Positions 1 to 62,951 of a stretch of 62,951 bases of DNA are shown here, piece by piece. The position numbers and the translations under genes are program-made. The notes under the pieces were generated by a model. The model was not told the origin of the DNA. It saw only the letters and a program-made list of their open reading frames with translations, and made no database searches. Position 1 is the stretch's first letter. The number at the start of each line of letters is the position of its first letter. The stretch comes from Succinatimonas sp. (GTDB lineage Bacteria > Pseudomonadota > Gammaproteobacteria > Enterobacterales > Succinivibrionaceae). The DNA is taken from NCBI GenBank assembly GCA_022779845.1, contig JALEXT010000051.1, forward strand, positions 1-62,951, given 5' to 3'.

Positions 1-4
1 TAAG

Positions 5-1975
5 ATCGAGTAGGGGGAGCTGAGAGCTCGCCCCTCTCACACCACCGTACGTGCGGATCCGCATACGGCGGTTGTTAATAACTAATAGACGGCGGGGATG
101 ATCTTGCCGTCTTCCCGACATTTTTCAAGCCAACACCAACCGTTTTCAATCAAGATCTTATTTGAAAGTGCTCTGTGGATCACCTGTGATTTGACATTGT
201 GCCATATTCTGTTTGATGAATAAGCAAAGCCTCCTAATTTCGAGGCTTTGCTCCAGCGTTTGGTACATTCTTTTTGTCTCTTCGCTCCGGTTTTCCACTG
301 CTTCCATAGCAATGCACGGATCTTGCGACGGATCCAACTATCAATTTTCCTCATCCACGTAATAGGGATGGCAGAGCTGAAGTAGTTGACCCATCCTCGA
401 AGCTTAAGTTTCAACTCGTACTTCACTTTACTTATTCCTCCCGAGGCTTTCTTGTTCAGAAGCTCCTTCAGAATGGTAATGAGTTTGAGTCTTTTCTTGG
501 TGTGTACCGTAGGAAACCATTTCCACGGCCGAAGACACCTCCGCTTTCGCTCATGGCTTACCTTGCTCGTGAACGAGAAACCGAGAAATTGCGCTTCGTT
601 CGAGGCTTTGATGATTTTGGTTTTCTCCTTATTCACCTTAAGGAACAGTTTTCCTTCGATGAACTTGGTGATGCTTTCCAGTACCCTTTCAGCTCCTTTC
701 TTACTTGAACAGAATATAACCATGTCGTCGGCATAGCGGACAAATTTATGTCCTCTGCCGTCGAGCAATTGGTCAAGCTCGTTTAAGAGTATGTTGGCAA
801 GTACGGGACTGATACATCCGCCCTGCGGTGTACCTATGGTCATTTTATGTCCGACCTTCCCGTCTTCTTCAACGGGGGCTCTTAAGAAGCGATGGATGAG
901 TGAAATCACTCGTCCGTCTTTTATCCTGTCTGAAAGCAGCTGCAGCAATTTGCTGTGATTCACGGTGTCAAAGAACTTGGATAAATCTAAATCGATTATC
1001 CATTCCTTGCCTTCGTTAAGATATTCCGTGGCTCTCGTGATTGCTTTATGGCAACTTCTGCGGGGTCTGAAACCAAAACTGTTGTCTGAGAATATCTTTT
1101 CGTACTCTTGTGACAGTACTTGGGCTACTGCCTGTTGTATAAATCTGTCCAGTACCGTAGGTATTCCCAGCGGTCGCATATCTCCGTTATCTTTGGGTAT
1201 GTATACCCTCTTGATTGGTTTGGGGCGGTATTTGCCCTCGAGCACCATCTTGGTAGTTTCGTAAGGATGGTCCCTGAAGTATTGTTCAAGCTCGTCCGTC
1301 TCCATCCCGTCCGTCCCTGAGGCTCCGCGGTTGGATACTACGCTCTCGTACGCTTCTTGCAAGTTTTCCTTACCGAGTATTCTTTCCAGCGTTATGGGCT
1401 CCATGTCAACGCTACTCATATGTATGTATCCTGCTTCGTCTTGGGGTTCACCTTTCCTCCCGCCTAACCCTCGCATTCCGTGCTACTCTCAGCGTCAGGT
1501 TTCGCTTACGGCTCTTTCGTCCGTGTTGCTAAGTTTTCTGCTCCCTGTCTGTTGCAACTTCCTCCTGTTTTCACGCTTATTAACTTCAGCCCTTTCCCGT
1601 ATACTCCCGAGTACTATGGCTTCTGCTGACTGCTTAACGTTCGTTGTTACTACAGCGTCTTATGGCTATTTATTGCAGACTTAACTGATGGTGCCGCACT
1701 GCCGTTAAGCTCTCCGCGGGTAAGCTCATTAACCTTCAATCCGTTACCGCCATCTCTACGCCCATGACTCTGTCAGGATATCGGACTTAATGTTGTTTGG
1801 CACACTCATCCGTCATGTTTCGCCTCAGATGGTTTCTGTGCGTCGGCTCGGATCTTTGCTATTTGCTTCTTTCAGCCTGCACGTCACCGTGCACACCTTG
1901 CAAAGTTGCTAACCGTTCCCTCCTGCGGGTCGGCTCGGGACTTTCACCCTATGGTTAATGCGCATGCCGCGCACA
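5..1975 (-). mobile_element. Group II intron (RT-encoding), nearly complete within window
   Basis: Minus strand: 5' end GTGTGCGCGGCATGCGC...GGGTGAAAGTCCCGAGCC (about 1974-1976), RT/maturase ORF, then domain V-like CCGCCGTATGCGGATCCGCACGTACGGTGGTGTGAGAGG and terminal CCCCTACTCGAT ending near position 5. Confidence 0.85.
82..1476 (-). CDS. ltrA: Group II intron reverse transcriptase/maturase
   Basis: RT motifs FGFRPRRSCHKAI, DLDLSKFFDTVNH, GTPQGGCISPVLANI, FVRYADDMVIF; maturase X domain GWVNYF. Confidence 0.93.
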   Translation of the reverse strand: MRGLGGRKGEPQDEAGYIHMSSVDMEPITLERILGKENLQEAYESVVSNRGASGTDGMETDELEQYFRDHPYETTKMVLEGKYRPKPIKRVYIPKDNGDMRPLGIPTVLDRFIQQAVAQVLSQEYEKIFSDNSFGFRPRRSCHKAITRATEYLNEGKEWIIDLDLSKFFDTVNHSKLLQLLSDRIKDGRVISLIHRFLRAPVEEDGKVGHKMTIGTPQGGCISPVLANILLNELDQLLDGRGHKFVRYADDMVIFCSSKKGAERVLESITKFIEGKLFLKVNKEKTKIIKASNEAQFLGFSFTSKVSHERKRRCLRPWKWFPTVHTKKRLKLITILKELLNKKASGGISKVKYELKLKLRGWVNYFSSAIPITWMRKIDSWIRRKIRALLWKQWKTGAKRQKECTKRWSKASKLGGFAYSSNRIWHNVKSQVIHRALSNKILIENGWCWLEKCREDGKIIPAVY

Positions 1976-1983
1976 CCAAAACA

Positions 1984-2006
1984 AAGGCCCCTGTTTCAGG
2001 GGCCTT
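1984..2006 (-). terminator. Rho-independent terminator downstream of araA
   Basis: Minus strand AAGGCCCCTG-AAA-CAGGGGCCTT followed by TGTTTTGG. Confidence 0.8.
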
Positions 2007-2029
2007 CACTTATTCAGGACTATTACTGA

Positions 2030-3469
2030 TTAACATTCGCCTAATTTCAGCAAATCAGCTTCAGTAGTATCGTCGCCTATTGTAATAAGCTCTGTACCGG
2101 TAAGTTTTGCAAACAAAGCAATATCTTCACGAGTTAACGCTGTTGACACAACGCTGTGATGTGCTCCGCCGGCATAACACCAACCTGCAGTACCAATACG
2201 GAAATTTGGTTTATGACGATACATGATGCGGGCTACAGGCAATTTAGGCATGGGTTTTGGCTGTTTGACCAATTCGATATCAGCACAGATTATGCGGAAG
2301 TGATCACCCATATCAACCATAGTTACCTGAATACCGTCACCTTCGGCTCCGTCGAAAATCAGACGAGCAGGATCTTCCTTACCGCCGATCCCCAAAGGAA
2401 GAACATCGATTTCAGGCTTAGTAGCAGCAAAACTGACCGGCACTTCCAACATATGGGAAGCCAATTCCAGCTCCTTACCAGGAGTTAAATCATAGGTGTA
2501 ATCTTCTATAAACCCGGTTACACCTTTTCTGCCCTTGGACATAGCCATAAGCACGGCACTGAAAGCAGAGATCTTATAATCACCTTCAGGTCCGAAACCG
2601 ATACCTTTGCCCATAAGATTTTGTGCGGCAAGACCAGGCAACTGTTTTAAACCGTGCAAATCTTGGAAAGTATCTGCAAAAGCGCCAATACCGTTATCCT
2701 TTAAGAATTTGTCCAACGCTACTTCGTAACGAGCCTGCTCCCTTACGGAAGAAATGCGATCGGTCTTCATTGTGTACTTAGAGGTATACTCGGCCATCTT
2801 TTCATCTATTTCTGCCTCGGTAACCTTGTTGATAATGTCAACCAAATCACCCAGAGCAAAATAATTACACTCCCAACCGTACTTGATTTGGGACTCAACA
2901 CGATCACCGTCGGTCACAGCTACTTCGCGCATATTATTACCGAAGGAGGCCACCTTCAGATGACGTGAGAAATTGATGGCTCTGGCTACGTCTATAAACT
3001 TGCGAATACCGTCAATAACATCTTCATGCTCGTAATAACCGGCAACTACCTGATGAGGTATACGCATACGCGAGAGAATAAAACCATATTCACGATCACC
3101 GTGTGCAGCCTGATTGAGGTTCATAAAATCCATATCGATGGTGTCGTAAGGAAGCTTTTCATTAGCCTGAGTATGCAGATGTAACAAAGGTTTTCTCAAT
3201 TCCTGCAACCCTTTGATCCACATCTTGGCAGGAGAGAAAGTGTGCATCCAGGTCATGACACCGATACATTCGTCATCGCAACTGACCTTACGCAAATCCT
3301 GAATGCAAGTTTCGGAATTAACTACAGTAGGCAATAACACGACTTCGCAAATTCCTTTGAATTTCTCGTTAAAGAATGCAGTCATGCGTGTAGCATCGGC
3401 TGCGACCTGTTTTAAGCACTCATCTCCGTAAAGATCCTGAGAACCGACTACAAAATAAAGCTTGTCCAT
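2030..3469 (-). CDS. araA: L-arabinose isomerase
   Basis: MDKLYFVVGSQDLYGDECL..., GVMTWMHTFSPAKMWI; full-length family match by eye. Confidence 0.95.
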   Translation of the reverse strand: MDKLYFVVGSQDLYGDECLKQVAADATRMTAFFNEKFKGICEVVLLPTVVNSETCIQDLRKVSCDDECIGVMTWMHTFSPAKMWIKGLQELRKPLLHLHTQANEKLPYDTIDMDFMNLNQAAHGDREYGFILSRMRIPHQVVAGYYEHEDVIDGIRKFIDVARAINFSRHLKVASFGNNMREVAVTDGDRVESQIKYGWECNYFALGDLVDIINKVTEAEIDEKMAEYTSKYTMKTDRISSVREQARYEVALDKFLKDNGIGAFADTFQDLHGLKQLPGLAAQNLMGKGIGFGPEGDYKISAFSAVLMAMSKGRKGVTGFIEDYTYDLTPGKELELASHMLEVPVSFAATKPEIDVLPLGIGGKEDPARLIFDGAEGDGIQVTMVDMGDHFRIICADIELVKQPKPMPKLPVARIMYRHKPNFRIGTAGWCYAGGAHHSVVSTALTREDIALFAKLTGTELITIGDDTTEADLLKLGEC

Positions 3470-3540
3470 CTGAAATTACCTTTTAGTCATTTAAAGATAA
3501 AACTTACCAGAACCGCAAATCAACGGTTCTGGCTTACTGA

Positions 3541-4506
3541 TTACTTGATCACCGTCAGAGAATCTCTGTCGGCAAATATAGCCACGAACACCAAGAAAAT
3601 AATGCCTTGAATCAGCTGCATCATCTGCGGAGTAAACCCGATCATGGTCAAACCAGAGGTTAAGACTACGTAAAGCAGCGAACCTACAACACAGTTACTA
3701 AAACGCACCATGGCACCTCCGGAAATAGGCATACCTCCCAAGACCAAAGCGATCAGGATCTGCGTTTCAAGCTGATTGCCACCTGAGGAAGTCACTGATC
3801 CGACTTTTATGGCACTGATAAAAGCAGCAAAACCGGTAATGGCTCCGGCCAATACGTAAACCAAAAATTTCATACGATCCGTACGTATACCGGAGAATTT
3901 GGCCGCCTTCTCACCCGCACCGATGGCTTTCAAATCAGTACCGAACCTGGTGAAGGAAAAGCAGATAAAACCGATTAAAACCACCACAGCGGTTACCGTA
4001 ACTTTAAAAAAAGTACTGTCTATGCTTACCAGATCAGCAGAACCTGCTACAGGTGAATTGGTAGTCAGGAACTTGATAAGCCCGCGGAACAGGAACATGG
4101 TACAAATCGTTACTATGAACGATTTTATTTTACGATTAACGTAGAAATAACCGTTGATTGCCCCGATGCAAGCTCCGGTACAAATACCACCAACAATAGC
4201 TAGAGGAATATTATATTTGGACAAAACGCACACTGTAATAGCAGACAATCCCAAAATGGATCCTTGCGAAAAGTCCAAACCTCCCATGGACATAATAAAG
4301 AACACTCCCATGGATGCAATCATGGTGACATACACCTGAGACATGGCCAAGGGCAAATGTTTCATCATTCTGCCGTGGGTTAAAAAGTTAAAGAGAATAA
4401 ACATCAGAATGAGGCCCAAGATAGGCAACAATGCACGTACCAATCTCCAAGTACGCTGTTTTTTCATCTGACTTTCTTTGCTGATTTCTGCAGTTGCTTC
4501 AGTCAT
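3541..4506 (-). CDS. Sugar ABC transporter permease (RbsC/AraH-like)
   Basis: Multi-TM BPD_transp_2-like protein; SMGGLDFSQGSILGLSA, LVLGGMPISGG. Confidence 0.85.
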   Translation of the reverse strand: MTEATAEISKESQMKKQRTWRLVRALLPILGLILMFILFNFLTHGRMMKHLPLAMSQVYVTMIASMGVFFIMSMGGLDFSQGSILGLSAITVCVLSKYNIPLAIVGGICTGACIGAINGYFYVNRKIKSFIVTICTMFLFRGLIKFLTTNSPVAGSADLVSIDSTFFKVTVTAVVVLIGFICFSFTRFGTDLKAIGAGEKAAKFSGIRTDRMKFLVYVLAGAITGFAAFISAIKVGSVTSSGGNQLETQILIALVLGGMPISGGAMVRFSNCVVGSLLYVVLTSGLTMIGFTPQMMQLIQGIIFLVFVAIFADRDSLTVIK

Positions 4507-4522
4507 GATTGACTCCCTATCT

Positions 4523-6034
4523 TTAAACCATCATCGAAATAAGATGCTGTTCGTTCAAATCACGGCTACGCAGCGTCTCTCCGCTGACAGTGCCATCTTT
4601 CATGATGATGATGCGATCGCACATACCGATGAGTTCCATAAGCTCCTCGGAAATCATAATGATAGATTTTCCCTGTTTACGCATTTCATCCATTAACTGG
4701 TAGATGTCCTGCTTTACTTTGATATCGATACCACGGGTAGGACTGTCCAGTACCACTAAGTCAGATCCTTTTCCTATCCAGCGAGCCAAAACAACTTTTT
4801 GTTTATTACCGCCTGACAGCTCCGATACAAACTGATCGGTATTGACCATCTTTACAGACATTTCTTTGGCAAACTTCAAGGCAAAAGCTTTAATTCTTGC
4901 CCAACTGATGAATTTACTTTGTCCAACGGTCAAATCATTTAAAGATGGCAACGCAATATTGTCACGTATGCTTTGATTAATAACGATCGACTCGTTATCT
5001 CTATCCTTGGAGGTATAGGCAATAGAATGTTTGATAGCTGTAGGAATATCGTTTATTACAGTCCCATCTGCAAGTTTTACTGTTCCTTCCCGATCAAAAC
5101 TTGCACCGAATATTGCTTTTCCGATTTCATGCATACCGGACTCTGACAAACCACCGAACCCCAAGATTTCTCCGCGATGCAGATCAAAACTGACATCGTG
5201 AATAATGCCAGGTACGGTGACATTGCGAACCGACAATACCACTTCATCGGAAATCTTTTCACCGTAATCGGCGCGATAGTAGTTACCGGTCATCTCACGA
5301 CCGACCATGAGTTTTTTAATATCTTCTTCAGTAACATCGGAGGATTTGACTGTGTCTATATAAGTTCCGTCGCGTAAAATCGTGATGGTATCCGACTTTG
5401 CAAGTACTTCAGGCAAATCATGGGAAATAAAAATCACCGTTCCGCCTTCTTCACGAATGCGGTTCATATGTTTATAAAGTTCTTCACGTCCTTCCTGTGA
5501 CAAAGCAGTAGTAGTTTCGTCGATAACCACTATTTTCGGCTTGAAATAAGTAGCTTTTACAATCTCAATTAACTTGCGATCTTCAAAATTATAGTTATCT
5601 ACCAAATCAGAAGCCTTGATCCGGTCAAAACCATACTGATGCAACAAACGGTCAGCTTCGGCATTCATAGCCACAGTATTTCTAAAGATCCCGCCGTGAA
5701 TAAAGCGTTCCTCATGACCTAAAAAAATATTTTCGGCAACGGTAAGCCCCGATAAAGTACCCAATTCCTGCACAATGATGGAAATTCCATGGTTATTGGC
5801 ATCAACCTGGTTTTTTGAATGAATTTCCTTACCATCCAAAATAAAACGGCCGCACCCAGGATCCATCGAATAAATCCCGCACAACATATTAGTCAAAGTG
5901 GATTTGCCGGAACCGTTTTCGCCGATCAGGGCGTGAACTTCACCCTTATTTATATTGAAAGAAACATTCTTCAAGGCTTTGGTGATACCGAACGACTTGG
6001 AGATGTTATCAACCTGCAATCTGATTTCACTCAT
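4523..6034 (-). CDS. Sugar ABC transporter ATP-binding protein, two ABC domains (MglA/RbsA/AraG-like)
   Basis: Walker A GENGSGKSTL, Walker B IVVIDETTTAL, second-domain signature LSGGNKQKVVLARWI. Confidence 0.9.
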   Translation of the reverse strand: MSEIRLQVDNISKSFGITKALKNVSFNINKGEVHALIGENGSGKSTLTNMLCGIYSMDPGCGRFILDGKEIHSKNQVDANNHGISIIVQELGTLSGLTVAENIFLGHEERFIHGGIFRNTVAMNAEADRLLHQYGFDRIKASDLVDNYNFEDRKLIEIVKATYFKPKIVVIDETTTALSQEGREELYKHMNRIREEGGTVIFISHDLPEVLAKSDTITILRDGTYIDTVKSSDVTEEDIKKLMVGREMTGNYYRADYGEKISDEVVLSVRNVTVPGIIHDVSFDLHRGEILGFGGLSESGMHEIGKAIFGASFDREGTVKLADGTVINDIPTAIKHSIAYTSKDRDNESIVINQSIRDNIALPSLNDLTVGQSKFISWARIKAFALKFAKEMSVKMVNTDQFVSELSGGNKQKVVLARWIGKGSDLVVLDSPTRGIDIKVKQDIYQLMDEMRKQGKSIIMISEELMELIGMCDRIIIMKDGTVSGETLRSRDLNEQHLISMMV

Positions 6035-6046
6035 TTGTAACGCCCC

Positions 6047-6997
6047 TTACTTAACGATTTCACCCTTGGTAACCTTGGTGGTCATGGTAATAATGACTAG
6101 CAAAGCCAAACCGGTGATCACATCTTGAATTGCGGTAGGCGCACCCAAAGAAATGAAGCCGAAGAAGATGATATTGACTATGAACTCACCCAAAATAATG
6201 GCTTGTAGCGGGATGCCGTATTTCATAAAAGCGAGTCCGAAGAAGCATCCCATGGTAGGGATAAAGTTCCTGGACATGGAAGCCATACCGGTTACAGCTA
6301 CCATCGATGAACCGTAACTGATGGTCAAAATGGCCATGGCTCCGAAGAAGGCTCCGCTTAATACAAATGCCAATACCTTATATTTGTTAACGTTGATGCC
6401 CATATTTTTGGCAACAAACTCATCAGAGCCGATTGCATACGTATACGTACCGAACCTGGTGTAATTTAAAATTACATATGCAATTACAAACGTAAGAATT
6501 GCAAGAATGACATTGCCGGGCATCGAACCGAATCCGCGTAAATTGGAAGGTAAGGTCTGCTCGACGCCGCCTGCCATATAGTTGGCCACGGACTCATAGA
6601 TCAGTGCCAAACCAGCAGTAACAATCATAGAAGGGATACGCAACTTAACGTAAAGAATGCCGTTGCACAAACCGACTAAAGCACCAGTCACCAAACACCC
6701 GGCTACCAAACCGAAATACCCCATATCAAGCCCGGTAGCTAACTGGCAGCCAATTATGCCTGACAAAATAATATTGGCACCGATAGAAAAATCAAACAGT
6801 CCCATATCCATCACGAAATAGAAGCCTACGGCACCGACCGTGGTTATAAGACTTGCTTGAAAATAACTCAGCATGTTCGAAGCTGATCCGAAGTTGTCAG
6901 GAGTGAGAACTTTGAAAATCAGCCAGGAGAGAAATACCAAAGATACAAGCACTATGTATCCCTTGGTAGCTCCGGACAGGTTTTTGAATCCAGTCAT
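6047..6997 (-). CDS. Sugar ABC transporter permease; start likely MTGFKNLSG rather than the longer ORF start
   Basis: BPD_transp_2-like TM protein MDMGLFDFSIGANIILSG; first partner of the operon. Confidence 0.82.
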   Translation of the reverse strand: MTGFKNLSGATKGYIVLVSLVFLSWLIFKVLTPDNFGSASNMLSYFQASLITTVGAVGFYFVMDMGLFDFSIGANIILSGIIGCQLATGLDMGYFGLVAGCLVTGALVGLCNGILYVKLRIPSMIVTAGLALIYESVANYMAGGVEQTLPSNLRGFGSMPGNVILAILTFVIAYVILNYTRFGTYTYAIGSDEFVAKNMGINVNKYKVLAFVLSGAFFGAMAILTISYGSSMVAVTGMASMSRNFIPTMGCFFGLAFMKYGIPLQAIILGEFIVNIIFFGFISLGAPTAIQDVITGLALLVIITMTTKVTKGEIVK

Positions 6998-7269
6998 ATT
7001 TATTACCCGACGGCATTCGTGAAGGCGGTTCACAAACGCATTGCTGCGTATTGCATCCGAATACTCTGCTTTAAAAATTAGGGAAAACATCCTGATAAAT
7101 GCTGAAAATTCAGCTTTTTTCTTGCATCGAACACGCCAAACACAAAAATTGACTCAGGATCTGCTCCCGCAGGCTTTCCTTTAGCTTATTCCGCATTGCA
7201 TCAAAATCAATGCAACCGCTTGCGATTATTCGTAGGATCGCACGTTTTTTGTTTGTTTTTATCGCTTTA

Positions 7270-7285
7270 TTTGAACATGATCACA
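7270..7285. promoter_or_regulatory. Candidate CRP-binding site
   Basis: TTTGA-acatga-TCACA (one mismatch to TGTGA-N6-TCACA) in the divergent intergenic region of the sugar ABC genes. Confidence 0.55.
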
Positions 7286-7671
7286 TATTGAATAAAAAAG
7301 TTTGAAAAGGCATTTTTTCGGGAGATTTACGTTAAATCCACTATCAACTGAAGAACATAAAACTGAATTCCAATTATCGTGACCTTGTTTTCATTTAACG
7401 TTTGCTAATTTCGGAATAAAAAAAGGGAAATGTTAATCATCCGAAAATCGTAATTTTTTAAAATTTTACAAAATATTTTTATATATCAAAATGTTAATAA
7501 AATATTTCTTAAAAAATATGCATATTTTTGCGTTTTTGTGATCTCCGCACACGTTTACGGACGCTTTTTTTCTATATATTTACAGCCAGAGGGCGAAGGT
7601 GCAAAGCTTTATTGCCGCACCGCCTGATGCAGCTTGCGGAAGTCAGCTGTAACAACATAGGGATAAAAAAT

Positions 7672-8811
7672 ATGAAATTTGCTTTAAAGAAAGTAGCTTT
7701 TGCAGTTGCCTGCACTACCTTTGCGGCAGGTATCGCCGGTTTCAGCACCAGTGCATCAGCAATTGAAAACAGCGAGATCAAAATCGGTGTTTCTATTTGG
7801 TCATCCACTGACGTTTTAGGCTCACAGTGCAAACGTATTCTGGACAAAGCAGCCGAATCTTTGGGTGTTCAGGTTCAATATGTTGACCAAGGCCACATCT
7901 CCGAAAAAGTTACAGCATCAGTTGAACAGTTGGCTGCTGCTGGTTGTCAGGGTGTAATCATTTGTAACTCTTCAGACACAGAAATGGTTTCCGCCATTAA
8001 GACTGCAAATGAGTATGAGATTTACCTTACCCAGTTCTTCCGTATTATTTCTAAAGACGCTAATCCGGATATTTACAAAATGGCTACCGAATCACCTTAC
8101 TACATCGGTGCCGTTCACGAAAATGAACCAGACAATGGTGAAAAGCTCGTGAATATCCTGATTGACAAAGGATGCCGTAACATCGGTCTTATCGGTTGGG
8201 AACAGGGCGACGCAACTTGGTTAGGCAGATGGACTGGTTATAAAGCCGGTGTGGAAAAATGGAATAAAGCTCATCCTGACGATCAGGTCAATCTATCCGA
8301 ACCTCAGTACGCAGGTACATCATCAGAAGGCGGTTCAAAAGCTGCTGAAGCTCTAATGGCGGCAAATCCTAAGCTTGACGCTCTGATCCCTGCCGGTGGT
8401 GGCGGTGATCCTTTACAGGGTGCCATTGCAGCCGTAGAAAGAGCAGGCAAGACCGGAAAGATCCACATTGTATCCACCGACTTCCTACCTGATTTGGGAG
8501 AAAGACTGGCTAATGGTTCCATGGCCGGTGAATCAGGCGGCCACTTCTGCGATCCTTTGTTTGCATTCATGATGACTTATAATGCCATCAAGGGTGAATA
8601 CAAGGACATCGAAGGTAAATTCGAAGACTTCAAGTTCCCTTACCTGTTCGTATCCTCAACCAAAGATTACGAAGGTTATGATCAGTACTTTGTTAAACAA
8701 TTGCCTTATACCAACGACGAACTCGTTGCTTTGTCAAAACTCGACATTGAAGGTTTGCAGAAAGCAGCTAACAAACTCTCTATTGCTGACGCTGCTGCAC
8801 GTGCTAAATAA
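7672..8811 (+). CDS. Sugar ABC transporter substrate-binding protein (periplasmic)
   Basis: Signal peptide MKFALKKVAFAVACTTFAAGIAGFSTSASA; KIGVSIWSSTDVLG, Peripla_BP_4-like; ATG at 7672 preceded by AGGGATAAAAAAT. Confidence 0.85.
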   Translation: MKFALKKVAFAVACTTFAAGIAGFSTSASAIENSEIKIGVSIWSSTDVLGSQCKRILDKAAESLGVQVQYVDQGHISEKVTASVEQLAAAGCQGVIICNSSDTEMVSAIKTANEYEIYLTQFFRIISKDANPDIYKMATESPYYIGAVHENEPDNGEKLVNILIDKGCRNIGLIGWEQGDATWLGRWTGYKAGVEKWNKAHPDDQVNLSEPQYAGTSSEGGSKAAEALMAANPKLDALIPAGGGGDPLQGAIAAVERAGKTGKIHIVSTDFLPDLGERLANGSMAGESGGHFCDPLFAFMMTYNAIKGEYKDIEGKFEDFKFPYLFVSSTKDYEGYDQYFVKQLPYTNDELVALSKLDIEGLQKAANKLSIADAAARAK

Positions 8812-8816
8812 TAGCG

Positions 8817-8846
8817 GTTATATCGAAGCATCAGCTTCGATATAAC
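8817..8846. repeat. Perfect 13-bp inverted repeat (stem-loop)
   Basis: GTTATATCGAAGC-ATCA-GCTTCGATATAAC. Confidence 0.85.
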
Positions 8847-8887
8847 AAAGGCCGGATCTTCCTGATAATTTTGAAGATCCGGCCTTT
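8847..8887. terminator. Bidirectional terminator between SBP gene and gpsA
   Basis: AAAGGCCGGATCTTC-N11-GAAGATCCGGCCTTT followed by TTT. Confidence 0.85.
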
Positions 8888-8903
8888 TTTGGTTTGCCGA
8901 ATT

Positions 8904-9905
8904 TTACTCGGCTTTTAACTCACGAGTCAAAAGGGATCTGGCGGCATCACAGCCGTTTTTGCCTTTATAAAGCACTTCGTAAAGTTCGGAACAAATCGGC
9001 ATTTCAATTCCCAATTTTGCAGAAAGGTTCTTGATCACGTTAACCATTCCGTAACCTTCAACAACCTGACCTATATTGTTTAAAGCTTCAACTGAAGTTT
9101 TCCCCTGTCCCAACATAAAGCCGAATCGTCGATTACGAGACTGATCGTCGGTACAAGTCAAAATAAGATCACCAAGTCCCGACAATCCCATGAAAGAACG
9201 CTCTTCCGCGCCGCAGGCCAAGCCGAACCTGACCATTTCTGCAAGGCCTCGTGTGATCACTGCCGTTCTCGCATTAGCACCGTATCCCATACCGTCCGAC
9301 ATTCCCGCTGCTATAGCAATGACATTTTTCACTGCCCCGCCTATCTGTAAACCGATGAGATCTTTACTTTCATACAATCTGAAAGTATCTGTATGCATCA
9401 ATTCACAAATCTCAGCAGCGAAGGAAGAAGGAATACCGGCAACTGATATAGCCGTAGGCATGCCGAAAGCAAGTTCTCTGGCAAACGTCGGACCAGACAA
9501 GACCGCCAAAGGCAGTTCATATGGCAAAATTTCTTTTGCAACTTCACTTAAGAAACGCCCGTCGGAACTTAACCCTTTAGTTGCCCATGCCAAAGAATGA
9601 CTCGGAGAAACAAATGCAGAAATAGCGGAGACGACCTCTCTAAAAGTTTTAGAGGGAACTACCACCAGAAGTCTAAGAGATGAGCGTACGGCAGTTTCAA
9701 GCGAAGAAACAACTTTAAGCGTATCTGGGAATATGATACCGGGAAGATACTTGATATTTTCCCGTTTTAGTTGCATTTGCCGCGCTCTTTCTGAGTTTCT
9801 GTCCCAAAGAATTACGCGCAAACCTTTTTTTGCCGCAGAAACTGCCAAAGAGGTGCCGTAAGATCCGGCACCAATAACGCTAAGATCACAGGCTGTCCGA
9901 AGCAT
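8904..9905 (-). CDS. gpsA: Glycerol-3-phosphate dehydrogenase [NAD(P)+]
   Basis: DLSVIGAGSYGTSLAVSAAKKG, LSGPTFARE, AVKNVIAIAAG; start at MLRTACDL avoids overlap with secB. Confidence 0.93.
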   Translation of the reverse strand: MLRTACDLSVIGAGSYGTSLAVSAAKKGLRVILWDRNSERARQMQLKRENIKYLPGIIFPDTLKVVSSLETAVRSSLRLLVVVPSKTFREVVSAISAFVSPSHSLAWATKGLSSDGRFLSEVAKEILPYELPLAVLSGPTFARELAFGMPTAISVAGIPSSFAAEICELMHTDTFRLYESKDLIGLQIGGAVKNVIAIAAGMSDGMGYGANARTAVITRGLAEMVRFGLACGAEERSFMGLSGLGDLILTCTDDQSRNRRFGFMLGQGKTSVEALNNIGQVVEGYGMVNVIKNLSAKLGIEMPICSELYEVLYKGKNGCDAARSLLTRELKAE

Positions 9906-9912
9906 CGGATAT

Positions 9913-10455
9913 TTAAGCCTTTGCCTCTTCTTTCTTCGCAGCAGCAGCTTTAGCCATGGCTTCTGCCTGACGCGCACGATAAATGGCTTCAAAGTTAAGC
10001 GGGCGCAAATTCAAAGCAGGGAACGTAGCACGATTAACCATGGAAGCAATATGTTCACGTGCATAAGGGAAAAGAATATTAGGAGCAACGGCGCCCAAAA
10101 GATAATGTGCGGCCTCATCACTGACATTGCGCACTAAGAAAAGTCCGCCTTGATGTACTTCCGCGATGAAAGCTGTCTTTTCACCGACCTTGCAGGTCAC
10201 GGTAACACGCAAATCAATTTCAAATTGATCAGTATCAACACTCTGAGGCTTAGCATCAAATTCAACGTTAATCTGAGGCTTCCAGGGCTCGCGGAAAATA
10301 GCCGGCGTATTGGGAGTCTCTAAAGAGCAATCTTTTGCATAAACTCTCAATATTTCAAATTCAGGCTGAGGAGCCTGCTGAGGCTGAGTGTTTGAATTTG
10401 TCACTTCACTTTTCTGATCATTATCTGCCATTTTGTTTTTCCTTATGCTGATCAC
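9913..10455 (-). CDS. secB: Protein-export chaperone SecB
   Basis: FEILRVYAKDCSLETPNTPAIF, PNILFPYAREHIASMVNRATFPALNLRPLNFEAIYRAR. Confidence 0.93.
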   Translation of the reverse strand: MISIRKNKMADNDQKSEVTNSNTQPQQAPQPEFEILRVYAKDCSLETPNTPAIFREPWKPQINVEFDAKPQSVDTDQFEIDLRVTVTCKVGEKTAFIAEVHQGGLFLVRNVSDEAAHYLLGAVAPNILFPYAREHIASMVNRATFPALNLRPLNFEAIYRARQAEAMAKAAAAKKEEAKA

Positions 10456-10913
10456 TTAATAGAAAGCGGGAGATTATCAATCTGCCACTGAGCTATACCA
10501 CCTTCTAAAGAGAAGACTTTGGTATAACCCTGTTTTTTGAGGGCTCTGGCACTGTTAAAAGCATCAGAGTCATACTTGTCACGACCTACCATGATAAGCG
10601 GACGGTTAAGATCAGCGCCGATGCGCTGGACTTTGCCCGCCTTAATGTCGGTTGCCGACACATTCTCAGATCCTGCAATATGCCCTTTACCAAAAGCATC
10701 TGCAGATCTTACATCTACGTAAAGACCGTTTTCGTGATTAACCATAAAAGTGGCTCCTGCAGAAGTCACTTTTTTGATCCTAGCCGTCATCATACGTAAC
10801 TGTACGAAAATGAGTCCTGCAAAAGCAAAAACCCAAATCATGCACATAAAGTAATGACGACCGAAAAAAGCGGAAAATTCAGCCATATTTTCAGCTGAAA
10901 ATAAACTTTCCAC
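10452..10913 (-). CDS. Membrane-anchored rhodanese-like protein (YibN-like)
   Basis: N-terminal TM, VDVRSADAFGKGHIAGSENV. Confidence 0.82.
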   Translation of the reverse strand: MESLFSAENMAEFSAFFGRHYFMCMIWVFAFAGLIFVQLRMMTARIKKVTSAGATFMVNHENGLYVDVRSADAFGKGHIAGSENVSATDIKAGKVQRIGADLNRPLIMVGRDKYDSDAFNSARALKKQGYTKVFSLEGGIAQWQIDNLPLSIK

Positions 10914-11160
10914 GACATACCTCTCACAAAGCAGAATTGTTTAAATCGAGTCGATTCCGATCGTAAAATTCTAACATATGGAAGCCATTGAAAAAAATTC
11001 TGCCCGATCAAGTGTGCACCGTATCAAAAGATGCGTAATAAGTTAGTTATAGGTAATTCTTATCAACTGGCACCATCGACAATGAAAAAGTCTCATTTTA
11101 ATGATGAAATACAGCTAAAATACTGTCAGCATTCACACAATCAAGAGAAGTCTTTCATTT

Positions 11161-12699
11161 ATGGAAAAGAAGAAAACTTTTGCACTTATCATTATGGATG
11201 GCTGGGGAGATAATCCCAATAAAGAGTTCAATGCCGTTGCCGCAGCAAAAACTCCCAATTTGGATAAACTCACCGCTGAATATGCTCACACCGACATTCA
11301 GGCTTCAGGTACATATGTAGGTCTGCCTGAGGGTCAGATGGGCAACTCTGAAGTCGGTCACACCAATATCGGTGCCGGCAGAATCGTCTATCAGGAATTG
11401 ACCCGTATAACCAAAGCCATCGAAGACGGTGACTTCTTTAAAAACAAAGTACTGGTTGAAGCCGTTGATAAAGCTGTAAAAGCCGACAAAGCTGTTCACA
11501 TCATGGGATTGATGTCTCCCGGCGGAGTTCACAGTCACGAGCAACATATTGCTGCTATGATTAAGTTGGCAGCACAACGCGGCGCTAAAAAAATCTATTT
11601 CCACCCCTTCTTAGATGGTCGTGACGTTCCTCCGCGTTCTGCTCAGGGAGACATCGACTTCTTTGAAAAATTATTCAAAGAGTTGGGAGTAGGACGCATC
11701 GTTTCGATTATCGGTCGTTATTATGCGATGGATCGTGACAACCGTTGGGACCGTGTTCAGGCAGCCTATGATCTAATCACCGCAGCCAAGAGCGATTTTG
11801 CTCCTTTTGCTTCTGCAACTGAAGCATTAAAAGCAGCCTATGATCGTGATGAAAACGACGAATTCGTCAAAGCATCAGTTGTCGGTGAGCCTGTAAAGAT
11901 GGAAGACGGAGACAGCATGATCTTTATGAATTTCCGTGCTGATCGTGCCCGTCAAATTTCCCGTGCTTTTGTTAATTCAGATGATGAATTTAAGGGATTT
12001 AAACGTGCATACCGTCCTAAACTTGCAGATTTTGTGATGCTCACTCAATACGCTGCAGATATTAAGACCGCTTGTGCTTACCCTCCTGAGGATTTGGTCA
12101 ACACCCTGGGTGAATGGCTTTCTAAACACGGCAAGACTCAGTTACGTATATCTGAAACCGAGAAATATGCCCACGTCACCTTCTTCTTCAACGGTGGAGT
12201 AGAAACCGTATTTCCTGGTGAAGATCGTATTCTGGTTCAGTCTCCTAAGGTCGCCACTTATGATCTGCAACCTGAAATGAGTTCACAAGAACTGACCGAC
12301 AAACTCTGTAACGCTATCGAATCAGGAAAATACGATGTTGTCATCTGCAACTATCCTAACGGCGATATGGTCGGTCATACCGGTAAATTTGATGCTGCTG
12401 TTAAAGCTGTAGAAGCTGTTGATCACTGCATAGGACGCGTGGTTGAATCACTGAAGAAAGTAAATGGTGAATGCCTCATTACAGCAGATCACGGCAATTG
12501 TGAACGAATGAAGGATCTGACCACCGGTCAGCCTTATACGGCTCACACTAATTTACCTGTTCCTCTTATCTATGTAGGCAGAAAGGCAAAAATGAGACAA
12601 GACGGCCGTTTGTGCGATTTGGCACCGACCATTCTGTCTTTAATCGGCATGGAGCAGCCTAAAGAAATGACCGGAACTCCTATTGTGGAATTACAATAG
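11161..12699 (+). CDS. gpmI: 2,3-bisphosphoglycerate-independent phosphoglycerate mutase
   Basis: [53 protein letters not shown]. Confidence 0.95.
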
Positions 12700-12737
12700 T
12701 TGTCAATTACTGCAAAGTAAATAGCTATTCTGATAAA

Positions 12738-12763
12738 AGCGGGAATAGAATCCCGCTTTTTCC
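12738..12763 (+). terminator. Terminator after gpmI
   Basis: AAAGCGGGAATAGAATCCCGCTTTTT. Confidence 0.8.
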
Positions 12764-12803
12764 CAATTTTTAAAAAGCTCCCTGATGTCAAAAATTCCTT
12801 TGT

Positions 12804-14159
12804 CTAATTTCCTGATACAGTAAGATTCGGAATAAAAATCGAACCAGTTTGAACTTTATAACGCCTGTCGATATCGTTACCGATAAGAGCCATATTCGAA
12901 AACATATCTTTTAAATTTCCAGCCACTGTAATTTCAGATACGGCATACTCTCTCTTACCGTTCTTAAAATAATAACCGGCAGCTCCCCTAGAATAATTTC
13001 CGCTTGTAAGATCAGCTCCCTGTCCCATAAGTTCGTCTATAACCAAGCCCTCTCCCGCTTCCTTTAATAAGTCGTCAAAACTTCTTGTGTGAGCTTTGTC
13101 AAAATTTAAAAACCAATTGTAAATACCGCCTGAGTGCCCGTTGGTACGCATTTTTAGTTTTCGTGCTGAATAAGACGAAAGTAAATAATCCTGCAATATT
13201 CCGTCCTTTACCAATAAACTTTTGGCTACCCTTACTCCTTCTCCGTCACAATTAGCAGCTCCAAGACTTCCCTCAATAAACGGATCTTCTAATAAAGATA
13301 CATATTGCGGCATCACTTTTTTACCCAAAAAGTCGCACAGGAAAGACCCTCTTCTGTATATTGCGTTACCAGAAATTGCTTGTGCAAAATTTCCAAGCAG
13401 ACTTTGTACCGCAGAGCGTGAAAAAATCACATTATATTTTCCGGTTTTTACTGGAACGGCACCTAATTTTCCACTAGTTTTTTTATAAGCCTCATCGGTC
13501 ACTTCAGCTAATTGATTCATTTTTAAGGGATCCCGTGCAACGGTAAAACCGCTACCGCGTTGCATTTTCCCATCCCTTTCTCCCAATAAAGTAAGACCAG
13601 CTGAGCAAATACTGGATGAACTTGCTCTGCAAAACCCCGACGAATTGGCTAAGCAGTTGGTATAAACGGAATAATCCACACTTGCCCCGTCAGATCCTTT
13701 GATACCGTCGGTCTTGATAGCTACTCCGCAACGATCTAAATCAACAGCAAGTTTTACAGCATCGTCAGGTGATTTAAATCCAGGATACAAAACTTTGAGA
13801 TCTCTGAATTCCTGACATAAAAAATCAGGATCCGGCAATCCTGCACATTCATCTCTATCTGAATATTCTGCCAAAGCTACCGCCGCTGCAGCTGTCTGTT
13901 CTAATGCTTCCGAACTTAAATCAGTAGTAGATGCACTGCCGCGCCGGTTATTTTTATAAACAGTAATACTCAATTCATTGTCACGGTTAAATTCCAAATT
14001 TTCTACTTCACCGTTACGACTTGAGACAGATATACCCTGTGCACTTGCGCTTACGGCTGCACAAGAATCGGCTCCTGCTGACAAAGCTTTGTCTACCGCC
14101 TCATTTGCAATATGCTGAAGTCTCTGTTCACGCTCTTTAATATCCGCTAAAAAATGCAT
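12804..14159 (-). CDS. pmbA: Metalloprotease PmbA/TldE
   Basis: GISVSSRNGEVENLEFNRDNELSITVY, RGAAGYYFKNGKREYAVSEITVAGNL. Confidence 0.92.
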   Translation of the reverse strand: MHFLADIKEREQRLQHIANEAVDKALSAGADSCAAVSASAQGISVSSRNGEVENLEFNRDNELSITVYKNNRRGSASTTDLSSEALEQTAAAAVALAEYSDRDECAGLPDPDFLCQEFRDLKVLYPGFKSPDDAVKLAVDLDRCGVAIKTDGIKGSDGASVDYSVYTNCLANSSGFCRASSSSICSAGLTLLGERDGKMQRGSGFTVARDPLKMNQLAEVTDEAYKKTSGKLGAVPVKTGKYNVIFSRSAVQSLLGNFAQAISGNAIYRRGSFLCDFLGKKVMPQYVSLLEDPFIEGSLGAANCDGEGVRVAKSLLVKDGILQDYLLSSYSARKLKMRTNGHSGGIYNWFLNFDKAHTRSFDDLLKEAGEGLVIDELMGQGADLTSGNYSRGAAGYYFKNGKREYAVSEITVAGNLKDMFSNMALIGNDIDRRYKVQTGSIFIPNLTVSGN

Positions 14160-14308
14160 GGTTTTACCTTGTTTTTTGAACATTTAATTTTCTTTCAACT
14201 AAAAAAGTATTTTGAAAAAGCAGTAAAATTTCCTACGTTCAGCTTATATGTAATCCTTAATAGAAGCTGAAAATTATTCTAAATTTTTTATTAAGTGTTA
14301 TCTGAATT

Positions 14309-15337
14309 ATGACAGCTCAGAACAATAATAATCAGTTTTCGACGTCTGTTAAGATCGGACGCTTTGTTCGGACTTATCTGCTTTTTTTCGCCATAGGTAC
14401 CGGCGGAACAATTTTTTCTTTATTCCATTTTGTCGATGCATTAAAACCGTTAAAACCAATAGCCTATTTCTTTGGAAACGATCTTTTACCGCTATTGATC
14501 TTTTCCATGCTATATTTTTCCTTTTGCAAAGTTAACTTGAAAGATATGCGCCCCAGACAATGGCATATTGTAATCAACCTGTTAATGCTGATTACAACTG
14601 CAGTTTTATCTTTCTATCTGGCTTCCCATGTGAATTCACCGCATCGTGCTCTTATTCAAGGCGCAATAATGTGCGTGATCATGCCGCCAGCTGCTGCCGC
14701 GGGCGTAATAGCAGGAAAGTTAGGCGGAAACGAAGCCTCGGTAGTTACAGGTATTTTGATAGGGAACCTACTGTGTGCCGTAGCTATACCCTTATTTTTT
14801 CCTTTATTCACTTCAAAACTTTCTGGCGGTTTCTTTGAAGAGTTTATGTTAATCGCAGGAAGAATTTTTCCGGTGATCGTATTGCCACTGCTACTGGCCT
14901 TTGCTACCAAACTCTTCATAAAGCCTTTACATCGTTTTATTGTAAATAAACTTCGCGGAATTTCTTACTACATCTGGGCCGTATGTCTATGCACTGTTTC
15001 GGCAAGAACATTTTCCTGCATAGTTAATTCTCCCGAAAATGCCGCCACACTATGGTCCATGGCCGCAATTGGTTTCGTAACCACATTTGCTCATTTTGCA
15101 ATAGGCAAATTAGTAGGTAACCTACACCATCAACGCATTAGCGCAGGACAAGCTTTTGGTCAGCGCAACGGTGTTTTCGGTCTTTGGGTAACTTTGTCTT
15201 TTCTTGATCCGGCAGCAGTTATTGCTCCGGGATGCTATATTCTTTGGCAGAATGTCATGAATTCATGGCAATTGGCCCACCGCGAAAAATTGGTAGCCCG
15301 TTGCAAAGATTTGGGGATCCTCCCATATCAGGAATAG
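14309..15337 (+). CDS. BASS/SBF-like membrane transporter
   Basis: ~9 predicted TM segments; CVIMPPAAAAGVIAGKLGGNEASVVTGILIGNL, GQAFGQRNGVFGLWV. Confidence 0.65.
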   Translation: MTAQNNNNQFSTSVKIGRFVRTYLLFFAIGTGGTIFSLFHFVDALKPLKPIAYFFGNDLLPLLIFSMLYFSFCKVNLKDMRPRQWHIVINLLMLITTAVLSFYLASHVNSPHRALIQGAIMCVIMPPAAAAGVIAGKLGGNEASVVTGILIGNLLCAVAIPLFFPLFTSKLSGGFFEEFMLIAGRIFPVIVLPLLLAFATKLFIKPLHRFIVNKLRGISYYIWAVCLCTVSARTFSCIVNSPENAATLWSMAAIGFVTTFAHFAIGKLVGNLHHQRISAGQAFGQRNGVFGLWVTLSFLDPAAVIAPGCYILWQNVMNSWQLAHREKLVARCKDLGILPYQE

Positions 15338-15342
15338 CAGAT

Positions 15343-15369
15343 TAAGCCGCCGTTTTACGGCGGCTTTTG
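15343..15369 (+). terminator. Terminator
   Basis: AAGCCGCCGTTTTACGGCGGCTTTTG. Confidence 0.75.
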
Positions 15370-15370
15370 A

Positions 15371-15766
15371 TCAGCCTTTCTTTACTTCCGACCAAAGTTC
15401 AGGAGCCGAAATCTCAAAATCACCATCCCCTACCGGCATAAAAGCCACCAAAACTTCACTGTTTTTCAGAGTTTCAACCCAAATGCGGTTGTAAGCATCA
15501 ACAGTAACGTACTGAGCTTTAGCTCCTTCAAGTTTTGATCGTTCGATAAAGTCGTTGGCAAAGATTTCATGTGCAAAAACCGGTAATACAGTAGCCTTCT
15601 CATCCTGCTCGTCGGTTTCCAAATCCTCAAGCATAAAAGGTCCGTCCTGATCGCTGATGATATAGAATCCGCCTTGTTCCAACACTTTGTTTTTAAAGTA
15701 AGATTTGCGATATTCAGCATTTAACTGCAATACTGCTTCGTGTTCCTTGTCGGTAAGTTCGTACAT
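15371..15766 (-). CDS. DUF2750-like protein
   Basis: ESTIMATED start MYELTDKEHEAVLQL; GGFYIISDQDGPFML ... LPVFAHEIFANDF. Confidence 0.65.
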   Translation of the reverse strand: MYELTDKEHEAVLQLNAEYRKSYFKNKVLEQGGFYIISDQDGPFMLEDLETDEQDEKATVLPVFAHEIFANDFIERSKLEGAKAQYVTVDAYNRIWVETLKNSEVLVAFMPVGDGDFEISAPELWSEVKKG

Positions 15767-15776
15767 AATTTTTCTC

Positions 15777-18611
15777 CTAGTATCCACGTTCAAGAATAGG
15801 TTTTAAAAATTGTCCTGTATAAGAATCTGTCCGCGAAGCAATGTCCTCCGGAGTACCGCAAGCAATTACAGTACCGCCGCCGCTTCCTCCTTCAGGACCC
15901 AGATCTATTATGTGATCGGCACATTTAATAACATCAAGATTATGCTCAATCACTACCACTGTATTGCCTTGATCTCTAAGTCTCATCAATACTGCCAATA
16001 ATTGACGCACGTCGTCAAAATGCAATCCGGTAGTAGGTTCATCCAAAACATATAAAGTTCTGCCCGTGGATCTTTTTGAAAGTTCTTTGGATAGTTTGAT
16101 GCGCTGCGCCTCACCGCCTGAAAAAGTGGTAGCGGCTTGTCCCAAAGTAATATAAGACAAACCGACCTCGTTTAAAGTTCGCAGTTTATTGGCAATTGAG
16201 GGCACGGCTTCAAAAAAAGACAATGCCTCTTCAACATTCATATTAAGTACTTCCGAAATATTTTTGCCCTTATATTTGATTTCCAATGTTTCTCGGTTAT
16301 AACGTGCTCCGCCGCAAGCTTCGCATTTTACAAAAACATCAGCCATAAAATTCATTGATACTCTGATGGTTCCATCACCTTGACAAGCTTCGCAACGACC
16401 GCCCTTTACATTAAATGAAAAACGTCCGGGACCATAGCCTCTGGCTCTGGCTTCAGGAACTTGAGCAAACAAACTGCGGATCTCTGTAAATAATCCGACA
16501 TAAGTAGCAGGGTTTGAACGGGGAGTTCTTCCTATAGGACTTTGATCAATACAGATGATCTTGTCAAAATTCTCCAAACCTTCAATTTTCTTACAAGGAG
16601 CAGGTTCATCATTTGCTGTAACTCCGTTCAGAATTCGTTCGGCATTTCTTACCAAAGTATCGTTAACCAAGGTTGACTTTCCTGAACCGGAAACCCCTGT
16701 CACTGCAATAAAACACCCCACAGGAAATTCAACGGTGATATCTTTGAGATTGTTGCCGGAACAACCAGACAATACAACTTTTTTACCTTTTTGCGGTTTG
16801 ATCCTTTTAGCAGGTATATCTATACGTTTACGTCCTGCTAAATAATCACCTGTAAGTGAAGCTGGATTATTTTCAAGATCTTCGACACTTCCTTGGGCTA
16901 CGACTGTTCCGCCGTGTACGCCGGCACCAGGACCTATGTCCACAATACAATCTGCAGCGCGCATAGTATCTTCATCGTGTTCTACCACGATTACACTGTT
17001 ACCTAAATCACGCAAATGTTTCAATGCATCGATTAAACGGTTATTGTCTCGTTGATGCAAGCCTATGGACGGCTCGTCCAATGTATACATAACACCGGTA
17101 AGGCCGGCGCCTATCTGACTGGCAAGCCTGATACGTTGTGCCTCTCCTCCTGATAGAGTTTCTGCTGAACGGGATAAAGTAAGATAATCAAGACCTACGT
17201 TTATTAAAAATGAAAGACGACTCTTTATCTCCTTAAGCACCCTGCTGGCAATGGCGTTCTGTTGCTCTTCAAGCTTCAATCCGTCAAAGAATGCATAGCA
17301 ATCTTTAATCGACATGTCACAAACCTCTGCTATGTTTTTGTTACCGACAAAAACATGGCGGTATTCTTCTTTAAGTCTGGCACCACCGCATTCTGGACAT
17401 TTAAGAGGTGTCATCAGAGTAGATATATATTCACGAACATATTCAGATTCTGTCTCATGTAATCTGCGCTCATAATTTGGGATCACACCTTCAAATGCTT
17501 CAAAACGTTTCTCAACTTTACTATGGGTACGAAATTCCATGGGAATTGGTTCACCGGTACCATAAAGAAATAATTCTTTCTCTTTTTTGGTAAGCTTGGA
17601 AAAAGGTTTATGCAAATCTATGTTGTAATGATTTGCCACCTGCTCCAAGTACCTAAAAAAGAACGCATAACGTCTATCCCACCCAGCAATTGCACCGTCA
17701 TAAATCGATTTTGATTCATCCGGTACAATCTTGTGCTCATCAAAAACCATCATTTGTCCAAGTCCGTCACATTTAGGACAGGCTCCATGCGGATTGTTGA
17801 ATGAAAAATCTCGAGGCTCTAATTCCGGAATTGAATAACCGCATTCTGGACATGAATATTTTGACGAAAAAAGAAGTTCGTCTTCTTGTTTATGCTCATC
17901 CATGGGAACGGCACAACACAATCCGTCGGCATATTTCAGTGCTGTTTCTACAGAATCAGCTACACGCTGACGAATATCCTGTCTGATCTTTAAACGATCT
18001 ACGACAATTTCGATGGTATGTTTGATCCTCAATCCAAGCTCAGGAGGATCCGCAAGATCACAAATTTCTCCGTCAATTCTTGCTCTTATAAATCCGTCTT
18101 TGGCCAAATCAGCAAGCAGTTGACGATATTCTCCTTTACGTCCCCGTACCACCGGAGAAAGGATCATATACTTTGCTCCTTCAGGCAAAGCCATAATCGT
18201 ATCGGTTATTTCAGTTACAGTCTGAGCTCTCAGTATTGTTCCGTGTTTCGGACAACGTGCTTCCCCGACTCTGGCCCACATCAAGCGTAAATAATCATAA
18301 ATTTCGGTAATGGTACCTACCGTAGAACGCGGATTATGTGATGTTGATTTCTGCTCTATGGAAATGGCTGGGGACAGTCCTTCTATGGAATCAACATCAG
18401 GTTTATCAGATAAAGAAAGAAATTGTCTTGCGTATGATGACAAAGATTCGACGTAACGACGCTGTCCTTCAGCATATAAAGTATCAAAAGCAAGTGAAGA
18501 TTTTCCAGATCCGGAAAGACCAGTGATCACCACCAAGCGGTTACGCGGCAAGGTCAAGTTAATGTTTTTAAGATTATGAGTTCTGGCACCGCGAATGGTT
18601 ATCTTATCCAT
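15777..18611 (-). CDS. uvrA: Excinuclease ABC subunit A
   Basis: [50 protein letters not shown], zinc-finger [10 protein letters not shown]. Confidence 0.97.
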
Positions 18612-18884
18612 TTTTAAATCGCAAATTTTTACAAATCAGATTGTTACTTAAATAAAAAATACCTTCATAGTATGTCATTGACACAACACATTTTCACTAT
18701 CAGGCGGATCCCGCCTGAAGATACTTTCTTTCCATGCTATACCTGCTAGGATATTGCCACCTAAAACTTTAACCACCAAAGCTCCCGAAATCTCTTTTTT
18801 TAAACCGTATATCGTGTGCTGGATCCGAGTTTTTAGGGTAAGCTAAAACTTAAAGATAGCATTTTTAGAACAGGATAATCACAT

Positions 18885-19514
18885 ATGGCCCGTGGCGTAA
18901 ATAAAGTAATACTAATCGGTAATTTGGGTGACGAACCTACAGTCAGAACAACCAATACAGGACGTTCGGTTGCTTCCATTTCCATGGTCACTAATGAATC
19001 TCGTCGTAACGCAGAAACCGGCGAGTATACCGAATTTGCCGAATGGCATCGCGTCACCATGTGGGGAAAACTGGCAGATATTGCCAAACAATACCTGCAT
19101 AAAGGATCACAAATTTACATAGAAGGAAAACTCCGCACCCGCTCTTATCAGGACAAAGACAATCAAAAACGTTATATAACCGAAATCGTAGCTGATGAAA
19201 TGCAGATGTTGGGACGTGCTCCGGCAAACGCTAATGCCTCACCAAACAGCTACGGACAATCATACGGCAATCAGCAAAATCAGTCTGCTTACGGTTCGTC
19301 TTCTGGGGCTTACGGTAACGCACAACCTTACGGAGCAGCCGGCAATCAATTTCAAAACGGGAATCAAAGATCCGCTTTCGACAATACCGGTTATGCTCAC
19401 ACTCAAAATTCTTCTTACGGACAACAACCGCCGGTTGCTCAGCCTCAGGCAACTACCCCTGTAGCAGAACCTGAGGAACCTGCCATGACAATGAACGACG
19501 ACATCCCGTTCTGA
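18885..19514 (+). CDS. ssb: Single-stranded DNA-binding protein
   Basis: GVNKVILIGNLGDEPTVR, Q/G/Y-rich linker, C-terminal tip DDDIPF-type (MNDDIPF). Confidence 0.95.
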   Translation: MARGVNKVILIGNLGDEPTVRTTNTGRSVASISMVTNESRRNAETGEYTEFAEWHRVTMWGKLADIAKQYLHKGSQIYIEGKLRTRSYQDKDNQKRYITEIVADEMQMLGRAPANANASPNSYGQSYGNQQNQSAYGSSSGAYGNAQPYGAAGNQFQNGNQRSAFDNTGYAHTQNSSYGQQPPVAQPQATTPVAEPEEPAMTMNDDIPF

Positions 19515-19529
19515 TTTTACCTGATTTCA

Positions 19530-19558
19530 TCTCCTTTATCTTGTAAAGATAAAGGAGA
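19530..19558 (+). repeat. Perfect 13-bp stem-loop after ssb
   Basis: TCTCCTTTATCTT-gta-AAGATAAAGGAGA, no U-tract. Confidence 0.8.
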
Positions 19559-19709
19559 AATCCCCATATCTTATGCATGTCCGTTTTAAGCATTGCGGAC
19601 ATGTCTCTTAACGTATAGCCCCCCTTCCTTGTGTGTTATACTTTCGTCTAAAAATTTCTCTTGTTTCAGACGCGTAAAAACCGTGTCGCACCTGTAGGCT
19701 CCGACTCAA

Positions 19710-20759
19710 ATGTTCAAAAAAATACGCAGCATGTTTTCAAATGATCTTTCAATAGATCTGGGAACTGCCAACACCCTAGTTTACGTAAAAAACAAAGGCA
19801 TTGTTCTTAATGAACCGTCTGTGGTTGCCGTCAAAATAGACAGCAACGGCGGTGCTCAGCGAAAAGTAGGCGCCGTAGGCAGAGCAGCCAAAGAAATGCT
19901 TGGAAGAAATCCTGACAATATTGAAGTTATACGTCCGATGAAAGACGGCGTAATTGCAGATTTTCAATATACCGAAAAGATGTTGCAATACTTCATAGAT
20001 AAAGTTTTGACCGGTTCTCATTTCTTCCCGTTCAAACCTTCGCCCCGTGTGTTGGTTTGTGTTCCTTGCGGCGCTACTCAGGTAGAAAGACGTGCTATAC
20101 GTGAATCGGTTGAAGGCGCCGGTGCCAGTGAAGTTTTTCTTATCACCGAACCCATGGCCGCAGCCATAGGTGCCGGTTTACCTGTTTCCGAAGCAACAGG
20201 CTCCATGATTGTTGATATCGGCGGCGGTACTACTGAAGTTGCCGTCATTTCATTAAACGGCGTAGTCTATTCAAGTTCAGTACGTATAGGTGGAAATCGT
20301 TTTGATCAGGCTATCATCGATTATGTACGCAATACCAAACGCTACGAAATAGGTGAAGCCACAGCAGAAAAAGTCAAGATGGAAATAGGTTCGGCCTATG
20401 CAGAGCAAGAAATGCACGAGGAAGTCGTAAGAGGTCGCTCTGTAGTCGAAGGTGTTCCTCGTTCTTTCACTCTTAATTCCAACGAAATTCTTGAAGCTTT
20501 GTCTGATCCTATCAAAGGTATAGTCAACGCCGTGCGTACTGCTTTGGAAAAATCTCCTCCTGAATTGGCTGCAGATATATATGAACACGGGATGGTATTA
20601 TCAGGCGGCGGTGCTTTGTTACATAACCTTGATAAGTTATTACGTGAGGAAACCGGAATTCCGGTGCTCATTGCAGACGATCCTCTGACCTGCGTAGCTC
20701 GCGGCGGCGGAAAAGCATTAGAAATGTACGACGCTCAAGACAGCGAAATTTTTGACTGA
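19710..20759 (+). CDS. mreB: Rod-shape-determining protein MreB
   Basis: [44 protein letters not shown]. Confidence 0.97.
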
Positions 20760-20776
20760 AATATTTATTCATAGAA

Positions 20777-20802
20777 CAGGGATCCTCTCTATAGGATCCC
20801 TG
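20777..20802 (+). terminator. mreB-mreC intergenic hairpin (terminator/attenuator-like)
   Basis: CAGGGATCCT-ctctat-AGGATCCCTG. Confidence 0.55.
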
Positions 20803-20843
20803 CTGTTTCACTGCTTTTACAGCAATTTTCCTCGGATCCTGAC

Positions 20844-21824
20844 TTGATCAAAAGATTAGAACTCAAAGACTTACTGATCCATATACGTTTTTTAGTATTG
20901 GTATTAATATCCGTAGCTTTAATTGCCGTGGATATGAGTTCAAAGACACTGAGTAATGCCAGATACTATCTGGAGACTGCACTATATCCAATCCTGGCAT
21001 TAGCCGACTCTCCGCATAAAGTATCAAAAATGGTTTCAAGTCATCTGCAAAGCAGTAGCGAGCTTATTAAAGAAAACGAAAGATTGTCAGCAGAAAACTT
21101 CATGCAACGAGCTGATATTCTTCGCTTAAAATCGTTGGAATCTGAAAATGAAGCTATGCGGCGCATGCTCAACTCTCCCATTAGGAAAACCTCCAAGCGC
21201 CTTTTTGCCGAAGTAGTGGATGTTGCAGCAGATCTCTATCAACGTCGTGTCGTTATTAATCGTGGTACCGGCTCAGGTGTATACGTGGGGATGCCGGTCA
21301 TGACTGATACAGGATTAGTAGGTCAAGTTATATCCGTAAATTATGCCTTTTCAAGGGTGTTATTGCTAACTGATAATCTGAGTGCTGTACCGGTAATAAA
21401 CACAAGAAACCAGGTTAGAGCAATAGCTGCTGGAGATAACGGCAATGATGAGCTGTTGATCAACAATGTCCCCCGCAGCACTGATTTCAAAGTTGGCGAC
21501 ACTTTAGTAACATCTGGATTAGGCGGAGTTTTCCCAGAAGGATATCCGGTGGCTACAGTAACATCGGTTGGTTTTTCTGAATCCCAACCCTTTGCTTTTA
21601 TTAAGGCCAAACCTGCTGTTGACGCAACTACCATGCGTTACGTTCTGTTGTTGTGGTATCACGGCAACGGTGACGATGAAGTAGGATTGGGTACTCCAAA
21701 AGAAGCTACTGACGGAAAAATAGTATTAAGACGCGATCGTATAAAAAAATTAATTGAATCCATGTCTACTGAAGAAGCTCACATCAAAACCGATCATTCA
21801 GAACAGGAAAAGGGTGAACAATGA
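20844..21824 (+). CDS. mreC: Rod-shape-determining protein MreC (possible TTG start)
   Basis: N-terminal TM, coiled coil, VVDVAADLYQRRVVINRGTGSGVYVGMPVMTDTGLVGQV. Confidence 0.92.
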   Translation: MIKRLELKDLLIHIRFLVLVLISVALIAVDMSSKTLSNARYYLETALYPILALADSPHKVSKMVSSHLQSSSELIKENERLSAENFMQRADILRLKSLESENEAMRRMLNSPIRKTSKRLFAEVVDVAADLYQRRVVINRGTGSGVYVGMPVMTDTGLVGQVISVNYAFSRVLLLTDNLSAVPVINTRNQVRAIAAGDNGNDELLINNVPRSTDFKVGDTLVTSGLGGVFPEGYPVATVTSVGFSESQPFAFIKAKPAVDATTMRYVLLLWYHGNGDDEVGLGTPKEATDGKIVLRRDRIKKLIESMSTEEAHIKTDHSEQEKGEQ

Positions 21825-22339
21825 GTAAAAACAAAGAAACACATTCTCCTTTGTTGTTACTGCTCCCCTTTTTATTGGTAGCGGTGATCTTGCAAATAGC
21901 TTCATTGCCCTCTTTTATAGACGAAAATCGTCCTGATTTTGCGGCTATAGTAATGATTTTTTTTGCAACGATAGTAGGGTCTAACATCTGTCTTGAGCTT
22001 GCTTGGTTGACAGGTTTTGTCATCGACCTTTTAATTGGCGCTCCTCTTGGCATCAATGCTCTTACTCTTTGCGCTCAGGTATACCTGATATCGTCACAAT
22101 TTTCTGCTTTTTCAAAGTATAAACTGTGGCAACAAGCTCTTACCATAAGCCTATGTTCTTTAATAGTAAGAATAGGTGGATATTGGTTAGCACATGTGAT
22201 CATGCAAACTAATTACGAAACCAATTTTCTTATGCCATCTTTACTGATGGGGTTGCTATGGTTACCGCTATGCCCGCTGTTTAATTTTTTTGTATCAAAT
22301 ATAAGCGGCACAATCTCTCATGATCCGGAAAAAAAATAA
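21821..22339 (+). CDS. mreD: Rod-shape-determining protein MreD
   Basis: Small multi-TM protein directly after mreC; TGFVIDLLIGAPLGINALTL. Confidence 0.85.
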   Translation: MSKNKETHSPLLLLLPFLLVAVILQIASLPSFIDENRPDFAAIVMIFFATIVGSNICLELAWLTGFVIDLLIGAPLGINALTLCAQVYLISSQFSAFSKYKLWQQALTISLCSLIVRIGGYWLAHVIMQTNYETNFLMPSLLMGLLWLPLCPLFNFFVSNISGTISHDPEKK

Positions 22340-22916
22340 TTTAATCCTAGCTTCAGGCTCTCCTCGTCGTCGTGAACTGCTTTCAAGACTTACAAATGAT
22401 TTTCAAATAGCAATTCCAAATACAGATGAGCACATTCTTCCAAATGAAGATCCCAAGAATTTGGTTTTAAGACTTTCACTTGAAAAAGCTCTTGCAGTAC
22501 AGAAAAAATATCCGGATGCTACCATTTTATCCGCAGATACAGTAGTGACGTATGAAGGAAGGATCTTAGGAAAACCGCATGATCACAACGAAGCTTTTGA
22601 ATTTTTGAAATTACTAAACAATCGTACCCATGAAGTATTTACCGGAATATGTGTACTACTTCGTAAAGATATCAGACAAAAATGCATACAAACTCAGGTA
22701 ACGTTCGGTAATTTTAAAGAACAAATTTTAAAAACCTACGCTGACAGCGAAGAAGTATTGGATAAAGCTGGAGCATATGCCATTCAGGGGAAAGGAGCTT
22801 TTCTCGTACGCTCAATCAATGGATCAGCAAGTTCAGTGATAGGCTTGCCTCTTTACGAAACTTCAGAATTATTACTCTCGTTAGAGAGCGGAATTTTCAA
22901 CGGAGAAAGACAATGA
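22320..22916 (+). CDS. maf: Maf-family nucleotide pyrophosphatase
   Basis: LILASGSPRRRELLSRL, LSADTVVTYEGRILGKPHD. Confidence 0.92.
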   Translation: MIRKKNNLILASGSPRRRELLSRLTNDFQIAIPNTDEHILPNEDPKNLVLRLSLEKALAVQKKYPDATILSADTVVTYEGRILGKPHDHNEAFEFLKLLNNRTHEVFTGICVLLRKDIRQKCIQTQVTFGNFKEQILKTYADSEEVLDKAGAYAIQGKGAFLVRSINGSASSVIGLPLYETSELLLSLESGIFNGERQ

Positions 22917-24355
22917 ATATTCAAGAACAGACAAAAAACATTCTGTTCAAAAATTCAGATATTGACAGTCGGATAATAGAGTCTTCTCTGGCTCTTTTGC
23001 ATGAACGAAAAATTGACTTCGGAGATTTGTTCTTCGAACGGGTCTCTTCAGAAAGCTTTTTCTTGGAAGAAGGAATTATTAAAGGAGGATCCTTTGACAT
23101 TTCTCAAGGTGTCGGTGTAAGAACCGTATTGGGAGGTAAAACCGGATTTTCATACAGTGACGTACTGGATGCCGCATCTTTAAAAGAAGCTTGTCTTGCA
23201 GCGCGCTCTATTTCTCAAGAGAGTGTTGTTATCCCAAGAAGAATTTCTTTAAATAACAACAAAACGAAACCGCTTTATGATGCAAACGATCCAATTCTCA
23301 GTATACCAAGAGAACAAAAAATCAAAGCTTTGGAACGTATAGATGCTCTTGCAAGGGCAGCGGATCCAAGGGTCAAGCAAGTCATTGCCGCATTATCCAG
23401 CACATACAGGGTAATTTTAATTGCTGACAGCGATGGCAGAATATCTTGTGATATAAAACCGATTGTTTCGCTGTCTGCCAGTGTAACACTTGAACAAAAA
23501 GGCAATCGTGAGCAAGGTTTCGGTGCTGCCGGCGGAGCTTTCATGCTCGATCGCATTACCAAAGAAGAAGATTTGACAAACATTGCCAATGAAGCTGTAC
23601 GAGTAGCCGCATTAAATCTTGAAGCAATACCGGCCCCTGCCGGCAATATGACCGTAGTTTTAGGTTCAGGATGGCCGGGAGTATTAATTCATGAAGCTGT
23701 AGGTCACGGACTCGAAGGAGATTTTAATCGTACCGGCAGTTCAAACTTCACAGGAAAAATAGGCACTCAGGTTGCTTCAAAAGCCTGTACGATTGTAGAC
23801 GACGGAACCATGGCAGAACGCAGGGGGTCCCAATCTATCGACGATGAAGGCAATAAAACGCAGCGCAATGTATTAATTGAAAAAGGGATCCTCAAAGGCT
23901 ACATGCAGGATCGCCAAAATGCCATGCTTATGAAAACACAACCAACAGGCAACGGCAGACGCGAAAGCTATAACTGTTTACCCATTCCTCGCATGACTAA
24001 CACCTTCATGATGCCCGGAGACTATGATAAAAATGAAATTATCGAAGGAGTGGACAAAGGAATTTATGCGGTCAATTTCAAAGGCGGACAGGTAGATATT
24101 ACCTCCGGAAAATTCGTATTCTCCACATCCGAGGCTTACCTTATTGAACACGGTAAAATTACCGCACCAATCAAAGGCGCTACATTGATAGGCAATGGTC
24201 CAGAAACCATGAAGCAAGTTTCCATGGTAGGCAACGATCTGTCTTTTGATAAAGGAATAGGTGTATGCGGGAAAGCAGGACAGAGTGTACCTGTCGGTAT
24301 CGGCACTCCGACACTTAAGATTGACTCAATAACTGTCGGAGGTACAAAATCCTAA
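22913..24355 (+). CDS. tldD: Metalloprotease TldD
   Basis: VLGSGWPGVLIHEAVGHGLEGDFNRTGSS (HExxxH), GGTKS end. Confidence 0.95.
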   Translation: MNIQEQTKNILFKNSDIDSRIIESSLALLHERKIDFGDLFFERVSSESFFLEEGIIKGGSFDISQGVGVRTVLGGKTGFSYSDVLDAASLKEACLAARSISQESVVIPRRISLNNNKTKPLYDANDPILSIPREQKIKALERIDALARAADPRVKQVIAALSSTYRVILIADSDGRISCDIKPIVSLSASVTLEQKGNREQGFGAAGGAFMLDRITKEEDLTNIANEAVRVAALNLEAIPAPAGNMTVVLGSGWPGVLIHEAVGHGLEGDFNRTGSSNFTGKIGTQVASKACTIVDDGTMAERRGSQSIDDEGNKTQRNVLIEKGILKGYMQDRQNAMLMKTQPTGNGRRESYNCLPIPRMTNTFMMPGDYDKNEIIEGVDKGIYAVNFKGGQVDITSGKFVFSTSEAYLIEHGKITAPIKGATLIGNGPETMKQVSMVGNDLSFDKGIGVCGKAGQSVPVGIGTPTLKIDSITVGGTKS

Positions 24356-24922
24356 CTAAGAAATTAATGTATCCGGGACCTTGATCCCGGCTTTTTTGAT
24401 TTCTGTTTTTAAAAATTTAAACAGCTGTCGAGCTGCAGGTTTTTCTTCTCCGTTTTCAACTTTTAAAGCTTCTTCTTTAGCTTTTTTTACCAAATTACGT
24501 AATTTGTTACGATCAAGATCTTTACACAGCAAACACAAGGCGTTTATTGTTTCTACACCGCTATTGATAAGCTCGCTGCGCAGTTTCTCATAACGCATAA
24601 CGTCAGGATCTTCTTTTGAAGAAGCTCCTAACAGGGAAAGTTGCTTTTTTAAATCAATATCAGAATAATCACGCATAAGCTTGGCCGCATATTGTAGCTG
24701 TCGCCTTTTTTCATCGCTTCTCGGACGTAATTTTCTGGCCACACTTATGGCTTCACGTACGTCAGAAGGTAATACCAATTTAGCAAAACTTTGATCTCCT
24801 AAACTGGCTACTTCTTCTACTAATTTTCTGACAGCCTGAGCCTCGCGTTTATGAGCACTGCGGCTCATTTCATCTGGTTCGGTATCAAAGCCTTCAAAAT
24901 GAGGTATGTCGTTATTCATCAA
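24356..24922 (-). CDS. darP: DarP/YjgA ribosome-associated protein
   Basis: RSAHKREAQAVRKLVEEVASLGDQSFAKLVLP; DUF615-like. Confidence 0.85.
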   Translation of the reverse strand: MMNNDIPHFEGFDTEPDEMSRSAHKREAQAVRKLVEEVASLGDQSFAKLVLPSDVREAISVARKLRPRSDEKRRQLQYAAKLMRDYSDIDLKKQLSLLGASSKEDPDVMRYEKLRSELINSGVETINALCLLCKDLDRNKLRNLVKKAKEEALKVENGEEKPAARQLFKFLKTEIKKAGIKVPDTLIS

Positions 24923-24933
24923 TTTTCTCGTAT

Positions 24934-25185
24934 TTATCTTTGTTCACAATCAAAAAGGTCGGCAATTTTAAATACCGAAATCAGTTTCAAAAGATCTTCA
25001 TCAGCATTTATAAGCTTTAATTTTCTTCCTTTTTTTAAGCTTTTGGTCCATCTCACCAAAAATGCCACACCGGCCGAATCAATTTTCACGCCGCCAAGAT
25101 TGACTGCATCGGCAGAAAAAAAATCTGATCTTTGCTTCCACAATCTAGGAACAGTAAGCTTGGTTAACTCGGTAAAAACGATCAT
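24934..25185 (-). CDS. mlaB: STAS-domain protein, MlaB-like
   Basis: VNLGGVKIDSAGVAFLVRWTK; last gene of mla operon. Confidence 0.78.
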   Translation of the reverse strand: MIVFTELTKLTVPRLWKQRSDFFSADAVNLGGVKIDSAGVAFLVRWTKSLKKGRKLKLINADEDLLKLISVFKIADLFDCEQR

Positions 25186-25793
25186 TCAGATACCTTGGCT
25201 TTTTTTAACAAATTAATAGCTTCGCTTATACCCTTGTCTCTTATCACAGGAGACAACTCAGCCTGCTTGGCATCCAAAATACTTATATTTTCTGCTATCA
25301 AATCAAAAGCTTTCCACTCTCCGCTCTTTTTATTAAGTCTCATCTTAACGACGAAATTGATATCAGGCGCACCGTTTTGCGTAACCGTATATTTAACCGA
25401 GACAATAGTCGTATCTGCAGGTACGTCGGAAACGGGACTCACTTTTAATTCCTGATTGGAATATTTACTAAGTGCATTTGACATGGAGCGCATCATGTAG
25501 TCACCAAAGGCTTCCGTAAAAGCGTCCCTTTCTTCCTTGCTAGTTTGCTTAAGTGATGTACCGATTACCTTATATGCGGCATAACGTACATCGACATACG
25601 GTAGTAAATCCTTTTTTATGATCCCGATCACCACGTTGTTATCATGCAAACGCTCACGATTAGTTTTCAAATCATCAAATGTTTGTACTGCAATTGCATT
25701 AGCCGTTTCATAAGGGTTATCGTTTTTAGCATATGACATAAATGACGTCATCAGCATCACTGTTGCAACTATAACGGTTTTAAAAATCTTCAT
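25182..25793 (-). CDS. mlaC: MlaC phospholipid-binding protein
   Basis: Signal peptide; VDVRYAAYKVIGTSLKQTSKEERDAFTEAFGDYM. Confidence 0.9.
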   Translation of the reverse strand: MKIFKTVIVATVMLMTSFMSYAKNDNPYETANAIAVQTFDDLKTNRERLHDNNVVIGIIKKDLLPYVDVRYAAYKVIGTSLKQTSKEERDAFTEAFGDYMMRSMSNALSKYSNQELKVSPVSDVPADTTIVSVKYTVTQNGAPDINFVVKMRLNKKSGEWKAFDLIAENISILDAKQAELSPVIRDKGISEAINLLKKAKVSE

Positions 25794-25823
25794 ACCAATC
25801 TCCCTTGATCCTGTCTACCTTAT

Positions 25824-26324
25824 TTACTCTGACTTTTTCTTTTCTTCCTGGGCATCAGATCCTGCGCTGTAAAGGAACTTTCCTATAAGATCCTCCAGTA
25901 CTAAAGCAGAACCAGTATCGGTAAAGTAGTCACCGTCTTTCATATATTCACTTCCCGACTCTTCATCATAAAATCCAGGAGTTATCGACACATATTGTTC
26001 TCCTATAATTCCAGCCGTCTGAATAGATGCTTTCGATTCATTGGATAAAGACGAACATGACGAATCAATTTCCATGTCAACAACTGGGATCAGGTTTTTA
26101 TCATCAAGATAAATTTTAGAAATGCGTCCTACCGTCACTCCGCCAATTTTTACAGGAGCCCTTAACTTCAAAGAACCTATATTGTCAAACTTTGCATGCA
26201 GGGTATAAAACGCAGAACTGCCATTTAATACCAAACCGGCTATTTTAAGAGACATCACTGCCGCTGCTATAATTGATGCAAAAACAAAGAATCCAACCAG
26301 AATTTCCGCTTTTAAATATTTCAT
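25824..26324 (-). CDS. mlaD: MlaD (MCE domain)
   Basis: EILVGFFVFASI, KFDNIGSLKLRAPVKIGGVTVGRISKI. Confidence 0.93.
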   Translation of the reverse strand: MKYLKAEILVGFFVFASIIAAAVMSLKIAGLVLNGSSAFYTLHAKFDNIGSLKLRAPVKIGGVTVGRISKIYLDDKNLIPVVDMEIDSSCSSLSNESKASIQTAGIIGEQYVSITPGFYDEESGSEYMKDGDYFTDTGSALVLEDLIGKFLYSAGSDAQEEKKKSE

Positions 26325-26336
26325 TTTTATACTTTC

Positions 26337-27110
26337 CTAAAACATCAACGCGGTCAAAATAAAATCCAATCCCAGTACCGACAACGACGACTGCACCACT
26401 GTGGAGGTGGTTGCCGCACTGATCCCCGCAGAAGTCGGTTTGCAGTCATAACCGTTAAATAAGGCTATCCAAGTACAAACCACGGCAAAAACAAAAGATT
26501 TGACCGCCATTGGTATGACATCATCAAAAATATCAACGCTAGACTGCATTCCGGACCAAAAAATTCCTTCATCAAGTCCGAGCCAATCCACGCCTACCAA
26601 TTTACCGCCATAAATACCTATCACAGCAAACAACAGCGAAAGTAAAGGCAGACTAATAACACCTCCCCAGAATCTCGGTGCTATTACTCTATGCAACGGG
26701 TCTACAGCCATCATTTCTAACGCAGAAAGCTGTTCTGACGCTTTAAGTTGTCCTATTTCAGCTGTAAGTGCAGAACCTGCACGTCCTGCATATAACAATG
26801 CCGCTACCACCGGTCCTAATTCTCTGATTATCGATAAAGCTACTAATGTTCCCAAAGAGCCAGTAGCCATAAAATCTTTAAGAATATTGAAACCTTGTAA
26901 TCCCAAGACCATGCCAATAAACAATCCTGACACTAAAATTATGATCACAGACTGAACGCCGACAAAGTAAACCTCATTGATAAGCAACAAAGTATTGCGT
27001 TTAAAATCAGGCTTTACCAACAGCACATTTATAAGCATGACAAAGGAACGACCAAGTGAAGAGATCTTCTGCAGAAAATATCTGCCCAAAGCTCCCAGAA
27101 AATTCAGCAT
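26337..27110 (-). CDS. mlaE: MlaE permease
   Basis: [33 protein letters not shown]-type motif. Confidence 0.93.
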
Positions 27111-27904
27111 TAAAGTTCCTCCAGATAATTATCTTTTCCTTTTAGATGAAAAGCATACGGACCATCAAATTCACCGTTAATAAACTGTCTGATCCTGGGA
27201 TCTGAACTGTTTTTTATTTCTTCTGGAGTACCTTCTCCAAGAACGCTGCCTTCGGCCACTATCACAACATAATGTGCTATTTCCAAAATCTCTTTTACAT
27301 CGTGAGTTACCACTATTGAACTTAAACCCAGAGCTTCATTTAAATCAGCTATAAGCTTCACTAAAACCCCTTTGGTAATGGGATCCTGACCGACAAAAGG
27401 CTCATCATACATAATCAGTTCCGGATCAAGAACCATGGCTCTTGCCAAAGCAGCACGTCTTGACATTCCCCCTGACAATTCCGACGGGTACAACTTTGAG
27501 GCTGCACGCATTCCCACCGCCTCAAGTTTCATCATCACCACATCACGTATAATTTCATGAGGTAAATTAGTGTGTTCATAAAGAGGATAGGCCGTATTTT
27601 CAAATACGTTCATATCCTGAAACAGGGCCCCGCTTTGAAATAGCATGCTCATTTTTTGCCTAATTTTATAAAGTTCTTTACGTTTTAGGGCATGCATATC
27701 GACGCCGTCAAACAATACTTTTCCACAATCAGGCTTTAACTGAGCACCAATCAGACGCAGAACAGTAGTTTTTCCTGTTCCCGAAGGTCCCAGAACAGCT
27801 GTAATTTTTCCGCGAGGAAAAGAAACATTCAAACCGTGGTAAATATTCTTTCCTGAATATGAAAAAGAAACATTTTCAATTTTAACGATGGGATCATCAT
27901 TCAT
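27110..27904 (-). CDS. mlaF: MlaF ATPase
   Basis: [56 protein letters not shown]. Confidence 0.93.
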
Positions 27905-28062
27905 ATGTTTGAATCCGGCTGTCTGCTAACCCGCTATAAGCAGGATATAATTTATGGATAGCATGATGCTTGCCGGTATTCTACAAGATATGGCACAAAA
28001 CTCGTAACAGACAAAAAACGATATTCGACGCGAAAATATCACCTTCGTACAGGGAGCTCATT

Positions 28063-28608
28063 ATGATAAACACTTGCTACGGATTTATATCTGAACAAGT
28101 CTTTTCCCGTCTTTCCAAAATCAAACTTTTAATGCTTGATGTGGACGGGACTTTAACCGACGGGGGAATTTATCTCAACAACGATACCGGAGAATACAAG
28201 CGTTTTTACACCAAAGACGGTTTGGGGCTTACTCAATTACAATCAAAAAGTGACTGCGTATGCGCTGTTATTACCGGTCGAAGCTCCCATTTGGTAGAAC
28301 GCAGATGTGAGGAAGTTCAAATCAAATATGTGATACAAGGGCAAAAAGACAAAGCACCTGCAGTAGCAGAACTTCTAAAAAGATTCGGTTTGACCAAAGA
28401 ACAATCGGCATCAATTGGTGATGATCATAATGATTTACCTATGTTTGATGCTTCAGGTTTTTGTGCCTGTCCTCAAGATGCAGTACCGTTTATTCAAAAG
28501 CGAGCAGATCTTACTTTACATCGTGACGGCGGTCGTGGTGCTGTAAGAGAATTATGCGATCTTATCCTGATGGCAAAAGGGATCATGAATACAGACGGCG
28601 GTTTTTGA
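28063..28608 (+). CDS. kdsC: 3-deoxy-D-manno-octulosonate 8-phosphate phosphatase
   Basis: LLMLDVDGTLTDGGIYLNNDTGEYKRFYTKDGLGL. Confidence 0.93.
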   Translation: MINTCYGFISEQVFSRLSKIKLLMLDVDGTLTDGGIYLNNDTGEYKRFYTKDGLGLTQLQSKSDCVCAVITGRSSHLVERRCEEVQIKYVIQGQKDKAPAVAELLKRFGLTKEQSASIGDDHNDLPMFDASGFCACPQDAVPFIQKRADLTLHRDGGRGAVRELCDLILMAKGIMNTDGGF

Positions 28609-29189
28609 TGGCTACTACGATTAAATCTGCAGTAATTACCGTATGTCTGTTTGTTGCAGCCGTAGGCCTTTATCGCTACACCCAAACTCTGCAAGAACGA
28701 CAAAATCCTGTTGAGACTGTATCAAAAATATATACAGCTTTGGATTTTTACGGCAAAAATTATGATAAAACGGGCTTTTTGCAGCACACCATAAAAGCGG
28801 ATACAGCCAGTTACGACGATGGAAGCGGCATTGCACATTTTACCAATCCTATAATAACCACTTACAGGATCGGTAAAGACAAATATATCGAAAAATGGAC
28901 TATGAGCGGCAAACAAGGGCAAGTGCGTGACGGAGATTTTGCTTTAATGGAAAGTGATGTAGTGCTAAAACCTCTTTTTAAGGGAGCAGCCATTACCAAA
29001 GCACAAAGTCAAAGAGTTCACTACAATTTTAAATCCAATTTAGTGACATCACCTGATCTCACCATATTGTACGGAACAGGTTGGATCAATTCAGGAACCG
29101 ACTTTACAATAGATCTGAATAAAGATATTTCCACATACAAAGGCAACGTCAATGCAACTTATTACCCGGCTCAGCATTCTGATAATTAG
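28608..29189 (+). CDS. lptC: LptC
   Basis: Position and length; N-terminal TM; overlaps kdsC stop by one base (TGATG). Confidence 0.85.
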   Translation: MATTIKSAVITVCLFVAAVGLYRYTQTLQERQNPVETVSKIYTALDFYGKNYDKTGFLQHTIKADTASYDDGSGIAHFTNPIITTYRIGKDKYIEKWTMSGKQGQVRDGDFALMESDVVLKPLFKGAAITKAQSQRVHYNFKSNLVTSPDLTILYGTGWINSGTDFTIDLNKDISTYKGNVNATYYPAQHSDN

Positions 29190-29679
29190 TCTTACCGCAA
29201 TCGTATATTCGCAACAGTCTTTCGCTTTAAAAGATGATACTAGCAAACCGCTTAATGTATCCTCAAAAGAACAGTTGGCTGATCTTCAGGCCAACAAACT
29301 TTATTTCATCGATGATGTACATGCCACCCAAGGAACTATTGAAGTTTATTGCGACAAAGCTGAACTTATCCGCAACGACAAAAACGAGCTTAAAGAAGTT
29401 ACAGGCTGGGGCAAACCAGTAACCTTCAGACAGGAACTGGACAACGGAAAAATTCTTCGGACTCAATCATCAAAGCTAAAATATTATCCTTTAACCGGAG
29501 ATATCGTAATAACCGGCAATGCTACTGTCTGGCAAGGTGAATCCCACGTTTCAGGCGAAAGAATTGAATACAATACCGTCTCACAAAAAATGAAAGCACA
29601 AAACAACAACAGCCAGGGAGGAAGAGTAATGAGTACTTTTATTCCTCAAGAAATGAAATCAGACAACGGCAAAAAGTGA
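29152..29679 (+). CDS. lptA: LptA
   Basis: Signal peptide, OstA-like [18 protein letters not shown]; lptC-lptA-lptB order. Confidence 0.87.
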
Positions 29680-29692
29680 GATATTTTCCAAA

Positions 29693-30418
29693 ATGAGTGA
29701 GCTTAAAGCTTTACACCTAAGAAAAACCTACAAAAAACGTACGGTAGTCAAGGATGTGAGTCTCGAAGTATCCAGCGGTTCTATCATTGGTTTGTTAGGA
29801 CCAAACGGCGCAGGCAAAACAACTTCTTTTTACATGTTGGTTGGGATCATCTCTTCTGAACAGGGACAAGTACTTTTAGACGGGCGAGACATTACATCAT
29901 TACCCATGCATCAAAGAGCCAGAATGGGTATCGGTTATCTTCCTCAGGAAAATTCAATTTTCAGAAAACTTACCGTTTATCAAAATCTGATGGGGGTTGC
30001 GGAACTGCAAAAAGATCTAAATAAATCCCAGCGAGAAAATTTAGTCAGCGATTTACTTGACGAATTTAACGTAGCATCACTCAGTAACAACTTAGGTATG
30101 TCCTTGTCAGGCGGAGAAAGACGCCGAGTAGAAATTGCCAGAGCTTTAGCTGCACGTCCTAAATTCATACTGCTTGACGAACCGTTTGCAGGAGTCGACC
30201 CTATTTCAGTATCTGAAATTAAAAACATAATTACGCACCTTAAAAACCGTGGAATAGGGATCTTAATTACAGATCACAACGTCAGAGAAACCTTGGGGGT
30301 TTGCGAACGAGCTTACATTGTCAGCGCCGGTGAATTAATAGCACAGGGAACCCCTCAGGAAGTTCAGGAAAACGAAAAAGTAAAAAGCGTTTATCTTGGT
30401 AAAGACTTTTCGCTCTGA
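29693..30418 (+). CDS. lptB: LptB ATPase
   Basis: [55 protein letters not shown]. Confidence 0.96.
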
Positions 30419-30441
30419 ATTCTCAATATAGAGGACAAAAA

Positions 30442-31971
30442 ATGGCCGGTTTGTTCAACTCACTTCAGCTAAGACAGACACAGAAGCTGGGATTAGCATT
30501 GACACCGCAATTGCAACAAGCCATAAAATTGTTGCAACTCTCTACATTGGAGCTAAGACAGGAGATAAAAGCCGTCGCTTTACAAAATCCCATGCTCGAA
30601 GTTGAAGATGACGGTAACGACGAGCGCTTTGAATCTTTAGAAAGTCTGGCCGAACAAGAAGCCAATGCTGACAGAAATGATGCATTTGACCCGTTTGATA
30701 ACGATTCATCGGTAAAATGTACGGATACGGCTTTTCCAGATGCCAATCAAACTGTAAACATATCCTCTGAGCAAAACACAGTACAAAATCTTTCTGAAAA
30801 TCAAGATCAAAGGCACAATTCGGCTGATACACGACACGGACAATCATTGGGAAATGACGAAGTCTACGAAGGAGAGACCACCGAAGATCTCCATGATCAC
30901 CTGCTTTGGCAATTGGATTTGTCTCCGCTTGAAGGGGCAGACAGACTAATTGCTGAAAATATAATCGACGGTATAGACGATTCTGGATATTTGCATGAAT
31001 CACTTGAAAGTATCGTTGCCACCGTCAATGAAACATACCCAGAAATTACACAGGAAGATGCTCTGAGCGTTCTTAAGCTAATTTGGAACTACGATCCTGT
31101 GGGAATAGGGGCGCGCAACGTACAAGAATGTTTAAGACTTCAGCTTGAAGCAAAAACATCTTCTGCGACAACTAAATTAGCATTACATATCGTAAACGAA
31201 TATCTAAAAGAACTATCGGTTAGAGATTTCAGAACGCTTTGTCAAAAGCTTAATATTAAAGAAAACGAATTAAAACCGGCTATTGATTTGATTACATCGC
31301 TAAATCCGAGACCAGGACGCGGCGCAGTAAAAGAAAAATCAGATTTCATAATCCCTGACGTCATAGTTATAAAAAGAGATGACGGAAGATATTTTGCTAC
31401 ATTAAACTCAAGCAGTATTCCCAAAATCAAGATCAATGAACACTACCGTCAACTAGCATCGCAAGCCCAAACAGAACAAGATCGTAAATTTTTTAAAAAC
31501 AATCTCCAGGAAGCAAACTGGTTTATGCAAAGCCTGTCAAAACGCAACGAAACCTTGATGAAGGTTGCTTCCGTTATTGTAGAAAAACAGCAGGATTTCA
31601 TGGAATACGGAGAAGGATCTTTACACCCTATGGTGTTAAATGACATTGCGTCTGAAATTGAAATGCATGAATCCACCGTATCACGCATTACGACAGAAAA
31701 ATATATACAAACTCCCAAAGGAACATTTGAACTTAAATATTTCTTCTCATCAAGTGTCAGCACCGATAACGGCGGAACGGCATCATCGAAAGCCATAAGA
31801 GCTCGCATCAAAGAGTTAATAGCAAAAGAAAACGCGAGAAAACCGCTTTCAGACAGTCGGCTGTCTACTTTGTTAGCCGATGAAGGTATTATCGTTGCCA
31901 GAAGGACAGTAGCCAAATACCGCGAATCTCTGGGAATTGCCTCTTCTTCCCAACGTAAACGTTTGGTTTGA
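30442..31971 (+). CDS. rpoN: RNA polymerase sigma-54 factor
   Basis: LRQTQKLGLALTPQLQQAIKLLQLSTLEL, ARRTVAKYRESLGIASSSQRKR (RpoN box). Confidence 0.96.
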   Translation: MAGLFNSLQLRQTQKLGLALTPQLQQAIKLLQLSTLELRQEIKAVALQNPMLEVEDDGNDERFESLESLAEQEANADRNDAFDPFDNDSSVKCTDTAFPDANQTVNISSEQNTVQNLSENQDQRHNSADTRHGQSLGNDEVYEGETTEDLHDHLLWQLDLSPLEGADRLIAENIIDGIDDSGYLHESLESIVATVNETYPEITQEDALSVLKLIWNYDPVGIGARNVQECLRLQLEAKTSSATTKLALHIVNEYLKELSVRDFRTLCQKLNIKENELKPAIDLITSLNPRPGRGAVKEKSDFIIPDVIVIKRDDGRYFATLNSSSIPKIKINEHYRQLASQAQTEQDRKFFKNNLQEANWFMQSLSKRNETLMKVASVIVEKQQDFMEYGEGSLHPMVLNDIASEIEMHESTVSRITTEKYIQTPKGTFELKYFFSSSVSTDNGGTASSKAIRARIKELIAKENARKPLSDSRLSTLLADEGIIVARRTVAKYRESLGIASSSQRKRLV

Positions 31972-31986
31972 ATATCTTTTTTGCGT

Positions 31987-32027
31987 TTGATCAAATTTTT
32001 AACAAATAAACTAAAAAATTTGATCAA
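31987..32027. repeat. 14-bp perfect inverted repeat between rpoN and hpf
   Basis: TTGATCAAATTTTT-N13-AAAAATTTGATCAA. Confidence 0.7.
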
Positions 32028-32129
32028 CACATTGTCTTTTATTGAAAAATTAACCTATTATTTACTTGTGGATGCATTAATTGTTAATGCAAATCTGCTA
32101 TTCAGTTAATACTGAATTAAGGAAGTTAT

Positions 32130-32414
32130 ATGCAAGTAAAAATTCAGGGCGTGGGCATCAAACTTACGGACGCACTCAAGGACTATGTGAATGATAAATT
32201 CAAAAAACTTGAGCGCAAGGCCGAGTTGATCAATTCGATTAACGTAACCCTCACTGTGGATAATCTTACACATATTGCCAAGGCCGACGTAGCGGTTACC
32301 GGTGACAGTCTTCACACCGAAGCCGAAGCAGAAACCATGTATGCGGCCATTGATGGTCTTATAGACAAAGTTGACCGCCAATTGGTTAAATATAAAGAGA
32401 AGCTAAAAGACTGA
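32130..32414 (+). CDS. hpf: Ribosome hibernation-promoting factor (short form)
   Basis: MQVKIQGVGIKLTDALKDYVNDKFKKLERK; 94 aa. Confidence 0.92.
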   Translation: MQVKIQGVGIKLTDALKDYVNDKFKKLERKAELINSINVTLTVDNLTHIAKADVAVTGDSLHTEAEAETMYAAIDGLIDKVDRQLVKYKEKLKD

Positions 32415-32445
32415 GTTTGGCTTTGTAATCCGTAAAATCAATATA

Positions 32446-32464
32446 ACCCCGCTTGCAAGCGGGG
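32446..32464 (+). terminator. Hairpin after hpf
   Basis: CCCCGCTTGCAAGCGGGG, directly abutting the ptsN start region. Confidence 0.65.
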
Positions 32465-32469
32465 TATTT

Positions 32470-32962
32470 ATGTTTTGATCCAACAAAATTGCTTCCCAAC
32501 ACACTCATACTTTCCTCATTATTTTGTTACAGTAAGAAACGTCTTTTTGAGGAAATTTCTGAAAACGCTGCAACATTGCTGAAAACGGCCCCGACAAAAC
32601 TCATAAAAGCTCTGATTTTACGAGAACAATACGGAACTACGGTATTTTTCAACGGAATTGCAATGCCGCATGCGGTTATCCCTGAAATAGATAACACTCT
32701 GGCAGTACTCAGCATTTTAGACGCACCAGTTCAATTCAATTCAATCGATGCTGATCCACAAAGTATTGACATAGCATATACTCTGTTTATTTCCCCAAAT
32801 GACGATTACTCGGATGTGGAAAAACTGCTACAAAATCTGACAGACACTTTTTCTAACCAAGATCTTTTGAATTCTCTGCGACTAGCTCGCAATGAAAAAA
32901 GCAAAATTACAATTCTTCTAAAGCAGATAGACGCTGCTTTGACCAACAAGACCACGGTATAA
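32470..32962 (+). CDS. ptsN: PTS IIA-like nitrogen regulatory protein PtsN; start unresolved (ATG TTT TGA, or TTG at 32453)
   Basis: SKKRLFEEISENAATLL, LREQYGTTVFFNGIAMPHA (active-site His) resembles E. coli PtsN; body lies in the frame of TTG 32453, whereas ATG 32470 is in another frame. Confidence 0.8.
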
Positions 32963-32985
32963 ACGATAATTACGATATAGAAAAT

Positions 32986-33879
32986 ATGAAAGATCATCTT
33001 GTCCAACTTTTTGTAATTTCTGGACGCTCAGGATCAGGAAAGTCTTTAGCTCTTAAGGTATTAGAAGATCTCGGTTTTTACTGTATTGATAATTTACCTG
33101 CTGCTTTTCTAGGCAATTTGATAAAGCTTGCCAAAGAACACTATCCTAAAATAGCCGTTTCCATAGACATTCGAACAATTCTCTACAGCGGAGATCGCGA
33201 TCAGGCCATGATCAGCGAAACATATGTTCAGGCAAGACATGATCCTGACATACGCAGTACCATCATATATTTGGATGCCGACGATCAAGTTCTGGTAAAA
33301 CGTTATGCCAATACCAGAAGGTTGCACCCTTTATCGCTTAAATCCATGTCACTTGATGAAGCTATTTCCAAAGAATCAGAAATGCTTATGCGCATTTCAT
33401 CAGTAGCAGATCTTCGCATTGATACTTCGGAATTATCTGTTCACGATCTGGCAAACCAAATAACTACATTAGTTCAAGGCAGACCTGAACGCAGATTGGT
33501 AATGATCTTTGAATCCTTCGGATTCAAAGACGGTATAGCAAAAGACGCTGACTTCGTATTTGACTCAAGATTTCTTCCTAACCCTTTTTGGAAAAAGGAA
33601 CTGCGCTCTTATACAGGACTTGATCGACCTATTATTGATTTTTTCTCAACTTATCCTGAGGTAAAAGCATACATAGATGAAATCGATAACCTGCTTAGCA
33701 ATTGTCTTGAAAAAATAGAAAGAAGTAATCGCAGCTATCTTACCGTAGCCATTGGTTGCACGGGAGGTTTTCATCGTAGCGTGTTCATAGCACAAACTTT
33801 GGCTGACCGATTTACCTCACGTGGTATAACTGCTCATGTAAGGCACCGTTCTCTTGCTGCAAAAAAATTATCCAGCTAA
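32986..33879 (+). CDS. rapZ: RNase adapter protein RapZ
   Basis: VISGRSGSGKSLALKVLEDLGFYCIDNLPAAFL, IGCTGGFHRSVFIAQ. Confidence 0.95.
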   Translation: MKDHLVQLFVISGRSGSGKSLALKVLEDLGFYCIDNLPAAFLGNLIKLAKEHYPKIAVSIDIRTILYSGDRDQAMISETYVQARHDPDIRSTIIYLDADDQVLVKRYANTRRLHPLSLKSMSLDEAISKESEMLMRISSVADLRIDTSELSVHDLANQITTLVQGRPERRLVMIFESFGFKDGIAKDADFVFDSRFLPNPFWKKELRSYTGLDRPIIDFFSTYPEVKAYIDEIDNLLSNCLEKIERSNRSYLTVAIGCTGGFHRSVFIAQTLADRFTSRGITAHVRHRSLAAKKLSS

Positions 33880-34201
33880 GCTAATTCTCTGGCCGGATTA
33901 TCATTAATATTTTTTCGATAGATGTATGTGAAATAGCCTCTCTAAAATACAAGAACAATACAAGAGATAATTTCATTAATTTGACCTTATTAACAGTTTT
34001 TTACATAGTTCATCATTTAATGCTGACATTCAAGCCATTGCAAATTTCCGTAGGCTAAAATGCTCAATAGATTTTATTTAGCTTATGTTTGTGGGTCTAA
34101 GTTACGCATAAACATTTGCTTAGGATGATCCCTACCGAATTAAAGGAAGGGATAAGCACGCCGACATTAGGCTCAGCTAAATTACATAGGAAAAGTTAAC
34201 C

Positions 34202-35257
34202 ATGAAAGCTATCGTCTTACACAAAAAGATGGATCTCCGTTACGAAGATGTACCTGATGCAACCATCAAAGATCCGAAAGAAGTTATCGTTAAAATGTTG
34301 ACCGGTGGTATCTGTGGTTCAGATCAACATTACTATACACAGGGCGGTAACGGCACTGCTATCGTGGTGAGAGAACCTTTGGTGATCGGCCATGAAGGTT
34401 GCGGTATTGTCGAAGAAGTAGGTAGCGAAGTAACCAAAGTCAAAAAAGGCGACATGGTTGTAATGCGTCCTGCTCGTCCCTGCTTCAAGTGCTACTACTG
34501 CAAGAACAAAATGTACACCTACTGCGAGCACGTACAGCACTTAGGTTCTGCCGCCTTGTTCCCTCACACAACTGGTCTATTTGCTGACTATGTTACCGTT
34601 CATGAAGAGCAGTGTGGTGTAGTCCACACCTTAAAACCTGAAGTAGGTGCTTTTGCAGAGCCTTTGGGCATTGCCTACAGCGGTGTTAATGCTTTGGGCA
34701 ATATCATTGGTAAAGATGTTGTGGTTATGGGTGCTGGCCCGATTGGTTGCTTATGCGTTGCCGCAGCCAAGACTCTCGGTGCTAATACCGTCACTGTAGT
34801 TGACATCCGTGGTGAAACCTTAAAAGTTGCAAAACAAATGGGTGCTGACTTTACCTGCAACTCAAAGGAAGATCCTGAACAGATTGAAAAATGGTGTGAA
34901 CACAAGGGCAGCTTTGATTTAGGTATTGAAGCTACTGGCAACGGCTTTGCCTGTGCACAACTCATGAAGTTGGTCCGTCCTACTGCCATCGTTTCTCAGG
35001 TCGGTATGTACGGTGCAGGTCACGAACCTAAAGACTTCGGACCTTTCGCTGTCAAGGGCATCAAGTGGCATTCAGTATTCCGTTTCTATGACGAGTTCGG
35101 TGCCGTTGTCAGTGCTTTGGACAGAGGTCTTATCAATCCTTTACCGTTGCTTTCAGCTTCCTTCGACGCTTCAAAGTGTGTTGAGGGTATGAATGCAGCC
35201 TTATCTCCTGAGACCATGAAGGTTGAGTACAACTTCAACGGTTACAAACCTCAGTAA
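34202..35257 (+). CDS. Zinc-dependent alcohol dehydrogenase, L-idonate 5-dehydrogenase-like
   Basis: GGICGSDQHYY, GHEGCGIVEEVG, CFKCYYCKNKMYTYCE structural zinc site, VVMGAGPIG. Confidence 0.82.
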   Translation: MKAIVLHKKMDLRYEDVPDATIKDPKEVIVKMLTGGICGSDQHYYTQGGNGTAIVVREPLVIGHEGCGIVEEVGSEVTKVKKGDMVVMRPARPCFKCYYCKNKMYTYCEHVQHLGSAALFPHTTGLFADYVTVHEEQCGVVHTLKPEVGAFAEPLGIAYSGVNALGNIIGKDVVVMGAGPIGCLCVAAAKTLGANTVTVVDIRGETLKVAKQMGADFTCNSKEDPEQIEKWCEHKGSFDLGIEATGNGFACAQLMKLVRPTAIVSQVGMYGAGHEPKDFGPFAVKGIKWHSVFRFYDEFGAVVSALDRGLINPLPLLSASFDASKCVEGMNAALSPETMKVEYNFNGYKPQ

Positions 35258-35289
35258 TTTAATCGCTACATATAACGATTAATTTCTTA

Positions 35290-35315
35290 AAAAAGTCCGT
35301 CTTTTGACGGACTTT
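35290..35315 (+). terminator. Terminator after the dehydrogenase
   Basis: AAAAAGTCCGTCTTTTGACGGACTTTTT. Confidence 0.8.
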
Positions 35316-35347
35316 TTATTATTTCGGCATTTTATGATGGCAACTGC

Positions 35348-35950
35348 TCAAAACAAAGAAGCGCTCTTTTTCCACAAAGCGTACTTGACCTGTCCAGAAC
35401 ACTCTTCACGTATAACTTCATAGTCAGTCACAAAAAGCGAACGTCCGGCATTCATTTCTACATAAATTAAAGATTTTTCATCAATTAGGTTCCTATCTTT
35501 TAGCATATTTAGACAATCCTTCAAAAGATCACTTCTGTAAGGCGGATCTAAAAATACTAAATCAAATTTTCCTGATGCCTGCTTTAAATAATTCATTGCA
35601 TCTTGATGAACGACTTTTATATTTTTCCCAAATTTACTTATTTCTGACGACAATAACTGAGCGTTAGAGCCGTCTAATTCAACAAGAACCACTTCGGAAG
35701 CTCCTCGAGAAAAAGATTCAATTCCCAATGCTCCGCTTCCAGCAAACAGATCCAAAACTCTCAAGTTTTGACATTTTCCTTCCAACCAAGAAAAAACCGT
35801 TTCTCTTATCCTGTCGGGAGTTGGTCTCAGTCCTTCAGCATCTCCAACAATCAGCGTCATTCCCTTGAATTTACCGCCTATAATCCTTACCTTATGTTCA
35901 TTGGTGTGCATATTCATTTTCATTCCACAAAATTTGTTCACCAGTAACAC
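35348..35950 (-). CDS. rsmD: 16S rRNA (guanine(966)-N(2))-methyltransferase RsmD (start may be internal)
   Basis: RIIGGKFKGM, LRPTPDRIRETVFSWL, VLDLFAGSGALGIE, LDPPY. Confidence 0.93.
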   Translation of the reverse strand: MLLVNKFCGMKMNMHTNEHKVRIIGGKFKGMTLIVGDAEGLRPTPDRIRETVFSWLEGKCQNLRVLDLFAGSGALGIESFSRGASEVVLVELDGSNAQLLSSEISKFGKNIKVVHQDAMNYLKQASGKFDLVFLDPPYRSDLLKDCLNMLKDRNLIDEKSLIYVEMNAGRSLFVTDYEVIREECSGQVKYALWKKSASLF

Positions 35951-36080
35951 TACAATAGTGATTTAAAAAAGCAGTTACCCGTTTTGCAAATCATCCATAG
36001 AGACAAAACGAGTACAATGTTTATCGCTAAACTTACGACATCAAGCATAAGCCTTTTTACTAATTTTTTGCAGGCCACTC

Positions 36081-37244
36081 ATGAGCAAAGGTTTTTTCAA
36101 TTTTTTCAAAAAAAAATCCTCAACTATATCTACTGATGCCAATACAAAAGATCAGCTCCTCTCAAATCAACAATCCGATATACAGAATAGCCAAATAAAT
36201 ACTACTTGCACGGATTCAAACAACGAAAATCAAGCTGAGGAATTGTCCAAATCATCTGTATCTGACAACAGAGAAGAAAACGCAATTCAAACACTTGATG
36301 TAAACACAGATCATCAAACTGAAAATGTACAAAAAAACAAAATATCCTTTTTCGAAAGACTGAAAAGAACACGAGAGAATCTGGCCTATGGTCTTGAAGC
36401 CATGATCAAAGGAAAACAGATTAGTGAAGATCTGTACGAAGATCTTGAAACAGCTCTGCTTACTGCTGATCTAGGTGTTGATACTACCGAAAAAGTGATC
36501 ACTAAATTGCGTGAAACTTCTAAATTGAGAGACTTGCATGACGCAGGTGCTCTCAAAAATAATCTAAAACAAATACTTTGTGAATTATTACAACCTTGTG
36601 CTCAACCTCTTAATACAGAAATGCACAAAGACAGCCCATATGTAATCCTGATGGTAGGAGTCAACGGAGCGGGGAAGACTACAACAATTGGGAAATTAGC
36701 CCTTAAGTTCATGTCACAAGGGAAAAAAGTCATGTTGGCTGCCGGTGATACTTTCAGAGCAGCCGCCGTAGAACAACTGAACAAATGGGGAGAACGTACA
36801 GGTGTTCCCGTAATCTCTCAGCCAACCGGCTCTGACAGTGCTTCAGTAATTTTCGATGCCTTAACTGCAGCCAAAGCCAGAAAATGTGACGTTCTAATCT
36901 GCGACACGGCAGGAAGATTACAAAATAAAGACAATCTAATGGAAGAACTCAAAAAGATCGTCAGAGTCATGAAAAAACATGATACGCGTGTTCCTGACGA
37001 AGTAATGCTTGTGCTTGATGCAACAACCGGTCAAAATGCTGTATCTCAAACAAAACTTTTTAATGAAGCAGTCAAGGTCACCGGTATCACAATTACAAAA
37101 CTTGACGGTACGGCCAAGGGAGGTGTGGTATTTGCTCTAGCTGATCTCTTTGGCATTCCCTTACGTTTTATCGGCATAGGAGAAAAAACCGAGGATCTGC
37201 GTGAATTTGATGTTGAATCTTTTGTAGACGCCTTACTTGGCTAA
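36081..37244 (+). CDS. ftsY: Signal recognition particle receptor FtsY
   Basis: VGVNGAGKTTTIGKLA, AAGDTFRAAAVEQL, DTAGRLQNKDNLMEEL, TKLDGTAKGG. Confidence 0.96.
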   Translation: MSKGFFNFFKKKSSTISTDANTKDQLLSNQQSDIQNSQINTTCTDSNNENQAEELSKSSVSDNREENAIQTLDVNTDHQTENVQKNKISFFERLKRTRENLAYGLEAMIKGKQISEDLYEDLETALLTADLGVDTTEKVITKLRETSKLRDLHDAGALKNNLKQILCELLQPCAQPLNTEMHKDSPYVILMVGVNGAGKTTTIGKLALKFMSQGKKVMLAAGDTFRAAAVEQLNKWGERTGVPVISQPTGSDSASVIFDALTAAKARKCDVLICDTAGRLQNKDNLMEELKKIVRVMKKHDTRVPDEVMLVLDATTGQNAVSQTKLFNEAVKVTGITITKLDGTAKGGVVFALADLFGIPLRFIGIGEKTEDLREFDVESFVDALLG

Positions 37245-37271
37245 TCATTTCTGAGATCTCACACAAAACAC

Positions 37272-38210
37272 ATGACAAAAAATGCAACTTCAGCTGACGA
37301 TCAGAATCAGTCATCACAGCAACAAATGATGTTGTTACCGGTAGGAGATCTTAATTCCTATATAAGCGGGATCAATAAAATCCCAATGCTAGAAGAAGAA
37401 GACGAACGCTCTCTTGCCAGAAGACTTAAAGATTACGGAGATATAGAAGCAGCGCGAAAACTGGTGCTTTCTCATTTAAGACTAGTTGTCAGTGTAGCCA
37501 GAGGGTATTCAGGTTACGGACTTCCTATCGCAGATCTAATCCAGGAAGGTAATATAGGTCTCATGAAAGCCGTAAAGCACTTTGATCCAGATGTAGGTGG
37601 AAGACTAGCTGCTTTTGCCGTACATTGGATTAAGGCAGAAATCCATGACTACGTTATAAAGAATTGGCGTATGGTCAAGGTAGCAACAACCAAAGCCCAA
37701 CGTAAACTTTTCTTTAAATTAAGACAAAACAAAAAACATCTCGGATGGTTTACAACAAAAGAACGCGATCAAGTAGCCAACGATCTTGAAGTAAGCCCAA
37801 AAGATGTTGCTGAAATGGAAACAAGACTTTCTGGACAGGATGTAGCTTTTGACGCAGATTCTGATGATTCTTCTGACAAAGATTCATTTGCGCCTGCAGC
37901 TTACCTGGAAGATGAAAGTTCTAATTTTGCCAAGAGTTTTGAAGATCGTAATTACCAGTCCTTTGAATTGGAAAAACTGGGAATGGCAATGCAACAGCTT
38001 GATGAGCGTACCAGAACAGTTATTCAAAAACGTTGGCTGGATGAGAATAAAAATACGTTACAGGAATTGGCAGCTCAATTGCATATTTCCGTGGAGAGAG
38101 TACGTCAGATTGAACTTGCAGGAATGAAAAAACTTAAAAGTTTTCTGGTAAGTCAAGGAATTAATGACAACACACCTTCACTTGAAAACAAGCCCATCTC
38201 AAAAGAATAA
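37272..38210 (+). CDS. rpoH: RNA polymerase sigma-32 factor
   Basis: LVLSHLRLVVSVARGYSGYGLPIADLIQEGNIGLMKAVKHFDPD, RpoH box QRKLFFKLR. Confidence 0.95.
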   Translation: MTKNATSADDQNQSSQQQMMLLPVGDLNSYISGINKIPMLEEEDERSLARRLKDYGDIEAARKLVLSHLRLVVSVARGYSGYGLPIADLIQEGNIGLMKAVKHFDPDVGGRLAAFAVHWIKAEIHDYVIKNWRMVKVATTKAQRKLFFKLRQNKKHLGWFTTKERDQVANDLEVSPKDVAEMETRLSGQDVAFDADSDDSSDKDSFAPAAYLEDESSNFAKSFEDRNYQSFELEKLGMAMQQLDERTRTVIQKRWLDENKNTLQELAAQLHISVERVRQIELAGMKKLKSFLVSQGINDNTPSLENKPISKE

Positions 38211-38274
38211 AACCGGATATTTTTAATACCCGGTTTCAAACATATCGTGATAGTGTAAGTTTACACTATCAATC

Positions 38275-38700
38275 TCAACGTCTGTTTCTGGCGATTTCTA
38301 CTACCTTAAGTCTTGCCATAGCATCAGCAAGACGTGCAAGTGCAGTATTGTAATCAACATCTCCGCTAGAATGCTTGTTAATAGCTTCTTTCGCTGCATT
38401 CATAGCTTCTTTGGCTTTAGCCTCATCGATATCATCAGCTCTTAACGCTGTATCTGCAAGAATGGTAGTTACCTCAGGCTGAATCTCAAGAACACCACCT
38501 GCCAAGTAGATCTGATCTTCCTTGTCATTCTCATCAACAAGCGTAACTAAACCGGTTTTTATTGTGGTTAATAAAGGGGTATGACCAAAGCGTATCCCCA
38601 ATTCACCTTCACTGCCGGTTACTCGCACTGATTTAACCTTGCCAGAATACAGGCTGCCTTCGGCACTTACAACTTCCAAAGTGAATGCAAATGTGTCCAT
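38275..38700 (-). CDS. atpC: ATP synthase epsilon subunit
   Basis: FTLEVVSAEGSLYSGKVKSVRVTGSEGELGI. Confidence 0.94.
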   Translation of the reverse strand: MDTFAFTLEVVSAEGSLYSGKVKSVRVTGSEGELGIRFGHTPLLTTIKTGLVTLVDENDKEDQIYLAGGVLEIQPEVTTILADTALRADDIDEAKAKEAMNAAKEAINKHSSGDVDYNTALARLADAMARLKVVEIARNRR

Positions 38701-38717
38701 ATGCAGCCTCCGTACTC

Positions 38718-41014
<2,297 letters not shown>

Positions 41015-41022
41015 GTAAGCTC

Positions 41023-42564
41023 CTAATAAGCCTGAGTCGACTTAAACTCTGACACAATATCGGTCAAGGTCTTGACGATCTCATCGTTATAATCGGGCTT
41101 CTCGTCTATACCCTTAAGAACGTTCTCATACTTGCTGTGAGCAAAACTTAAAAGTCCAGACTCGAACGAGGCAATCTTCTTGAGCTCAACATCCTCAAGG
41201 AATCCGCGCTCAGCAGCAAAAATAACCAAAGCCTGTTCTGCAACAGACAAAGGGGCATACTGATTTTGCTTCATAAGCTCGGTCACTTTCTGACCGTGAT
41301 TCAACTGTTTTCTGGTGCTTTCATCAAGATCTGATGAGAACTGAGCAAATGCAGCCAATTCACGGTACTGAGCCAATGCAGTACGAATTCCGCCTGACAA
41401 TTTCTTAATTACCTTAGTCTGAGCAGATCCACCAACACGGGAAACCGAGATACCAGGATCAACAGCCGGTCTTACACCGGAGTTAAACAAACTGGTAGTC
41501 AGGAAAATCTGACCGTCGGTAATGGAAATAACATTGGTCGGAATAAATGCCGACACGTCACCAGCCTGAGTTTCAATGATAGGAAGAGCAGTCAAAGAAC
41601 CAGTCTTTCCGACAACCTTGCCGCCTGATTTTTTCTCTAAATACTCGGCATTTACTCGAGAAGCTCTCTCAAGCAGTCTTGAATGCAAATAGAAAACGTC
41701 ACCAGGGAAAGCTTCACGCCCAGGAGGACGGCGCAGTAACAGGGAAATCTGACGGTAAGCCACTGCATGCTTGGACAAATCATCATAGACAATCAAGGCA
41801 TCTTCCCCTTGGTCCATGAAGTATTCCCCCATAGCACATCCTGAATAAGGAGCAATATATTGCAATGCAGCTGTATCAGAAGCCGATGCTACTACCACGA
41901 TGGTGTTATCCAATGCGCCCATATCGGCAAGTTTTCTCACTACACCGGCAATAGTTGATGCTTTCTGACCTATGGCTACATAGATACAACGTACACCGTA
42001 TTTCTTTTGATTGATGATGGTATCTATAGCCAAAGCTGTTTTGCCTGTTTGGCGATCACCAATGATAAGTTCACGCTGACCGCGACCAATGGGGATCATC
42101 GAATCAACTGCTTTGTAACCAGTTTGAATAGGCTGATTTACGCCTTGTCTGGCAATAACACCAGGAGCAATTTTTTCGACAGGGTAAAATCCGTCTGATG
42201 CAATAGGTCCCTTTCCGTCGATCGGTTCCCCCAAAGCATTTACCACACGGCCTAGCAAAGCCTTGCCAACAGGTACGTTTAAAATTCTACCCGTACTATG
42301 AACCTTCATGCCTTCTGATAACGAAGTATAAGGTCCGAGCACAATGGCACCTACAGAGTCGCGCTCCAGATTTAATGCAAGACCATAAAGATCATTGCCA
42401 AAATCGAGCATTTCGCCCTGCATCACATTGGCTAAACCATGAATTCTGGCAATACCGTCGTTTAAAGAAACGATAACACCTTCATCCTTGGCCTCAGTCA
42501 CAACTTTGAATTGCTTGATCCTTTCTTTAATCAGATCAGCAATTTCAGTTGAATTCAGTTGCAT
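41023..42564 (-). CDS. atpA: ATP synthase alpha subunit
   Basis: [36 protein letters not shown]. Confidence 0.97.
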
Positions 42565-42579
42565 TATTCATCCCCTTGA

Positions 42580-43110
42580 TTATCTGAGGGTTGAAGACAG
42601 GTTTACCAAACTTGTCTTTATACTAGCATCGATGACTTTGTCACCAATCTTGAGCACAGCTCCTCCAATCAGAGTCGGATCAAGATGTTGCTCCAAATCA
42701 ATCGAGCAGTCATATTTTTCAGAAAGCTTTTTCTTCAGAACTTCGAGATCGGCATCGGCATAACGACGGGCTGAGGTTAGATGCACAGTCAACACTTTGT
42801 CGTGTTTGGCCTTGAGTCTGCAGAACTCGTCGTAGATTTCCGGTAAAACCTCCAACCTTCCGTTGGCAGCCAACAATTTAATGAAATTTTCTGCTGCGGT
42901 ATCAATAATCCCAGTAAGCAATTTCACAAAACACTTGGATGCATCGTCAGGACTCGATGAATTCTTCAAAAACCCCAAATAGAAAGGATCTTTGACAGCT
43001 TCAGACATAGCGCAAAGCACCGTCTGCCATTTGTCGAAGGATTTTTCTTCTGATGCTAAACCGAATACAGCCTCCGCATAAGGTCTGGCAACAGTCAAAT
43101 TCTCAGCCAT
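42580..43110 (-). CDS. atpH: ATP synthase delta subunit
   Basis: TVARPYAEAVFGLA, LDPTLIGGAVLKIGDKVIDASIKTSL. Confidence 0.94.
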   Translation of the reverse strand: MAENLTVARPYAEAVFGLASEEKSFDKWQTVLCAMSEAVKDPFYLGFLKNSSSPDDASKCFVKLLTGIIDTAAENFIKLLAANGRLEVLPEIYDEFCRLKAKHDKVLTVHLTSARRYADADLEVLKKKLSEKYDCSIDLEQHLDPTLIGGAVLKIGDKVIDASIKTSLVNLSSTLR

Positions 43111-43127
43111 TACTGCTCATTCCTTCC

Positions 43128-43598
43128 TTAAATAGATTTTTCAATCTGCTCAAGAGCAGTTTTATCGGTATGCAAATCAGCCTTCTCACCCAAGATTTTC
43201 GCAGCTCCGGCAACAGCCAACGCAGCAATCTGAGCTCTAAGCTCTTCCTGCGCCTTATTGCGTTCTGCCTCAATCTCGTTTTGAGCTTGTTGAAGAATTT
43301 TCGCTTTTTCTTCAAGAGCCTCAGTCGCAGCTTTGTCGATAATCTCGGCACGCTGTTTTTGAGCTTCATCAACAATTTTCTGAGCCTGAGCTTTTGCTTC
43401 CTGCAAAGCTTCCTTGACTCCGTTATTGGCCAACTCTAAGTTCTTTTTTGCTTTTTCAGCATTAGAAAGACCGTCAGCAATTTCCTTCTGCCTTTTCTCT
43501 ATAGCATTGATCAAAGGCGGCCACACATATTTCATACATATAACCGCAAAGATCAGGAACGCAACTGCCTGTCCTAAAAAAGTGGCATTGATTTCCAA
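43128..43598 (-). CDS. atpF: ATP synthase b subunit
   Basis: [44 protein letters not shown]. Confidence 0.95.
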
Positions 43599-43636
43599 AG
43601 TGAAACGCTCCGCTTATTCTTTAAAGACGTCAGGTT

Positions 43637-44859
<1,223 letters not shown>

Positions 44860-44990
44860 TTATAGGCTTTCAAAAGCCTGGTTGACGACGGATACGAATA
44901 CAGATGCGGAAAATCCGTATTCTGACGCATCCTACGTTTGTTAAATTTTCAGATGAAATTACGACAATTAAATTTTATTGTCAAAATCAG

Positions 44991-45368
44991 TTAGCTATGA
45001 CTTTTTAAATAAAGCACAAAAATAAGTATATTTTTTATAATAATTAACAAAATAAATTCAAGTATAAATAAAACTTCTTCTATTTTTATAAATTTAAAAT
45101 AAAACACAAGTAATAATACAAGAACCATGTACTTCAGAATAAGTCCGTAAACAGCGTCATAAATTACTGTATTAACAGTATTTTTTTTATTATCGCGTCT
45201 GTGAGCACAATACCATCCTATAAAACTAGATACAGAAAAAATAAAAATGGCAGACAAAGATGCAGAAAGTGAGAGGAGTAACCTACTTTTAAAAAAAAAC
45301 GCATAAACAAAGGTTAATCCCAACAATGCAACATAGATAAATAAATATGGTCGAAAGGCTTTTAACAT
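44991..45368 (-). CDS. atpI: Small 4-TM protein, AtpI-like by position
   Basis: Immediately upstream of atpB; hydrophobic 125-aa protein, weak sequence resemblance. Confidence 0.5.
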   Translation of the reverse strand: MLKAFRPYLFIYVALLGLTFVYAFFFKSRLLLSLSASLSAIFIFSVSSFIGWYCAHRRDNKKNTVNTVIYDAVYGLILKYMVLVLLLVFYFKFIKIEEVLFILEFILLIIIKNILIFVLYLKSHS

Positions 45369-45449
45369 CTTTTATTGTCTAATTGCAAAATATTATCGAA
45401 GTTTTTCTTAAATTTTTGCACCATTTTGGTGATTTTTAACCAAACAAAC

Positions 45450-46364
45450 TCACTTTTTCTCAAGTAATCGCTTCAACCTAGAAAATTCTTCAGCAGATGA
45501 ATACGCTATCGTAATTTTTCCTTTATTTTCATTACCGCCAAGTTTGATTTTTAAACCTGAAAAAAACTCAGATAAAACCCCTTCAAACTCGCAGATACTC
45601 TGCGGTTTTGTAGACTCTTCTTTGGACGGCTCTCGGTCATCGTTGCTTTTTTCCTTGATATCATTTACGAAATCTTCCGTCTGTCGTACTGTCAGCTGTT
45701 TTTTTACAACAACTTCTGCTGCCTTTAACTGCAGATTGCCTTCAAGCCCCAGTAAAACTTTTGCGTGTCCAAAATCTAATTGTCCGGCTCCCACCATCTC
45801 TTTTACAGCTGGTTCTAATTTGTTTATTCGTAAAATGTTGGTTACAGAAGATCGGGACTTTCCCAGTGTTTTAGCAAGATCTTGCTGACTCATGCCACAT
45901 TCATTCAGCATTTGTTCCAATGCAGAAGCCTGTTCCAAAGGATTCAAATCTTCACGCTGGATATTTTCGACCAGGGCAATAGCATAAGCATCATTTTTCG
46001 CCAAATCACGGACAAAACAGGGAATTTTTTTTAATCCTGCTTCTTTGCAGGCACGAAAGCGACGCTCTCCGCAAATAATTTCATATTGTCCAGAGCCGTC
46101 ACTGGTTTTTTTTACGATCAACGGTTCAAGAACACCGTGTTCACGTATGGAATTAGCCAACTCAGCAATACCGGGATCATCAAATTTACGGCGAGGCTGA
46201 TAAGCAGAAGCCTTTAACAGCTCAATACTTAATTCCGTTACCGCATTAACATCAGATAAATTCTCACCATCCTCTGATTTTTCGGTTTGATACTGTTCCT
46301 GTTTAAGTTCTTTGGCTTTTCTGCTTTCACTCAAAAGCGATCCTAACCCTCGACCTAAAGGCAT
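45450..46364 (-). CDS. parB: Chromosome partitioning protein ParB
   Basis: LGRGLGSLL, GERRFRACKEAGLKKIPCFVRD, ALVENIQREDLNPLEQA. Confidence 0.95.
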   Translation of the reverse strand: MPLGRGLGSLLSESRKAKELKQEQYQTEKSEDGENLSDVNAVTELSIELLKASAYQPRRKFDDPGIAELANSIREHGVLEPLIVKKTSDGSGQYEIICGERRFRACKEAGLKKIPCFVRDLAKNDAYAIALVENIQREDLNPLEQASALEQMLNECGMSQQDLAKTLGKSRSSVTNILRINKLEPAVKEMVGAGQLDFGHAKVLLGLEGNLQLKAAEVVVKKQLTVRQTEDFVNDIKEKSNDDREPSKEESTKPQSICEFEGVLSEFFSGLKIKLGGNENKGKITIAYSSAEEFSRLKRLLEKK

Positions 46365-46439
46365 TGTAAGCTCCTTGCTCGTATATTATCTTCAAAAGAA
46401 AACGGTAACTCACCCAGACAGTCATGTACAAATTATCTG

Positions 46440-47234
46440 CTATTTCTTGACGGTTTTTACCTTAGCTGAATCACCGTTTCTTTCGATTACTTCTGCAGCC
46501 AATGCCATATAAGCCTTAGTGCCACTTGACGATTTATCGTAATACATAGCAGGTTTTCCATAACTCGGAGCCTCCGCCAGTCTTACATTTCTTGGAATAA
46601 TGGTTTCGTAAACCAAACTTCCAAAATTATTTTTTAACTCGTCTGACACATCCGATGACAAGCGATTACGGTTGTCAAACATCGTTCTCAAAATTCCTTC
46701 GATCTTTAATTCAGGATTAACCGCATGCGCTAATTGATCCACGGTATCAATTAGCAGAGTGAGGCCTTCCAACGCAAAATACTCACATTGTAACGGTACG
46801 ATAATCGAGTCTGCAGCGCACATGGCATTGACAGTCAAAAGATTTAAAGACGGCGGACAATCGATAAAAATAAAATCGTAATTATCCTTGATAGGTTTTA
46901 ATGCATTTTTAAGACGATATTCACGTCCGTAATAATCAAGTAGCTTTACCTCAGCTGCAGTCAAATCTTCATTGGCAGGAAGCAGATGAAATGATCCTGT
47001 ATTCTCTTTAATCAAGACTTCTTCTGCATCGAGATCATCTATCAGAACCTGGCATACAGTTTTTCTCAACTCAAACTTATTGACACCTGAAGCCATGGTA
47101 GCATTTCCCTGAGGATCACAATCTACTACCAATACACGTTTCTTTAATGCAGCTAAAGATGCGGCCAAATTTACACAGGTAGTAGTCTTTCCGACTCCTC
47201 CTTTCTGATTGGCGATAGCTATAGTTTTTACCAT
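46440..47234 (-). CDS. parA: Chromosome partitioning ATPase ParA/Soj
   Basis: IAIANQKGGVGKTTTCVNLAASLA. Confidence 0.95.
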   Translation of the reverse strand: MVKTIAIANQKGGVGKTTTCVNLAASLAALKKRVLVVDCDPQGNATMASGVNKFELRKTVCQVLIDDLDAEEVLIKENTGSFHLLPANEDLTAAEVKLLDYYGREYRLKNALKPIKDNYDFIFIDCPPSLNLLTVNAMCAADSIIVPLQCEYFALEGLTLLIDTVDQLAHAVNPELKIEGILRTMFDNRNRLSSDVSDELKNNFGSLVYETIIPRNVRLAEAPSYGKPAMYYDKSSSGTKAYMALAAEVIERNGDSAKVKTVKK

Positions 47235-47249
47235 TTTTTTTATTCCTGT

Positions 47250-47921
47250 TTATTGTTTGCGTAAAGACATTACTACCGCTTGTCTTGTGGCATTCAGTCC
47301 CGGTACGTTTAATTTTTCAATTCTGTCTATAACAACATCTTCTGGAACGTTACCGAGTTCTTCTTCCGAAAGTTTTGCTTTCATAGCAACAAATTTACCA
47401 TCAGATACCAGCAATTCTCGGCACCAATTTACAATCTTATCCAAAGGCGCAAAAGCACGACTAACTATACAGTCAAATTGTTCTTTTGGTTTCAATTCTT
47501 CACAACGGCAATTTTCCGGTATCACATTACCTAGTTTTAATACAGCTACAGCATTTTTTACAAAAGAGATTTTTTTGGCTACTGAATCTATCAAAGTAAA
47601 TCTAATCTCTGGATGTAAAATTGCCAACACCAAACCAGGAAATCCAGGGCCAGTTCCTACATCAGCAATGTTATGTCCACATATATAAGGTTCTATACTT
47701 ATCGAGTCGATTATATGCAATACGACCATTTCTTCAGGATCTCTGATGGCAGTAAGGTTTAAAGCTTTATTCCATTGATGTAGCAACCCTACCAACTTGG
47801 TCATTTGCTCTACTTTCGAATCACTTAATGCAACGTTACATGAAGATTGTCCCCATAAAAGACGGATTTTTTCACTGATAGCCTCTGAAGAAAAAACTTG
47901 GTCTATATTTTTTGTTTTCAT
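47250..47921 (-). CDS. rsmG: 16S rRNA m7G527 methyltransferase RsmG
   Basis: [49 protein letters not shown]. Confidence 0.95.
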
Positions 47922-49804
47922 CTCTGTCCCAATAAACCTAATTTCTTAAGATGTACTAGTAAAATAGAAATTGCCGCAGGGGTAACTCCTGAGATCCTTG
48001 ATGCCATACCTATGGTCTCAGGCTTAAATTGATTAAGTTTTTGTGCAACTTCTTTTGACAAAGCAGGAATAGACGAATAATCGAAATTTAATGGTAACAA
48101 TGTATTTTCATTGCTACGATTTTTCTTAATATCATCCAACTCACGCTTTAAATATCCTTGATACTTAACTTGAATTTCAACCTGTTCTGCAGCCTGCGGT
48201 TCTGTAACCAAAGGCTCAAGACCTGATGCTCTAATTAAGGTTTCATACCTTACTTCCGGTCTTCTTAACAATTCCTCAAGACTCTGTTCCTGTGACATAG
48301 GATTATTCAAAATCTTGCTTATACTTTTTCCCTGTTCTGTTGAAGGCTTCACAAGGTAAGATCTAAGACGATTTCTTTCTTGCTCTATTTCTTTTTCTTT
48401 CTTCTCAAATCTTATCCAGCGTTCATCGGAAATAACCCCCAATTCCCTGGCCTTAGGAGTCAATCTTTCATCAGCATTATCTTCTCTTAGGATCAAGCGA
48501 TGTTCAGCCCTTGAAGTAAACATACGGTAAGGTTCTTTTGTACCGAGAGTACAAAGATCATCCATCAGTACGCCGACATATGCCTGTTCCCGTCCAGGGA
48601 ACCACGGCTTCAATCCCTTAACAAAAAGTCCGGCATTGATACCGGCCAAAAGACCTTGAGCGGCAGCCTCTTCATATCCGGTTGTTCCGTTAATCTGTCC
48701 GGCAAGAAATAAACCAGGGATAATTTTTGACTGCATCGAGACAGATAATTCTCTTGGATCATAAAAATCGTATTCAATAGCATATCCAGGTCTTGCTATT
48801 ACAGCATTTTCTAACCCTTCGATGGAATGTATGAATGCTTCCTGTACATCAAACGGAAGAGATGTTGAGATACCGTTTGGATACACTAAAGGAGAAGTCA
48901 ATCCTTCCGGTTCAATAAAAATTTGATGTGAAGTTCTGTCAGGATATCTTACTATTTTATCTTCAATAGACGGGCAATAACGAGGACCGACACTGTGGAT
49001 CACTCCTGAATACAGAGGAGAGCGATCCAATCCTCCGCGAATAATTTCATGAGTTTTCTCGTTTGTCCTGGTAATAAAACAAGGTACCTGTTTAGGATGT
49101 ATATCCTGAGAATGCATAAATGAAAAAACAGGTTGCGGATTTTCTGGTTCCTGTTTTTGCATTTTGGAAAAGTCAATGCTGTCGGCATAGATTCTAGCAG
49201 GGGTACCTGTTTTAAGTCTTCCTACCTTAAGTCCCAATTCCTTTAAGTTTTCAGCCAAAGCGACAGAAGCAGGATCTCCGGCTCGTCCTCCGCTGTAATG
49301 ATCCAAGCCTATATGAATAAGACCGTTTAAAAAAGTGCCGGCACAAATGATCACAGCTTTTGCAAAGAAATCTACTCCGCCAGCTGTTTTAACTCCACAA
49401 ACAGTTCCATCCTTAAAGATCACTGCTGTGCAAGGTTGCTGAAAAACAGTAAGATTAGGATAAGAGGCCAAAGTTTGTCTTATTACTTGTTTATAAAGAT
49501 GGCGATCCGTCTGTGCTCTTGTAGCTCTTACTGCAGGCCCTTTTGAAGAATTTAAAGAACGAAATTGAATACCTGCCTGATCGATGGCTCCAGGACAAAC
49601 ACCCCCCATTGCATCTACTTCTTTTAATAAATGTCCTTTGCCTATACCTCCGAAAGCCGGATTGCAGGACATTTCTCCAACTGTTTCAAGATTGTGTGTT
49701 AAAAGCAAGGTTTTGCATTTCAATCTGGCACTGGCTGCAGCTGCTTCTATTCCGGCATGTCCTGCGCCAACAACAATAACGTCAAAATTTCTCAGCGGAT
49801 TCAT
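47918..49804 (-). CDS. mnmG: tRNA uridine-5-carboxymethylaminomethyl modification enzyme MnmG
   Basis: [53 protein letters not shown]. Confidence 0.97.
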
Positions 49805-50246
49805 CTTGTAAGCCTTTAGAAGATACTTCCTTCGTTGATAGAGTAAGGATGTAAAAATGGAGTAGTGACAGTTGTACTCAACGTTAACGTTTGTTGAAAA
49901 ATACGAAGCTAATAATTAATAAATAAAAAAATATTAATTATTAATATATTTCTTTATTATTTTTATTATTAGTCATGTAAAAACAGACGAAAAGTCAAAA
50001 AAGAACAACTAAAACAACATATTAACATCATATTAATTCTGTTATGAATCGGTAAAATATCGTTTGAGTTTGGTGGAAAAAAGCTAACTTTTAAACAGTA
50101 TAAAAATTCTTCATATTTTCTCAAACATTACGCGACAGCTGATCCCATGACTCTCAACAGACTAATCACAACTTTTTAGCGTAATTTTATCAAAGATGCA
50201 GGCATTGATTTCTGGAGATGATTCTTTATGGGCATCAGATGTAAAA

Positions 50247-50276
50247 AAGCCTGACCACCATTAGGATGTCAGGCTT
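50247..50276. terminator. Terminator-like hairpin downstream of efp
   Basis: AAGCCTGAC-N12-GTCAGGCTT with flanking A/T tracts. Confidence 0.7.
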
Positions 50277-50309
50277 GTTTTCGTGTTTTTAAAATCTTAG
50301 ATCTGATGT

Positions 50310-50873
50310 TTATACACGTTTCTTGAACTCATTGGTACGAGTATCGATTTCGATCTTGTCACCAGTTTTGACAAAGTCAGGAACTGAGATGGTATAACCG
50401 GTACCGGCCAATTTTGCAGGTTTGGTTACTTTACCGGAGGTATCGCCGCGGACAGCTGGCTCTGTGTATTCTACTTCGCGAACGATGCTAATGGGAAGTT
50501 CTACGCTGATGGCTTTGCCGTTATAGAAAGTAACCTGGCAAACATCTTCCATGCCGTCAATAAGGTAATTAAGGACATCACCCATATTGTCTTTATCCAC
50601 GTCATACTGGTTAAATTCTTCATCCATGAAAACGTAGAAAGGATCATTGAGGTAGGAGTAGGTGCAGTCTTTGTGCTCGAGAACAACATCTTCAAGACGA
50701 TCGTCGGCACGGAATACTTTTTCGGTACCTGCGTTGGAGAGCAAGCTCTTCAGTTTCATTTTTACTACGGCGGCGTTACGACCAGATTTGCTATATTCAG
50801 CCTTCTGAACAACCATAGGATTGCCGTCGACCATGATCACGTTGCCGGCACGTACTTCTTGAGCTAACTTCAT
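50310..50873 (-). CDS. efp: Elongation factor P (Arg32 type)
   Basis: [43 protein letters not shown] at residue 32. Confidence 0.96.
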
Positions 50874-51083
50874 TTGATAAACCTTTTTGTTGATTTTGTT
50901 TAAAGTATAAACAAACCCCTTTTTCTAAGAGGTGATAACTGTGTACTGCTAAAATCAGCTGATTTTGTCACAGCTGAACTGCTGACGCGACATTTTAGCA
51001 GATACAAGCGTTTTTTTACAGGGAGATGTTATTTGATTACACATGTGTTCTACAGATTATTCAACAATAAAATATGTTGAAAA

Positions 51084-52163
51084 TTAAGAGTTTTTTAAGT
51101 TTATACCATCTATAAATTTTATAAGGTTGTCTGTAAGTGAACCTAGCTTTAACAGATGCAATGACCACTTAGCACATACCTGTTCCCATTTCGGAAGAAA
51201 TTCAAGCAATGACGGGAGCTGCTGATTTGTTCTTACTCCGTTATATTCAAGATTAAAATAACGTATTATCTTTATATCATCTTGATATTCAGGTAAATAT
51301 TCAGACATCCTGTCAAAAAGTGAATTAAGTTTGATGATATGAGCTTGTTCACTTTGTGGGTATATTTGCCAAAGAAAAGGTTTTCCGCAAAGCATCGCTC
51401 TGACGACAGATTCCTCCCCGCGTACGCAGTTTAGATCTGATGAAAGCAGGATATTGTCGTATTCGTCCTGACTGCACATATCTACGGCATTAAGTTCTAA
51501 GTTGTCTAATCTATGTTGTTGCCCAGGTTTTAGAGAAAGCTTCAAAATGTTATTTACATTATCAAGAGCGAGTCCTTTAAACACCGTGATTTTTACAGAA
51601 GCTCCTGTTGCAGAAAGAACATGAAAAAAATCTGTAATATTATGATTTTTATAGGAAAAAAGTGATAAATGTATACCCTTTTGTATGGAAAAATGATAAG
51701 TCCGCGAATTTATCTTGTTTAACAAATTTTGTTCGAAAATCAACCCGCCTGTTTTTTTACTAAAACCTGGAAAAAAGAAATAACTGTTCAGACCGTCTGC
51801 AGAGGATGACAATCCGTGACAGTCTTCTGAAAATTTTTCTGCCGTCAGGTACTCGAGTTCTATAACTAATGAATGGTGTTCACGCAGTTTTTGATTTAAC
51901 AGATCAGGCAGACGGCACGAAAAAGCTTCAACCACAATATCAGAAGGTTGATAGCTCCCGTGATCTGGCCATTTTGAAATCTTTAACAATTGATTTGTAA
52001 GATCTTGTCTGTCTGTAATGGTATAGAGAGTTTGCAGATCATTACAAAAAAGGCGTACTTCTATATTTTTTTTGCTCAGTGTGCGGGCAAGCCGAAGGCT
52101 GAAGCCTGCATCACCGTAGTTGTCTATTACGTCACAAAAGATATCGTATTTTTGGTAGTCCAT
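51084..52163 (-). CDS. earP: EF-P arginine rhamnosyltransferase EarP
   Basis: YDIFCDVIDNYGDAGFSLRLARTLS, DLNCVRGEESVVRAMLCGKPFLWQIYPQ. Confidence 0.9.
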   Translation of the reverse strand: MDYQKYDIFCDVIDNYGDAGFSLRLARTLSKKNIEVRLFCNDLQTLYTITDRQDLTNQLLKISKWPDHGSYQPSDIVVEAFSCRLPDLLNQKLREHHSLVIELEYLTAEKFSEDCHGLSSSADGLNSYFFFPGFSKKTGGLIFEQNLLNKINSRTYHFSIQKGIHLSLFSYKNHNITDFFHVLSATGASVKITVFKGLALDNVNNILKLSLKPGQQHRLDNLELNAVDMCSQDEYDNILLSSDLNCVRGEESVVRAMLCGKPFLWQIYPQSEQAHIIKLNSLFDRMSEYLPEYQDDIKIIRYFNLEYNGVRTNQQLPSLLEFLPKWEQVCAKWSLHLLKLGSLTDNLIKFIDGINLKNS

Positions 52164-52385
52164 CTTTTAAGGTCTCCTGCTGACGGTTATGCAAAAAAAA
52201 ATAATTTTTTTTATGTGTAAAATTATGAGTTTTTAGCAGTGTCAAGATCAAATCAATAGCTTATAAATTTAATGGCGCTTGTAAATACACAGTCTTTTTC
52301 GCATAATGTTTGGGGGATTTTTTATTAAATTATTATATTGATTTATATACATATTTTATAGCTTGAAGGGGGAGCATTCAAAGCG

Positions 52386-54647
52386 ATGATTCGTTTCATA
52401 ATGAAGAGGGATGGGAGAAAAGTTGCTTTTAATGAGCAGAAAATCTCCAACGCGATCCGAAAGGCTTTGATCTCTGTTCACCCTGATGACGAAATTACCG
52501 TAGCAGACGAAAAAATAGTCTTAAAGCTTACCTCCATGGTTGTTGCCGATATTGAAAAAGAGCTTCCCAAGACACCGTCTGTCGAGCGCACCCAAGATCT
52601 TATTGAACAGGCCATGATTAAATCAGGTCTTGCTTCTGAAGCCAAAAATTTTATCCTTTACCGTCAGCGTCGCACCAATGCACGTACTTACAATGCAGAT
52701 CTGACCAAGATTTATAGAGATCTGACTTCGAAGAGTACTGCAGATATGGATCTTAAGCGAGAGAACGCCAATATTGATGCCAATGCCCCTATGGGATTGA
52801 TGTTGAGATTCGGTTCTGAAGGTGCGAAGGATTACGTTAAGCGTTATGTTTTGCGCCCGGAGCATGCTTTGGCTCATGCACGCGGTGATATTCATATTCA
52901 CGATTTGGATTTCTATCTTTTAACAATTAATTGTTGCCAAATAGGTCTTAAGGATCTGTTCAAGCGTGGTTTTTCAACAGGGCACGGTTTTTTACGCGAA
53001 CCTCAGTCAATTCAGTCTGCCGCCGCTTTATGCTGTATAGCTATTCAGTCAAATCAGAATGACATGCATGGCGGTCAGTCTATTCCTATGTTTGAGTATG
53101 ATCTTGCACCTTATGTGGCCAAATCATACATAAAACATGTAGGCAAGGTTATGGAGATTTGCTTAAGACGTGAGCAAATGGATATTTCCTCGCTAAAGAG
53201 CTTTTGTAATGAGCTTTATGAAGTAAAAGGCACTTTGTTAGATAAAGAGGCACAGCAAAAGATTCAGGAATTTGTGGAGCAGGAATTAGTACAGCTAGGA
53301 TCCAATGATGCCAAGGCTGATGCTTCATATGTCATGATGGAATCTTTAAAGCTTACGCAGCGTGAAACTTATCAGGCAATGGAAGCGCTGATACACAACT
53401 TAAATTCCATGCAATCGCGAGCAGGTGCTCAGGTACCTTTTTCTTCGATCAATTACGGAACTGGAACTACTGCCGAACAACGCATGATCATGAGGAACGT
53501 GTTGTTGGCAACAGACGCCGGTTTGGGCGGTGGTGAAACTCCGATTTTTCCGGTTCAGATTTTTAAAGTAAAGGACGGAATTAATACCAAAGCAGGTGAT
53601 CCTAATTATGATCTTTTCAGATTAGCATGCAAAGTTTCTGCTAAACGTCTTTTCCCTAATTTTTCCTTCTTAGACGCACCTTTTAATATTAAATATTACA
53701 AGGAAGGACATCCTGAAACAGAAGTTGCTTTGATGGGATGTCGTACCCGTGTAGTATCTAATGATTTTGATAAAACCAAGGAAATTATTCCCGGGAGAGG
53801 CAATTTGTCATTTACGTCAGTGAATCTGCCTAGACTCGGTATCGAAGCCCACGGTTCGCTCAGCAGATTCTATACTTCGGTTGACAGAACCTTTGCCATG
53901 GTTTTTGAACAATTGAAGGATCGTTTCGACATTATTGCAAAGAAACGAGTATTGAATTATCCGTTCTTAATGGGACAGGGAATTTGGATTGGTTCAGATA
54001 AGCTTGATCCTGAAGATTATATTGAAGATATCATCAAGCATGGAACTATGTCGGTTGGTTTTATCGGTCTTGCCGAATGTCTCAAAGCATTAGTCGGCAA
54101 ACATCACGGTGAAAGTTCTGAAGCAAACGAATTAGGTCTTGAAATTGTAAGGCATATGCGAGAGCTGACAGACAGACATACTCAGGAAACAGGACTTAAT
54201 TTTTCGCTTTTTTCAACTCCGGCAGAAGGTTTATCAGGTCGTTTTGTAAAGATTGATCAGCAGTTATATGGAAAGCTCACCGGAGTTACAGACAGAGCTT
54301 ATTACACCAATAGCTTCCACGTTCCTGTTTATTACGATATATCGGCAGCAGATAAGATTAAAATAGAAGGTCCTTATCATGAATTATGTAATGCCGGTTC
54401 TATCTCTTATGTTGAATTGGACGGTGACTTGACTAAAAATGTCGATGCATTTGAAAAAGTTATTTTATATATGAAGCAATGTGGTGTCGGCTATGGATCG
54501 GTCAACCATCCTGTGGATCGTTGCCCCGTATGCAATTATGTAGGGGTTATAAATGATGTTTGTCCTCGTTGTGGTAGACGAGACGGAGAAGGGATCAGCA
54601 TCGAACGTTTAAGACGACTTGGTGTTGACTGCAGTTGCTTTGATTAG
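52386..54647 (+). CDS. nrdD: Anaerobic (class III) ribonucleoside-triphosphate reductase large chain, lacking the C-terminal glycyl-radical segment
   Basis: ATP-cone MKRDGRKVAFNEQKISNAIRKAL; IHDLDFY; C-terminal Zn ribbon CPVCNYVGVINDVCPRCGRRDGEG, then LRRLGVDCSCFD stop. Confidence 0.93.
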   Translation: MIRFIMKRDGRKVAFNEQKISNAIRKALISVHPDDEITVADEKIVLKLTSMVVADIEKELPKTPSVERTQDLIEQAMIKSGLASEAKNFILYRQRRTNARTYNADLTKIYRDLTSKSTADMDLKRENANIDANAPMGLMLRFGSEGAKDYVKRYVLRPEHALAHARGDIHIHDLDFYLLTINCCQIGLKDLFKRGFSTGHGFLREPQSIQSAAALCCIAIQSNQNDMHGGQSIPMFEYDLAPYVAKSYIKHVGKVMEICLRREQMDISSLKSFCNELYEVKGTLLDKEAQQKIQEFVEQELVQLGSNDAKADASYVMMESLKLTQRETYQAMEALIHNLNSMQSRAGAQVPFSSINYGTGTTAEQRMIMRNVLLATDAGLGGGETPIFPVQIFKVKDGINTKAGDPNYDLFRLACKVSAKRLFPNFSFLDAPFNIKYYKEGHPETEVALMGCRTRVVSNDFDKTKEIIPGRGNLSFTSVNLPRLGIEAHGSLSRFYTSVDRTFAMVFEQLKDRFDIIAKKRVLNYPFLMGQGIWIGSDKLDPEDYIEDIIKHGTMSVGFIGLAECLKALVGKHHGESSEANELGLEIVRHMRELTDRHTQETGLNFSLFSTPAEGLSGRFVKIDQQLYGKLTGVTDRAYYTNSFHVPVYYDISAADKIKIEGPYHELCNAGSISYVELDGDLTKNVDAFEKVILYMKQCGVGYGSVNHPVDRCPVCNYVGVINDVCPRCGRRDGEGISIERLRRLGVDCSCFD

Positions 54648-54727
54648 AGAATAGATTTTTTCTCATTTAATTATTTTTCCCGCCTTGATGCGGTATCTTG
54701 CATATATTGTTTTGAGGAGTGATGGCT

Positions 54728-54886
54728 ATGCAATCAAGATTACATGCTCATAATGGAGTGGTTGGTGAAGGTGTTAAATTTGAGCGTATCAGAAGAGTGA
54801 CCGGGTATTTGGTCGGTACTCTGGATCGTTTTAACAATGCCAAAAGAGCTGAAGTAAACGATCGTGTTAAACATATGCATGTATGA
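54728..54886 (+). CDS. 52-aa protein equivalent to the NrdD C-terminal glycyl-radical segment
   Basis: MQSRLHAHNGVVGEGVKFERIRRVTGYLVGTLDRFNNAKRAEVNDRVKHMHV; SD GAGGAG at 54714-54719; compare the RRVCGYL...KQEEVKRRVKH tail of E. coli NrdD (from memory). In-frame ATG also at 54722. Confidence 0.85.
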   Translation: MQSRLHAHNGVVGEGVKFERIRRVTGYLVGTLDRFNNAKRAEVNDRVKHMHV

Positions 54887-54893
54887 GTAAGCC

Positions 54894-55436
54894 ATGTCTG
54901 ATCTGGATATTCTGGATCAAACCACTTTGAGAATTGCCGGGGCCGTTCAGGAATCAATCGTTGACGGCCCCGGCATTCGTTACGTGATCTTCACGCAAGG
55001 TTGCCCTTTTCACTGTAAGGGGTGTCATAACCAGCAATCATGGGATTTTAACGGTGGTTTGGAAGTTCGTCTTAAGGTTTTGTATGACGAAATGAAGCGT
55101 GATCCTCTGGTAGGCGGTGTAACCTTTTCCGGTGGAGAACCTTTTATACAACCAAAACCTTTGACAGTATTTGCAAAAATAGTTAAAGCTCAGGGGTATT
55201 CTTTGTGGTCGTATACCGGATTCACTTTTGAAAAATTATTGGATAATCCCGATAGAAAAGCATTATTAGAACAACTTGACGTAGTAGTAGATGGTCAGTT
55301 TATTCTTTCAAAAAAGTCTTTAGATCTTGATTTCAGAGGTTCATCAAATCAACGCATTATCGATGTACAACAATCGCTGAAAACAGGAAAAATCGTTTTA
55401 GCTTCTGGTTTTGTGGGAGAGCGTGATAACAAATAG
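54894..55436 (+). CDS. nrdG: Anaerobic ribonucleotide reductase-activating protein (radical SAM)
   Basis: QGCPFHCKGCHN (CxxxCxxC), GGVTFSGGEPF. Confidence 0.94.
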   Translation: MSDLDILDQTTLRIAGAVQESIVDGPGIRYVIFTQGCPFHCKGCHNQQSWDFNGGLEVRLKVLYDEMKRDPLVGGVTFSGGEPFIQPKPLTVFAKIVKAQGYSLWSYTGFTFEKLLDNPDRKALLEQLDVVVDGQFILSKKSLDLDFRGSSNQRIIDVQQSLKTGKIVLASGFVGERDNK

Positions 55437-55447
55437 GTAGGCTTTGC

Positions 55448-56680
55448 ATGGGAAATTCGCAGGATCTAAATAGTGAAAGTATAGTTATTTGCCCGTCATG
55501 TGATCTTGCTGTATTGCTTCCTGCTTATCGTCGCGGCTATCAATGCCGTTGTCCGCGTTGTAAAAGGTTATTGAGACCTGCAAACAAAATATCGTTGACC
55601 CAAGGTGCTGCAGTGGCAATATCGGCGATATTGATGATGTTGTGTGCGTTGCCTTTGCCTTTTTTTTCGTTGTCATCAGCTGGTAATTCAGCTTCTTTTT
55701 CACTTTTATCCTTATGTTTAATTTTTGAGGATTGGTTTTTTCTTGCGGCATTGTTTGTAAGTACGGTGTTGTTATTACCGTTGTGCATGTTGTTGATCAT
55801 ATGTGCAATTGGTTTTTTCGGATATAAACCGTCAAAGACAGTAGCTACTGTTTATTCTTTTTGTCATATATGTTCTTTTGTCGATGTATTTGTATTGGCG
55901 GTGGCAATAAGTCTTGTCAAGATAACCTCCTTAGCGGCAGTTGATTTTCTTTCTGGATTTTACCTGTTCATTATATTTTCATGGATGACTGTATGGTGTT
56001 GGAATAAATACCGTCCTGTTTCGATATGGAAGTTGGTGAGTGAAGGGCCAGAATTACAAATAAATCTTGAATTGAATGGAAAAGATCAGGGAATAAAGAT
56101 TTGCAGACGGTGTTCATGTGCTTTTGTTAGTCATGCAAAAGAAGCTGTTTGCCCCAGATGCGGGATGAATACTTCCTTCCGTCAGAAAAGTTGCGGACAA
56201 AAATGTGTTGCATTGCTGCTTGCCGCATCGATATTGTTTTTACCATCAAATCTGTACCCTGTAATGTTCACCACTTATCTTGGAAATACGGAAGGATCTA
56301 ATATCGTAGAAGGTGCTTTATTTTTGTGGAAAAGCGGATCTTGGTTAGTAGCGTCTGTAATTATTGTTGCATCACTGTTTATTCCCGGATTTAAAATTTT
56401 GGCATTGTCTTATTTGTCTTTTAAGGTAAATAAAGGTGCAATCACTAATCCTGTAGCTTTGTCCAGACTTTTCCATTTAGTTGAATTTATAGGTAAATGG
56501 TCAATGCTTGATGTGTTTGTTGTGATCATCATGACTGTAGCCGTCAGGTTCGGAGGTTTGATGTCGATCGCTCCTGGTCTTGCTATTTTGACCTTCTGTT
56601 TAGTTGTTTTAGTTACTTTATGGGCTGCAGCCTCATTCGATGAGAGACTTATTTGGGATAAGTACGTTGAAAAAAAATAG
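55448..56680 (+). CDS. pqiA: PqiA-like intermembrane transport protein
   Basis: Two zinc-ribbon/TM halves: CPSCDLAVLLP...CPRC and CRRCSCAFVS...CPRCG; MFTTYLG. Confidence 0.88.
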   Translation: MGNSQDLNSESIVICPSCDLAVLLPAYRRGYQCRCPRCKRLLRPANKISLTQGAAVAISAILMMLCALPLPFFSLSSAGNSASFSLLSLCLIFEDWFFLAALFVSTVLLLPLCMLLIICAIGFFGYKPSKTVATVYSFCHICSFVDVFVLAVAISLVKITSLAAVDFLSGFYLFIIFSWMTVWCWNKYRPVSIWKLVSEGPELQINLELNGKDQGIKICRRCSCAFVSHAKEAVCPRCGMNTSFRQKSCGQKCVALLLAASILFLPSNLYPVMFTTYLGNTEGSNIVEGALFLWKSGSWLVASVIIVASLFIPGFKILALSYLSFKVNKGAITNPVALSRLFHLVEFIGKWSMLDVFVVIIMTVAVRFGGLMSIAPGLAILTFCLVVLVTLWAAASFDERLIWDKYVEKK

Positions 56681-58268
56681 AATTGCTGTAACAAGAAAGC
56701 CGTTTACTCTGTCATTTATCTGGTTGATTCCGATTTTGGCTTTGGTTATTACTTTAACTTTGTTGTGGAAAAATACCTTTGACAAAGGAGAACTTATAAC
56801 TGTTTACTGTGACGATGCTTCCGGTATGGAAGCGGGAAAGACTTTAGTTAAATTCAGATCGGTAACAGTTGGAAAAGTTGAGAAGGTAGTCTTATCTAAA
56901 GATCACAGTAAAGTTGAACTTAAGATTCGTATAGATGAAGACGAAAAGGATCTTCTTCGTAGTGATACCGTTTTTTATGTAGTTAAGCCTCGAGTTCAAT
57001 CGGCTAATATTTCTGGATTAGATACTATACTGACTGGAAATTACATTCAGCTGAGTCAAGGTATATCAGATAAGTTTGGTAGGGAATTTGCCTTATTAGA
57101 TAACATTCCGGCAACAGCAAGTGATACTAATGCTTTGCATTTGACATTGATATCTAATTCAGGACGACGTATTGGCTACGGTGATCCGGTCAGCTATCGC
57201 GGTTTTGTGGTTGGCAGTGTTAATGGTGCAGAATTAGAAGTAGACAGCGGATTAATAAAATATAAGGTAATTATAGATTCTAAATATAAGCAACTTGTGA
57301 CGTCGCGATCCGTTTTTTGGATAAACAGTGGACTGGATTTTTCCATGGGAACGCAAGGCATTTCCTTTAGAACAGAAAATTTACAGAATCTTTTATCAAG
57401 CGGGATCACCTTTGATGATCTAAATGATCACGAGGAATTGAAAGAGAGCGGCAAAACATTGAGACTTTTTGAAAATTTTAAAGAAGCAAGCGGCAGTGTT
57501 TTGGAAAACAGACCGCATTTTGTTCTGATGATGAATAATTCGTCAGGAGTAGTTGCCGAAGGTAGCTTGGTAAAGGCGAAAGGGGCTGTGATAGGAAGAG
57601 TTGTTGATAGTCCTTGGTATGAGAACACAGGCTCCGTTCTGTCTTCAGAACAGTATGTTCCGGTTAGAATCGCTTTATCTGTAAAAGGATTATCTGATGA
57701 AAAAGTGTCTGAATTGATAAAGCAGGCTCTGAAGGAAGGCAGGTTATGTGCATCATTGGTTTCTACTTCTTTATTGACAGGTCTTGATACGGTAAAACTT
57801 GATTTTGGTACACAAAAACAGTGTAAAAAAATCAAGGGGACTTATCGCGGTGATTTTGTAATACCTGTAATTGAATCGCAGACATTAGATAAAAGACTGG
57901 AAATTTTAAGTGAAAAAATAGGAAATATAGATTTTAAAGGTATTTCTGATGGTATCAAACGTGATTTAAAGACAATGAATGCATTGATGACTGAGTGGAA
58001 AATCACGGGACAGGAATTGAGATCTTCTGGTTTGATTAATCATGCTTCAGCTGTATCAGAAGAACTAGAATTTTTATTAAAAAAGTTAAATGGACATGAA
58101 AATGAAGCTAAAAATAAGGGATTGGTAGAAGAGCTGTACAATTTGAGTGATGATATAAGAGAAATATTAAAAGAATTGCAACCGATGTTTTCTCAGCTGA
58201 GTCAGCAACCAAATTCTTTGATTTTTAACCATGAACAAGATGATCCGGAGCCAGGGAGCATCAAATGA
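56640..58268 (+). CDS. pqiB: PqiB-like MCE-domain protein (start may be TTG at 56665)
   Basis: PFTLSFIWLIPILALVITLTLLW; MCE repeats GMEAGKTLVKFRSVTVGKVEKV, RIGYGDPVSYRGFVVGSV. Confidence 0.88.
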   Translation: MRDLFGISTLKKNRIAVTRKPFTLSFIWLIPILALVITLTLLWKNTFDKGELITVYCDDASGMEAGKTLVKFRSVTVGKVEKVVLSKDHSKVELKIRIDEDEKDLLRSDTVFYVVKPRVQSANISGLDTILTGNYIQLSQGISDKFGREFALLDNIPATASDTNALHLTLISNSGRRIGYGDPVSYRGFVVGSVNGAELEVDSGLIKYKVIIDSKYKQLVTSRSVFWINSGLDFSMGTQGISFRTENLQNLLSSGITFDDLNDHEELKESGKTLRLFENFKEASGSVLENRPHFVLMMNNSSGVVAEGSLVKAKGAVIGRVVDSPWYENTGSVLSSEQYVPVRIALSVKGLSDEKVSELIKQALKEGRLCASLVSTSLLTGLDTVKLDFGTQKQCKKIKGTYRGDFVIPVIESQTLDKRLEILSEKIGNIDFKGISDGIKRDLKTMNALMTEWKITGQELRSSGLINHASAVSEELEFLLKKLNGHENEAKNKGLVEELYNLSDDIREILKELQPMFSQLSQQPNSLIFNHEQDDPEPGSIK

Positions 58269-58798
58269 AAAAAATATTGAGAATGATAGGTTGTTTATCA
58301 TGTTTATTGATATTCTCCGGGTGTCAGACGTCAAATATCAATGTTGAACGATATACTGTGGCTGATGATGTAAGTGCCTCATCATGGCGTGGTTTATCCA
58401 GAATTAAAGTTAATCTGGCTGGTATTTTGTCAGATGGAGCCTTGGTGGTAAAAATCTCTGATGTTGTTCTGCGACCGGCGCAACATCATCGTTGGAGCGG
58501 CAAATTGGAAGAGCAGTTAGCAGCGGTACTGTCTGAAGAATTAAAAAACAGTGAGCTGATCAGTGTGGATATAGATGTCAGTAAATTTTACGGAGCTTTG
58601 GATTCACAAGTAGAGATAGAAGCTTTGTTTACTGCCTATCAAAATGAAAAGAAAATTTCTTCACTGGTATTGGAGTTTAATGAAAAACAGCCTGTTCCCG
58701 GGTATGAATGTATGGTTGTAACTCTTAAGAAGGGATGGAAAAAATTATGCGATGAGTTTGCCGCCTCTGTTGAAGCACAAAGCAGGGCGGCACTTTAG
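58265..58798 (+). CDS. pqiC: PqiC-like lipoprotein
   Basis: Lipobox LLIFSGCQ; DUF330/ABC_trans_aux-like; follows pqiB. Confidence 0.8.
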   Translation: MKKILRMIGCLSCLLIFSGCQTSNINVERYTVADDVSASSWRGLSRIKVNLAGILSDGALVVKISDVVLRPAQHHRWSGKLEEQLAAVLSEELKNSELISVDIDVSKFYGALDSQVEIEALFTAYQNEKKISSLVLEFNEKQPVPGYECMVVTLKKGWKKLCDEFAASVEAQSRAAL

Positions 58799-58800
58799 CT

Positions 58801-60174
58801 TTATTTGCCTATGCAGAAAGTGCTGAAAATTTTACCGAGTAAATCGTCAGAACTTACTTTTCCAGTGATCATGCCCAAACTGTCCTGTGCAAGTTTCATT
58901 TCCTGAGCACATAGAACCAAATCACCGATTTCCAGTATCTGAAAAGCTCTAGTCAAAGCCTCAATACAGTCATTCAATGCAGAAAGATGACGTGAACGGG
59001 CACTGTAAACTCCTTCTATCGGTATGATCCCCAATGATTCTGACAGTTTTTTTCGCAAAGAAAGCAAGCCATCTGATGTTTTTACGGAAATCTGTAATTT
59101 AGGTATAGAAGAAAGCTCCTTGCAGTTCAATTGAGAAGTGGTTTGAGGATTTTGAGGAAGATCCGATTTTGAGATAGCAATGAGGATTTGACTCTTTAAT
59201 TCTTTTAGGTCACTTATTTTTTTGAGCAAATCAGGTTCCGGAGCAACTGAACCGTCGATCATTAAAACAACTAAATCGGCTTGTTTTAATGCAGAAACTG
59301 CTTTGCGTATGCCTATTGCCTCTATTTCATCAGACGGAGTGTCTCTGATCCCCGCAGTATCGGTGATAGTCACGGGAACACCGTTTATTTCGATATCTGC
59401 AGTCAGTAAATCTCTGGTAGTACCGGGAATATTAGTGACTATAGCACGCTCTGTTCCTGATAATGCGTTGAGCAAACTGGATTTACCTGCGTTCGGAGCT
59501 CCTGAAAGTACAATTTTTGCCCCTTCGGTAAGCTTTAATCCTTGAGAAGCTTTGAGTTTTGCTTCACAGGCAAGAGCTTGTATTTGTTTTAGTTCTGTTA
59601 CAGCTTTTCCTGAATCAAAGAAATCTTCATGTTCTTCAGGAAAGTCCAAACAACCTTCGAGTTTTACGCGAAATGACGTGATTTGATCGGATAATTTTTG
59701 CATATCGCGAGCAAATGCTCCGTCAAGGGAAGCCATGGCCGCTTTGGCTGCGCTTTCAGAACCTGCTGAAATCAGATCTTCTACGGCCTCAGCAGCTGTA
59801 AGATCCATTTTTCCGTTCATAAATGCACGGCGAGTAAATTCTCCTGGATTTGCTTGTCGTATTCCAGGGCAGGAAAGAACCGCCGATAACACTCGTTGTG
59901 GTTGGATATTACCTGCATGTCCTTGCAATTCAAGAACATCTTCTCCTGTATAAGAGTGCGGTGCAGGGAAGAAGATTACAACTCCTTCATCAACCGTTTC
60001 CCCATTTTGTAAAAAAGGTCGGAAATAGGCATGGCGTGGTTTGGGAGTAATACCTGTTATTTTTTTTGCAACCAGCAAAGCGTTACAGCCGGAGATCCTG
60101 ACGATGGCAACGCCACCCCTGCCGTGAGGAGTGGCGATGGCTGCAATGGTGTCTTCAGATGTAGAAGAAGACAT
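58801..60174 (-). CDS. mnmE: tRNA modification GTPase MnmE
   Basis: GAPNAGKSSLLNALSGTERAIVTNIPGTTRD, C-terminal FCIGK. Confidence 0.97.
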   Translation of the reverse strand: MSSSTSEDTIAAIATPHGRGGVAIVRISGCNALLVAKKITGITPKPRHAYFRPFLQNGETVDEGVVIFFPAPHSYTGEDVLELQGHAGNIQPQRVLSAVLSCPGIRQANPGEFTRRAFMNGKMDLTAAEAVEDLISAGSESAAKAAMASLDGAFARDMQKLSDQITSFRVKLEGCLDFPEEHEDFFDSGKAVTELKQIQALACEAKLKASQGLKLTEGAKIVLSGAPNAGKSSLLNALSGTERAIVTNIPGTTRDLLTADIEINGVPVTITDTAGIRDTPSDEIEAIGIRKAVSALKQADLVVLMIDGSVAPEPDLLKKISDLKELKSQILIAISKSDLPQNPQTTSQLNCKELSSIPKLQISVKTSDGLLSLRKKLSESLGIIPIEGVYSARSRHLSALNDCIEALTRAFQILEIGDLVLCAQEMKLAQDSLGMITGKVSSDDLLGKIFSTFCIGK

Positions 60175-61811
60175 TATTTCTTTTCCACCTTCATTGATAG
60201 ACCGCGTTTTTCAAGTGAGCGGAAAATTACGGTTTGCTGGAAGATAGTAAAGCAGTTAGATACTAACCAATAAAGAGTCAAACCTGCAGGGAAGGTACAG
60301 AACATAAAGGTAAATACGAAGGGCATTGCCATAAATACTTTACGCTGAATAGGATCTGTAATTGGAGTAGGCGACATTTTTTGGAGGAAGAACATCGATA
60401 CGCCATAAAGTACCGGTAAAACGAAGTAAGGATCGTATACAGATAAATCGGTGATCCAGAGAATAAAGCTTGACTGACGTAATTCAGTTGACTCCATCAA
60501 AGTCCAGTATAAGGCGATGAAGATAGGCATCTGGATTAGTAGAGGCAGACATCCTCCCATCGGATTGACTTTTTCTGTCTTATAAAGACGCATTGTTTCC
60601 TGACCGAGTTTTTGGCGATCATCTTTATATTTTTCGCGCAACTCTTTCATTTTTGGCGTAAGCAGACGCATTTTTGCCATGGAGGTATATTGTGCTTTGG
60701 TAAGCGGGAACATTACCCCTCTGACAATGAGGGTTAGTACGATAATGGAAAAACCCCAATTGCCAATCAATGAGTGTACAAATTGCAGGATTTTGAACAG
60801 CGGGATCGAGATGAACCAAAGCCAACCGTAATCCACGGTAAGGTCAAGATTAGGAGCTACTGCCTCCAAATCATCTGCAATTTTAGGCCCCAACCAAAGC
60901 TTGCTGTCAAAATCTTTGTTGCTTCCAGGGGCAATGGTTACATTGGATGTCTTTATACCGATGATGGCATCTTTGCCGTTTTTTGATGCATTTGTGTAGA
61001 CAGTATTTTCATTATCCTTTGTTCCGATCCAAGCGGAAACAAAGTAGTGCTGGATCATAGCAACCCAACCATTTTGGGTTTGCTGTGATATGGCATTGTT
61101 GGATTTAGCGTTATCAATTATCTCATCGTATTTTATTTTTTCATAACGAGATGAATCAGTTGAAAATGCTGCTCCTCGGTATGCAGAGGCAACCATGCCA
61201 AAGCCTGATGAATTTTTAAGGAAACTGTCATCTGCGGTTTGTTTCAATTGACCGTAGAAATTTACGGAAAGTTCTTTGCTTGAAGAGTTATCAACAGAAT
61301 ATTTAACGTCTACTGCATAAGAGTTACGATGCAAAGTATAAGTTTTCTTATATATCACACCGTCTTGTTCAAAAGTTAAAACGGCGCTGACACTGTTTTT
61401 ACCGTCTTCAAGGTAATAAACATCTTGTTTTGAGACAAAAAGCGGACGTTCTTTGACATCAGGACCGTCTTTACCTGCCAAACCAGATTGCGCTTGATAG
61501 GTAAAAGCCTTATTGCTCATGAGTAAGTGGAAAGGATCTTCTTTGCCTTCTTCCTGCTTAATTTTCGGGAGATTAGCGTCAACTATATCTCCGCCTTTTA
61601 GAGCAATAGTAAGTTGCAGAGAATCACTCTCGATGGTTATTGTTTTTCCGGTGGCGTCTTCTGAATTGATGGTAGAAGTTGAATCGGCCGTCTGTTCTAT
61701 GCCCTGCTGAGCTAGTCTAGCTGCATTGTTTTTATCTGACTCCCAATTCCAAAACAGGAAGAGGGTTACGCATAGCAGAACAATTAATAGAATGTTTCTC
61801 TGTTGTTCCAT
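60174..61811 (-). CDS. yidC: Membrane protein insertase YidC
   Basis: QRNILLIVLLCVTLFLFWNWE, NPMGGCLPLLIQMPIFIALYW. Confidence 0.97.
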   Translation of the reverse strand: MEQQRNILLIVLLCVTLFLFWNWESDKNNAARLAQQGIEQTADSTSTINSEDATGKTITIESDSLQLTIALKGGDIVDANLPKIKQEEGKEDPFHLLMSNKAFTYQAQSGLAGKDGPDVKERPLFVSKQDVYYLEDGKNSVSAVLTFEQDGVIYKKTYTLHRNSYAVDVKYSVDNSSSKELSVNFYGQLKQTADDSFLKNSSGFGMVASAYRGAAFSTDSSRYEKIKYDEIIDNAKSNNAISQQTQNGWVAMIQHYFVSAWIGTKDNENTVYTNASKNGKDAIIGIKTSNVTIAPGSNKDFDSKLWLGPKIADDLEAVAPNLDLTVDYGWLWFISIPLFKILQFVHSLIGNWGFSIIVLTLIVRGVMFPLTKAQYTSMAKMRLLTPKMKELREKYKDDRQKLGQETMRLYKTEKVNPMGGCLPLLIQMPIFIALYWTLMESTELRQSSFILWITDLSVYDPYFVLPVLYGVSMFFLQKMSPTPITDPIQRKVFMAMPFVFTFMFCTFPAGLTLYWLVSNCFTIFQQTVIFRSLEKRGLSMKVEKK

Positions 61812-61823
61812 GATCTTTTAGCC

Positions 61824-62075
61824 TCAATGGCTTTTATGTGGATTTCGGGGAACCGGATCTATTCCTCCCGGATTCAGCGGATGACATCTGCTGATCCTTT
61901 TAAGTCCGAGCCAGACCCCTTTAATAAAACCCCACTCTCTGATAGCGTCAATCGTGTACTGCGAACAAGAAGGATAAAACCTGCAGTGATGCCCTAACAG
62001 AGGACTTATAAACATCTGGTAAAATCTGATGAATAAGATGCCTAGGCGGGCAAACGGCGAGAGATTTGATCCCAT
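61824..62075 (-). CDS. yidD: Membrane protein insertion efficiency factor YidD
   Basis: [28 protein letters not shown]. Confidence 0.95.
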
Positions 62076-62401
62076 AGGTCTAATAATATCCGAGTGAGCT
62101 CAGTATTATTTATGTCCTTTATGCCAGGTTTGGCAATTACCACAAAATCAATACAGGGATAGGATTTCTTTGACAATCTGAAAGCTTCTCTGGCTACGCG
62201 TTTGACGCGATTACGCCAGACTGCTCTTTTCAACACTTTTTTAGGAATAACCAATCCAAGCCTAGAATGTTCAGTAATTTCGCTCTTGTGTCCAAGAACC
62301 AAAACACCGCGCACACTGGCTCGGATACAGTGTTGGAATACCTTGTCGTAATCCCCGGAAGTTAAGATCCTATCTTTCCGGGGAAAGGTATTGTCAGCCA
62401 T
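62042..62401 (-). CDS. rnpA: Ribonuclease P protein component
   Basis: [30 protein letters not shown]. Confidence 0.93.
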
Positions 62402-62538
62402 TAAACGGTAGTTAAACGCTTACGACCCTTGGCACGACGACGGGAAAGGACCTTACGGCCGTCTGCGGTACGCATACGGATACGGAAGCCATGGGTGTGT
62501 TTGCGCTTATTCACGTTAGGCTGGAAAGTACGCTTCAT
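62401..62538 (-). CDS. rpmH: Ribosomal protein bL34
   Basis: [45 protein letters not shown] (45 aa; not in ORF track). Confidence 0.97.
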
Positions 62539-62830
62539 TTGTGATCTCCAACGACGGTACAACCGCCTGTTATTAAAAAAGCAGAAAAATCTGCATTGTT
62601 TGGTTTATATGCCGATTTGTATAACCAGAATCGACACCAGCTGAATTTTCAGCAAACTGCTTTTGTGTATACAGACCAAAAATCCGTTTGAAAGACAATC
62701 GAAAACTTTGGCTGTACATAATCCGCTGTATTCTACTCTGACGCCATTAATGAGGTCAATATCAAATTAATGGCGAAGGTTTATTTTAGCAATCATTCTT
62801 GACGAAAAATCTTTATCAAAAAAGCGCCGT

Positions 62831-62852
62831 AAAACCCCGGGCTTCAGCCCGG
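62831..62852. repeat. IS200/IS605-type end hairpin
   Basis: CCCCGGGCTTCAGCCCGGGG just downstream of the tnpA stop. Confidence 0.65.
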
Positions 62853-62865
62853 GGATATAAGGCGC

Positions 62866-62951
62866 CTAATCGGGGGTATTCTGGTTTTCAATGTATTGTC
62901 TGATGATAGAGATGGGAGCTCCGCCACAGGACGCCGCGAAATAGGAGGGAG
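62866..62951 (-). CDS. tnpA: IS200-type transposase TnpA, C-terminal fragment (continues beyond window)
   Basis: Minus strand: PSYFAASCGGAPISIIRQYIENQNTPD*, like IS200/IS605 TnpA C-termini. Confidence 0.8.
   Translation of the reverse strand, partial: PSYFAASCGGAPISIIRQYIENQNTPD

Follow-up and report, generated by a model that had tools for sequence, protein, structure and literature searches.

Can a class III ribonucleotide reductase (RNR) work when the glycine that stores its radical is encoded by a separate gene? To our knowledge, every class III RNR studied so far carries its radical glycine on the catalytic chain. The window, the whole stretch of 62,951 nucleotides of Succinatimonas sp. 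DNA analysed here, contains an nrdD gene for the large chain, a gene for a small peptide with a glycyl-radical motif (the mini-gene) and the activase gene nrdG, in that order:

52386..54647, + strand: nrdD core, class III (anaerobic) ribonucleotide reductase large chain, 753 aa (NF005497, PF13597)
52395..52676, + strand: ATP-cone (allosteric activity domain), NrdD residues 4-97 (PF03477, 60.8 bits)
53739..53741, + strand: codon of the presumed thiyl-radical Cys452, MGCRTR, in the finger loop (assigned by homology)
54522..54572, + strand: zinc ribbon CPVC...CPRC, Cys713, 716, 726 and 729 (motif in sequence)
54573..54644, + strand: truncated NrdD tail GRRDGEGISIERLRRLGVDCSCFD (alignment to fused NrdDs)
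54714..54719, + strand: Shine-Dalgarno GAGGAG of the mini-gene, 8 nt before the ATG (sequence)
54728..54886, + strand: mini-gene, the NrdD glycyl-radical peptide on its own, 52 aa (PF13597 532-562, NF005497 710-744)
54803..54805, + strand: codon GGG, radical glycine Gly26 in RVTGYL (phmmer alignment to 8p23_A)
54894..55436, + strand: nrdG, radical-SAM activase, 180 aa (TIGR02491 NrdG, 156 bits against a cut-off of 126)

The features of a class III RNR are all met in the core with its ATP-cone, the finger-loop cysteine, the zinc ribbon and the NrdG-type activase, except that the glycyl-radical motif is not on the same chain and is found on the 52-aa chain. In profile searches NrdD scores 1016 bits against NF005497, above the cut-off, covering positions 1-718 of 746, and it covers positions 1-538 of 562 in PF13597. 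The protein is 76-84% identical to its counterparts in same-genus genomes, the Cys452 column is invariant in an alignment of 44 NrdDs, and the zinc-ribbon motif (CxxC-x9-CxxC) is retained by all split NrdDs of Succinivibrionaceae. The glycyl-radical segment is absent, with no RxxGY motif in the 753-aa chain, whose C-terminus reads ...CPRCGRRDGEGISIERLRRLGVDCSCFD before a stop 24 residues past the last zinc-ribbon cysteine. Within this tail, SIERLRRLG is similar to the strand found ahead of the radical glycine in fused enzymes (7 of 2000 shuffles score as high). As a separate observation, the C-termini of many truncated NrdDs carry cysteine pairs (CIC, CSC, CGYC, CFCC), as at 54627-54644 of the window and in the tails of L061-L088, L115 and L324-L332; these ends are not universal and resemble the reducing tails of class I/II RNRs.

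The small protein supplies what the large one lacks, as the two match complementary parts of PF13597 and NF005497. It aligns (phmmer) with residues 707-739 of the P. copri NrdD 8p23_A, pairing Gly26 with Gly711, which is the radical glycine of that enzyme in its published numbering (PMC11226230). At the nrdD-adjacent position the mini-protein is 74-96% identical in approximately 30 species, and its match to the NrdD tail is far from chance. Chromosomal and phage copies alike show almost no variation in the motif RR[IV]TGYL and the tail N..K..E...R.KH, as is also true of fused enzymes. Furthermore, the radical glycine is present in all 131 distinct chromosomal, phage and Bacillota stand-alone copies examined, a count for which the search patterns were biased toward glycine-bearing copies. 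The top matches of the mini-protein in NCBIfam, Pfam and PHROGs are only the ends of full-length NrdD models, which means that none of these collections has a family for the peptide itself.

Most of this layout had been recognised in the initial annotation. Its claim that NrdD stops after the zinc ribbon without a radical motif is borne out by the sequence and by profile coverage, and the separate 52-aa reading frame that it took for the glycyl-radical tail is exactly the profile segment absent from NrdD. The proposed Shine-Dalgarno of the mini-gene and the start of nrdG 7 bp past the mini-gene end were both confirmed at the positions listed above. A gap of 74 bp had been given between the two NrdD parts; this is correct for an in-frame ATG at 54722 and incorrect for the ATG at 54728, which lies 80 nt from the NrdD stop.

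The identical NrdD break was found at 30 of 30 neighbouring loci examined in Succinivibrionaceae, and a common stop position is shared by the 23 family genomes that match the split-type NrdD and by approximately 28 named loci. In these the order nrdD, mini-gene, nrdG is seen wherever the contig extends far enough, and isolates such as Succinatimonas hippei, Succinivibrio faecicola and Anaerobiospirillum succiniciproducens are among them. Across the 30 loci the gap between nrdD and the mini-gene varies from 18 to 360 nt, the two are in frame at 13 (about 10 are expected by chance), and a purine-rich ribosome-binding site precedes the mini-gene ATG in nearly all. The median dN/dS of the mini-gene over Succinivibrionaceae loci is 0.046, taken from the 159 of 435 pairs with unsaturated dS. 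Searching a sample of 274 gammaproteobacterial genomes at E<=1e-6 gave no mini-peptide except the window's own, and for these sampled genomes the restriction of the split form within Gammaproteobacteria to Succinivibrionaceae holds.

Two NrdD lineages coexist within Succinivibrionaceae, as genomes of other genera (G022-G028, G034) lack the split type and have a fused NrdD of the E. coli type. A second, distant NrdD-like reading frame of 513 aa is also present in one genome of the family (L168, G019:C4:9531-10862), 34% identical to residues 240-712.

Dependence on the split form was assessed with PF02867, a profile that covers class I and class II RNRs. The window's genome gave no match to it, and neither did 17 of the 18 other genomes of the genus. 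One of these is G015, a single 3.5-Mb contig, 99% complete, with one NrdD, split, and two mini-peptide copies. Since no other RNR was detected in this single-contig genome, the split form must work there, and the G015 cell has no other detectable route to de novo deoxyribonucleotides. The absence of other RNRs is weaker evidence in the window's genome, a draft of 213 contigs that is 89% complete. This sole-RNR status in G015 is indirect support for NTP reduction and glycyl-radical storage, both of which are inferred.

The possibility that the split is confined to Succinivibrionaceae was ruled out, as it is also present in Bacillota. Among 300 sampled Bacillota genomes, 113 match the radical tail at E<=1e-4, and approximately 12 of the sampled genomes have a stand-alone copy as their sole such match. 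Eight of these 12 lack a class I/II RNR, including the near-closed G603 and G554, where the split NrdD is the only RNR found. The arrangement varies: the order nrdD, mini-gene, nrdG is kept with a short peptide (L299-L302) or with a peptide that has an added N-terminal domain of about 58 aa (L303, L304), or the mini-gene and nrdG lie together at a distance from nrdD (L305-L309 with L331-L335), which in G554 amounts to approximately 430 kb. The short-peptide form is found in the named human gut species Subdoligranulum variabile. The extra N-terminal domain, about 55-60 aa before the radical motif, is seen in many stand-alone copies (L285-L294, L303-L310 and the viral L217, L220, L230, L232, L235, L238, L239), and its role is unknown. 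Other Bacillota (L311-L317 in G404, G558, G583, G388, G430 and G506) have a RITGYLS-type fused NrdD together with one or two stand-alone copies of 85-168 aa from stop to stop, which are candidate true spare parts.

The closest uninterrupted homologues are Clostridial NrdDs, 51-61% identical, and since these related Clostridia are uninterrupted, the split is a derived state. In a phylogeny of 86 NrdD cores, well-supported branches force four changes between the split and the fused state, with the caveats that re-fusions are possible and the placement of some long branches is unsure. The split state is present in several Bacillota lineages, and the tree calls for no fewer than four changes. In G421, NrdD ends ...FERIHRITE, that is, with the pre-glycine strand and a stop at the glycine's place; none of 2000 shuffles matches the alignment score of this strand, and nrdG follows next with no tail remnant. 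We infer that the main gene lost its tail only after a spare-part gene had arisen. A vestigial strand in all split NrdD tails could not be upheld, being clear in G421 only, moderate in the window and L324 and not significant in most others.

Many Succinivibrionaceae have one to three more mini-gene copies. A second mini-gene occupies a conserved chromosomal place with the same flanking genes in about ten species of the Succinivibrio group (L157-L160, L162, L147, L151, L152, L154, L163), where the flanks are a 559-aa membrane protein and a porin-like gene. Other extra copies are in prophages, and that of G002 lies in a stretch with genes identical to an IMG/VR contig. Stand-alone copies are frequent in contigs of gut phages: scanning IMG/VR gave 153 related stretches, of which 80 were kept, about 75 of them encoding the peptide alone; baseplate and tail genes (PHROGs) adjoin several of the viral mini-genes. 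At 72 of the 80 viral loci, the sequence retrieved (up to about 12 kb) contains neither nrdD nor nrdG, so the phage peptides probably use the NrdD and NrdG of the host. It is likely, from sequence and context only, that the phage copies are spare parts keeping the host NrdD working, a role that is inferred.

Four viral contigs have their own split NrdD (L211, L223, L229, L236). That of L223 (record shared with L319) is broken between RAGAQV and PFSSLN, where about 260 bp containing a stop intervene (11298-11555, minus strand); this may be an intron or other insertion and had no Rfam match. Another IMG/VR contig (L320/L321), with a ParA-like gene, has a split NrdD whose end overlaps the mini-gene reading frame, and is possibly a plasmid or phage-plasmid.

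A structural model was obtained from L085, where both reading frames are in frame with one TAG between them, and reading through it gives an artificial fusion. This pseudo-fusion is a modelling device and makes no claim of readthrough in the cell. AlphaFold2, run with an alignment of fused homologues only, gave a mean pLDDT of 84.5, with 72-87 in the radical segment and below 50 in the linker. The model aligns to the P. copri and T4 NrdDs in Foldseek, the closest solved relative being P. copri 8p23. The alignment to 1h7a has 672 columns, compared to 614 with an earlier model whose alignment had put the pre-glycine strand on the wrong chain and left the radical segment uninformative. With moderate confidence, the predicted structure is compatible with the peptide in the normal tail position, and no more than that, being an artificial single chain that does not address two-chain binding.

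The split enzyme is real and conserved, and it is almost certainly functional. We further consider it highly probable that it is a two-chain class III RNR with its radical glycine acting in trans and the separate peptide as the obligate copy, although docking, activation by NrdG and radical transfer are inferred and no biochemistry is available. The 753-aa chain would supply the ATP-cone, catalytic barrel, finger-loop cysteine and zinc ribbon, and the 52-aa chain the radical-storing glycine and the C-terminal tail. NrdG would install the radical on Gly26 of the small chain, which would then dock in the barrel at the site of the C-terminal segment of a normal NrdD, and the radical would cross between the chains to Cys452 at each turnover. 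Oxygen cuts glycyl-radical enzymes at the glycine site. As the break lies just before the glycine, at the place of oxygen cleavage, the large chain resembles a genetically pre-cleaved enzyme, and oxygen damage would then cost just one 52-aa peptide. The extra chromosomal and phage copies would most simply be spare parts for the host NrdD.

Several other explanations have to be weighed against this. A decaying gene, or a sequencing or assembly error, with another RNR making the dNTPs, might be suspected from the uninterrupted nearest Clostridial homologues and from the 213-contig draft in which the window lies. However, the identical break recurs in approximately 28 independently sequenced species, isolates included, the mini-gene has a dN/dS of 0.05 and a one-contig genome has no other RNR; conservation, selection and sole-RNR status thus refute local decay or error, which is left with a negligible chance of being right. 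The initial annotation had likewise argued against a simple decay frameshift, and the break kept across the family with a median dN/dS of about 0.05 agrees with it. It had proposed checking related genomes for the same break, which each family relative with this type of NrdD shows, and had named an uninterrupted NrdD in relatives or a second full-length nrdD elsewhere as refutations. The former was not found within the clade, the uninterrupted NrdDs being those of the related Clostridia outside it, and the latter was not found in the window's genome or the single-contig relative. A fused product, its remaining refutation, could still be made by stop-codon readthrough, programmed frameshifting or protein splicing, and in favour of this stands L085, with its single TAG between two in-frame reading frames. 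Yet the genes are in frame at only 13 of 30 loci with gaps of up to 360 nt, the mini-gene ATG has its own ribosome-binding site, and no intein or splicing domain appeared in the scans against protein-family profiles. Readthrough or a single frameshift is ruled out at most loci and where the genes are about 430 kb apart in another lineage, and fusion was rejected on frames, gaps and distant loci as extremely improbable. The interpretation made in the initial annotation is therefore supported, with docking in trans inferred.

A different role for the small protein is a further alternative. The truncated NrdD might be active without a glycyl radical while the small protein does something else, such as regulating or inhibiting NrdD or occupying NrdG. 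Trans catalysis has no direct test, and inhibition or decoy action by the phage copies is possible in principle. We regard such a role as very unlikely, since the radical motif and tail vary as little in chromosomal and phage copies as in fused enzymes, and the mini-gene adjoins nrdG in several lineages even when far from nrdD. Trans action of the radical peptide is the best-supported reading and has not been shown. Why the split exists is a further matter, on which a neutral accident is compatible with a two-chain enzyme: once a spare-part gene had arisen, the split could have been fixed by drift with no advantage in oxygen tolerance, and the phage copies could be passengers. Several origins near one point, expected if a redundant tail is soon lost, and the vestigial strand in the G421 NrdD favour such an account, but the strict maintenance, the recurrence in phages that infect different hosts and the conserved synteny of second copies suggest a benefit, and we hold the neutral account to be possible though improbable.

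Returning to the two-chain enzyme, we lean, with some reserve, towards the broader view that the glycyl radical of class III RNRs is an exchangeable, consumable cartridge, that anaerobes from two phyla or more owe all their dNTPs to a separate radical peptide, and that gut phages widely bring their own, keeping or making the host NrdD active during infection. If true, this would add a new class to the metabolic genes of phages and would be the first case of a spare part serving a glycyl-radical enzyme besides pyruvate formate-lyase (PFL). An obligate two-chain form would establish that an essential enzyme can use a radical segment in trans, and the installation, docking and transfer of the radical could then be studied one step at a time. 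The findings also point to a widespread small phage gene without its own family in Pfam, NCBIfam or PHROGs. No description of a split or spare-part NrdD was found in the open-access literature searched, which did not cover most subscription papers or bioRxiv preprints. Andorfer et al. noted that validation exists only for YfiD and Y06I and that other glycyl-radical enzymes may have spare parts too (PMC8683613), an open question on which the present locus bears.

Compared to canonical NrdD/NrdG systems (P. copri, T4, S. thermophilus, E. coli), the window's system shares the ATP-cone, barrel, finger-loop cysteine, zinc ribbon, radical motif and adjacent activase, and differs in having the radical segment on another polypeptide and gene. 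The glycyl-radical domain of the P. copri NrdD is highly mobile (PMC11226230), which makes a non-covalent form plausible. The split class II RNR NrdJa/NrdJb is likewise encoded as two chains (PMC9669993), but it is a cobalamin enzyme with another break in another domain and no glycyl radical; the cobalamin RNR fold expected of a member is lacking, PF02867 having no match in the window's genome. Aminoacyl radical enzymes also depart from the standard glycyl-radical design, in their case by replacing the glycine with Ala, Ser or Thr within one chain (PMC11528403). The mini-protein meets the description of a GrcA-type protein in being small and stand-alone, with the motif RVTGYL and its own start and ribosome-binding site. 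Membership in GrcA/YfiD was nevertheless rejected for lack of homology to the PFL C-terminus, as profile searches gave matches to NrdD models and none to the GrcA model or PF01228. YfiD/GrcA and phage T4 Y06I remain alike in kind, being small stand-alone copies of the C-terminal radical segment of a large enzyme that provide the radical in trans (PMC8683613, PMC12338860), one of them found in a phage, as the mini-peptide is. GrcA provides PflB G734A with a glycyl radical in trans in E. coli in vivo (PMC12338860), and this rescue of a glycine-less PflB shows that a glycyl-radical enzyme can be served by a radical residing on a separate small protein. Whereas YfiD/GrcA and Y06I serve PFL, whose gene is full-length, the partner of the mini-peptide is a class III RNR without the segment, and the peptide is the sole source of the glycine.
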